A stretch of DNA of 41,861 nucleotides. It comes from Burkholderiales bacterium (GTDB lineage: Bacteria > Pseudomonadota > Gammaproteobacteria > Burkholderiales > Casimicrobiaceae). The stretch is from the NCBI GenBank assembly GCA_020851255.1, contig JADZDA010000133.1, positions 1-41,861 of the forward strand, given 5' to 3'. Numbering within the stretch: position 1 is the stretch's first letter; the number at the start of each line of letters is the position of its first letter. Positions 1-41,861 of this stretch are shown here, piece after piece. Under the pieces are notes generated by a model, which searched no databases, had not been told where the DNA came from, and saw only the letters and a program-made list of their open reading frames with translations. The position numbers and the translations under genes were made by a program.

Positions 1-171
1 AGCCCGCACATTAGCGTCGTGTGAGCACCATCTCTTAGATCCCCGCAGCTCTCGCACCCTCGCAGGCACAATCACCGCAGGCACCCAGCGGCACCCACAC
101 CTATCGATTGCGAATTGTTAAAGAGCGTTGCGACTGCCGGGCCGACAATGTCGGTCGAACAGTAGCAAAGA
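1..171 (-). other. rRNA operon 5' leader, 16S gene just outside the left edge
   Basis: Read on the minus strand, this is the transcribed leader of a ribosomal RNA operon. It starts just after a strong promoter, contains the boxA antitermination element, and continues with a CGATAGGTGTGGGTGCC segment. That segment resembles the CCGATAAGTGTGGGCGC stretch I recall downstream of boxA in Burkholderia-type rrn leaders. The mature 16S start (AGAGTTTGATC) is not in the window, so it should lie a short way beyond base 1. No protein gene is credible here: any reading on the plus strand through this stretch would place coding sequence inside the leader. Confidence 0.8.
113..126 (-). promoter_or_regulatory. 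rrn boxA antiterminator
   Basis: The minus-strand sequence GCTCTTTAACAATT matches the bacterial rrn boxA element, which loads the NusB/NusE antitermination complex on the nascent leader RNA. It lies about 50 bases downstream of the -10 box, as expected for an rRNA leader. Confidence 0.88.
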
Positions 172-177
172 GGCGCG

Positions 178-205
178 ATTATACAACGAAACCAGGGAAG
201 GTCAA
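178..205 (-). promoter_or_regulatory. rrn sigma70 promoter
   Basis: On the minus strand a TTGACC -35 (205-200) is separated by 16 bp from a perfect TATAAT -10 (183-178). A CGCGCC discriminator follows immediately. A near-consensus promoter with a GC-rich discriminator is the usual architecture of stringently controlled rRNA promoters. No AT-rich UP element is obvious upstream. Confidence 0.85.
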
Positions 206-309
206 CACTCCCCCCTCGACCCCCGGCCCGCGACGCCCGAAACCCGGCGCCACGTCGCCCCCACATGGCGGCGACGCCGCATCGCACAAGGGGCTGCGCC
301 GCGCGCCGC

Positions 310-315
310 TACAAT
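310..315 (+). promoter_or_regulatory. -10 box of the divergent promoter for the gene at 369
   Basis: TACAAT within CGCTACAATATCGG is a good -10 match in otherwise very GC-rich DNA. It would start transcription about 45 bases before the GTG at 369. No good -35 is visible. It also supports the GTG start, because it lies downstream of any earlier start codon in that frame. Confidence 0.5.
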
Positions 316-368
316 ATCGGGCTGCCGAGCTCCGCGCCCCGACGAAGCACGCGCACCTCCCGAACGCC

Positions 369-1799
369 GTGACCGCCCCAGACCACGAGCCGAAAAGGCC
401 CGGCGAATCCGACGCCGCCGTACGCCCGCCGGACGTCGCAGACGCCGGTCGGGAGGCCGCGCCGACGGATGCCGAGCCGGGCGCAGCGGCCCCGGAGCGC
501 ACGGCCGATCCGCGGCCGGACGACGCCGGCGAGACGGCCGCCACGGAGACGTTATCGGACGCCTCGGCGAGCCGCGAAACGCCCGGAAGCCCCGCAGGCG
601 GCGTACCGCCGCAGCCGCCGGTTGCGCCAGGCATCGCGGAACGATCGCGCGACTGGTCGATTCCCGCCGTCGTCGCCGCCTTCATCGCCGGCGTCGCACT
701 CGTCCTCGCCGGCTACGTCGCGCTCAACCACGGCAAGCTCCGCGCGTCCGACCAGGCGCGGAGCTACGCGCCGACCGCCATGCAGATCGCGCGCGGTTCG
801 GGGCAGATCGACCGGGGCGTGCTCGTGGCGAGGGCGCCCGGAACCGATCCCCTGATCGTCTCGGTGATCACCGATTTCCGCGCGCAGGACCTCGCGACCA
901 TCGCCTGGGACGTCTCCGGCGTGCCGGCGAACGCGGACGTCCGCCTGCTGTTCTCGAGCGACACCCTGCGCCGCGTGCACAATCGCCCGCTCGCGGTCGA
1001 GGACGGCCGTGTCCTGCCGATCGCGCTCGCCGGCGATCGCAACTGGCTCGGCCGCATCACCGGGCTCGCGATCGCGGTGCAGGCCCCCGGGGCCGCCGTG
1101 CAGATCCGCGGCGTCACAGCCAAGCCCCAGAGCGCCGGCCAGCTCCTGGCCGACCGCCTGGCCGAGTGGTTCGCGTTCGAAGGCTGGACCGGCACGTCGA
1201 TCAACTCGATCACCGGCGGGGCGGCATCGCAGAGCCTCCCCCTGCCCGTTCCGATCGTGCTCGGCGCGGCGCTCGCCGTCGCAATGCTCGCCGCCGTGCG
1301 CCGCCTGCGGCCGGCCGCGATCCGACAGTCGCTGGCGCTCGTCGTCGCGTGCATGTTCATCGCCGCGTGGGCGGTGGTCGACGCCCGCTGGACCGTCCAT
1401 CTCGCCCGGCAGGTCGCGTCGACCTGGGAACGCTACCAGGGACTCGCGGACGACACGCGCCGCGCGGCGGCCGAGGACGGCGAACTCGCGGCGTTCATCG
1501 ACAAGGTGAAGGCCGCGCTGCCCGCGGAGCCGACGCGCGTGCTCGTGCTGTCCCAGGCGCACTACTTCCGCGGTCGCGCGGGCTGGCACCTGCTGCCGCA
1601 CCGCGCGGTCTGGGAGCCGGTCAGCGACGCCGCCCCGCCTCCGGGCCGCCTCGCCGCCGGCGACCACGTCCTGATCTGGCAGCGGCCGGGCATCCAGTAC
1701 GACACGGCGACGCAGCGCCTGCGATTCGACAACGGCGTCGAGCTCGGCGCGCGGCTGGTCGTTTCCGATCGCGGCGCCGCGCTGTTCGCCGTCCTCTGA
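369..1799 (+). CDS. Hypothetical three-span membrane protein
   Basis: I do not recognise the family. The N-terminal ~95 residues are a Pro/Ala/Asp-rich, probably disordered segment. Transmembrane spans are predicted near residues 97-119, 291-312 and 322-340. A soluble domain of about 170 residues lies between spans 1 and 2, and another of about 135 residues follows span 3. With the N-terminus inside, both soluble domains would be periplasmic. The frame is open back into the rrn leader, but GTG at 369 is the only ATG/GTG/TTG between the rrn promoter and the first span, and it follows a good -10 box. No clear Shine-Dalgarno is seen. The next gene begins 5 bp after the stop, so the pair is probably one transcript with the glycosyltransferases downstream. 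A role in surface glycan assembly is inferred from context only. Confidence 0.7.
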   Translation: MTAPDHEPKRPGESDAAVRPPDVADAGREAAPTDAEPGAAAPERTADPRPDDAGETAATETLSDASASRETPGSPAGGVPPQPPVAPGIAERSRDWSIPAVVAAFIAGVALVLAGYVALNHGKLRASDQARSYAPTAMQIARGSGQIDRGVLVARAPGTDPLIVSVITDFRAQDLATIAWDVSGVPANADVRLLFSSDTLRRVHNRPLAVEDGRVLPIALAGDRNWLGRITGLAIAVQAPGAAVQIRGVTAKPQSAGQLLADRLAEWFAFEGWTGTSINSITGGAASQSLPLPVPIVLGAALAVAMLAAVRRLRPAAIRQSLALVVACMFIAAWAVVDARWTVHLARQVASTWERYQGLADDTRRAAAEDGELAAFIDKVKAALPAEPTRVLVLSQAHYFRGRAGWHLLPHRAVWEPVSDAAPPPGRLAAGDHVLIWQRPGIQYDTATQRLRFDNGVELGARLVVSDRGAALFAVL

Positions 1800-1804
1800 A
1801 CCCG

Positions 1805-3211
1805 ATGACGCCCCTCGCCGCGATCCTGGCCCTGCTGCTGCCGGCGCTGCTGGGGACCGCCGCCGTGGTCGCCGCCCATCGAGGCGAGTCGTCGGTCCAC
1901 GCGCCCGGGTTCGCGGCATCGGCGATCGGCGCGGGCATCGCGATCGGCGCGTTCGCGGCGACGCTGGTCCTGCGCGCGCTCGCGCTCGCGTCGGTGCCCT
2001 ACGGTTTCGCCACGACGGTCGTCCCGGTCGCCGTGCTGGCCGCCGGGACGCTGGCGCTCGTCTGGCGCGCCGCGGCCCCCGCGATCCGCGGGCAGGCACT
2101 CGCGTGCGGGCGCGGGCTGCTCGCGCGCGACCTGGCCGGGTGGGCGCGCGTGGGCTGGTTCGCGCTCCTCGCCTGGATCGCGCTGCACGCGATCCTGCTG
2201 CTGGCGGAGGTCTGCGTGCGTCCGATGTACCCGTGGGACGCGTGGTCCGCGTGGGCGACGAAGGCGAAGACCTGGTCGTCGCTGGGCATGATGGTGCCGT
2301 TCGGCGATGCCGACGCGTGGCGCTCGGCGATGCCGGCGACCTGGTTCGACGCGCGACCGGGCGCCCCGGCGACCGTGCCGTTGTTGCAGGTGTGGATGGC
2401 AACCGCGCTGGGCCGCTGGGACGATTCGCTCGCGAACCTGGTGTGGTGGCTCTGCTACATCGCGATCGTCCTCGCCGTCGCCGGCGAGACGCGCCAGCGC
2501 GGCGCGAGCGCGGCCGCGGCGCTCGTCGCGGCCTGGTTCGTCGCGTCGCTGCCGCTGCTGGATGCCCAGGTCGCGCTGGCCGGGTACGCGGATCTGCCGC
2601 TCGCGATGTTCTTCACCGTGGGCGCCCTCGCCGCGCTGCGGGCCGCGTCGACCCGGTCGCGCGCGGACATCGCGGTCGCGGTGATCGCGCTGCTGGCCGC
2701 AGCGACCTCCAAGGAAACCGCGTGGACGTGGATCGCAGTGGTCGCGCCGGGGTGCGCGGCGGCGGCGCTCGGACCGCGCGCCTGGCGCCGGATCGCCGTG
2801 ACGCTCGGCGTGATCGCGATCGCGGTGACCGGTGCCGCGGCGCGCGGGGCGAACCTCGCATGGACCCGCGGGCTCCTCGCGTTCGATCCGATCGCGGCGA
2901 CGTTCGCCGCCGAGAGCCTGCTCTACGCCAACTGGCATCTGCTGGGTGTCGGCCTGGTGCTCGCCGCGCTGCTCGGCCGGCGCCGGCTGCTCGCTCCGGA
3001 CGTCGCGCCGCTCGGCTTCGTGCTGCTCGCCGGCGCGCTCTGGGTCGCCGCGCTCGTCGCGTTCCCCGCGCTGCGATACCTCGCCGCCGACGCGCTCGGC
3101 ATCCAGCGCGTCCTCCTGGTGCTCGCGCCGCTGGCGATCGTCTGGATCGTCGACGCGTCGGGCGTGGGGCGCGCGCCTGAAATGCGGCCGGCACCGGACA
3201 GCGCCGGCTGA
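1805..3211 (+). CDS. Polytopic membrane protein, GT39/PMT-like glycosyltransferase candidate
   Basis: A 468-residue protein made almost entirely of hydrophobic segments (about ten or more spans) with short Arg-rich loops. Between early spans (about residues 140-157) it has a conserved-looking PMYPWDAWSAWATKAK segment. Aromatic and acidic loop motifs of this kind are typical of polyprenyl-phosphate-dependent GT-C enzymes (PMT/ArnT/GT39 type), which transfer sugars on the periplasmic side using lipid-linked donors. The assignment is by architecture and this motif; I cannot align it. The start ATG lies 5 bp after the upstream stop, and the next gene starts 3 bp after this one ends, so it is in the same operon. 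Alternative: a membrane protein of glycan biosynthesis without catalytic activity. Confidence 0.72.
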   Translation: MTPLAAILALLLPALLGTAAVVAAHRGESSVHAPGFAASAIGAGIAIGAFAATLVLRALALASVPYGFATTVVPVAVLAAGTLALVWRAAAPAIRGQALACGRGLLARDLAGWARVGWFALLAWIALHAILLLAEVCVRPMYPWDAWSAWATKAKTWSSLGMMVPFGDADAWRSAMPATWFDARPGAPATVPLLQVWMATALGRWDDSLANLVWWLCYIAIVLAVAGETRQRGASAAAALVAAWFVASLPLLDAQVALAGYADLPLAMFFTVGALAALRAASTRSRADIAVAVIALLAAATSKETAWTWIAVVAPGCAAAALGPRAWRRIAVTLGVIAIAVTGAAARGANLAWTRGLLAFDPIAATFAAESLLYANWHLLGVGLVLAALLGRRRLLAPDVAPLGFVLLAGALWVAALVAFPALRYLAADALGIQRVLLVLAPLAIVWIVDASGVGRAPEMRPAPDSAG

Positions 3212-3214
3212 CCG

Positions 3215-5500
3215 ATGCTCGCGCTGCCGCAGGTCACGCTCGTCTGCGCGGACACGCTCAACCACGCCCTCGCGCTCCGCGCGATCGAGCGCTGCGTCCG
3301 GCTGGCGCGCTTCGGCCGCGTCGTCTTCCTGACCGATGCGCTGCCCGCCGGCCTCGAGGCGCCACCGGCGGTCGAGATCGTCCGCATCGCGCCACTCGCC
3401 TCCCGCGACGACTACTCGCGTCTGGTGCTCAAGTCGCTCGCGCCGCACGTCGCCACGACCCACGCGCTCGTCGTCCAATGGGATGGTTACGTCGTCAACC
3501 CCGGCGCCTGGACCGACGAGTTCCTCGCGTACGACTACATCGGCGCGCCCTGGTACTGGCAGCCCGAGGGCCGGCGCGTCGGCAACGGCGGCTGCTCGCT
3601 GCGGTCGAGCCGGCTCCTCGCCGCGCTCGCGGACGAGCGCGTCGTGCTCGAAGGCAACGAGGACGAGACGATCTGCGTCGTGCAGCGCGGCTGGCTCGAG
3701 TCGGCGCACGGCATCCGGTTCGCCGGCGAAACGCTCGCGAACCGGTTCTCCTTCGAGGCGGCGCATCCGGTCGGCCGGCCGTTCGGATTCCACGGCCTGT
3801 TCAATTTCGCGCGCGTGGAGAGCGAACCGGAGATCGTCGCGATCGCGCCGATGCTCACCGACGCGATCGCGCGCTCGCCGCAGTGCGTGTCGCTGCTGCG
3901 CAACTGCCTCGCGCTCCAGCGCTGGACGGCGGCCGAGGCGATCGCGACGCGAATCGTCGCCGCGGGCGGCGAGCACGCGGCCGAAGCGTCCGCGGCGGGA
4001 TCCCAGGCGGCCGCGGCGCGACGGCGCGGCGTCGGCGTCGGACGCAACGACCCGTGTCCTTGCGGCAGCGGCCGGCGCTACAAGCAATGTCACGGAGCCG
4101 CCCCCGCGACGGCCAGGGCCACCGACGCGAATCCGGCGACCGCGCCGCCCCCGGACACCGACACGCTGGTGCGCACCGGCATGGTCGCGCACGAGGCCGG
4201 CCGGCTGGACGAAGCCCGCCGATCCTACGAGCGGGCGCTGGCGGCGCGGCCCGATCACCCGTACGCCGGGCACTACCTCGGCGTGCTCGATTACCAGCGC
4301 GGCGCGTATCCCGAGGCGATCGCGCGACTGGAGGCGGCGGCGCGCGCCCGGCCCGACGAACCGGACTTCCAGGTCAATCTCGGGCTCGCCTACGCGGCGG
4401 CGAACCGCCTCGAAGACGCGTGCGCCGCCCAGCGACGCGCGATCGCGATCGCACCCGGCAGTGCGGTCGCCTGGAACAACCTGGGCCTCGCGCTCCACGA
4501 GCGGAACCGTCACGACGACGCCGTCGACGCCTACGACCGGGCGCTCGCGCTCGATCCGCGGTTCGCTCGCGCGCGCTGGAACCGGGCGATGTCGCGCCTC
4601 GCACGCGGGGACCGCGGCGGCTGGGACGATTACGAGTCGCGCCTCGCGATCCGCGAACTCGGCGGCGTGTTTCCCGATCCCGGCGTCCCGCGCTGGACCG
4701 GTGACGACCCCGACGGCAGGACGATACTCGTCGACGCCGAGCAGGGTTACGGCGATACGCTGCAGTTCATCCGTTACGCGCAGCCGCTCGCCGACCGAGG
4801 TGCGCGCGTCGTCGTCCGCACGCAGGCCCCGCTCGCGCGACTCGTCGCGACCGCGCCCGGCGTCGCCGATGTGGTCGACCCGGGCCAGATCCCCGTGTGC
4901 GATGCGTGGCTGCCGCTCGTGTCGCTCGCCGGCTGGGCGCAGGCCTCGCCCCAGGGCGGCCCGCCGGATCCCCCGTACCTGCATGCGGACCCCGATCTCG
5001 TCGACGCCGCGAAAGCGCGGCTCGCGCGGGAGCCCGCGCGATGGAAGATCGGCCTCTCGTGGGCCGGCAATCCGGCGCAGGCGAACAATCGCCGGCGCTC
5101 CTGCCCGCTCGCCGCGCTCGCTCCGCTCCTCGCGCGCGACGACATCGCCTGTTATTCGCTCCAGCGGATCGACGGCGAGGACGAGATCGCGTCGGTGCCG
5201 GCGGCCCGCGCGCTGCGTCTGGTCGACGACCGCAACGATTTCGACCGCAAGGCGGCGCTGGTCTGCGCGCTCGACCTCGTGATCAGCGTGTGCACGTCGA
5301 ACGCGCACCTCGCCGGCGCGCTGGGGTGTCGCCCGTGGATCCTGCTCACGCACGCGCCCGACTGGCGATGGGGGCCGTCGGGGACGACCAGCGCGTGGTA
5401 TCCGGGCGCGCGACTGTTCCGGCAGCCTGCGCTCGGCGACTGGGCGGCGGTCGTCGCCGGGGTCGGGACCGCACTCGACCGGCTGGAGACGGACCGGTGA
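3215..5500 (+). CDS. DUF5672 - SEC-C - TPR - GT9-like fusion protein
   Basis: A 761-residue multidomain protein. Residues 1 to about 225 resemble DUF5672 glycosyltransferase-like domains (QWDGYVVNPGAW, DYIGAPWYW, GNGGCSLRS motifs). Residues 276-294 are a SEC-C zinc-binding motif (NDPCPCGSGRRYKQCHG), as found at the SecA C-terminus. TPR repeats occupy about 310-460. The C-terminal ~260 residues resemble TPR-linked GT9/heptosyltransferase-like domains (KIGLSWAGNP, SVCTSNAHLAGALGC, WYPGARLFRQ). No signal peptide or membrane span is seen, so it should be cytoplasmic. Expected activity is sugar transfer to a protein or glycan, possibly by two separate transferase domains. The start ATG is 3 bp after the upstream stop. 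The stop overlaps the next start by 4 bases (GTGA), which implies translational coupling. Confidence 0.85.
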   Translation: MLALPQVTLVCADTLNHALALRAIERCVRLARFGRVVFLTDALPAGLEAPPAVEIVRIAPLASRDDYSRLVLKSLAPHVATTHALVVQWDGYVVNPGAWTDEFLAYDYIGAPWYWQPEGRRVGNGGCSLRSSRLLAALADERVVLEGNEDETICVVQRGWLESAHGIRFAGETLANRFSFEAAHPVGRPFGFHGLFNFARVESEPEIVAIAPMLTDAIARSPQCVSLLRNCLALQRWTAAEAIATRIVAAGGEHAAEASAAGSQAAAARRRGVGVGRNDPCPCGSGRRYKQCHGAAPATARATDANPATAPPPDTDTLVRTGMVAHEAGRLDEARRSYERALAARPDHPYAGHYLGVLDYQRGAYPEAIARLEAAARARPDEPDFQVNLGLAYAAANRLEDACAAQRRAIAIAPGSAVAWNNLGLALHERNRHDDAVDAYDRALALDPRFARARWNRAMSRLARGDRGGWDDYESRLAIRELGGVFPDPGVPRWTGDDPDGRTILVDAEQGYGDTLQFIRYAQPLADRGARVVVRTQAPLARLVATAPGVADVVDPGQIPVCDAWLPLVSLAGWAQASPQGGPPDPPYLHADPDLVDAAKARLAREPARWKIGLSWAGNPAQANNRRRSCPLAALAPLLARDDIACYSLQRIDGEDEIASVPAARALRLVDDRNDFDRKAALVCALDLVISVCTSNAHLAGALGCRPWILLTHAPDWRWGPSGTTSAWYPGARLFRQPALGDWAAVVAGVGTALDRLETDR

Positions 5501-7698
5501 GCGCGATCGTTCCGCCGCGCTCGCGCAACGAGCCCTGTCCCTGCGGCAGCGGTCTGCGGTACAAGAACTGCCACGGGCGCGAACCCGTCTCCGGCGCGCC
5601 CGTGCCCGTCCCCGCAGCAGGTCCGGCGACCGCGATGCCCGAAACGACGACGCCGGCGGACGTCGCGCGCGCGGCGCTGCGCGCCGGACGTCCGGCCGAC
5701 GCCGTGCGCGCGCTCGACCGGGACGCGGACTGGCCCGCGGACACGAGCGAGCTCCGGCTGCTCGCCGAGGCGCTGCGCTCGATCGACGCCGGCCGGTCGC
5801 ACCGAGCCTGGGAGCGGGTGCTCGAGCGCGCGCCGGGCGACCCGGAGGCGCTGTTCTTCCTCGGCGACTTCGCGCGCGAGGAAGGTGACCACGCCGCCGC
5901 GATCGAGCGTTTCGAGCAGGCGCTCGCCGCCGCGCCCGACCATCCGGCGCTGCTCAACAACCTGGGACTCGCGCTGGAGAAAGCCGGCCGTCTCGAAGAG
6001 GCCTCCGGTCGTTTCGAGCGCGCGCTCGCGCTCGCGCCCGACGACGTCAACGCGCTCGCGAACCTCGCACAGAACCTCTACCAGCGGCGTCTCCACGACC
6101 AGGCGATTCCGCTGTTCGACCGGGTGATCCTTCGCATGGGGGCGCGGACGCCGGTCGAGATCCTCGCCAATCGCGGGGTCTCGTACCTGATCCTCGGCAA
6201 CAACGCGGCCGCCGAGAAGAGTCTCGCGCGCGCCGCCGAGACCGCACCCGATGTCGCCGACGTGTGGCGCGACCTGGGCGCCGCGCGCTTCGAGCTCAAG
6301 CAATGGGGGCCGGCGGTGACCGCGCTCGAACGGGCGCTCGCGCTCGACCCCGGTGACCGGTTCGCCGAGGCGCTGAGGCTCTACTGCGCCGCGTACGAGT
6401 GCCACTGGCGCGACTTCGATGCGCTGCGGGCCGGCGTCCGCGAGGCCGCGGGCGGCGACTCGATCGAGCGCCGGTCCCTGGTCATCCCTTTCATCCTTCA
6501 GTCGATCAGCGACGACCCGGCGCTCGAACGCAACGCGTCGGCGCGCTGGAGCGGCAGCGGCTTCGCGGACGCCGCGACCCGGCGCCCGTCCCGGCGGCCG
6601 CCGGACGGCACGCTGCGGCTCGGCTTCGCCTCAGGCGACCTGAACGACCATTGCGTCGGCCGGCTGCTCGTCGCACTGATCGAGCGGCTCGACCGGCGGC
6701 GCTTCCGCGCGTTCCTGTATTCGACCGCGGAGCGTCCCGAGGACACGACACGGCGCCGGCTGATCGCGTGCGCCGACGGCTTCCGGGAACTCGACCATCT
6801 CGAGCAGCGCAGGATCGCCGACGCGGTCCGCGCCGACGGCGTCGACATCCTCTTCGACCTGTCCGGACACACCGGCCGGACCGTCGCGCACCTGATCTCG
6901 CTGCGGCCGGCGCCGGTGATCGTCAACTTCCTGGGCTACACCGGGACGATGGGATCGCCGCTCTACGACTGGATCCTGACCGACCGTTACTGCGTGCCGG
7001 AGTCGTCGGCGAGACATTACGCGGAGCGCCCGCTGCTCATCGATCCCTGTTACCTGCCGAGCGACCCGGGGCGCGAGCTCGACGCGGGCCCGATCGCCCG
7101 CAGCGACTACGGCCTGCCCGAAGGCGCGCTCGTATACACGGCCGCGGTCGCCGCGTACAAGATCCAGCCCGAGATGTGGACCGACTGGATGGCGATCCTC
7201 GCGTCGGTCGAGGGCTCGGTGCTGTGGCTGCGGGACGCGACACCGGTGGTGATGCAGCGGCTGAGGTACGAGGCCGGGCGGCTCGGCATTGGCGCGGACC
7301 GGATCCACTTCGCGCGCAACGACCCGATACCGCGCTATCTCGCGCGGATGCGGCTCGCCGACCTCTTCCTCGACACCTGGCCGTTCGGCTCGCACACGAC
7401 GGTGAACGACGCCCTCTACGCCGGGCTGCCGGTGCTCGCGCGCACCGGCAGGACGTTCGCGGCACGCGCGAGCGCGAGCCAGGTGATCGCCGCCGGCCTG
7501 CCGGAGCTGGTCGTGGACGACTCGAAGGCGTACGTCGAGGCCGCCGTCGCGCTCGGACGCGACCGCACCGGACTGGAACGGATCACGCGGCGGCTGCGCG
7601 AGCAGCGCGACTCGGCGCCGCTGTTCGACATCGACACCTACACCCGGCGCTTCGAGGCGGCGATGGAACACGCCTGGGTGAATACGCCGGCCGACTGA
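5497..7698 (+). CDS. SEC-C - TPR - GT41 (SPINDLY/OGT-like) glycosyltransferase
   Basis: A 733-residue cytoplasmic protein. It opens with a SEC-C motif (residues 10-27, Cys14, Cys16, Cys25, His26), then TPR repeats (about 50-300), then a GT41 domain (about 368-733). GT41 landmarks are present: SGDLNDHCVGRLL with the His equivalent to the human OGT active-site region, VNFLGYTGTMGSPLYDW, the Lys of YKIQPEMW at the nucleotide-sugar site, and DTWPFGSHTTVNDALYAGLP. The family transfers GlcNAc, or other sugars in bacterial members, to Ser/Thr of proteins. The GTG start overlaps the upstream stop in GTGA. The stop lies one base from the stop of the convergent operon, leaving no room for a separate terminator. 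The acceptor is unknown. A role as protein O-glycosyltransferase is likely from the family but not shown by the sequence. Confidence 0.9.
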   Translation: MSAIVPPRSRNEPCPCGSGLRYKNCHGREPVSGAPVPVPAAGPATAMPETTTPADVARAALRAGRPADAVRALDRDADWPADTSELRLLAEALRSIDAGRSHRAWERVLERAPGDPEALFFLGDFAREEGDHAAAIERFEQALAAAPDHPALLNNLGLALEKAGRLEEASGRFERALALAPDDVNALANLAQNLYQRRLHDQAIPLFDRVILRMGARTPVEILANRGVSYLILGNNAAAEKSLARAAETAPDVADVWRDLGAARFELKQWGPAVTALERALALDPGDRFAEALRLYCAAYECHWRDFDALRAGVREAAGGDSIERRSLVIPFILQSISDDPALERNASARWSGSGFADAATRRPSRRPPDGTLRLGFASGDLNDHCVGRLLVALIERLDRRRFRAFLYSTAERPEDTTRRRLIACADGFRELDHLEQRRIADAVRADGVDILFDLSGHTGRTVAHLISLRPAPVIVNFLGYTGTMGSPLYDWILTDRYCVPESSARHYAERPLLIDPCYLPSDPGRELDAGPIARSDYGLPEGALVYTAAVAAYKIQPEMWTDWMAILASVEGSVLWLRDATPVVMQRLRYEAGRLGIGADRIHFARNDPIPRYLARMRLADLFLDTWPFGSHTTVNDALYAGLPVLARTGRTFAARASASQVIAAGLPELVVDDSKAYVEAAVALGRDRTGLERITRRLREQRDSAPLFDIDTYTRRFEAAMEHAWVNTPAD

Positions 7699-7699
7699 A

Positions 7700-9814
7700 T
7701 CAGTCGCGGTCCAGGAGCTCGTCGAGCGCGGCCAGTGGCGCGCCGTCGTCGAACAACGCGGCGGCGCCTACGGCCATCCGGTGTGCGAGCCGGTCGCGCC
7801 AGTCGCGGTCGGCGGCGAGACGCGCGGCGAGCGCGACGCACGCATCCTCGTCCTGCGCGACCAGTTCGGGCGTGCCGATCTGCGCGAGCATCGCGGCGCT
7901 CTGCCGCGCGCGCATGGTCGTCCCCGGCCGTGTCGCGATCGGCAGGCCGCAGGCGATCGCGTCGAGGCTCGTGTTGCCGCCCGACCAGCGGACGCTGTCG
8001 AGCATCGCGTCGCAGGCGAGATTGACGCGCAGGTAGTCGTCGTGCGCGGTCTGCCGCAGCACGACGACCCGATCCGCGTCGACATCGTGCGCGGCGAGCG
8101 TCCGGTCGAGCCGCGAGCGCCAGGCCGCCGTCAGCTTCGGATGCCGGCCGGTGTACGCGAGGATCCGCGCGTCCGGCGCGGCGGCCAGCACTCTCGCGAT
8201 CCGCGTGTCGTCGTCGGGGTGCAGCTTGAACAGCGACTGGGGAAAGAGGATCAGCGCGCCCTGCGCCGGCAATCCCAGCCGCTGCCGGTCGGCGGCACCG
8301 GGCACCCGCGGACGGGCGTAGCGCGTGCCGAGCCCGGGCAGCCGGCGAAGTCGCTCGCGGTAATGCGCGTCGGCACCGGGCGGTTCCATCGGCCCCGACG
8401 TGAGCATCTCGTCGATGGTCGGGAGTCCGGTCGTCACCGGGTGTCCCCAGCCGGCGACCTGGCGCGGGGCGAGGCGCAACGACGCGAGCGCGAACGTCGC
8501 GGCGTCCATGCCGAGTTCCGGATAGACGATGACGTCGTAGGCGCGCGCGACGATGTCGGCCGCGATCCGCGAGGGCGGCGACGCGCCGTGCGCGACGAAC
8601 GAGTCGGCGTGCGCCCGCAGTCTCGCGGTCAACGCGTCCTCGCCGGCCGCGAGGTGGTGGACCGCCACCTCGTGGCGCCGCGGATCGAGCCCGGTGATCC
8701 AGCTCTCGAAATAGCGGCCGACCGTCCCGTCGCGGAAAAAGGCGCTGACGAACGCGACGCGCCGGCGCGACCCGGCACCCGAGGCGCCCGGACGCGGATC
8801 GCCACAGCGCGGGACCGCTCCGCGCGCCGCCGCGAGCGTCGCCGCGACCAGGTCGCCGTAGCGGGACTGGAGCTCGCGGTCGTCCTCGCCCTGGTAGGCG
8901 AGCAGGAAATTGGTCCACCTCAATTCGTCGATGACCCGCGCGGCCGGCAGCGCCGACGCGAGCGCCGGCAACTCGCCCGCCAGCCGGTCGAGCCCTCGCG
9001 CGTAACGCTCGCGCGTTTCCGCGATCGCCGCGGCCGACGCCGGCACCATCGGCAACGTCAACTCCGCGCCCAGTCGCGCGCGGAGGAGCCCGGGGTCGTC
9101 GCGCGCCGCGCGGATGTACGCGCTGCGCGCCTCGTCGACGTCGTCGCGTTCCGCCAGCGCGCCGGCGAGCGCGTAGCGGACGGCGGCGTCGGCGGGCCTC
9201 TCGGAGAGCGCGGCCTCGTAGGCGGCGATCGCCGGATCGAGGCGGCCAGCCCGCCGGTCGATGCCGGCGATCACGAGCCTCGCCGTGCGCTGGCGCGCAT
9301 CGCAGGCGAGCGCGCGCTTCGCGGCGTCGACCGCGCCGGCATCGTCCCCGGCGGCGCGCCGGGCGACCGCGAGATTGGTCCATCCGAACGCGTACCGGGG
9401 GTCGGCGGCGACCGCGCGCTCGAACGCCCGGTGCGCCTCGATGGCGCGTCCGGCCGATCGCAGCGCGTTGCCGAGGTTGTTCCAGGCGCGTGCGTAGGAG
9501 GGGTCGAGCGCGACCGCGCGGCCGAACGCCTCGACGGCGCGCGCGGGATCCTGCACATCGGCGGCCACGATCCCGAGCGCGCTCCACGCGCGCGGATCGC
9601 CGGGCGCGAGCGAGACCGCCCGCTCAGCATCCGCGAGCGCCGCCGCGGCGTCCCCGCGGGCGACGCACGCCTCGGCCCGCAGCCGGAGCGCCAGCGAGCG
9701 GGCCGCCGCCGGGGCACGCGGGTCGTCCACGACCTCGGTGGCGGCGCGGGCCGCGCGGGAGGGATCGTCCGCGTCGAGCGCGCGCTGCGCGGCGACGAGT
9801 CGCGGATCGGTCAC
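7700..9814 (-). CDS. TPR - GT41 glycosyltransferase (His-to-Gly variant)
   Basis: A 704-residue protein with N-terminal TPR repeats (about residues 1-250, e.g. AWNNLGNALRSAGRAIEAH) and a C-terminal GT41 domain. Visible landmarks are VAFVSAFFRDGTVGRYFESW, AGWGHPVTTGLPTIDEMLTS, the FPQSLFKLHPDDD lysine region and SGGNTSLDAIACGLP. In the first motif a Gly stands where the upstream paralogue at 5497 has His (DLNDHCVG). This may mark a subfamily or altered catalysis. It has no SEC-C motif and no export signal. The GTG start sits in a GTGA overlap with the stop of the preceding gene (minus strand), so it is the last gene of a coupled operon. It ends one base from the convergent gene at 7698. Confidence 0.88.
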   Translation of the reverse strand: MTDPRLVAAQRALDADDPSRAARAATEVVDDPRAPAAARSLALRLRAEACVARGDAAAALADAERAVSLAPGDPRAWSALGIVAADVQDPARAVEAFGRAVALDPSYARAWNNLGNALRSAGRAIEAHRAFERAVAADPRYAFGWTNLAVARRAAGDDAGAVDAAKRALACDARQRTARLVIAGIDRRAGRLDPAIAAYEAALSERPADAAVRYALAGALAERDDVDEARSAYIRAARDDPGLLRARLGAELTLPMVPASAAAIAETRERYARGLDRLAGELPALASALPAARVIDELRWTNFLLAYQGEDDRELQSRYGDLVAATLAAARGAVPRCGDPRPGASGAGSRRRVAFVSAFFRDGTVGRYFESWITGLDPRRHEVAVHHLAAGEDALTARLRAHADSFVAHGASPPSRIAADIVARAYDVIVYPELGMDAATFALASLRLAPRQVAGWGHPVTTGLPTIDEMLTSGPMEPPGADAHYRERLRRLPGLGTRYARPRVPGAADRQRLGLPAQGALILFPQSLFKLHPDDDTRIARVLAAAPDARILAYTGRHPKLTAAWRSRLDRTLAAHDVDADRVVVLRQTAHDDYLRVNLACDAMLDSVRWSGGNTSLDAIACGLPIATRPGTTMRARQSAAMLAQIGTPELVAQDEDACVALAARLAADRDWRDRLAHRMAVGAAALFDDGAPLAALDELLDRD

Positions 9815-12800
9815 GACGCCGGCGTCCGTCCCGTCCCGGCCGACTCGAGCGCAGCCGGTGCGATCTCGCCGATCGCGGCCACGTAGGCCGCCTCGAGGTT
9901 CCTCGTCTGGCCGGCGCCGTCGACCAGCGGCGAGCCGGCGAGCCCGCGCGCGATGGCGTCGCGGACTTCGCGCGCGAACGCCGGATCCTCGGCGAGACGC
10001 ACGGCCAGGTCGACGTATTCGCGTCCCGACTGCGCGAGCGTCGAAGTCACGCCGAGATTCTCGAGGATCGACGAGGACGTGCGCTCGCCATGGCGGCGCC
10101 CGACCAGCGTCACCACCGGCACGCCCATCGCCAGCGGTTCGATCGTGCCGTTCACGTTGCCGAACGGCATCGGGTCGAGCACGACGTCGACGACCCGGTA
10201 GCGCGCCTGGTTGTGCGCCTCGTCCCGGCCCTGCGGCAGGAACACGAGCCGGTCCGCGCCTATGCCCATGGCGGCCGTCAGGCGCAGGTACGCGCCGCGG
10301 TCGCGATCGTTGAGCGGCGAGAACGCGAAGCGCGCGCGCGGCAGGCGGTCCGCCACCTCCTTCCAGAGCGTGAGACACCGCCGCGACAGTTTCATCGGGG
10401 TGACGAACGCACCGATCACGAACGCGTCCGCCGGAATGCGCACCGCGTCGCGCGCGAGGGCGGGCACGTCGGCGGGATCGGGCGCGCGGAACGGATACAC
10501 GCAGCCTTCCATCGCCAGCAGCCGCTCGATCTGGTGCTCCTGCGCCTCGGGCACGTCGGCGTAGCGGTCGGTGAGCTTGAAGTCGATCGTCGACATGCCC
10601 AGCGTCCCCGCGCTGGCGACGTGGGTGATCTGGACGCGCGCCGGCTTGAGCGCGAGGATCCCCGGCCGCGCCCCCTTGGTGTGCGTCTGCAGGTCGACGA
10701 GCAGGTCGAGGTCGTCCTCGCCGATCAGGCGCGCGGCCTCGCGGTCGACGAGCGCCGACACGTCGCGGAACCCGGTCGCGAGCGCCTCGAACCGCGCCGT
10801 CCAGTCGTCGCGGTCGGCGGACAGCGAGTAGCAGTACACGTCGAAGCGCTCGCGATCGTGATGGCGGAGCGCCTGCCACATCATCCTGCCCATCACGTGG
10901 TCGCGCAGGTCGGCGGAGAGGTAGCCCACGCGCAGCCGCCCCGGCCTGCGCGCGGCCGGTCGCGGGCGGGGCACGCCGTACACGCGGCGGATCGACTGGT
11001 CGTAGGTGCGCGCGAACCGGTGGATCACCGACGGCTCGATGTCGAAGAAGAGCAGCAGGTAGAGGAGTTCCTCCAGCGCGTCGACCAGCGCCGACTCGCT
11101 CGCCGCCCGGTAGCGTTCCTGCCGCAAGCCGTCGAGGACGCGGTCCAGACGGGCGAACTCGGCGCGGTGCTGGCAGACCTCCAGCGCCTGGACCGCCATC
11201 AGCAGCGACTCCGGACACGCGGCCTCGAACCTGCGGAAGTTCGCGACCCACTCGTCGATCCGGCCGGTCGCGCGCAGCGTCTCGCCCAGGTTCTTCCACG
11301 CGCCGTCCCGCGTCGGATCACGCGCGACGACGCGGCGATACGCCTCGATCGCCGCGGGCAGCCGGCGTTGCTGCTGGAACAGCACGCCGAGGTTGAAATC
11401 GGCGTCGACGAGCGCCGGATCGAGCGTGATCGCCCGCTGGTAGGCGCGCGCCGCGGCGTCGGTGTTGCCGTCGAGCTGCAGCGCGACGCCGACGTTGTAA
11501 TGGGTCTCGGCGTCGAGCGGGTCGCCGACCATCGCGCGCTCGAACGACTCGGCGGCGGCGAGTCCCGCGCCCAGGCGCAGCTCGGCGTGGCCGATCGCAC
11601 GGTGCAGGCCCGCGTGCGCGGGCGCGAGGGCGAGTCCGCCCGCCGCGATGTCGCGCGCGAGCTGCGGCAGGTCCCGCTCGAGCGCCAGCCGGCTCGCGTC
11701 GACGCGCGCGTCCGCGTAGGCGGGCGCGGCGGCGATCGCCGCGGCGAGATCGACGGCGGCCGCGTCGAGGTCGCCGCCGTCCCAGGCGACGCGGGCGCGG
11801 AAGTGCAGCGCCGGCGCGAAGCCGGGTTGCAGCCCGAGCAACGCGTCGTACGCGGCGCGCGCGCGCGCGGCGTCCTGCTGCTGGTGCGCCCGCAGCCCCG
11901 TCGTCCACAACTGCCCGAGCACGACCGGCGTCTCGACGCAGGCGGCCACGCGGGCGACGCCCGCGCACGCCGCGGCGAGCGCGCCGACGTCCGGAACGAT
12001 CCGTTCGTCGACGAGCGGCGGCCGGTGATCCGCGAGGGTCCAGACCGCGCGGCCCGGCCGGTGCGCGAGCAGGGGGCCGGAGGCGACGTCGAGCCCGCAC
12101 GCGTCGACGAAGACGTCCGGATCGCGATCGACGAGCGCGCGCGCCGCGGCGGACCCCGGCGCATCGCCGACGGCGATCCGCGCCCGGGGCCGTACCGGGA
12201 TCGCCGAACAAAAGGCGTCCAGCGCGTCCGGCGCGACCGCCGCGACCAGCGTCAGCTCGATGCCTTCGGCCGCGAGTGCCGCGAGCGCCGCGCGGGCGCT
12301 CGCGCTCATCGACGGCGCGACCAACACCGCGACGCGCAACGCCGCCCCCGCGGTGCGCGCCGGCCACAACAGCGGAACCGCGGGCGCGTCCGCGGCGACG
12401 ACGCCGGTCGCGTAACGGGCCGCGAACTCGCCGGCGAGCCGCGCGTCCCCGACCGACCGCGCGACGAGCGCGATCCGCCGCAGCGAATCGAGCGCGGCCA
12501 TGGGGTCACGGGCGAGCGCCTGCTCGAAGATCGCGGGCAGCGCAGCGGCGAGCGCGGGCGGCGCGGCGGCGGCGACCGCCGACTCGGCGACGACCGCCAG
12601 CAGTTCGAGCGGCAGCGCGGCGGGCATCGCCGCGAGCGCGGTGACGAACTGCTCCCGACCGGATGAGGGCGTCGTGCGGACCAGCGCCTCGGCGATCAGC
12701 CGCGCGCGCGCCGGCGCCGCGATCATCGTCGGGTCGGCGCGAACCGCGTCGGCGATCGCGTCCCAGTCCGCGCCGGCGGCGCCGCTCATGGCGTCGGCGA

Positions 12801-13149
12801 CACGCCGGAAGGTCTTCGCCCGCGGCTCGTCCGGTGCGCGCCGCAGGACCTCGGCCGCCGCGTTGCGCGCCTCGGCGACGTCCCCCGCGTTGAGCGCGGC
12901 CTCCGCCAGCGCGAGCCAGCTCGCGAGGTGCGCCGGGTGGGCCTTCGCCGAGTCGCGCCAGGTCGCGCGCGCCGCTTCCCGAAGGTCGAGCTTCCAGAGC
13001 GCCTCGCCCAGGTGGAAGCGGGCGTCCGGCTGGCGCGGCTGCGCCGAGATCGCGCGCCTCAGGCACAGCACGGCGTCGATCGGCCGGCCGAGCCAGAGGT
13101 GGTCGCGCCCGAGCTTGAACCAGTCGACGGTGGCGGTCTCGCCGTTCAC
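9811..13149 (-). CDS. Large TPR - GT41 glycosyltransferase with an extra central domain
   Basis: A 1112-residue cytoplasmic protein. It has N-terminal TPRs (about 1-110), an atypical central segment, a second TPR array (about 440-640) and a GT41 domain (about 730-1100). The GT41 motifs include VGYLSADLRDHVMGRMM, HVASAGTLGMSTIDF, VTPMKLSRRCL with the donor-site Lys, GNVNGTIEPLAMGVPVV and GERTSSSILENLGV. The central part (about 270-420) begins LRVAVLVAPSMSASA and reads like a degenerate Rossmann-type half domain. It could be a relic of an ancestral TPR-GT duplication; that is inference. The GTG start overlaps the preceding stop in GTGA, and the stop overlaps the next start. The family role is protein O-glycosylation; the acceptor is unknown. 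Confidence 0.88.
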   Translation of the reverse strand: MNGETATVDWFKLGRDHLWLGRPIDAVLCLRRAISAQPRQPDARFHLGEALWKLDLREAARATWRDSAKAHPAHLASWLALAEAALNAGDVAEARNAAAEVLRRAPDEPRAKTFRRVADAMSGAAGADWDAIADAVRADPTMIAAPARARLIAEALVRTTPSSGREQFVTALAAMPAALPLELLAVVAESAVAAAAPPALAAALPAIFEQALARDPMAALDSLRRIALVARSVGDARLAGEFAARYATGVVAADAPAVPLLWPARTAGAALRVAVLVAPSMSASARAALAALAAEGIELTLVAAVAPDALDAFCSAIPVRPRARIAVGDAPGSAAARALVDRDPDVFVDACGLDVASGPLLAHRPGRAVWTLADHRPPLVDERIVPDVGALAAACAGVARVAACVETPVVLGQLWTTGLRAHQQQDAARARAAYDALLGLQPGFAPALHFRARVAWDGGDLDAAAVDLAAAIAAAPAYADARVDASRLALERDLPQLARDIAAGGLALAPAHAGLHRAIGHAELRLGAGLAAAESFERAMVGDPLDAETHYNVGVALQLDGNTDAAARAYQRAITLDPALVDADFNLGVLFQQQRRLPAAIEAYRRVVARDPTRDGAWKNLGETLRATGRIDEWVANFRRFEAACPESLLMAVQALEVCQHRAEFARLDRVLDGLRQERYRAASESALVDALEELLYLLLFFDIEPSVIHRFARTYDQSIRRVYGVPRPRPAARRPGRLRVGYLSADLRDHVMGRMMWQALRHHDRERFDVYCYSLSADRDDWTARFEALATGFRDVSALVDREAARLIGEDDLDLLVDLQTHTKGARPGILALKPARVQITHVASAGTLGMSTIDFKLTDRYADVPEAQEHQIERLLAMEGCVYPFRAPDPADVPALARDAVRIPADAFVIGAFVTPMKLSRRCLTLWKEVADRLPRARFAFSPLNDRDRGAYLRLTAAMGIGADRLVFLPQGRDEAHNQARYRVVDVVLDPMPFGNVNGTIEPLAMGVPVVTLVGRRHGERTSSSILENLGVTSTLAQSGREYVDLAVRLAEDPAFAREVRDAIARGLAGSPLVDGAGQTRNLEAAYVAAIGEIAPAALESAGTGRTPAS

Positions 13150-15515
13150 TTGAGTCGCGCCTTCAGCGCTTCACGCACGAACGAGGGCGTGATCGCCCGG
13201 AGCAGCGGACCGGCGGACGACAGCCGCAGCCGCAGCGCGACCTCGGCGAAGCGGCGTCCGGCGTCCGGACCCGCGACCGGCGCCGCGGCGATCCCGGGCG
13301 CGGGCGCGGCGTCCGTCACCGCGCCGTGCAGCGCCGCGGGCCGCGGCGCCGGCGGCGTCCAGGGTCGGTAACCCAGCGCGTCGCGCACGCGACGAGGCGA
13401 CAGCGGCGCCGCTGTCCGGGCCGGCGCGCCAGCGCGGGCGCGCTCGTACACCGCGAACGTGGCCTCGGCCATCGCCTCGAGAGTCCCGTGGCGCATGTCG
13501 AACGCGGCGCGCGCGGCGCGCGCGAGGGCTTCGGCGTTCGCGTCGCCGACGAGCGCCTCGATGCGATCGAGCATCCGGGCCTCGTCACGCCACTCGGCGT
13601 CGCTCATCACCCAGCCCGCGCCGGTCGGGGCCGTGCGCTCGGCGAGCGCGCCGATCGGCGGGACCAGCACCGGACGGCCGCAACGCCACGCCTCCGAGAG
13701 CGTGTAGCTGAAGGTCTCCGGCCCGGCCGACGGGTAGAGGACCAGCGCGGCGCGGTAGTGCGCGAGGAGGTCGGGCAGGTCGCGCGGATCGTAGCGGCCG
13801 TGGACGGTGAAGCGCACGTCGTCGCTCTGCCAGGCCGCGTGCTGCCGGTCGAGGTAGCCGATCAGCACGAAGCGCAGCCGCGCTCCGCGCCCGCGCGCGA
13901 GCTCGACCAGCCGCTCGATGCGCCGCGCGCCCTTGTCCGGGCCGACCGCGCCCAGCATGGCGACCGTCGGCACGCCGTCGTCGGGCAGCATCACCGCGAG
14001 GCGGGTCCCGGCGTGCCGGTCGGCGAGCCCGGGCACGCCGTGCGGGATCACGTCCACCTCCGCCGACGGGTGGTAGCGGCGCAGCGTGTCGGCCGCCCAG
14101 CGCGACGGCGCGATCAGGAACGCCGCGTGCTCCACCAGCGGCCGGTGCGATTCGCGCCAGCGCGCGATGTCGATGCCGGCGTACGCCGGCTGCGCGGCGA
14201 GGCAGGCGCCGCAGGCGACGGGATCGGTCCGCGCGCCGCAGTACATGCCGTCGGCCCCCAGGAACGTGATCGTCGGGCAACCGGCGTTGACGTCGTGCAC
14301 CGTGTAGCCGAACGGCAGCGGCAGCGCGGCGAGCGCCTCCATCAGGCCGTCTCGGCACGCGGACACGTTGTGCACGTGGACGAGCGCCGCACCCAGCGTC
14401 GCGGCGATCGCGCCGACGAAGTCGGCCCAGGCCTCGCCGGGTTCGCGCGCGATCTCGAAGACGAGGGTCTCGCCGGTGCGCCGGTGCGCCTCGACGCGCC
14501 AGCGGTCGCCGACCGCGACCGCGATCGCGTGGCGGCGCTTCGACCGCGACGCCGCGATCAGCGCGCGCACGTGCGTCTCGGTGCCGCCACCCTGGTGATG
14601 GACGATGTGCAGCACGCCGTCGCCATCCGCCGCGTCCAGCGCCAGCGTGGTCGCCGCGCGCAGCGGCCCGAGCGGGTCGGCGGCGACGTAATCGCGAACG
14701 AGCTCCAGATAGCCCGGGTGGCGCCCGACCAGCGTGGCGAGGTTCTTCGGCACCAGCGCGTCCTTCTGCTGCTCGAACGAGCGCCCGCCGGTGTGGACGA
14801 CGAACGCGTCGTCGGCGAGCACGTTGCGCCAGCCGGCGGCGGCCGCGCGCAGGCACAGGTCGTTCTCCTCGCCGTATCCCAGCCCGAACGCCGGATCGAA
14901 CCCGCCGATCGCATCGAGCAGCGCCCGGCGCACGTAGAAGCAGAAACCGACGCCGGTCGGCAGGTCCGGATACGACGGCGCGGCCGCGCGCGCGAACGCG
15001 GCGGCGAGCGGCGCCGGGTCCGCGCCCTCGGGCCAGCGGTTGTTCACGCAGAACGCCGGGTACGACAGGATCTCCGCGTTGTTCGACCACGGCGTGATCG
15101 TGCCGATCGCCGGATCGGACGCGGCGCAGCGCCGCAGCGCCTCGAGCCAGCCGGGCGAGACGATCGTGTCGCTGTTCAGCAGCACGACATCGTGCCGGGA
15201 CAGCCCCATGCCGCGGTTCGCCGTGCCGGTGAAGCCCAGGTTGCGCTCGTTGGCGAGCAGCTCGACCTGCGGGAGCCCTCGCGCCGCGATCTGCGCGAAC
15301 ACCTCTCGCACACCCGGATCGGGGGACGCGTCGTCGATCAGCACCAGCCGGTAGCCCGGCGGCGTGCACGCGAGCACGCTGGCGACGCAGGCGCGCACGT
15401 CGTCCGGCGCGTTGTAGACCGGGATGACGATGTCGACCACGGGCACGGTCGGCGCCGCGTCCGCGCCGGACGTGGACGCGGCCCGCGCCGCGTCTGACCT
15501 CCCGCCGGCGCTCAT
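13146..15515 (-). CDS. Bifunctional GT2 - GT4 glycosyltransferase
   Basis: A 789-residue fusion. The first half (about residues 28-290) is a GT2 GT-A domain: VDIVIPVYNAPDDV, the acidic motif LNSDTIVSPGW, and GLGYGEENDLCLRAAAAGW near the base-containing region. The second half (about 310-690) is a GT4 GT-B domain with GGGTETHVRALI at its N-terminal lobe and the SEAWRCGRPVLVPPIGAL donor-side segment. A proline-rich tail of about 90 residues follows. Such two-headed enzymes usually extend a glycan by two successive sugars from nucleotide-sugar donors in the cytoplasm. The ATG start lies in an ATGA overlap with the upstream methyltransferase stop, and the stop overlaps the next GTG, so expression is coupled. 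Confidence 0.9.
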   Translation of the reverse strand: MSAGGRSDAARAASTSGADAAPTVPVVDIVIPVYNAPDDVRACVASVLACTPPGYRLVLIDDASPDPGVREVFAQIAARGLPQVELLANERNLGFTGTANRGMGLSRHDVVLLNSDTIVSPGWLEALRRCAASDPAIGTITPWSNNAEILSYPAFCVNNRWPEGADPAPLAAAFARAAAPSYPDLPTGVGFCFYVRRALLDAIGGFDPAFGLGYGEENDLCLRAAAAGWRNVLADDAFVVHTGGRSFEQQKDALVPKNLATLVGRHPGYLELVRDYVAADPLGPLRAATTLALDAADGDGVLHIVHHQGGGTETHVRALIAASRSKRRHAIAVAVGDRWRVEAHRRTGETLVFEIAREPGEAWADFVGAIAATLGAALVHVHNVSACRDGLMEALAALPLPFGYTVHDVNAGCPTITFLGADGMYCGARTDPVACGACLAAQPAYAGIDIARWRESHRPLVEHAAFLIAPSRWAADTLRRYHPSAEVDVIPHGVPGLADRHAGTRLAVMLPDDGVPTVAMLGAVGPDKGARRIERLVELARGRGARLRFVLIGYLDRQHAAWQSDDVRFTVHGRYDPRDLPDLLAHYRAALVLYPSAGPETFSYTLSEAWRCGRPVLVPPIGALAERTAPTGAGWVMSDAEWRDEARMLDRIEALVGDANAEALARAARAAFDMRHGTLEAMAEATFAVYERARAGAPARTAAPLSPRRVRDALGYRPWTPPAPRPAALHGAVTDAAPAPGIAAAPVAGPDAGRRFAEVALRLRLSSAGPLLRAITPSFVREALKARLK

Positions 15516-16819
15516 CGCGGATCGGCGCCCGGAAGGCGCCCGGCGATCCGCGCCCACGCGAGCTTCGCGCGCATCCACGGCAATACGAACCACCACCGCA
15601 CCGACTGGCGGTACGCGATGATCCGCTCCTGCGCCGCGAGCGCCCGGTCGAGCCGCCCGCATTCGGCGGCGAGTTCGCCCAGGCGATGGTCGGCGGCGGC
15701 GAGATCGGACGCGAGTCCCGGCACGCGTGCCGCTTCGCGTTCGACCGCGGCGATCCGCTCTCCGCGCGCGGCGATCTCCGCGTCTCGGCCGGCGAGCGCC
15801 TGGTCCCGCTCGACGACGATCCGCTCGCGGAACGCGCACAGCTCCTCGAGGTGGCGCACGTGCGCGTGCGCCTCGGTGAGCTGGCGGTCGCGCTCGACGA
15901 CCAGCCGTTCCCGCTCGGTGACCAGCGGCTCGAGCCGCGCGTTGAGCGCCTCCAGGTGGCGCACGTGCGCGTGCGCCCCGGCGAGCTGGCGGTCGCGCTC
16001 GACGACCAGCGCCTCGCGTTCGCGCGCGAGCGCGTCGAGCCGCAGCGCCTCGGCGGCCTGCCGCGCCGCGCGCTTCCACTCGGTCTCGCCGGCGTCGGAG
16101 AAGAGCGAGAGCGCCGGCGCGGGCGCGGGCAGCGCCGTCGGCACTCGCGCCGCGACGACGACGAAGTACATCGGTTCGGGCGCCGCCGCCGGCGCGACGC
16201 GGGCCGCGTCGCCGTTCCACGCCTCCGCGCCCTCGCCGCCCGCCTCGCGCCACAGCGTCGAGCCCAGCCAGACGCGCTGCGCGTACCACTCGCGCGCCGG
16301 GAACGCGGTGTCGAGCAACCGCGACAACTCCGCGCGGTCGTGCTCGTGCCGGTGATAGGGATTCGCGTAGGCGCGCGCCTCGGAATACTCGCGCCGGTTG
16401 GGCGCGGAGAGCACGAGCACGCCGTCGGGCGCGAGCACGCGCGCGACTTCCGCGAGCATCGGGCCCTGGTCGGACGCGTCGAGATGCTCGAGGGTCTCGA
16501 ACGACACGACGAGGTCGACGCTCGCGTCGGCGAGCGGCAGGCGGGTCGCCGAGCCTTCGGCGAAGCGCAGGTTGGCGACGGCGGCGTACGCGGCGCGCGC
16601 GTGGGCGATCGTCGGCGCGTCGATGTCGACGCCGACGACCTCGCGCGCGGCGCCGGCCAGCAGCGCGCTGCCGTAACCCTCGCCGCAGGCGACGTCGAGC
16701 ACGCGCCGGCCGGCGGCGTAGCGCAGCGCGAACGCGTAGCGGTGGACGTGCTCGTAGACGATCTCGCCGCCCACACCGGGGACGAAGCGCTCGCCGGTGA
16801 ACGTGAGGGAGGTGTCCAT
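15512..16819 (-). CDS. SAM-dependent methyltransferase with a long coiled-coil tail
   Basis: A 435-residue protein and the first gene of the minus-strand glycosylation operon. Residues about 1-190 form a class I methyltransferase: motif I VLDVACGEGYGSALL (about 39-53), acidic GVDID, then LVVSFETLEHLD and LAPDGVLVLSAPN. Residues about 240-390 are a charged coiled coil with near-identical 35-residue repeats built on VVERDRQL and AHAHVRHLE. Methyltransferase/coiled-coil fusions are known as chain-length terminators of O-antigens (WbdD type), where the coiled coil acts as a ruler. A similar role is possible here, with wzm-wzt nearby, but this is inference. ATG at 16819 is chosen because the conserved FTGERFVPG start follows it directly. 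Earlier in-frame sequence is proline/arginine-rich and non-conserved in appearance. Confidence 0.85.
   Translation of the reverse strand: MDTSLTFTGERFVPGVGGEIVYEHVHRYAFALRYAAGRRVLDVACGEGYGSALLAGAAREVVGVDIDAPTIAHARAAYAAVANLRFAEGSATRLPLADASVDLVVSFETLEHLDASDQGPMLAEVARVLAPDGVLVLSAPNRREYSEARAYANPYHRHEHDRAELSRLLDTAFPAREWYAQRVWLGSTLWREAGGEGAEAWNGDAARVAPAAAPEPMYFVVVAARVPTALPAPAPALSLFSDAGETEWKRAARQAAEALRLDALAREREALVVERDRQLAGAHAHVRHLEALNARLEPLVTERERLVVERDRQLTEAHAHVRHLEELCAFRERIVVERDQALAGRDAEIAARGERIAAVEREAARVPGLASDLAAADHRLGELAAECGRLDRALAAQERIIAYRQSVRWWFVLPWMRAKLAWARIAGRLPGADPR
15795..16010 (-). repeat. 105-bp coding repeats in the coiled coil
   Basis: The segment beginning gtggcgcacgtgcgcgtgcg at 15851 recurs almost unchanged at 15956. 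That is a spacing of 105 bp, or 35 codons. A shorter related block (cgctcgacga near 15807, 15891 and 15996) marks a third partial copy. The unit encodes the VVERDRQL...AHAHVRHLE coiled-coil module. Confidence 0.8.
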
Positions 16820-17105
16820 GGGCCCGCTCAAGAGCTGTGAATGAATCCGGCGTCTCCGCGACGGGGGGGCCCGGGGTGCCGGCGCAGGCCCGACCCGAAG
16901 CGCGGGCCGGCTGCCCGCGCCAGGGGAGCGACACCCGCCAGCGCCCCCGGACGCCCCGGCCCGACGGGAGGACTGCGACGGCTCGCCGCAGACGCATCGC
17001 CTGTCCGAACGCGCCGCACGTCGGCGGGCAACGCGGGGATGCAGGGTCCGTCCACCGCTACTCCGCCTTCGGCGCCGATCGACCCGCGGCCGTGTCCAAC
17101 ACGAC

Positions 17106-17111
17106 ATTCTA
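17106..17111 (-). promoter_or_regulatory. -10 box, candidate promoter of the methyltransferase/GT operon
   Basis: TAGAAT on the minus strand (within CGGCTAGAATGTCG) is a close -10 match in a GC-rich context. No good -35 is found at 16-18 bp. The implied leader is about 280 bases. Confidence 0.4.
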
Positions 17112-17167
17112 GCCGATCGCGCCGTACCGACGGCGCTCGCGCGCGCGCCGGCCGCCGCCGTATCGCC

Positions 17168-17173
17168 TACACT
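17168..17173 (+). promoter_or_regulatory. -10 box, candidate promoter of the deacetylase
   Basis: TACACT within GCCTACACTGACGG lies 44 bases before the ATG, giving a leader of roughly 38 nt. No recognisable -35 is present. Confidence 0.4.
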
Positions 17174-17217
17174 GACGGCCGCGATCGCACCGCGGCCGTA
17201 CCGCGGTCGCGCCGACG

Positions 17218-18048
17218 ATGTCCGCGCGCTTCCCCGTCCTCACCTACCACGGCGTCAACGTCGCCGGCAACGACACGGCGACCAACGACCACGTCGCGCT
17301 CGCCGCCGATCTCGAAGCCATCGACCGCCTCGGGTGGCGGATCGTCCCGTTGCCCGGCCTGGTCGACCGCTGGTTCGTTCGCGGCGAGCGCGGTGCCGAG
17401 CCGCGCACGCTGGCGATCAGCTTCGACGACGGCACGGATTTCGACTGGCGCGACCTCGATCACCCGGTCCATGGCCGGCAGCGCGCGATGTACGGCGTGC
17501 TCGCCGATTTCGCACGCACGCGGGGCGGACCGGCCGCGGCGCACGCGACGTCGTTCGTCGTCGTGTCGCGCGAGGCGCGCGAGCACATCGACCGCGTCGG
17601 CCTCGCCGCGCGCGGCTGGTGGTCGGACGACTGGTGGCGCGAGGCGATCGAAGGCGGCGGCGCGGCGATCGCGAGCCATAGCTGGGACCACAACCACGAC
17701 CTCGTCGCGCACCTGATGGCGACGCCGCGGGAGACCGGCCATTTCCGCGCGATCGCGACGCGCGAACTCGCCGACGAGGAGATCGCGCGCGCGACCTCGT
17801 TCCTGCGCGGCGCGGCGCCCAATCCGGGCGACCGGCTGTTCGCCTACCCCTACGGCGAGACCAACGACTACCTGGTGCGCGAATACTTCCCGCACCACCA
17901 CGGCCGGATCGGCGTCGACGCCGCGTTCGCCGACGATCCGCGCCCGGTCGTGCCGGGCGACGACCGCTGGGCGCTGCCCCGCTACGTCTGCGGCCGCGAC
18001 TGGACGGATCCGGACGGCCTCGCGGCGATCCTGCGCGAGCTGCGCTGA
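17218..18048 (+). CDS. NodB-type polysaccharide deacetylase
   Basis: A 276-residue protein with the carbohydrate esterase 4 (NodB) fold signatures. PVLTYHGVN is at the N-terminus. AISFDDGTDFDW (about residues 65-75) carries the catalytic Asp and the metal-binding Asp. IASHSWDHNHD (about 150-159) supplies the HxxxH metal ligands. FAYPYGETNDY comes later. The family removes N- or O-acetyl groups from glycans using a divalent metal. No signal peptide is visible, so a cytoplasmic role on glycan precursors is possible. It is a lone plus-strand gene, divergent from the glycosyltransferase operon and convergent with the export operon, and its neighbours suggest it tailors the same glycan. Confidence 0.88.
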   Translation: MSARFPVLTYHGVNVAGNDTATNDHVALAADLEAIDRLGWRIVPLPGLVDRWFVRGERGAEPRTLAISFDDGTDFDWRDLDHPVHGRQRAMYGVLADFARTRGGPAAAHATSFVVVSREAREHIDRVGLAARGWWSDDWWREAIEGGGAAIASHSWDHNHDLVAHLMATPRETGHFRAIATRELADEEIARATSFLRGAAPNPGDRLFAYPYGETNDYLVREYFPHHHGRIGVDAAFADDPRPVVPGDDRWALPRYVCGRDWTDPDGLAAILRELR

Positions 18049-18086
18049 GCGGTCGCGCCGGCCGCGGTGCGCGCGGCGCGGCGGCG

Positions 18087-18674
18087 TCAGAACGGACCGA
18101 CCGCGGCCGCGCGGGCGAGGATCGCCTCGCGCTCGGCCTCGGGCAGCGGGCGCTGCCAGCAGACGATCAGATGCGGATGGCGCGTGCGCTCGTAGCCGGA
18201 GCGCAGGTCGACGCGCTCGGCGCGCGGCTCGCCGACATGGCCGAACAGCGCGATCGCGTCGGGCAGCATCTGCCGGATGCGCCGCAGCAGGAATTCGGTG
18301 ACGACGCAGGCGGCGCGGATGCGCGCGCGGTGATCCGGCGTGAGCCGGCGGTAGGCGCGCTCGTCGAATGCCATGCCGCCGCCCAGGTACGAGCCCTCCC
18401 AGGGCGTGAAATGCGCGTAGGCGAGCGGCACCGGCGACCCGCCGGCGACGTAGCGCAGGATGAAGTGACGGGGAAAGTCCGGCAGGTCGTCGCCGAACAG
18501 CCGCCGGAACAACGCGCCGACCTCGCGGGCGGCGGTCGCATCGTCCCGCTCGACGACGTCCACCAGGTCGGCGATCGCCGACCAGCTCTCGCCGTTCGCG
18601 TCCCCGCCGGGCGCCACGCCGCCCGGTCCGCCACGCCGGTTGCCGCCTGTCACGTCGCCACGCTGGCTCGCCAT
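18087..18674 (-). CDS. Hypothetical protein, last gene of the PPIase-wzm-wzt operon
   Basis: A 195-residue soluble protein I cannot place in a family. A Gly-rich N-terminus leads into an alpha/beta-looking domain with FILRYVAGG, YAHFTPWEGSYLGGGM and RIRAACVVTEFLLRRIRQ segments. The shape vaguely recalls acyltransferase-like folds, but no diagnostic motif is present. ATG at 18674 is used. A GTG at 18683, three codons earlier, is an equally possible start. The upstream wzt stop is only a few bases away, so it is probably translated from the same mRNA. A role in modifying or handling the exported glycan is inferred from position only. Confidence 0.7.
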   Translation of the reverse strand: MASQRGDVTGGNRRGGPGGVAPGGDANGESWSAIADLVDVVERDDATAAREVGALFRRLFGDDLPDFPRHFILRYVAGGSPVPLAYAHFTPWEGSYLGGGMAFDERAYRRLTPDHRARIRAACVVTEFLLRRIRQMLPDAIALFGHVGEPRAERVDLRSGYERTRHPHLIVCWQRPLPEAEREAILARAAAVGPF

Positions 18675-18687
18675 GGCCGCCACGCGG

Positions 18688-19962
18688 TCAGCCGGTCGTG
18701 TCCGGGCGGGTCGCCGCCGGCGACGGCGACTCGGCCGGCGGCTCGCCGTCCCACCGATGCGCGAGCCGCACGAGCCCCAGCTCGCGCGACTCGCCGGTCA
18801 CCGTCAGCGGCAGCTCGACGTGGTCGAACAGGTAGACACCCTCGGGGTCGAGCGCGTGGGCACGCACGACGTACTTGCCCGGGAGCAGCGAAAGCGACGG
18901 GAACTCGAGCGAGAACGCGTAGCGGTCGTGCGCGATCCGGCGCGGCGCGACGCCGTCCATGTCGGTCGCGACGCCGTACACCGGCGTGCCGTCGGCGCGC
19001 ACCAGACCGATCAGCACGACCGGCGCGCGAGCGTCCGGCGAGTACGCTTCGCCGCGGACGGTGAGCGGAGCGCCGATGCGCACGAACTCGCCGGGATCGA
19101 GCGCGAGCGAACGCACGCGGTGCACGTCCGGGCCTTCGCCGGTGTGCACCTCCGGCCGGCGCGCCTTGCCCGCCCCCGACTTCTCCTCGTGCCACGCGAG
19201 ATACGCCTGCGTGACCTCGATCGCGGGCCCGTAGCGCTCGACGCGGCCGGCCCTGAGCCACAGCGCGTGCCGGCAGAGCTTCTGCACGTGGTACATGCTG
19301 TGCGAGCACAGGAGCAGCGTGCCACCGCCGGCGAGGTAGTTCTCCATCCACGCCATGCACTTCTTCTGGAACGACTCGTCGCCGACCGCGAGCACTTCGT
19401 CGGTGATCAGGACGTCGGGCGCGAGCGCGGTCGCGACCGCGAATCCCAGGCGCACGACCATCCCGGACGAGTAGTGCTTGATCGGGTCGTCGAGGTGCGG
19501 CCCCAGGTCGGCGAAGCGCACGATCGACTCGCGCCGCTGCGCGAGTTCCGCGGGCGTGACGCCGAGCAGCGCCGCGGCGAGATCGATGTTCTGCGACCCG
19601 GTGTACTCGGGGTGGAAGCCCGATCCCAGCTCGAGCAGCGCGCCGACGCGCCCGCGCACGCTCACCGTGCCGCGCGTCGGCCGGATGACGCCGGCGACGA
19701 CCTTGAGCAGCGTCGACTTGCCCGCGCCGTTCTCGCCGATCACGCCGAGCGACTCGCCGGCGCGCATCGCGAACGACACGCCGTCGACGGCGGTGAAGGC
19801 GCTCGACGCGCCGCGTCCGCGCAGGAGGTCCCAGACGAGCGCGACCCGGCCGCCGCGCGACTCGATCTTCGCGTAGTCCTTCCCGACGCCCGCGAGTTCG
19901 AGCAGCGGCGGGCCGGAGGACGAATCCCCGCCCGCGCCGGTCGCCGTACGCTCGCCGTTCAC
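18688..19962 (-). CDS. wzt: Wzt, ATPase of a polysaccharide ABC exporter
   Basis: A 424-residue ABC ATPase of the O-antigen/teichoic-acid exporter class. Walker A GENGAGKST lies near residues 75-83, the YSSGM signature near 162, and Walker B VLITDEVLAVGD near 183. The C-terminal ~170 residues (after HEEKSGAG) form a beta-rich Wzt_C-like domain, which in Wzt homologues recognises the non-reducing end of the glycan. It pairs with the permease encoded immediately upstream to move undecaprenyl-linked polysaccharide across the inner membrane. The GTG start overlaps the wzm stop in GTGA. An extended carbohydrate-binding domain suggests the exported glycan carries a terminal modification, consistent with the methyltransferase/coiled-coil gene at 16819; that link is inference. 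Confidence 0.93.
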   Translation of the reverse strand: MNGERTATGAGGDSSSGPPLLELAGVGKDYAKIESRGGRVALVWDLLRGRGASSAFTAVDGVSFAMRAGESLGVIGENGAGKSTLLKVVAGVIRPTRGTVSVRGRVGALLELGSGFHPEYTGSQNIDLAAALLGVTPAELAQRRESIVRFADLGPHLDDPIKHYSSGMVVRLGFAVATALAPDVLITDEVLAVGDESFQKKCMAWMENYLAGGGTLLLCSHSMYHVQKLCRHALWLRAGRVERYGPAIEVTQAYLAWHEEKSGAGKARRPEVHTGEGPDVHRVRSLALDPGEFVRIGAPLTVRGEAYSPDARAPVVLIGLVRADGTPVYGVATDMDGVAPRRIAHDRYAFSLEFPSLSLLPGKYVVRAHALDPEGVYLFDHVELPLTVTGESRELGLVRLAHRWDGEPPAESPSPAATRPDTTG

Positions 19963-20765
19963 ACGAAGTCCTCGAAATGCGGCGACAGGCGGACGAAGAT
20001 CCACCGCCCGGCGGCGAAGAGCGCGAGCGCGACCGCCACGGCGACCAGGTCGCCGGCCTCGAGCCCGAGCCGGCCTTCGAGCAGCGCGGCGCGCAGCCGG
20101 TCGACGAGCCAGGTGAACGGATTGGCCGACACCACGCCGCGCATCGTCTCGGGCACGAGCGAGAGCGGGTAGAGGATCGGCGTCAGGTACATGAGCATCA
20201 TCAGGACCGGCATCAGCACGTGCTCGACGTCGCGGACGAACACCTGCAGCGCGGAGAGTGCCAGCGAGAGGCCGGCGACCGCGAGCGCCATCACCGCCCA
20301 CAGCGGGATCGCCAGCAGGAGCCCGGCGAGATGGATCGGCTCGCCGATCGCGCGCAGCACGACCAGCACGACGACGTAGCCGGCGAAGTGCAGCGCGAGG
20401 GTCGCCGCGACCGACGCGTAGACGACGACCTCGTGCGGGAACGCGACCTTGCGGATCAGCCCGCCGTAGCCGGGGATCGACACCGCCGCGCGCTGGATCG
20501 CCTCCTGCGCCGCGAGCCAGGGCCAGAGCGCGACCGCGACGAACGCGAGGAACGACGAGCCGGCGAAGCCGGTGGCGCGGAAGACGGTCGTGAAGACGAA
20601 GTGGTAGACCGCGAGCAGCGCGATCGGATGGACCAGCGCCCACGCGAGGCCGGTGACGCTGCCGAGGTAGCGGGTCGGCGCCTCGCGGCGGAAGAACTGG
20701 GCGAACAGCGCCCGGGCGCGCACGAGCGCGTCGGCCGGCGGGCCTGCGCGCACAGCCTCGTCCAT
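19959..20765 (-). CDS. wzm: Wzm, permease of a polysaccharide ABC exporter
   Basis: A 268-residue ABC-2 type permease with about six spans. Typical features are RYLGSVTGLAWALVHP at the first span, WPWLAAQEAIQRAA, GLIRKVAFPHEVVVY, and the late TPILYPLSLVPETMRGVVSANPF... segment. Together with Wzt it would form the glycan channel in the inner membrane. ATG at 20765 gives the normal family length; sequence upstream in the frame is Arg-rich and unconvincing. It begins 28 bp after the PPIase stop and ends in a GTGA overlap with wzt. Confidence 0.92.
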   Translation of the reverse strand: MDEAVRAGPPADALVRARALFAQFFRREAPTRYLGSVTGLAWALVHPIALLAVYHFVFTTVFRATGFAGSSFLAFVAVALWPWLAAQEAIQRAAVSIPGYGGLIRKVAFPHEVVVYASVAATLALHFAGYVVVLVVLRAIGEPIHLAGLLLAIPLWAVMALAVAGLSLALSALQVFVRDVEHVLMPVLMMLMYLTPILYPLSLVPETMRGVVSANPFTWLVDRLRAALLEGRLGLEAGDLVAVAVALALFAAGRWIFVRLSPHFEDFV

Positions 20766-20793
20766 CGTCGCGGGCCGCGGCGCGCGGCGCCTT

Positions 20794-21921
20794 TCAGTTC
20801 GACGGCGAGATCGCGCGCCGGTTGCGCGGCGTCGCGCCCGGCGTCGACGGCGGCAGGGCCTGGCGCGCGTCATCGCGCTGGAGTTGTTCGAGCATCGCGG
20901 GATCGACGCGGATCACCATCGCCTGGACCAGATCGGCGTTGGTGCCGGCGCGCGCCTTCTCCTGCAGCGCACCCAGCGCCTCGTCGCGCTGGGAGGAGAT
21001 GTAGTTCTGGCGCAGCTCGGCCAGGATCGCCGGCCTGGCCTCTTCGAAGGTCTGCACTTTCTCCGGCGTCTTTTTCTCGACGCGGATGACGTGGACGCCG
21101 AACGAGGTCCGCACCGGCTCGGAGAGCGTTCCCGGCGCCAGCGCGAAGGCCGCCTTCTCGAAATCCGGGACCATCTGCCCGCGGGGAAAGGCCCCGAGCG
21201 ATCCGCCGGTGAATTTCGCCGCCGGTTCATCGGAGAGCTCCTTCGCGAGCGTGGCGAAGTCGGCGCCGGCGACGAGCTTCGCGCGCGCGTCGAGCGCGAG
21301 CCTGGTCGCCTCGTCGACCGAGCGCTTCTCGGTCGAGAACAGGATGTGCGACGCGGTCAACTGCTCGGGCGTCGTGTACTTCGCCCGCGACGATGCGTAG
21401 ACGTCCCGCGCCCGCGCCTCCCAGGGCCTGGTGTCGGCGTCGAAGCGTCTGGCGGCGTCGAGTTCGAGGCGAGCGACCATCAGTTGCGCCTTGGCACGCT
21501 CCAGTTCAGACGCGAGCTTGCGCGAATTCTCCGGTTCGTTCGGCAAGCCCGCCGCGTCGGCCTGGAGCGCCAGCGTGCGCGTGACCAGCAATCGCGTGAT
21601 CAGGTCGGCGATGCGCCGATCCGAGGTCGGGAAGCCGCCGCGGAGCTCCGGCGGCAGCCGCATGAGTTCCATGTCGTAGTCGGCGCGGGTGATCCGCGCG
21701 ACGCCGTTGTCGGCGAGCACGGCGTTCGGATCCATCCGCACCGCCGCCGGTGCCGCCGGTGCCGCCGGCGGCGACGCGGACGGGGACTGGCCGGGCCGGT
21801 TGAAATTGGTCGGCGGCTGGAACTGGGCCTGCGCGCCCAGCGAACAGGCGACCAGCGCGGCGGCGAGGAGCGGCGCCCGGCGGCGCCACGCCGCGGGGGA
21901 GATGACGGTGAGGTTGTTCAT
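20794..21921 (-). CDS. Exported parvulin-type peptidyl-prolyl isomerase
   Basis: A 375-residue exported protein. The N-terminus has RRR, a hydrophobic core and either a signal peptidase I site (AQA at 30-32) or a lipobox (LVAC, Cys26), so a lipoprotein is possible. A SurA/PpiC-like N-terminal helical region follows. One parvulin domain spans about residues 189-285 (TASHILFST, ADFATLAKELSDEPA, GGSLGAFPRGQMVPDFEKAAF, SFGVHVIRVE). The C-terminal tail is Pro-rich. It should act in the periplasm, folding outer-membrane or exported proteins. It is the first gene of the wzm-wzt operon. Parvulins of the EpsD type are also found with polysaccharide genes, and this may be one. A TAAAAT -10 lies so close to the ATG that the mRNA may be leaderless. 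Confidence 0.88.
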   Translation of the reverse strand: MNNLTVISPAAWRRRAPLLAAALVACSLGAQAQFQPPTNFNRPGQSPSASPPAAPAAPAAVRMDPNAVLADNGVARITRADYDMELMRLPPELRGGFPTSDRRIADLITRLLVTRTLALQADAAGLPNEPENSRKLASELERAKAQLMVARLELDAARRFDADTRPWEARARDVYASSRAKYTTPEQLTASHILFSTEKRSVDEATRLALDARAKLVAGADFATLAKELSDEPAAKFTGGSLGAFPRGQMVPDFEKAAFALAPGTLSEPVRTSFGVHVIRVEKKTPEKVQTFEEARPAILAELRQNYISSQRDEALGALQEKARAGTNADLVQAMVIRVDPAMLEQLQRDDARQALPPSTPGATPRNRRAISPSN

Positions 21922-21927
21922 GCGCGT

Positions 21928-21933
21928 ATTTTA
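21928..21933 (-). promoter_or_regulatory. -10 box abutting the PPIase start
   Basis: TAAAAT (minus strand, in GCCGTAAAATACGCGC) ends seven bases before the ATG, so transcription would begin at or next to the start codon. No Shine-Dalgarno precedes the ATG and no strong -35 is visible. Confidence 0.5.
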
Positions 21934-21942
21934 CGGCATCTC

Positions 21943-21975
21943 AAAAAGCGACCGCCCCGCGCGAGGCGGGGCGGT
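21943..21975 (-). terminator. Rho-independent terminator
   Basis: A perfect 10-bp GC stem (21951-21960 with 21966-21975, 5-nt loop) is followed on the minus strand by CGCTTTTTG. It sits 25 bases after the stop of the gene at 22001 and ends that transcript just before the PPIase promoter. Confidence 0.88.
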
Positions 21976-22000
21976 CGTCACAGCCGGGGAAACGCGGCGA

Positions 22001-23113
22001 TTACTTCGGGAAACCGCCGATCATGCCGCAGTCGCCGGACGGGCAGGCGTTCGCCGGGATGCGCATGTTCCAGTAGTACTTGGTCCCGATCGCGAGCGTG
22101 GTCGAGCCGCCGACCGTGGTGCCCGCCTTGTAGTACCCCTGCGGGTTATTGGCGCTTCCGACCACTTTCCCGCCGTAGGACCCGTTCACGGCGTTGGTCG
22201 ACGAGAAGTCGCAGGCGACCGTGGACAGCGAGTAGTCACGCACGGTCGAGCCGCCGCTGTACTCGTTCCAGTTGAAGTTCCTCACCACGGTCGCGGCGTT
22301 CGGGATCAACTGGAAGCTGATGATCTGGTCGCTGCCCCACGCGCCGAAGTTCGACGTCCAGAGTCCGGTGTTGCCCCACTGGCCGGTCACGGTGATCGTG
22401 CCCACCGGGCAGTTCGCGAAGTCGGCGCCGCCGCCACCGCCGGCGTTGTAGGTGAACGTCGCGCTGCGCGGATTGTTGGCGAAGCTGCCGGCCGAGTTCG
22501 AGAACGCCGCGGTCCAGGTCGTCGTCGCCGCCACGTTGTTGATCGTGCAGGTCGCCGCCGAGCCGGAGACGTTGAACGTGGTCGGGCAGCTACCGGACCC
22601 GGAGCCGGTCCAGGCGATGGTGATCGGGTCGGTGCCGCTCGAGCAGTCGGCCGTCAGCGTGACGTTGCTGGCGGCGGTACCGGACGACGGCGACGCGGTC
22701 AGCGTGCACTGGCTGGGGGCGACCGAATTGGACGTCCAGTTCACGACCTTGGTGCCGCGGGCCGAGCTGTTGCCGGTCGCGCCGTAGGTCTGGTTGCCGG
22801 TCGACGCGTTGGTCACATCGCACGTCGCCCCGGAGCATCCGGAGGTCCCGGTGCCGTCCCAGGTGATCGTCGTGCTGGTCGGGCACGAGGCGGTCAGCGT
22901 CACGTTGGTGTTGACGACGGCCGAATTCGCGCCGGTCACCACGCAGTCGGTGCTGACCTGGCACGAGAGCGTGCTGTTGGCGGGATTCCACGAGAACGCG
23001 GTGCAGGCGGCGCCGGCATCCACGGTCACGCTCGCGGCGTGCGCGGCGATGCCGTAGCCCAACGCACAGGCGAGCAAGGCGGCACGGCGGAATGTGGTGA
23101 ACAGTTTCGTCAT
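22001..23113 (-). CDS. Secreted Ser/Thr/Asn-rich protein with Ig-like repeats
   Basis: A 370-residue exported protein of unknown function. The signal peptide is residues 1-26 (cleavage after AHA). The mature part is rich in Ser, Thr, Asn, Gly and Cys. It holds two similar beta-sandwich-like units that share NVTLTA(S/D)C and (T/A)W(D/T)G(T/S)G cores, and a Gly5 linker precedes a distinct C-terminal domain (about 215-370). Paired cysteines suggest periplasmic disulphides. Base composition is clearly less GC-rich than the flanking genes. GGAG precedes the ATG at a normal distance. It has its own sigma70 promoter and a strong terminator, so it is a single-gene unit. It is a plausible surface or T2SS-exported protein, and its abundant Ser/Thr would offer O-glycosylation sites; both points are inference. 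Confidence 0.82.
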   Translation of the reverse strand: MTKLFTTFRRAALLACALGYGIAAHAASVTVDAGAACTAFSWNPANSTLSCQVSTDCVVTGANSAVVNTNVTLTASCPTSTTITWDGTGTSGCSGATCDVTNASTGNQTYGATGNSSARGTKVVNWTSNSVAPSQCTLTASPSSGTAASNVTLTADCSSGTDPITIAWTGSGSGSCPTTFNVSGSAATCTINNVAATTTWTAAFSNSAGSFANNPRSATFTYNAGGGGGADFANCPVGTITVTGQWGNTGLWTSNFGAWGSDQIISFQLIPNAATVVRNFNWNEYSGGSTVRDYSLSTVACDFSSTNAVNGSYGGKVVGSANNPQGYYKAGTTVGGSTTLAIGTKYYWNMRIPANACPSGDCGMIGGFPK

Positions 23114-23162
23114 GGGATGCTCCTGGTTGATCCCCCAACAATCTTCTAGCAATTTGCGATCC

Positions 23163-23191
23163 ATTATACGGACGGAATCGCGCGCCGTCAG
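23163..23191 (-). promoter_or_regulatory. Sigma70 promoter of the secreted Ig-like protein
   Basis: CTGACG (23191-23186), a 17-bp spacer and a perfect TATAAT (23168-23163) on the minus strand. The leader is about 43 nt and carries the GGAG ribosome-binding site. Confidence 0.72.
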
Positions 23192-23195
23192 CATG

Positions 23196-23208
23196 ACAAT
23201 GGCATTGT
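23196..23208. promoter_or_regulatory. Palindrome next to the -35 box, possible operator
   Basis: ACAATGGCATTGT has 6-bp perfect arms around one base and lies immediately upstream of the -35 of the gene at 23113. The position fits an activator or repressor site; no regulator is identified. Confidence 0.3.
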
Positions 23209-23591
23209 GCCGCCGTTGCCCGCCAATCTGTCGCATTCCGCTGACGAACGGTCTTCGCCTGCACCCGCACGGATCGGGTTCCGTGCGGCTGTCCTGCACA
23301 ACGGATGCCATTCCTCGGCCGCTTGCGCCGCGATCGGGTATCGGGGTGCGCCCGTAATCCGGTCGCCCGAGCCCGGGAAATCGACTTTCCCGGCGTGGCG
23401 GCGGCACCGTCGATGCCCGATCGGTTCGTAGGGCTTTTGTCGCCGACAACTCAAGCGAAATCCGCGCCCCGATCCGGCTGTCAACGACGCGAGTATTCCA
23501 CGGCACGCATGCGCCGTGGGGGCTTGACTGCTGCGAATATTCCGGAGGGACCTGCACCAACTTCCGGGGCTCCGCGCCGGACGCCACCGGC

Positions 23592-24260
23592 TCAGTCCCA
23601 CTTGGCCCGGTAGACCCGCCGGGCCTCGCGCCAGGGGGGCGAGTCGTAGGCGCCGGCGCTTGCGTGGGTGAGGCAGATCGGCCAGGTGCCGAGCGTGAGG
23701 CCCCGCTCGCGTGCCGTCCGGCAGAAATCGAGGTCGTAGTAGTGGAACGCGTACCGGGGGTCGAAGCGCACGCCCGCCTCCCGCAGCCGGGAACGGCGCG
23801 CGGCGAGCAGGACGCCGTCCAGCAATTCGCAGGCGGCAGGCGCCGGGCCGTACCAGGAGACCGGACCGGTGGCGGGCTCGCCGTGCGCGATCGCGCCGGA
23901 CAGGTGGCCCCGGTCGACGTCGTACCGGTCGGTCGCGAAAATCCAGGCCGGCTGGCCGGGGAGCCGGCGCCGGTTGCCGGCGACACCGATGACATCCCAG
24001 GTCGAAAGCCCCGCCAGCAGGCGGTCCCCGATGGTGAAATCGTCGAACCAGACATCGTCGTGGACGAAGACCAGTACGTCGTCAGGGGACTCGGCGTCGA
24101 TGCGTTCGTTGTAGACCTCGGGCAGGCCGCGGGCGTTCGCGCAGGCCACGCGCGGCACCAGCCGCCGGTCGTACGCGAGCCGCGCGAGCGAGCGCCCGAG
24201 CAGCGTCGCCGACGGGAAATCACCGGCGGCGGCACGCGTCGCGCAGACGATCTCGATCAC
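23592..24260 (-). CDS. Small GT-A glycosyltransferase-like protein
   Basis: A 222-residue single-domain protein. It begins IEIVCATR and has VLVFVHDDVWFDDF (an acidic metal-binding type motif), LLDGVLLAARRSRLREAG and FHYYDLDFCRTARERGLTLG, all typical of GT2/GT-A folds that handle nucleotide sugars. No membrane span is seen. The GTG start is chosen because the fold begins at residue 2. It starts 37 bases after the terminator of the gene at 25880, so it needs its own weak promoter or readthrough. Neither the donor nor the acceptor can be read from the sequence. It stands alone between two exported-protein genes, which suggests it may modify one of them; that is inference. Confidence 0.83.
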   Translation of the reverse strand: MIEIVCATRAAAGDFPSATLLGRSLARLAYDRRLVPRVACANARGLPEVYNERIDAESPDDVLVFVHDDVWFDDFTIGDRLLAGLSTWDVIGVAGNRRRLPGQPAWIFATDRYDVDRGHLSGAIAHGEPATGPVSWYGPAPAACELLDGVLLAARRSRLREAGVRFDPRYAFHYYDLDFCRTARERGLTLGTWPICLTHASAGAYDSPPWREARRVYRAKWD

Positions 24261-24290
24261 CGCGGCCGGGGCGCAGACAGGATACGGGCG

Positions 24291-24318
24291 AAAAAAAGCG
24301 GGGCCCGAAGGCCCCGCT
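24291..24318 (-). terminator. Strong rho-independent terminator
   Basis: A perfect 9-bp stem (AGCGGGGCC/GGCCCCGCT) with a stable TTCG tetraloop is followed on the minus strand by seven T. It lies about 50 bases after the stop of the gene at 24366. Confidence 0.93.
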
Positions 24319-24365
24319 CGCAGAGGAATCCGACCGCACGGATCGCGCCGTGCGGAAGGCCGTCA

Positions 24366-25880
24366 TCAGTTGCCCGGCGAGACGCGACGCGTCGACTTGT
24401 GGTCGAAGTTGCCGCCGTAGTTCGACAGCGCGCCACCGATGTTGCCGTTCGAGAACGTGACCGCGGCGAAGCCGAGGACCGGCAGGCCGTAGTACGTCGC
24501 GAAGTTCCAGCCGTTGATCGAACCGATCGACTGCGCGGTCAGCACGACTTGCGTCGTGTTGCCGCCGATCAGCGCGTGGATCTGCGAGGTCGGCGGGATG
24601 CCGGTCACGCCCGACGGGAACGCCAGCTCGGCCCAGCCGTGCTCGAAGGTCGTCGGCAGGTTCGCGACGTTCTTCGACGCCAGCACGTTCGACGAATTGA
24701 ACGAGATGACGTTCGCTTCCCAGCACAGCGAGTCGGTCTTGGTCGGCGGCGGCGGCGAGAACGTCGTCGTCGTCTTGACCTGCTTCTCTTCGCGGTCGTA
24801 CCGGATCAGCGAGATGTCGTCGCACGCGCCGGTCGACTTGAAGTTGCGCTGGAACAGCGACAGGACCTTGAGTTCCTTGTCCGAGGCCTTCTTGTCGTAG
24901 TACCAGGTCTTGGTCGGGAACGTCACCACCCAGTCGGTGCCCGAGGCGGTGGCCTTGTCCAGCACGAACTCGTTGTAGATGTTGTCGTGCATCAGCACGG
25001 CCGAAACCGCGTTGACCGGCGCGGGCACGCCGTTGGAAGGCGCGGTCGCCCAGTTGGTCAGCCAGACGTTGTTGTTGTTGTTGAAGTCGTCGAGCTGCAC
25101 GACCAGCGAGAACGGCGGGCTGGCGTCGTTGAAGTTCGGCGAGATCGAGCCCGGCGCGTACCAGATCTGGTTGTCCGAGAAACCGGCCAGCGCGGTCGCG
25201 TCGTACCCGAAGTCGATGCCGGTGTTGACGTTGATCAGCGTCATCGTGCCGAACAGGCCACCGCCCGGATTCGACGTGAAGTACTCGGCGCGCGGCTGAC
25301 CGTTGCCGGTGAACGAGCCGCGGATGTACGAGCAATTGCGCGGAACGCCGGTCGAGTCGTGCGTGACGACCGTCGCGCCGTAGCCCCACATCCCGCCCAT
25401 CTCGATGATCTCGACATAGCCCTCGCGGGTGCGGTCGAGGTCGTCGTTCGCCGGATCGTCGAAGTCGCCGATGTAGGCGTAGTTGACGAACGGCGTCGGG
25501 TTGTTCTCGTCCTGCGAGACGATGCCGTCCGTGCAGCTGTTGTCCGGCGTGACGATGGCCGCGCCGTCGGAGGTCGGGATGATCGCGGTGACCCAGACGT
25601 CCTTCTTCGACAGGTACAGGTTGAAGTCGAGGACTTCGCGGCTGTTCTTGCCTTCGAGGAAGCGGACCTTGACCGCCTTCGCCGACGCGGTCGAGTTGAC
25701 GACCGACAGCAGCGAGTTGTAGGCGTTGCCCGGGGAGGTTTCACGGACCGTGTAGTAGGGGTAGAGCAGCACCTCGCCGAGACCGTCGGCGTTGAGCGTG
25801 ACCGCGCTCGCCGTTCCGGCACCCAGCGCGCTCGCACCCGCCACGGCGAGGTACAGCGACTTCTTCTTGAAGGTGTTCAT
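24366..25880 (-). CDS. Exported surface-type protein of unknown function
   Basis: A 504-residue exported protein. The signal peptide is residues 1-26 (FKKK, hydrophobic core, TASA). The mature protein starts VTLNADGLGEVLLYPYYT and contains VKVRFLEGKNSREVLDFNLYLS. I recall this type from proteobacterial proteins of unknown function. It is rich in Asn, Thr, Ser and Asp, beta-rich in appearance, and has no membrane anchor. Base and codon use is more even than in its neighbours. With a Shine-Dalgarno (GAGGAG) and a very strong terminator, it is probably a well-expressed single-gene unit. ATG at 25880 is preferred to one 27 bases upstream because the signal peptide starts there. It is a candidate T2SS substrate or cell-surface protein by location; this is inference. 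Confidence 0.82.
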   Translation of the reverse strand: MNTFKKKSLYLAVAGASALGAGTASAVTLNADGLGEVLLYPYYTVRETSPGNAYNSLLSVVNSTASAKAVKVRFLEGKNSREVLDFNLYLSKKDVWVTAIIPTSDGAAIVTPDNSCTDGIVSQDENNPTPFVNYAYIGDFDDPANDDLDRTREGYVEIIEMGGMWGYGATVVTHDSTGVPRNCSYIRGSFTGNGQPRAEYFTSNPGGGLFGTMTLINVNTGIDFGYDATALAGFSDNQIWYAPGSISPNFNDASPPFSLVVQLDDFNNNNNVWLTNWATAPSNGVPAPVNAVSAVLMHDNIYNEFVLDKATASGTDWVVTFPTKTWYYDKKASDKELKVLSLFQRNFKSTGACDDISLIRYDREEKQVKTTTTFSPPPPTKTDSLCWEANVISFNSSNVLASKNVANLPTTFEHGWAELAFPSGVTGIPPTSQIHALIGGNTTQVVLTAQSIGSINGWNFATYYGLPVLGFAAVTFSNGNIGGALSNYGGNFDHKSTRRVSPGN

Positions 25881-25910
25881 AGGGGGTGATGACTCCTCTG
25901 TTTGCAATTT

Positions 25911-25922
25911 AAGTGATCACTT
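25911..25922. promoter_or_regulatory. Perfect 12-bp palindrome, possible operator
   Basis: AAGTGATCACTT lies 31 bases upstream of the ATG at 25880 and just downstream of a TTGACG element on the minus strand. The position would suit a repressor site in the promoter or leader. Confidence 0.4.
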
Positions 25923-25927
25923 TGGAA

Positions 25928-25980
25928 CCGACAGCGCGTCAATGGTATGCCAAGGCTCTCCTGATTGGCAATCGGTAATG
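25928..25980 (-). promoter_or_regulatory. Promoter region of the surface protein
   Basis: On the minus strand two overlapping sigma70-like candidates can be read: TTGCCA - 18 bp - TACCAT, and a TTGACG -35 further down leading toward the palindrome. Neither is a clean consensus match, so the exact start is uncertain. Confidence 0.4.
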
Positions 25981-26027
25981 TTCGCGCCCGACCGCCCCTT
26001 GTTGGAAATCTGCAACGCGTGACCGCG

Positions 26028-26444
26028 TTACCCCGTGGGAAACACAAAAAACGGCTGCCCCCGCTCGATCACCCACACCTCGGTGACCGGCGTGGTCACA
26101 CCCTTCATCGTGCGGTGGTTGTAGGTCAGCTTCGAGCGCACCTGGCAGGTGTCCGCCTCGCAGGTCACGCTCTCGATCCGGTACGCCGTGAACGGGACCA
26201 CCGTCATGCGCCGGCCGAAATTGTCCCGTGAAATCACGGCCTTGGAGCCTTCGGACAGCAGCGCGTACGCGGTGTCCAGGTCGCCGCGGACCAGCGCGGC
26301 ACCCCGCGCTTCCGCCTTCGCGGCGACCGCCGCCTTCTTCGCCTCGACCGGCGAGTCGGCGGAGAGCCCGCCCATTCCGGCACAGCCCGAGAGGAACGCC
26401 GCGGCGAGCGCGGCGAAAAATCCGGGAAATCGAACGCCAGGCAT
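26028..26444 (-). CDS. Small lipoprotein of unknown function
   Basis: A 138-residue predicted lipoprotein. A short signal peptide ends in the lipobox LSGC (Cys21), followed by an Ala/Lys-rich helical linker and a compact alpha/beta domain (RGDLDTAYALLSEGSKAVISRDNF, then YRIESVTCEADTCQVRSKLTY). The domain layout resembles NTF2-like/DUF4878-type lipoproteins that begin with a helix pair followed by strands, but I cannot confirm a family. The ATG at 26444 has GGAG nine bases upstream, which decides it over a TTG 15 bases earlier. A TTGACA promoter precedes it, so it is its own unit. It would be anchored in the inner or outer membrane facing the periplasm. Confidence 0.78.
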   Translation of the reverse strand: MPGVRFPGFFAALAAAFLSGCAGMGGLSADSPVEAKKAAVAAKAEARGAALVRGDLDTAYALLSEGSKAVISRDNFGRRMTVVPFTAYRIESVTCEADTCQVRSKLTYNHRTMKGVTTPVTEVWVIERGQPFFVFPTG

Positions 26445-26534
26445 CAAATCCGTCTCCAAACGGCGACAGTCGATGATTCGACCTGCCGCCTTTCTACGCC
26501 AGCCGGGCGTCCCGCCCCGGCGCCATCCCGAACA

Positions 26535-26563
26535 ACGGTAAGCAAATCACCCGATTCTGTCAA
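26535..26563 (-). promoter_or_regulatory. Sigma70 promoter of the lipoprotein gene
   Basis: Consensus TTGACA (26563-26558), a 17-bp spacer, and a weak -10 TACCGT (26540-26535) on the minus strand, about 90 bases before the ATG. Confidence 0.55.
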
Positions 26564-26730
26564 CGTCGCCGGAACCCGACACCAAAAAAGCATGTTTTCC
26601 CGGTCTTCACCCAGAGGAAGTGTCGTCGGCGCCCGACACTATTGCGCTTTCCGGAGGGGTCGCGACCCTGTCAAACGATTTCCCGGCCGGGCCGCAGCGA
26701 ATCCAAGCAGGAGACATGCCGGAATGGCCC

Positions 26731-26760
26731 GCGGGAGGCGGCGAAGAATCGCCCTCCCGC
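26731..26760 (-). terminator. Hairpin after gspD, weak terminator candidate
   Basis: Arms GCGGGAGG and CCTCCCGC with further pairing across a small bulge, 14 bases after the gspD stop. There is no T-run on the minus strand, so intrinsic termination is doubtful. Confidence 0.3.
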
Positions 26761-26773
26761 CCGGCCCCCGGCG

Positions 26774-29200
26774 TCAGCGCGGCGCCTGGGGGTTGACCTC
26801 GAGACGCAGGATCGGGACCTCGACCGTCCGCGGCGGCGCCGGGGCGGCCGGCGGCGCCATGCCCGGAGGCGGCGCACCCGTCCGGGGCGCGGACGCCGGC
26901 GCTTCCGCGGCGGGCGGGACCGGGGGGCGCGGGAACACGTCGTCCAGGCGCTCCATCCGCCGGCGCAGGTCGTCGATCACGCCGCGCAGATCGCCCGCCG
27001 ACTCGACGACGCGCGGCGTGACGAACAGCACGAGCTCCGAGCGCTGGTCCTTGATCTGCTGCGCGCCGAACAGGCCGCCGACGACCGGGATCTTCGAGAG
27101 CAGCGGGATGCCCTCGGAGCCGTTGGCCTTGGTGTCGCGGATCAGGCCGCCCATGACGAGCGTCTGGCCGCTCTGGACCGCGACGATCGACTGCAGCGAG
27201 CGGGTGTTGATCGGCGGCGCGGCGCCGGCCGGCGCGTCGCCGGGATTGCTGACCTCGGCCTGGATGTCGAGCGTGACCAGCCCGCCGGCGTTGATCCTCG
27301 GCGTGACCGCCACGAGCACGCCGGTGTCGATGTACTGCGAGGTCGTCGTCACCGCGTTGGTCGTGCCGCCGACGATCGTCTGCTGCGAGATCGGGATGCG
27401 GTCGCCGACCTTGATCGTCGACTTCTGGTTGTCGAGCGCGGCGACGTGCGGGTTGGCGACGATCTTGGTGTTGCCGGCGGTCCCGAGGAGCGAGAGCGCC
27501 GCCTGGGTGCCGCCGGGGAACAGGCCCGACAGCAGGTAGTTGAAGCCGGGCACGCGCGCGGCGAGGCCGGCGCCGGCGACCGATGTCGCGGTACCGGCGA
27601 TCGCGCCGAAGATGTCGCCGGGCGTCGTGCCGCGCCGGAAGTTGCCGCCGGCCTGGTTGGCGCCGTTCTTGAAATACCACTCGACGCCGAACTGGAAATC
27701 GTCGGTCAGCGAGACCTCGGCGATGACCATCTCGATCATCACCTGTCGCGCCGCGATGTCGAGCTTGCGCCGCGCCGACTCGATGACCGCGTACTCGGCC
27801 GGCGTCGCGACGATGAGCAGCGTGTTGTTGTCCTTGTCGGCGACGACCTGGATGTTGCGCACGACGCCCTGCGCGCCGGCGGCGCCCCCGGGCTGCGCGC
27901 CGCCGGGCTGGGCGGCCGGCGCGGCCGGCTGCGTGACGACGACGGTCTGCGGCGGGGCGACCGGCGGCGTCGGCTGGTTCTGGAACGCCGGCGGCGAGAC
28001 GATCGTCCCGGCGGGCGTCCCCGGGGCGAGCGTCGGTCCCTGCCCGGGCGTGGCGGGCGCCGCGCGGCCGGTGAACGCCTGCTGCAGGAGCGGCCCGACG
28101 CGTTCGGCGCGGCTGTTCTGCAGGTGGTAGACGTAGAAGCGCACGCCCTCGCCGCCGGTGCCCTGGTCGAGCTTGTCGATCCACTCCTTCGCCTTGTCGA
28201 TCAGCGCGGGGTTCGGCGTCACGATCAGGAGCGCGTTCATCCGCTCGATCGGCAGCACGCGGATCAGCCCGCCCAGCGGATTCTGGTCGCGCTGCCCGAG
28301 GAGCTTCTCGATCTCCTGGCCGACGACCTTCACGTCGGCGCTCTGCAGCGGGACGATCCCCGCCGACATCCCCTTCATCCAGTCGATGTCGAACAGCAGG
28401 ACCGTGTCCATCAGGTGCTTCAGCTCGCGCTCGGTGCCCGCGAGGATCAGCATGTTGCGCAGGTCGTCGACGCGCACCGCCTGCGCCTCCTTCGCGAACG
28501 GCTCGAGGATCTTCGCCATCTCGCGCGCGCTGGTGTAGCGCAGCGGCACGAGCTGCACCGAGTAGCCCGGGGGCAGCGAGCGCGTGTTGTTGCCGAGCAT
28601 CGGCGTCACGTTGCCGCGCACCGCGGCGCCCTGCGGCACGATCTTGTAGACGCCGGTGTCCATGTCGAGGACCATCGTCGCGCCGTTCATCCGCAGCAGC
28701 GTCTCCAGCGTCGACGAGAGCGAGCTCTTGGGGATGCCCGACGACGTGCGGATGGTCACCTGCCCGCCGACCGCCGGGTCGATGATGTAGCTCTCGCCCA
28801 GGATGTCGCCGAGGATGTTGCGGATCACGTCGCGGATGTCCGCGCCCTCGAAGTTGAGCGAGACGTTGCCGCCGATCTCCGGCCGCGCCGCGCCGAAGCC
28901 GCGGATCAGCCCTCCGCCCGCCGGCTGGCCGTCGACCAGGATGCCGGAGCCTTTGAACACCTTCACGCGGTCGGGCGAGTCCGACGCGCCGGTCTGCACG
29001 CGCGCGGCGGTGTCGGCGAGTCCGGGCGACAGGCCCTCGGGCGCCAGCGACGCGCGGACGCGCTCGGGGGGGCGGGGCTCGGCCGGAGGCTGGGTGGCGC
29101 AACCGGCGAGCGCGAACGCCAGGACGAGCGCCGCCGGCGCGGCACGCCCGATCCGCGCGTGGCGAGAGTCGTGGGTTCGAGGGGAGCTGGGGTTGGTCAT
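26774..29200 (-). CDS. gspD: GspD, T2SS outer-membrane secretin (lipoprotein type)
   Basis: An 808-residue secretin. The signal sequence ends in the lipobox LAGC (Cys34), so it is probably lipidated and self-targeting like Xanthomonas XpsD. The N0 domain (NVSLNFEGADIRDVI...) is followed by three N-type repeats and a Pro/Ala/Gly-rich insert (about 400-450). The secretin core has VMIEMVIAEVSLTDDFQFGVEW, the VPLLSKIPVVGGLFG-type lip motif (GIPLLSKIPVVGGLFG) and SELVLFVTPRVV. Its C-terminal S-domain-like tail is Pro-rich. It forms the outer-membrane channel of the T2SS. ATG is preceded by AGGA. It starts 12 bp after the gspC stop and is the last gene of the operon, the position gspD has in Xanthomonas. 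Confidence 0.96.
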   Translation of the reverse strand: MTNPSSPRTHDSRHARIGRAAPAALVLAFALAGCATQPPAEPRPPERVRASLAPEGLSPGLADTAARVQTGASDSPDRVKVFKGSGILVDGQPAGGGLIRGFGAARPEIGGNVSLNFEGADIRDVIRNILGDILGESYIIDPAVGGQVTIRTSSGIPKSSLSSTLETLLRMNGATMVLDMDTGVYKIVPQGAAVRGNVTPMLGNNTRSLPPGYSVQLVPLRYTSAREMAKILEPFAKEAQAVRVDDLRNMLILAGTERELKHLMDTVLLFDIDWMKGMSAGIVPLQSADVKVVGQEIEKLLGQRDQNPLGGLIRVLPIERMNALLIVTPNPALIDKAKEWIDKLDQGTGGEGVRFYVYHLQNSRAERVGPLLQQAFTGRAAPATPGQGPTLAPGTPAGTIVSPPAFQNQPTPPVAPPQTVVVTQPAAPAAQPGGAQPGGAAGAQGVVRNIQVVADKDNNTLLIVATPAEYAVIESARRKLDIAARQVMIEMVIAEVSLTDDFQFGVEWYFKNGANQAGGNFRRGTTPGDIFGAIAGTATSVAGAGLAARVPGFNYLLSGLFPGGTQAALSLLGTAGNTKIVANPHVAALDNQKSTIKVGDRIPISQQTIVGGTTNAVTTTSQYIDTGVLVAVTPRINAGGLVTLDIQAEVSNPGDAPAGAAPPINTRSLQSIVAVQSGQTLVMGGLIRDTKANGSEGIPLLSKIPVVGGLFGAQQIKDQRSELVLFVTPRVVESAGDLRGVIDDLRRRMERLDDVFPRPPVPPAAEAPASAPRTGAPPPGMAPPAAPAPPRTVEVPILRLEVNPQAPR

Positions 29201-29212
29201 CGGCTTTCCTGG

Positions 29213-30034
29213 TCACTTCGGGCGTTGGCGCATCCGATCGTAGGTCGCGTCCCAGCTCTGCTGGGGCGTGACCGGCTGCGCCCGCTGCGCCTGTCCGTCG
29301 GCGCCGGCGGCGGTGTTCTGTTGCGCTTCCGCGTTGCGCGCGGCGCGCCGCGCCGCGCGGAGGTTCTCGGCGCCGTCGGTCCCCGGCGCGCCCGCCTGGG
29401 CGACGCTGCCGCGGACGCGCCCGCCCCGGCCGGTACCCGCGCCGACCGGCACCGCGCCGGTCTGGGCGGCGATCGCCGGCTGCGTCCCGGCCGGCGCGGC
29501 CGCGGGCGTGGCCGCCACCGCCGGCGCCGTCACCTTCGGGCCCTTCGCGACCTTGAGATCCAGGTCCTCGGTCTCCTCGCCGAGCTTCAGGCGCACGCGA
29601 TCGGCGCCGACGTCGGCCACGACCATGCCGTTGATCGATTCGCCCTTGCGGACGCTGCGCGTCTTGCCGCCGCCGGACGCGTCCCTGAGGTAGGCGATCG
29701 CGACGCCGTCCGCGACCATCGTGCCGGTCAGCGTGAACTGGCCGCGCTGGATCGTCGCCTTGGGCGCTTCGACGATCGCCGGCGGAGCGGGCTTGCGCGT
29801 CGCGTTGAACAGCGGGCGCTCGACGGTCGCGGAGAGCGTGTCGAGGCCGCCGACCAGCGACGTGCCCGGCAGGATCGCCGCGGTGACGGGCGCCGGCGAC
29901 ACCGGCGCGTCGGCCGGCAGTGCCGGACGCAATGCGCGACCCCAGTCGGTTTCCAGGCCGATGACGGCGGCCAGGATCGCGACCGGCGCGACCCACAGGG
30001 TGACGCTGGCGAGACGGGAGGCGATCGGGGACAT
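29213..30034 (-). CDS. gspC: GspC/XpsN-type T2SS inner-membrane coupling protein
   Basis: A 273-residue bitopic protein: a short cytoplasmic N-terminus, one span (about residues 9-27), the RPLFNATRKP motif characteristic of the GspC homology region, and a beta-rich HR domain (QFTLTGTMVADGVAIAYLRD, VRKGESINGMVVADV). The C-terminus is a low-complexity Ala/Gln/Arg-rich tail without PDZ or coiled coil. It should link the inner-membrane platform to the secretin. In Xanthomonas the gene in this slot between gspM and gspD is called xpsN, and the symbol here reflects that functional equivalence. GAGGAG precedes the ATG. Confidence 0.85.
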   Translation of the reverse strand: MSPIASRLASVTLWVAPVAILAAVIGLETDWGRALRPALPADAPVSPAPVTAAILPGTSLVGGLDTLSATVERPLFNATRKPAPPAIVEAPKATIQRGQFTLTGTMVADGVAIAYLRDASGGGKTRSVRKGESINGMVVADVGADRVRLKLGEETEDLDLKVAKGPKVTAPAVAATPAAAPAGTQPAIAAQTGAVPVGAGTGRGGRVRGSVAQAGAPGTDGAENLRAARRAARNAEAQQNTAAGADGQAQRAQPVTPQQSWDATYDRMRQRPK

Positions 30035-30049
30035 GGTCGGCTCCTCGGG

Positions 30050-30721
30050 TCAGGTCGACGGGCCGGTGCGGGCGGCGGCCGGCGCCGCCGGCGGAACCGG
30101 CGTCGCCGGGGCGGCACCCGCGGCCGCGCGGCCGGCGTCCGGAATCGCCCAGGCGGCGATGTCGAGCTGGACGTTGACCTCGGGCTCCTGCCCGGCGGCC
30201 GGCTTGAAGCCGCGGAACGCGTTGGTCGGGCGGATCGTGATCGTCTCGACGACGAGCACCGGCTCGCGCGTCTCCAGCGCGTGCAGCGCGCGCTGGAGGT
30301 TGGGAACGGTCACGAAGAACTGGACGTTGGTCACGATCTGGCGGAAGCCGCCGTCCTCGCGCGGCCCCGGGCTCTGGCTGGTCGTGATGCGCCCGCCGTT
30401 GCTCTCGATCGCCGACTTCACGATCTCCTGCAGCTCGGCGCCGGCCAGGTTGGGCGCCGAGTTCCGCAGGTAGTAGCGGCGCGCGTCCTTGTCCTTCATG
30501 AGGTCGAGACCGCGGCGGAACTCCGGCGCCTGCGCCGCGACGCGGCGGTAGCGTTCGAGCCGGTCGGTGTGCGTGGCGATCGCCTCGTCGTAGTGCCGGT
30601 GGAGCAGCAGGACCGGCACGAGCACCGCGGCCAGCACGAGCGCGGCCGCGGCCACCGCCAGCGCGAGTGCGAGCGCACGCGAGCGCGCCGGCGTCAGGCG
30701 TGCGACGAGCGCCGGCGTCAT
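30050..30721 (-). CDS. gspM: GspM, T2SS platform protein (subtype b)
   Basis: A 223-residue protein with a cytoplasmic N-terminus of about 14 residues, one span (about 15-41) and a periplasmic domain (ELQEIVKSAIESNGGRITTSQS, FFVTVPNLQRALHALETREPVLVVETITI) that matches the T2SSM_b/PilO-like ferredoxin fold. A Pro/Ala-rich tail follows. It would dimerise with GspL in the inner-membrane assembly platform. ATG overlaps the gspL stop (ATGA). Confidence 0.88.
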   Translation of the reverse strand: MTPALVARLTPARSRALALALAVAAAALVLAAVLVPVLLLHRHYDEAIATHTDRLERYRRVAAQAPEFRRGLDLMKDKDARRYYLRNSAPNLAGAELQEIVKSAIESNGGRITTSQSPGPREDGGFRQIVTNVQFFVTVPNLQRALHALETREPVLVVETITIRPTNAFRGFKPAAGQEPEVNVQLDIAAWAIPDAGRAAAGAAPATPVPPAAPAAARTGPST

Positions 30722-32133
30722 GGCTTGCCTCCCTTCGCCGCGGCGGGCGCCGACGGCACCGGCGCAGGGACGATCGGGCCCGCGGCCCCGGCGGGAGTCG
30801 CCGGTGCGGGACCGGGCGCCGATGCGGGCGCCGTTGCGGGCGCCGTTGCGGGCGCGGGCGCCGTAGCGGGCGCCGTTGCGGGCGCCGTTGCGGGCGCGGG
30901 CGCCGCGGCGGCGGGCGCGACCAGCGGCGGCGGCTCGATCAACGGCACGCTGGCCGGCCGGGGCGCAGGCTTCAACTGCGCCGACAGGTCGAAGATCTCG
31001 CCGGGGCCCGGCTGGATCTTGGTCGTCGGCGACCGGGGCGCGACCTGCGCGACCAGGCCGGATTCCTCGAGGACCGGGATCAGCTTGCCGGCGTTGCCCG
31101 ACTCGCCGCGCATCGCGAGCTCGCGCTCGCGCTCGCGGCCGCGCGGCACCGTGCGCACGTCGAGCTGGGTGAGCCAGGTGTCGTCCGGCAGCACGCGCGT
31201 GACCGTGTCGAGCACCTTCACCATCGGCGGCCAGGCGTGCTTGCGCTCGAGCGCGTAGTTGTAGTCGGCGACCGCCTTCTCCAGGTCGGCGCGCAGGCGC
31301 TCCGAGACCGCCGCCTGCTGGCGCGCGGTTTCGGCGCGCTGGATCACCGCGATCGCGGTCTCGCGCTTCTGCCAGACCGGCACGACCATCGCAGCCAGCG
31401 CGAGCAGCGCGATCGACCCGAGCGGCAGCCAGACCTGCCAGCGCGTCCACGACGGCGCGGCGACGCGCGCCTCGTCGGGGACGAGGTTGAGTGTCGACGA
31501 GGCGACCGCGTCGGCGGACTCGGGCGAGACGCCCGTCACTTCGGCGCCCCACGCGGCGACGCGTGCGAGCGCCTCGTCGACGACCGGGCGGCGCGCGGCC
31601 GCGAAGTCGACGTCGATCGTGCCCTGCGCGGCGTCGCGGCCGACGATCGCGGCGTCGTAGTAGACCTCGTCGGCCTTGAACGGCGTCAGCCGGTCGAGGT
31701 CGTAGCCGATCGCCGCGCGCAGGTTCTCCTCGACCGCGGCGGGCAGGACCAGCCGGCGGCGCAGCACCGAGCGCGGCGGCAGCGCGACGCGGACCCGGGT
31801 CGCGGCGGCGGCCCCGCCGTAGACGACGCGGGCGAGCGATCCGACCGCGCGCCGGCCCGCCTCGTCGACCTGCGCGGGATCGCCGTCGAGCGGAATGCGG
31901 GCGAGTTCGGTCATCGCGAGCGCGCCGTCGACGATCGCCGGGCGCAGGATCGTGGCCGCGCCGGTGTCGAACGCGACGACCGGTCGCGCGCGACGGCGCC
32001 GCAGCGCGTTGCGCGCGCCGCCGGGCACGAGCGCGGCGAGTTCGCCGGCCCACCAGCGCAGGAACGCGGCGGCTCCGCCGGTCGCGGTGGCGCGGTACGA
32101 AGCTTCCGGAGCGGGGCTACGGTCGAGCGGCAT
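30718..32133 (-). CDS. gspL: GspL, T2SS platform protein with Ala/Pro/Thr tail
   Basis: A 471-residue protein. The N-terminal ~220 residues are an actin-like cytoplasmic GspL/PilM-type domain (PVVAFDTGAAT, LRRRLVLPAAVEENLRAAIGYDLDRLTPF), which recruits GspE. One span lies at about 231-252. A coiled region and a PilN-like periplasmic domain follow (KVLDTVTRVLPDDTWLTQLDV). The last ~65 residues are PAT/APA repeats encoded by a 12-bp minisatellite. Its ATG lies inside the end of gspK (17-bp overlap), so translation is coupled. The domain order is as in XpsL-type systems. Confidence 0.92.
   Translation of the reverse strand: MPLDRSPAPEASYRATATGGAAAFLRWWAGELAALVPGGARNALRRRRARPVVAFDTGAATILRPAIVDGALAMTELARIPLDGDPAQVDEAGRRAVGSLARVVYGGAAAATRVRVALPPRSVLRRRLVLPAAVEENLRAAIGYDLDRLTPFKADEVYYDAAIVGRDAAQGTIDVDFAAARRPVVDEALARVAAWGAEVTGVSPESADAVASSTLNLVPDEARVAAPSWTRWQVWLPLGSIALLALAAMVVPVWQKRETAIAVIQRAETARQQAAVSERLRADLEKAVADYNYALERKHAWPPMVKVLDTVTRVLPDDTWLTQLDVRTVPRGRERERELAMRGESGNAGKLIPVLEESGLVAQVAPRSPTTKIQPGPGEIFDLSAQLKPAPRPASVPLIEPPPLVAPAAAAPAPATAPATAPATAPAPATAPATAPASAPGPAPATPAGAAGPIVPAPVPSAPAAAKGGKP
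30821..30904 (-). repeat. In-frame 12-bp/42-bp minisatellite in gspL
   Basis: The unit gttgcgggcgcc is repeated, organised as two 42-bp higher-order copies (30821-30862 and 30863-30904), each 12+12+12+6 bp. All lengths are multiples of three. It encodes alternating Ala-Pro-Ala-Thr residues. Confidence 0.9.
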
Positions 32134-33475
32134 CGTTGTCGGTCTTCTTGTCGGCGGCCGCGTCCGGCGCGGCGGCGCCTTCGAGCCACGCCAGCACCAC
32201 GAGCGGCCGGGCAGGGTCCGGCGAGGGCCGGAGGACCGCTTCGCGGACGAAGGTTACACCATCGGGCAGGCTCGCCTGCGCGCGCACCCGCCAGGTCTGG
32301 ATCGCACCCGAGGCGAGTCCCTGCGCACCGGGGAACGGCGGCACCGGCTGGCGCGCGCGCAGCGCCGCGTCGCGGGTGGCGAGGTAGGCGTCCACGTCGG
32401 CCGCCTGCACGCCCGGCAGCGCGAGCAGGACCTCGCGCGACGCGGTCTGCGGATTGATGCCCGGCTGGCGCGAATGGACGGTCAGGCTCCCGACGACGCG
32501 CGAGTAGATCGCCGGCGTCATGCCCAGCACGCGCGCGACTTCGCCGACGGTCTCGAACGGCGCGTTCGCCGGTCCGGTCTTCGCGCCGGCCGCCGCGTAG
32601 TCGGCCGATTCGGCGCCGTTGGGACGCTTCAGGTCGTCGGGATCGCGCCAGTCGATCACCGCGTCGGCCAGACGCGCGGCCGCATCGGCGTCGGCGCCGC
32701 CCACGTTGCCGAACAGTCCGCGCAGCAAGGTCTCGGAGGCGGCGTTCAGGTCGATCTTGGCGGTCTCGTCGGTCGCGACCGCGACGATCGCGAGGTCGTC
32801 TTCCTGCCAGGCGTGAGGCTCGGCGTTCGGCGACCAGGCGTCGGGCAGCCGCGGGCGGGCGAGTTCGTAGGCGGTGCGCTCGATCGCGCCGTCGGCGGCC
32901 GCGCGCACGCGCGCGATCGCGATCGCGTTGCCGGCGGCGAGCGCCTCGTTGCGCATCGCGTACGAGAACCCCCCGGCCATCACCGTCAGCATCACCGTGA
33001 TCCACAGCACCAGCACCAGCGCGATGCCCCGCTGCGCGGCCGGAGCCGGCGTCCGCGACCTGCCCCCGCCCCCGGGGGCGAGGCCCGCGCTGCGAGCTTC
33101 GGGGGAAACACCACCCCACCGCCGTTGCGGAAGGACACGGCGCGCGAAGGGCCGCCCCGAGCGCGCCGTACCGCCCCCCTCGGGGGGGAGGCCCGCGCAG
33201 CGGGCGTCGGGGGGGATCCTTCCGCGCGCGCCGGGCCGCCCCGAGCGCGCCGTACCGCCCCCCTGGGGGGGGACGCTCGCGCAGCGAGCTACGGGGGGGA
33301 TCCTTCCGCGCGCGACGGGCAGACCCGAGCGCTCCGTACCGCCACCCCCGGGGTGGAGTCCCGCGCAGCGGGCTTCGGGGGGGATCCTTCCGCGCGCGAA
33401 GGGCCGCCCCGAGCGCGCCGTACCGCCCCCCTCGGGGGGGAGACTCGCGCAGCGAGTTTCGGGGGGGATCCTCAT
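32117..33475 (-). CDS. gspK: GspK minor pseudopilin with a 150-residue repeat-containing leader
   Basis: A 452-residue product. The mature part (from Ile151, after QRG) is a normal ~302-residue GspK: hydrophobic IALVLVLWITVMLTV, no Glu at position 5 as usual for GspK, then TAKIDLNAASETLLRGLF, VIDWRDPDDLKRPN and the FETVGEVARVLGM helical domain. It should cap the pseudopilus tip with GspI and GspJ. The ATG at 33475 overlaps the gspJ stop (ATGA), like the other genes here. Between it and residue 151 the frame runs through four 84-bp repeats. No ATG, GTG or TTG codon occurs in frame until inside the hydrophobic segment, so a shorter start is not available. The leader is far longer than the usual 6-30 residues. 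Confidence 0.88.
   Translation of the reverse strand: MRIPPETRCASLPPEGGGTARSGRPFARGRIPPEARCAGLHPGGGGTERSGLPVARGRIPPVARCASVPPQGGGTARSGRPGARGRIPPDARCAGLPPEGGGTARSGRPFARRVLPQRRWGGVSPEARSAGLAPGGGGRSRTPAPAAQRGIALVLVLWITVMLTVMAGGFSYAMRNEALAAGNAIAIARVRAAADGAIERTAYELARPRLPDAWSPNAEPHAWQEDDLAIVAVATDETAKIDLNAASETLLRGLFGNVGGADADAAARLADAVIDWRDPDDLKRPNGAESADYAAAGAKTGPANAPFETVGEVARVLGMTPAIYSRVVGSLTVHSRQPGINPQTASREVLLALPGVQAADVDAYLATRDAALRARQPVPPFPGAQGLASGAIQTWRVRAQASLPDGVTFVREAVLRPSPDPARPLVVLAWLEGAAAPDAAADKKTDNDAARP
33061..33106. repeat. Partial fifth copy of the 84-bp repeat
   Basis: The C-run/G-run and cccgcgctgcgag portion of the unit recurs, but the small stem has lost perfect pairing and the G-run is shortened. 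It appears to be a decayed copy at the gspK-proximal end. Confidence 0.7.
33133..33468. repeat. Four tandem 84-bp GC-rich repeats inside the start of gspK
   Basis: Units at 33133-33216, 33217-33300, 33301-33384 and 33385-33468 have an exact 84-bp period, each ending in a G-run followed by GA (TCC begins the next). Each unit carries two hairpins: a C-run/G-run stem and a six-base stem closed over GCA. Stem bases differ between units with pairing kept. I associate this sequence type with dispersed repeats of Burkholderiales genomes. Read on the minus strand each unit encodes 28 residues of the RIPPxxRCAxxPPxGGGTxRSG type. Confidence 0.95.
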
Positions 33476-34161
33476 CCCTGCACGCACCGCCCGCGCGCCT
33501 GGTCCCAGGCCCGGCATCCGGCCTCGGGCGCCTCGCGCGGCGCGGCATAGAGCGTCGGCCACTTCGGACCGCGCCGGGGTTCGACGTCGATGCGGATCAT
33601 CATCGGCAGCCGCTGCAGGTCCTCCCAGCGGTCGCGCCAGGCGGGCTCGAATCCCTCCTGCAGCCCGGCCTCGCGCCCGTAGTAGCCGATGGCGAGCGAC
33701 TTGACGTCGGTGGCGAGCACCGAGTGCTCGGCGCCGGCGAAATCCGGCGGCGCCGACGCGTTGACGTCGGGGATGGTCCGGTCGAGCAGGAGCGACGGCC
33801 GCCCGTCGACTTCGGCGATCCTCAGCCGGTAGTACCAGAGACCGCCGCCCTGGACGCGCGCGGGCAGCGGCGCCGCGAAGCGCATCTCCTCGCGCTCGCC
33901 GCGGAAGAGCAGCGGATACTCGGCGACCTTCTTCAACCGCTGCCCGTGCTGGCCCTCGATCTGCGCGCGCAGGAACCCGTGCGTCACGCGCATCGACGTG
34001 TTCTCCTCGACCTTCGTCTCCCCGGCCTCGGTGCTGCGCGCCGCGAGCGCGAGCGAGCCCGCGAGCACGGCCGACATGAGCGCCAGCAACGCGAGCGCGA
34101 TCAGGAGCTCGACCAGCGTGAAGCCGCCGGCGGGGCCGCGGGTGCGCGCCGGGACGCTCAT
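33472..34161 (-). CDS. gspJ: GspJ minor pseudopilin
   Basis: A 229-residue type IV pilin-like protein. A 13-residue leader ends in Gly13, then FTLVELLIALALLAL with Glu5. The C-terminal domain (RFAAPLPARVQGGGLWYYRLRI, VKSLAIGYYGREAG) is typical of GspJ. It is processed by the prepilin peptidase and forms the pseudopilus tip with GspI and GspK. ATG overlaps the gspI stop and its stop overlaps the gspK ATG. Confidence 0.93.
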   Translation of the reverse strand: MSVPARTRGPAGGFTLVELLIALALLALMSAVLAGSLALAARSTEAGETKVEENTSMRVTHGFLRAQIEGQHGQRLKKVAEYPLLFRGEREEMRFAAPLPARVQGGGLWYYRLRIAEVDGRPSLLLDRTIPDVNASAPPDFAGAEHSVLATDVKSLAIGYYGREAGLQEGFEPAWRDRWEDLQRLPMMIRIDVEPRRGPKWPTLYAAPREAPEAGCRAWDQARGRCVQG

Positions 34162-34730
34162 CGCGCCCGCCCGTCGGTGGGGAACGACGGCGGGGTCATC
34201 GGCCGCTCGGACGTGCGCCCGCCGCCGGACCCGCGCCCGACGCCCGGCGCGAGCGCCGATCCCAGTCCGCCCTCGCGGCGCGCGAGCTTCACCGACGCGA
34301 GTTCGAGCGTGCGCTCGCGCCCGCCCGCGCCCGGGTAGCGGACCTCGACGCGGATCCGGTAGAGGCCGGTGCCGAGCACCTGCGATGCCGTCGAGAGTTC
34401 GCCGGAGATTCCCGGCGCGTCCCAGGGTTCGATGCGCGTGGTCCAGGCGATCCGGCCCTCGTCCTCGGTTCCCGACTCGGTGCCGGCGCGCAGCGGATCG
34501 CCGCGCGCCGCGGCCAGCCGGCTCTCGGCGACGAGCACCGCCCGGCTCGCGTCCTCGGCGACACCGACGTTCGCGAGCGCGCCGCCGAACAGGCGGAACA
34601 GCGCGGTGACCACGAGCGCGAGGATCACGAAGGCGGCGAGCACCTCGAGCAGCGAGAAGCCGCGCGCCGCCCCGGCGCGCGAGCCGGCGGATCGGCGCAT
34701 GGCGCCACGGCGGGTGTCGAACCGGCTCAC
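34158..34730 (-). CDS. gspI: GspI minor pseudopilin
   Basis: A 190-residue pilin-like protein with GFSLLEVLAAFVILALVVTAL, Glu5 and a C-terminal domain (WTTRIEPWDAPG, LYRIRVEVRYPGAG). The GTG at 34730 overlaps the gspH stop in GTGA, matching the coupling style of the operon, and gives a 24-residue leader. An ATG at 34700 would give a more usual 14-residue leader and is a real alternative. A Gly/Arg/Pro-rich tail extends beyond the family core. Confidence 0.9.
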   Translation of the reverse strand: MSRFDTRRGAMRRSAGSRAGAARGFSLLEVLAAFVILALVVTALFRLFGGALANVGVAEDASRAVLVAESRLAAARGDPLRAGTESGTEDEGRIAWTTRIEPWDAPGISGELSTASQVLGTGLYRIRVEVRYPGAGGRERTLELASVKLARREGGLGSALAPGVGRGSGGGRTSERPMTPPSFPTDGRAR

Positions 34731-35254
34731 GGCTCGCCGCCTCCGAGGATCGCGACGCGCCCGGTCAGCCAGTCGACGTCGACCTCGACCTTGCGCTCGC
34801 CGCCGGCGAGCGTCACGCGCCCGCCGTTGCTGCCGCCGTCGGGGAAGAAGCGGATCGAGCCGCGACGCTCGTCGACCAGATCCGACTGCGCCGTGTAGAG
34901 CTTGAGTTCGATCTTCGGATGGAGCTCGTGGTCGCGCGTGTCGTCGCTCACCCGGAACCGGCGGTCGGCGAGATCGAACGTGATCGTCGTCTCGCGGCGC
35001 CGCGCGATCGCCTCGTCGCGCGCGTAGCGCAACCCGGTGGCGACCTTGCGCGCCGAGGACTTGAGGTCGCCGTCCGAGACGCCGGCGCCCCCGCCGATCC
35101 GCGGCACGACCAGCGCGGCGCCCAGCGCCATGATCGACAGCACGACCAGCATCTCGATCATCGAGAAGCCGGCGCACGACGCACGCGCGGGCGACGATGC
35201 GCGGCGTGGCGACGATCGGACCGGGCGGCGGATGCGCATCGACAGGGTGTGCAT
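34727..35254 (-). CDS. gspH: GspH minor pseudopilin
   Basis: A 175-residue pilin-like protein. A long Arg/Ser leader of 29 residues precedes Gly/FSMIEMLVVLSIMALGAALV with Glu5. The GspH beta domain follows (ARRRETTITFDLADRRFRV, RGSIRFFPDGGSNGGRVTL). An in-frame ATG five codons later would shorten the leader slightly. It links the pseudopilus tip complex to the GspG shaft. Confidence 0.9.
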   Translation of the reverse strand: MHTLSMRIRRPVRSSPRRASSPARASCAGFSMIEMLVVLSIMALGAALVVPRIGGGAGVSDGDLKSSARKVATGLRYARDEAIARRRETTITFDLADRRFRVSDDTRDHELHPKIELKLYTAQSDLVDERRGSIRFFPDGGSNGGRVTLAGGERKVEVDVDWLTGRVAILGGGEP

Positions 35255-35306
35255 CGCTGCGGTCGGGCGTGGCGTGGCGTCGGCGCGGGTCCGCCGCGCG
35301 CGGCGC

Positions 35307-35741
35307 CTACTCCGCGCTCGTGATGTCCTTGTTCGCGCCCTCGCCCCCCTCCTTGCCGTCGGCTCCGAGCGAGACGATGTCGTAGGCGCCCTTCTGGCCC
35401 GGCGACGCGTAGCGGTACTCGTTGCCCCACGGATCCTTCGGGAGCTGCGCCTTCTTCCAGTAAGGCCCGTTCCAGTTCGAGACACCCGACGGCGCGCTGA
35501 CCAGCGCCTGCAGCCCGTCGGACGTCGACGGATAGCGTCCGATCTCGAGCTTGTAGAGGTCGAGCGACTGGCCGATCTGGCCGATCTCGATCTTCGCGGC
35601 GTCGGCCTTCGCCTTCTCGCCGCGCCCGATGAAATTGCCGCCGACGATCCCGAGCACGATGCCGATCAGCACCAGGACCACGAGGATCTCGATCAGCGTC
35701 ATGCCGCGCTGCGCGGTGTTGCGGTACAGCCTGGAAGTCAT
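35307..35741 (-). CDS. gspG: GspG major pseudopilin
   Basis: A 144-residue protein of typical length. A 13-residue leader ends in Gly, then MTLIEILVVLVLIGIVLG with Glu5. GspG landmarks follow: LYKLEIGRYPSTSDGLQALV, YWKKAQLPKDPWGNEYRY and the calcium-loop region YDIVSLGADGKEGGEG. It polymerises into the pseudopilus shaft in the periplasm. Confidence 0.97.
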   Translation of the reverse strand: MTSRLYRNTAQRGMTLIEILVVLVLIGIVLGIVGGNFIGRGEKAKADAAKIEIGQIGQSLDLYKLEIGRYPSTSDGLQALVSAPSGVSNWNGPYWKKAQLPKDPWGNEYRYASPGQKGAYDIVSLGADGKEGGEGANKDITSAE

Positions 35742-35807
35742 GGTGTCACCATTCGGAGACAGTCCGGCCGGGCGATCGCCGCGACACGGGTGGGGGTTAG
35801 ACCGGGT

Positions 35808-37046
35808 TCAGCCGACAAGTTCGCTCATGCCCATCACGCCGAGCAGGATCGAGAACACGATGCCGCCGATCAGGACCGCGAGTCCCAGGATCAGCGCGGG
35901 TTCGAGCACGGCGAGGAAACGCTTGACCGCGGCGGCGACCTCGCGGTCGTAGAGGTCGGCCACCCGCCCCAGCATCTCCTCGAGGCGCCCGGACTCCTCG
36001 CCGACCAGGATCATCTGGCTCGCGAGCCTGGGCCAGCGGCCGGTGTCGGCGAGCGGCCGTCCGAAGCCGCCGCCTTCGCGCAACCGCGCGATCACGCCGT
36101 CGAGCGAGGCGGCCAGCACGCGGTTGCCGAGCGTTTCCTTGACGATCGCGAGCGCGGCGAGCAGCGTGACGCCGTTGCCCAGCAGCGTGGCGAGCGTGCG
36201 CGAGAACCGCGCGACCTCGACCTTGGTCGCGAGGTCGCCGACCAGCGGTGTCCGGAGGACCCGCGCGTCGAAGCGCGTGCGGAACGCGGGCTCGGCGAGC
36301 TTGCGGCGCGTCCAGGCGACGACGGCGATCACCGCGAGGATCAGCGCCCACCACCAGCGCTTGAGGAAGGTGCCGGTCCAGATCACGACCTCGGTGGCGA
36401 ACGGGAGCGCCTTGCCGGCCTGCGCGAACGTCTGCTGGAACTGCGGCACGACGTAGACGAGCAGGATCATCACCGACGCGACCGCGACGCCGATCAGGAT
36501 GGTCGGGTAGATGAGCGCGCTCTTCACGGTTTCGCGCAGCTCCTTGCTCCGCTCCCTCGTGTCGGCGAGCCGCGAGAGCACCGTGCCCAGCGCACCGCCG
36601 GCCTCGCCGGCGCGCACGATGTTCACGTAGAAGCGCGAGAAGACCTCGCCGCGCGCGTCGAGCGCCTGAGACAGCGCCTTGCCGCCGCGCACGTCGTCGC
36701 GGACGCCCTGCAGCAGCGCGCCGACGACCGGCGTCGCGGCGAGCCCGATCAGCGTCTCCAGCGCGCGGTCGAGCGGCAGCCCGGCGCGCAGCAGCGTGGC
36801 CAGTTCGCGCGTGAGCGCCATCAACTGGTCGGCGGTCACGTGACGCGACTCGAACCAGCGGCGGCGCGGCGGCCGCGCGCCGCGCGCCGCGGTGGCGGCC
36901 GGGGCCGCGGCCGCGGGCGCGACCTGCATCGGCATCAGTCCGCGGTCGCGCAGGCGGTCGAGGATCTCGGCCTCGTTGGCCGCCTCGAGCTCGCCGGTCG
37001 ACACCGCGCCGCCGGGCGCGACGGCCTTGTAGCGATAGATCGGCAT
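35808..37046 (-). CDS. gspF: GspF, T2SS inner-membrane platform protein
   Basis: A 412-residue protein with two T2SSF domains (LTRELATLLRAGLPLDRALE and FSRTLATLLGNGVTLLAAL) and three spans, beginning MPIYRYKAVAPGG as usual in the family. It organises the pseudopilus assembly platform and contacts GspE. ATG at 37046 is the family start. The 201-bp gap to gspE is the longest in the operon and shows no gene or clear promoter. Confidence 0.96.
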   Translation of the reverse strand: MPIYRYKAVAPGGAVSTGELEAANEAEILDRLRDRGLMPMQVAPAAAAPAATAARGARPPRRRWFESRHVTADQLMALTRELATLLRAGLPLDRALETLIGLAATPVVGALLQGVRDDVRGGKALSQALDARGEVFSRFYVNIVRAGEAGGALGTVLSRLADTRERSKELRETVKSALIYPTILIGVAVASVMILLVYVVPQFQQTFAQAGKALPFATEVVIWTGTFLKRWWWALILAVIAVVAWTRRKLAEPAFRTRFDARVLRTPLVGDLATKVEVARFSRTLATLLGNGVTLLAALAIVKETLGNRVLAASLDGVIARLREGGGFGRPLADTGRWPRLASQMILVGEESGRLEEMLGRVADLYDREVAAAVKRFLAVLEPALILGLAVLIGGIVFSILLGVMGMSELVG

Positions 37047-37247
37047 CGGATCAGCGCGGCCCGGCGCAGGACTCCGCACCGACCGGCCGCGATGCGCGAC
37101 CCGGAGCGCCCGGTTCGTCGTGCAGTCGCCGGCGGTCGCCGCCGGGCCGCCCCAGGGCGATCGCGTCGAGCCCTTCCCGATGCGCAAGGCGCGACGCGCT
37201 CGTCGCGCCATCTCCTGCGGTCACGGACGCCTTTCGCATCGGACCCG

Positions 37248-38948
37248 CTAATCCTCGCGCGTCGCGCGGAGGACTTCCTCGACGGTGGTCGTGCCGGCGA
37301 GCGCCTTGCGCAGGCCGTCCTCGTACATCGTGAGCATTCCCTCGCGCACCGCCTGCGCCTTCAGGTCGGTCGCGGTCGCGTGCTTCATGACGAGCGAGCG
37401 CAGCGCGTCGGTCATCGGCAGCATCTCGAGGATCGACACGCGGCCCGTGTACCCGGTGTTCGAGCACTGCGGGCAGCCCTTGGCGTGCCAGAGCGTCACC
37501 GGCTTGCCTTCGGCGAAACGCGCGAGCCCGGTGTGCTCGACCATCTCCGGCAGCGGCCGGTACGGCGCCTTGCAGTGCGGGCACAGCGTGCGCACCAGCC
37601 GCTGCGCCAGGATGCCGACGACCGTGGACGTGAGCAGGTAGTCCTCGAAGCCCATGTCGAGCAGCCGGTTCACCGTGGACGGCGCGTCGTTGGTGTGGAC
37701 CGTCGACAGCACGAGGTGACCGGTGAGCGCCGACTGCACGGCGATCTGCGCGGTCTCGAGGTCGCGGATCTCGCCGATCATGATGACGTCGGGGTCCTGG
37801 CGGACGATCGAGCGCAGCGCGTTGGCGAACGTGAGGTCGATCTGCGGCTTGACCTGGATCTGGTTGATCCCCGGCATCTGGTATTCGACCGGGTCCTCGA
37901 CGGTCAGGATCTTGACGTCGGGCTTGTTGAGCGCGTCGAGCGCCGTGTAGAGCGTCGTCGTCTTGCCCGATCCGGTGGGCCCGGTGACGAGCAGGATGCC
38001 GTTGGGCTGCTTGAGCGCCTCCATGAACCGCGCCAGCATGTCCGGCAGGAATCCCAGCTTGCCGAAGTCGAGCGCGACGCCGCCCTTGTCGAGGATGCGC
38101 ATGACCACGCTCTCGCCGTGCATCGTCGGCACCGTCGACACGCGCAGGTCGATCTCCTTGCCCTGGACGCGCAGGCGGATGCGCCCGTCCTGCGGCAGCC
38201 GCCGTTCGGCGATGTCGAGGTTCGCGAGGATCTTCACGCGGGAGATCACGGCGGCGGAGAGCCGGCGCGGCGGGGACTCGACCTCGTGGAGCACGCCGTC
38301 GATCCGGTTGCGGACGACCAGCCGGTTCTCGAACGGCTCGATGTGGATGTCGGAGGCGCGGGCGGCCAGCGCGTTGGTGATCAGCAGCGACACGAGCCGG
38401 ATGACCGGCGCCTCGGACGCGAGGTCCTTCAACTGCTGGACGTCGGCGCCCAGCGCGAGCTCGTCGACGCGCGTCTCGACCTCGTCGCCGACGATCTGGC
38501 CCACGGCGCTCTTGCCGCTGCCGTAGAGCCGCTCGAGCGCCGCGTCGAGGTCGCCGGGTACCGCGACCATCGGACGCACGCGCCGTCCGGTGACCATCGA
38601 GAACGCGTCGATCGCGTAGCCGTCGGTCGGGTCGGCCATCGCGAGCACGAGCTCGTCGGCGTCCTCGCGCACCGGCAGCGCGCGCGCGTCGCGCAGGAAC
38701 CGCGGCGAGACGCGCTCCTCGAGGATCGGCAGTTCCGGGTACCCCGCGGCGTCGAGCAGCGGCAGGTCGAGCTGCGCGGCCAGCGCCTCGGCGACGTCGC
38801 GCGGCGCGACCAGCCCCAGCGTGACCAGCAGCGAACCCAGCCGTTCGGGGGTTTCCTGCTGCAGGCGCAGCGCGCGCTCGAGCGATCCCGTGTCGAGCTT
38901 GCCTCGCTCGATCAGGAGTTCGCCCAGCCGTTTTCGTGTGGTGGCCAT
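37248..38948 (-). CDS. gspE: GspE, T2SS assembly ATPase
   Basis: A 566-residue cytoplasmic ATPase. The N-terminal domain (RRLGEL-like start KRLGELLIERGKLD) binds GspL. The core has Walker A GPTGSGKTTTLY (about 322-332), Asp-box and Walker B VIMIGEIRDLETA (about 387), the His-box region LVLSTVHTNDAPST, and the tetracysteine zinc module (CPHC near 455, CPQC near 489). It powers pseudopilus assembly. ATG at 38948 is chosen because the conserved domain starts directly after it; a GTG 45 bases upstream is possible. It is the first gene of the operon. Confidence 0.96.
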   Translation of the reverse strand: MATTRKRLGELLIERGKLDTGSLERALRLQQETPERLGSLLVTLGLVAPRDVAEALAAQLDLPLLDAAGYPELPILEERVSPRFLRDARALPVREDADELVLAMADPTDGYAIDAFSMVTGRRVRPMVAVPGDLDAALERLYGSGKSAVGQIVGDEVETRVDELALGADVQQLKDLASEAPVIRLVSLLITNALAARASDIHIEPFENRLVVRNRIDGVLHEVESPPRRLSAAVISRVKILANLDIAERRLPQDGRIRLRVQGKEIDLRVSTVPTMHGESVVMRILDKGGVALDFGKLGFLPDMLARFMEALKQPNGILLVTGPTGSGKTTTLYTALDALNKPDVKILTVEDPVEYQMPGINQIQVKPQIDLTFANALRSIVRQDPDVIMIGEIRDLETAQIAVQSALTGHLVLSTVHTNDAPSTVNRLLDMGFEDYLLTSTVVGILAQRLVRTLCPHCKAPYRPLPEMVEHTGLARFAEGKPVTLWHAKGCPQCSNTGYTGRVSILEMLPMTDALRSLVMKHATATDLKAQAVREGMLTMYEDGLRKALAGTTTVEEVLRATRED

Positions 38949-39002
38949 CGCCGTCGATCCGCGGAGGTCGCTTCGATACGCGTCGAGGCGCACGAGTTCA
39001 AC

Positions 39003-39008
39003 ATTCTA
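39003..39008 (-). promoter_or_regulatory. -10 box, candidate promoter of the T2SS operon
   Basis: TAGAAT on the minus strand (GTGTAGAATGTTG), 54 bases before the gspE ATG. No good -35 lies 16-18 bp upstream. Confidence 0.42.
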
Positions 39009-39164
39009 CACGACCCGATCGCGGTCTTTGACCGGAAATGCTTGTGCAGCAAGGACTTGGGTTCACTCGGCTCGCCGACGGACGGTCGGTGCGGTCCTCC
39101 CGGCGCCGGGTCGCCGGCGGGGGTGTGCGATCCTTTCGGGTTCGCCACCCGATCCGACGGACCG

Positions 39165-39947
39165 ATGAAACTCGAATGTTTCGCCCTGGACGACGATCCG
39201 TTGCCGCTGTCGGCGGCGCCGGCGACGCGCGACTGGATGGATCGCATACCCGACCGGCACGCGTACCGATGCCTGCCGCTCGCGATCGCCAACGCCCACG
39301 GATGGAACGTCGGCGCTCCCTGCGACTTCGAGGTCGTCTGGGACGGCGGGCCGAGACCGCAGTGCCTCAAGGTCGCGTCGCTCGACGGATACGCGCAGAT
39401 CGGGCGCTACGCCATGTCCCACTTCGCCCACGGCATCGTCACGTTCAACCTGACCTGGTTGTTCCGCACCCCGCCGGGATGGAACCTCTGGGTCGGCGGC
39501 GCGCTCAACGAACCCAGGGACGGCATCGCGCCGCTCTCGGGCATCGTCGAGACGAACTGGCTCCCCTACCCGTTCACGATGAACTGGCAGATGACGCGCG
39601 CGGGCCGCGTGAGCTTCCGCAAGGGGGAACCGCTGTGCATGGTGTTCCCAGTGCCCGCCGACGCGATCAGCGCGTTCGAGCCGGTCATGCGCCGTCTGGA
39701 CGACGACCCGGCGCTCGCCGCCCAGGCGCGCGCCTGGAAGGAACGCCGCGACGACTTCATGAGCCGATTCGCGCGGAGCGATCCCGCGACGCTCGCCGAG
39801 GCCTGGCAGCGCTACTACTTCCTGGGGAAGCTCCCCGACGGTACGCAGGCGCCGGAAGGCCACGTCAACAAGCTGCGCGCCGCCGATCCGGTCGATCGCC
39901 GGGGAACGCCGGAGCCCGGCGCGGGACCCGTGCCCGGAGATCGCTGA
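39165..39947 (+). CDS. DUF6065-like protein of unknown function
   Basis: A 260-residue soluble protein resembling DUF6065: RCLPLAIANAHGWNVGAPCDFEVVWDGG, the HFAHGIVTFNLTWLFRTPPGWNLWVGGALNEPRDGI core, TNWLPYPFTMNWQMTR, and EPLCMVFPVP. The pattern of Trp, His and Asn suggests a cupin-like beta fold, but no function is established to my knowledge. No signal peptide is present. The ATG follows ACCG and lacks a clear Shine-Dalgarno. It is divergent from the T2SS operon and convergent with the GT2-TPR gene. Proteins of this type occur near glycosylation genes, which would fit this window, but I cannot verify that here. Confidence 0.8.
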   Translation: MKLECFALDDDPLPLSAAPATRDWMDRIPDRHAYRCLPLAIANAHGWNVGAPCDFEVVWDGGPRPQCLKVASLDGYAQIGRYAMSHFAHGIVTFNLTWLFRTPPGWNLWVGGALNEPRDGIAPLSGIVETNWLPYPFTMNWQMTRAGRVSFRKGEPLCMVFPVPADAISAFEPVMRRLDDDPALAAQARAWKERRDDFMSRFARSDPATLAEAWQRYYFLGKLPDGTQAPEGHVNKLRAADPVDRRGTPEPGAGPVPGDR

Positions 39948-40004
39948 GGCGCGGGCCCGGCGGCGGCCGGAAGTCGCCGGATCGCCGGCGTCCGGCTCGC
40001 GCCG

Positions 40005-41054
40005 TCAGCGCCGCGGAATCGGCAGTTCGTCCGGCGGGGTCGCCGCGGCCAGCGAGCCGGCGCGTGCCAGCGCCTCGCGCGCGCCGGGCGCGTCGCCGGC
40101 GCGATCGAGCAACGCCGCGAGCGCGCGGTGCATCTCGGGCGAGTCGGGCATGAGCGCGAGACCCGCGTCGACGGTCGCGCGCGCGGCCCGTTCGTCGCCG
40201 GCGGCGAGCGCGATCTCCGCGTAGGCGATCACCGGCTCGGGATCGTAGTGGTAATCGCGATGCGCGGCGAGCCACGCCTGCGCCGCCTGCGCCCAGTGTC
40301 CGGCGGCGGCGAACGTGCGTGCGCGCGCCTTGAGGCCGGCCTGGCGCGCCTCGGCGGCGTCGCGGCGCGCCGCGTGCCGCCGCCGGACGAGGCCCTCGTG
40401 TCCGCGCAGTTCCGGGTCGGCGTCGGGCGAGTCGATGTTCCAGACACCCGACTGCGAAAGGCCGAGCCGGTAGACGGCGAGCTCCTCGCGTACGTGCAGA
40501 AACGGCGTGTGCGCCGACATCTGCAACCACAGGTCCCAGTCGTCGAACCAGTCGAGCGCGGGCTCGTAGCGCACGCCGTGCTCGCGCACGAGCGCGGTGT
40601 CGAACAGGCCGCCGTTGGGGGGGAAGAGGTTGCGCCGCAGGAGCAGGAGCTCGGAGTACTCGAAGCGGTAGACGCCGGTGCGACCGGCATCGCCGGTGTC
40701 GACGCGCACGTCGGCGTAGGCGACGCGCGAGCCCGGATTCGCGTCCAGCGCGTCCGACAGCCGCTCGACGAAAGCAGGCAGCAGCAGGTCGTCGTCGTCG
40801 AGTACGACGATGCGCCGGCCCATCGCCTGCTCGAAGCCCAGGTTGCCGGCCGGCGCGCGCAGCAGCGGACGGCCTGCGGAGACGACGCGCACCGGGACCT
40901 CGCCCGCGCCCGGAACGTCGACGCCCCGGCCCGACGCGTCGACGACCAGCCATTCGCGCGGGCGCACCGTCTGCGCCGCGACGCAGGCGGCCGCGTCCGC
41001 GAGGCAGGGCCTGCCCAGCGTGCGGGTGAGGATCGTGACGTCCGCCGCGCGCAT
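40005..41054 (-). CDS. GT2 glycosyltransferase with C-terminal TPR-like helices
   Basis: A 349-residue protein. The GT-A domain (1 to about 225) has VTILTRTLGRPCLADA, GNLGFEQAMGRRIVVLDDDDLL (acidic metal site), NPGSRVAYADVRVDTGD and DWFDDWDLWLQMS. A helical TPR-like region follows (ARTFAAAGHWAQAAQAWLAAH; IALAAGDERAARATVDAGLALMPDSPEMHRALA). It is cytoplasmic. It starts 24 bp after the hemL stop on the same strand and is probably co-transcribed with it, although the pathways are unrelated. The substrate is unknown. Confidence 0.87.
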   Translation of the reverse strand: MRAADVTILTRTLGRPCLADAAACVAAQTVRPREWLVVDASGRGVDVPGAGEVPVRVVSAGRPLLRAPAGNLGFEQAMGRRIVVLDDDDLLLPAFVERLSDALDANPGSRVAYADVRVDTGDAGRTGVYRFEYSELLLLRRNLFPPNGGLFDTALVREHGVRYEPALDWFDDWDLWLQMSAHTPFLHVREELAVYRLGLSQSGVWNIDSPDADPELRGHEGLVRRRHAARRDAAEARQAGLKARARTFAAAGHWAQAAQAWLAAHRDYHYDPEPVIAYAEIALAAGDERAARATVDAGLALMPDSPEMHRALAALLDRAGDAPGAREALARAGSLAAATPPDELPIPRR

Positions 41055-41078
41055 CGGGGCGACGACCGCCGGACCCGG

Positions 41079-41861
41079 TCAGCGGACGGTGGCGAACGCC
41101 GCCGCCGCCTTCGCGATCGTGTCGGCGATGTCGGCGTCGGTGTGCGCGGCCGACACGAAGCCGGCCTCGTAGGCGGACGGCGCGAAATAGACGCCGGCGT
41201 CGAGCATCGCGTGGAACCAGCGGTTGAACCGCTCCTTGTCGCAGGCCATGATCTCGGCGTAGCTCGCCGGCACCCGCGACGCGAAGTACAGCCCGAACAT
41301 CCCGCCGACCGCCTGCGCGCAGAACGCGACGCCCGCGCGCTGCGCGGCGGCCGTCAGGCCGTCGGTGAGCGACCGGGTGCGCGCCGCCAGCGACTCGTAG
41401 AAACCGGGCGCCTCGGTCAGCGCGAGCGTCGCGAGGCCGGCGGCGACGGCGACCGGATTGCCCGAGAGCGTGCCGGCCTGGTAGACCGGGCCGAGCGGCG
41501 CGATCATCTTCATGACGTCGCGGCGACCGCCGAACGCGCCGACCGGCATGCCGCCGCCGATCACCTTGCCCAGCGTCGTCAGGTCCGGCGTGATCCCGGT
41601 CATGCCCTGCACGCCGCGCGGATGCACACGGAAGCCGGTCATCACCTCGTCGAAGATCAGCACCGCGCCGTGGCGGTCGCACAAGCGGCGCAGCAGCGCG
41701 AGCCAGCCGGGCGCGGGGTGGACCAGGTTCATGTTGCCGGCGACCGGCTCGACGATGACGCCGGCGATGGTCGCGCCGCCGGCGGCGAACGCTTCCTCGA
41801 TCGCCGCCGCGTCGTTGTACGGCAGCACGATCGTCTGGTTCGCGATCTCCGGCGGAACGCC
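41079..41861 (-). CDS. hemL: Glutamate-1-semialdehyde 2,1-aminomutase (partial, 3' end)
   Basis: The C-terminal 260 residues of GSA aminomutase, the PLP enzyme that makes 5-aminolevulinate for haem. The start lies beyond the right edge. Visible features are [26 protein letters not shown], the PLP lysine in [33 protein letters not shown] and [13 protein letters not shown]. The sequence appears intact, with no frameshift. Confidence 0.96.

Follow-up and report, generated by a model that had tools for sequence, protein, structure and literature searches.

Introduction

REPs at the 5' ends of open reading frames are reportedly the subject of a study by Di Nocera et al. According to the excerpted sections of PMC3733652, REPs (GTAG/CGTC) are situated near the 3' ends of upstream ORFs, at a distance of less than 20 bp in most convergent cases, and are sometimes clustered and placed in frame inside ORFs, where clusters encode 43–82 amino acids in Thauera and R. 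conorii. For three species, the same sections treat most of the REPs located at 5' ends of ORFs as possibly noncoding and acting post-transcriptionally, and the words "pilin" and "pilus" are absent from the main text of the paper. RPEs are described, in the excerpt of PMC10969869 used here, as in-frame palindromic inserts of about 150 bp in unrelated Rickettsia genes and are said to encode a conserved peptide. Since they are described for REPs and RPEs in these excerpts, both the placement behind stop codons and the in-frame decoration of genes are already known.

Prepilins carry leaders of 6–26 residues, or of about 15–30 residues in type b, according to an excerpt of PMC4471445, and the quoted part of PMC4832360 terms an 18-residue leader of S. 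sanguinis much longer than canonical. The leader remains in the cytoplasm by the positive-inside rule (excerpt of PMC10191384). Our literature search, which covered titles and abstract openings of open-licence PMC articles, returned neither repeats in prepilin or pseudopilin leaders nor a leader as long as the one described here.

We analysed a 41,861-nt stretch of DNA (the window; contig JADZDA010000133.1) of a Burkholderiales bacterium, whose genome is referred to as G000. The locus is of interest for a very long predicted prepilin leader and for the recurrence of repeats in leaders that would be cleaved off.

Results

The gspK reading frame and its predicted leader

The minus strand of the window harbors a type II secretion operon in which all frames are open. 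The product of gspK matches the Pfam family T2SSK_1st (PF21687) with an E value of 8.2e-17 over residues 243–332, and T2SSE, T2SSF, GspH, N_methyl, PilM_2, and T2SSM_b domains are encoded by its neighbours. A prepilin peptidase gene is present in the same genome (PF01478, 2.7e-29).

In the sequence-only reading the gspK ATG had been placed in an overlap with the gspJ stop codon, and it was claimed that no further standard start precedes the hydrophobic segment. The coordinates agree with the ATGA overlap (Table 1), and a codon scan found no in-frame ATG, GTG, or TTG in codons 2 to 150; the first later standard start is the GTG at codon 154, within the hydrophobic segment. The predicted leader therefore comprises 150 residues, the length given in that reading, provided that the cleavage-site Gly is counted.

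As in class III signal peptides, the leader is hydrophilic, positively charged, and terminated by Gly ahead of a hydrophobic stretch; the highest 19-residue hydropathy is 0.43 within the leader versus 2.4 behind it. Its 150 residues lie outside the 6–26 (up to about 30) residues of this class. The cleavage-site Gly is invariant in the 20 aligned sequences. The predicted mature protein has 302 residues (31.5 kDa), and its mean identity to three relatives is 72.0%, compared with 69.2% for GspJ, 68.8% for GspI, and 63.8% for GspL. Judged from these identities, mature GspK shows no loss of constraint and is the best conserved among I, J, K, and L.

The repeat array

TRF reports an array at 33140–33472 with a period of 84, 4.0 copies, 87% matches, and a score of 526. 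The frame is open throughout, which upholds the proposal of an in-frame tandem array in gspK. The array had been described as four exact 84-bp units plus a decayed fifth one. The array as such was recovered, but its units are not exact: units 1–4 have 71–77 of 84 bases in common pairwise (85–92%), and the fifth unit is partial and spaced 108 nt, not 84, from unit 4.

Table 1. Coordinates of the features in the window and of related elements at other loci
Feature	Location	Strand	Remarks
gspK	33475→32117	-	452-codon frame from ATG overlapping gspJ; precursor 452 aa, 46.5 kDa
gspJ	33472..34161	-	upstream gene, stop precedes array; N_methyl domain
ATGA	33472..33475	-	gspJ stop TGA overlapping gspK start ATG
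Repeat unit 1	33389..33472	-	84 nt; begins directly behind gspJ stop
Repeat unit 2	33305..33388	-	84 nt
Repeat unit 3	33221..33304	-	84 nt
Repeat unit 4	33137..33220	-	84 nt
Repeat unit 5, decayed, partial	33056..33109	-	cmsearch 41.7 bits
Predicted prepilin leader, 150 residues	33026..33475	-	ends Gly150; 15.1 kDa, pI 12, net charge +19
N-terminal hydrophobic segment, mature GspK	32963..33025	-	IALVLVLWITVMLT...; end approximate; peak 19-residue hydropathy 2.4
In-gene element, alaS of G001	L183 1510-1582		
Five further genes with in-gene antisense element	L165, L182, L187, L196, L199		
Other-family leader repeats	gspH L045, L046, L061; gspI L047, L057, L064; gspJ L047, L051; gspK L056		

Comparison of the four gspK units with one another gave a dN/dS of 1.02 for the coding frame; the two alternative frames gave 0.88 and 1.06. 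The amino acids of the element are therefore not conserved, and neither a selected repeat-encoded peptide nor the suggested "domestication" of the repeat in that sense is supported. The open frame through the array is weak evidence of coding. The GC-rich unit contains hardly any stops in whichever frame it is read (none in 22 of the 24 translations obtained per unit and frame), so that an open frame says little; when the 23 leader junctions of 105–700 nt were examined, 20 lacked a stop in the coding frame, and 18 and 7 lacked one in the two other frames. A period divisible by 3 was dropped as a coding sign, because multiples of 3 also make up 9 of the 13 spacings that the element shows elsewhere in the same genome, outside gspK. 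A codon-usage gene finder did not call the array coding and started gspK at the GTG at 33016.

Two further tandem repeats were noticed in the window: an Ala/Pro/Thr-rich one near the gspL C-terminus (30799-30905; 42 bp, 2.5 copies) and one of 105 bp inside a predicted gene (15840-16043; 1.9 copies, 85% matches).

A dispersed element with covarying stems

The gspK unit has 14 matches in G000 including the array; those beyond the array lie on other contigs, the best with an E value of 4e-27, so the repeat exceeds what chance would give. With a covariance model at least 20 matches were obtained in this genome, array included, when 150 of 12562 candidates were scored. The same search was carried out across 25 genomes with 150 candidates scored per genome, and among the matches listed the element is present in at least nine of them, namely in 9 of 16 genomes of the window's genus and in 0 of 9 others.

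The element is about 75–84 nt long and has three stems, which were named by the analyst in an alignment of 18 units, four of them from gspK, and then counted. Over these units 91.9% of the stem cells are paired. Double changes were found in 32 cells, compared with 10.9±2.3 after shuffling; none of 500 shuffles reached this number, and slid controls remained far lower. The folding of single units is no better than that of dinucleotide shuffles (z -0.54 to 1.80), so the structure rests on covariation, not on energy. The repeat is, on this basis, a dispersed element of predicted hairpins with covarying stems.

The Rfam scan of the window yielded no family at threshold. By-eye counting found the GTAG tag of REPs in only 8 of the 18 aligned units. 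A search of G000, which is 86% complete, for the Y1 transposase (PF01797) gave no match, and a RAYT-driven REP was set aside as a candidate on this ground.

Location of the element in three genomes

Among the matches listed for G000 and its relatives G001 and G014 we distinguished 57 arrays (84 model matches); the surrounding genes were called by a codon-usage script. The element is mostly situated outside the called genes. Thirty-six arrays begin at most 15 nt behind a same-strand stop codon, as is typical of the 3'-end placement of REPs, and five lie farther than 15 nt from one. The upstream gene is on the other strand for nine arrays, six are located wholly within a predicted gene of the other strand, and one is without a known upstream gene.

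The position of the gspK array is explained by this preference, since the element usually follows directly on a stop codon. It falls within coding sequence because, owing to the ATGA overlap, the base after the gspJ TGA already belongs to gspK. The gspK copy is an ordinary post-stop insertion into an ATGA overlap, in frame. The view that a usually intergenic repeat is found here in frame can be kept, with the amendment that the typical site is directly post-stop.

The element in the frames of other genes

Same-strand genes flank 30 of the 57 arrays on both sides, and in 15 of these 30 an ATG is found from 1 base before to 4 bases after the first base of the stop codon. For 3 of 3 pseudopilin genes (gspK of the window, gspI and gspJ of G001), such an ATG is in frame and the element can be read through without a stop, versus 0 of 12 other genes (Fisher 0.002). 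In three further arrays an ATG follows at a distance of 8–10 bases, and none of these is in frame and open. With GTG and TTG admitted as starts, an in-frame and open passage is also seen for 6 of 27 non-pseudopilin genes (L104, L163, L168, L176, L193, and L194; Fisher 0.02); some of the element sites are orthologous between genomes, so these in-frame counts are not fully independent. The 27 downstream genes encode enzyme, transporter, assembly, and unknown-function Pfam families, with one PilN and no pilin among them.

In a DUF815 gene of G014 (L193 1556-1629) no in-frame start follows the GTG overlap before codon 117, which already lies within the domain. The element is also in frame from the GTG overlap at the DUF815 junctions of G000 (L104 2634-2707) and G001 (L176 1521-1669), and later starts are available in the G000 gene. 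In a DUF1688 gene of G001 (L168) the sole other early start lies between its two element units. From the positions of these starts, the element seems to be read through in the L193 and L168 genes. The presence of the element at one DUF815 upstream stop in three genomes points to an old insertion or a repeatedly used site. The element was also seen before similar nucleotidyltransferase genes in two genomes (L178 1517-1589 and L194 1564-1714), with the ATG not in frame.

Six arrays are situated antisense in the middle of ordinary genes, and the host frame is open through the element in each. The hosts encode an alanyl-tRNA synthetase, a PLP enzyme, an oxidoreductase, an ABC ATPase, an S9 peptidase, and a DUF3482 GTPase. 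The alanyl-tRNA synthetase of G001 (L183, with L212 and L213) contains a 28-residue insert between positions 223 and 225 of chain 3hxu, which is missing from that chain and from the G014 protein. A second, partial alaS is located on another G001 contig and shares 68% DNA identity over the principal aligned segment; contamination or a spare copy may therefore be involved. The in-frame alaS insert supports, in principle, the translation of the element, and the DUF815 gene of G014 lends support to reading through it as well.

Together with the three pseudopilin leaders and the 6 of 27 other downstream genes, the six in-gene arrays place the element in frame in unrelated protein genes, as is described for RPEs. 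The idea that leaders alone tolerate the element is ruled out by the in-gene arrays and by the DUF815 and DUF1688 N-termini; leaders are at most a favoured place for it.

Repeats in the leader junctions of related gsp operons

The E–N and D gsp junctions of the window were set against those of 32 other loci (L045–L076), giving 33 loci in all. Of 31 loci, 29 have 11–120 nt between the gspJ stop and the start of the GspK hydrophobic segment, and the outliers are L056 with 299 nt, which has a different repeat, and the window with 446 nt. Relatives thus lack the repeat at the gspK start, in line with the comparison proposed in the sequence-only reading. The junction CAGGGATGA is common to the window, L045, and L048; for this reason the gspK start is probably ancestral, the repeats having been added later. 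No gspK array was seen in closer relatives, for which 22 genomes of the genus were inspected (G003, G013, and G021 without a visible junction).

Palindromic repeats were scored in 12 of 122 leader junctions (gspH, gspI, gspJ, and gspK), distributed over 10 loci, versus 3 of 127 other gsp junctions (EF, KL, LM, MN, and ND; Fisher 0.016), the leader repeat counts being the analyst's own scoring, made with the data already in view. The counts cover junctions of -100 to 700 nt, which removed gspI–gspJ of L066 with 832 nt, among others. The 29 gspF–gspG junctions were omitted from both groups, gspG having a leader too and a longer spacer of its own; in L071 a repeat occurs in this omitted junction. 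Two observations were made beside these counts. The gspE-gspF junction of the window (204 nt; 37048-37246) matches a stretch of G015 (L095, E 8.8e-9) and represents another repeat in the operon, and in the distant relative L071 a 200-bp direct duplication (94% matches) is found upstream of gspK (3676-4076).

Several repeat families occur in the leaders, and the window's own family is also present in gspI and gspJ of L048. Seven of the 12 leader repeats have further copies in their own genome: gspK of the window, gspI and gspJ of L048, gspH of L045, gspI of L047, gspI of L057, and gspK of L056, the last resting on one weak match in a sample. The remaining five were judged from their sequence form or from matches in other loci. 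The L057 repeat has 67 other matches in G012 and the L047 gspI repeat 63 others in G008; dispersed copies of the L045 gspH leader repeat were confirmed as well.

Each of the 12 repeat-bearing leaders is positively charged overall (net +3 to +19). In six of them TRF found arrays, with periods of 84, 87, 87, 87, 72, and 93/54/39, all divisible by 3. Four leaders, namely those of gspK in the window and of gspI in L048, L057, and L064, have no in-frame standard start between the (last) repeat and the Gly, and for this reason translation through the repeat or a nonstandard start would be needed in these four.

Discussion

The gspK array of the window can be understood as the product of a REP-like element of the window's genus, dispersed and hairpin-forming, that has expanded locally. 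By way of the ATGA overlap, an element inserted behind the gspJ stop would land just past the first codon of gspK, and as the array does not shift the frame and its unit contains hardly any stops, gspK would be read through it. Translation coupled to gspJ would then give a 452-residue precursor with an Arg/Gly/Pro-rich and strongly positive leader, which would be kept in the cytoplasm and cut off behind Gly150 by the prepilin peptidase, leaving an ordinary mature pseudopilin. The amino acids of the element would be passengers without sequence constraint and, in a pseudopilin, would be removed in addition. We regard it as probable that an in-frame expansion of the element yields a translated and cleaved GspK leader of 150 residues. 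From the sequence we infer translation through the array, cleavage, function, and the lack of an effect on expression. The best reading is that the leader would be tolerated and taken off by the prepilin peptidase, and a passenger-tolerant leader before a still needed GspK is the reading that fits.

The hairpins between gspJ and gspK might instead act on the mRNA and lower the translation of gspK or alter transcript stability, GspK being weakly started at a nonstandard codon close to the hydrophobic segment and the open frame being incidental. Such a role would suit a structured element with covarying stems that is mostly found outside called genes, and the post-transcriptional role considered for REPs at ORF 5' ends in the excerpt of PMC3733652 points the same way. 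We consider it unlikely, however: from the array to Gly150 there is neither ATG nor GTG nor TTG, a start at GTG codon 154 would forfeit the leader together with the Gly that is invariant in 20 sequences, the frame is intact through five units, and single units fold no better than their dinucleotide shuffles.

A leader far beyond the range given in the excerpt of PMC4471445 could also be the mark of a gspK or an operon that is losing its function in this lineage, with the array as a disruptive insertion that has not yet decayed further. This appears quite improbable, as the operon frames are open, the identities to three relatives place mature GspK ahead of I, J, and L in conservation, and the decayed unit 5 argues for an insertion that is probably not very recent. 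An assembly artefact, i.e., a wrong copy number or unit sequence, might be suspected from the draft state of the genome (313 contigs, 86% complete and 4.8% contaminated) and from the long C and G runs of the array. We hold it to be highly improbable, since the units differ at 7–13 of 84 positions and are thus not a collapsed consensus, and leader arrays are present in independent assemblies.

If the array is translated to give the 150-residue leader, the size range of prepilin leaders in the excerpted literature would be stretched more than fivefold, and the locus would offer a natural test of the tolerance of both the peptidase and the targeting machinery. More generally, prepilin leaders might be a favoured landing zone for mobile palindromic DNA, with the peptidase processing leaders of 150 residues; in-frame repeats of unrelated families would then pile up repeatedly in pseudopilin genes and leave the mature protein unaltered, because the peptidase discards everything before the Gly. 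We advance this only tentatively and consider it rather doubtful. If it is true, repeat-encoded protein is made and then thrown away. The element provides a setting for asking why coding sequences retain palindromic repeats, whether in a segment that is removed, an N-terminus, or a loop. Annotators are also warned by this locus that the starts of GC-rich pseudopilin genes are easily misplaced.

Among known systems, the class III signal peptide is matched by the hydrophilic, positive, and Gly-ended leader, the hydrophobic stretch, the type II secretion operon, and the peptidase gene; the 150 residues of the leader differ from the 6–26 given in the excerpted source. With REPs, as the excerpt of PMC3733652 describes them, the element of the window shares that it is short, palindromic, dispersed, near ORF 3' ends, clustered, and sometimes in frame. 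It differs from them in its length of about 75–84 nt with three stems, in having GTAG in 8 of 18 units, and in that no Y1 transposase was found in G000; moreover, the array and its flanks in gspK make a leader of 150 amino acids, whereas the excerpt gives 43–82 for REP clusters. Like RPEs in the excerpt of PMC10969869, the element also occurs in frame within genes of relatives, alaS among them. Going by the published description of RPEs, it differs from them in that its units lack amino-acid constraint and its main location is post-stop. The gspK feature is best seen as a decoration of the REP/RPE type, sited in a leader that the peptidase should remove.
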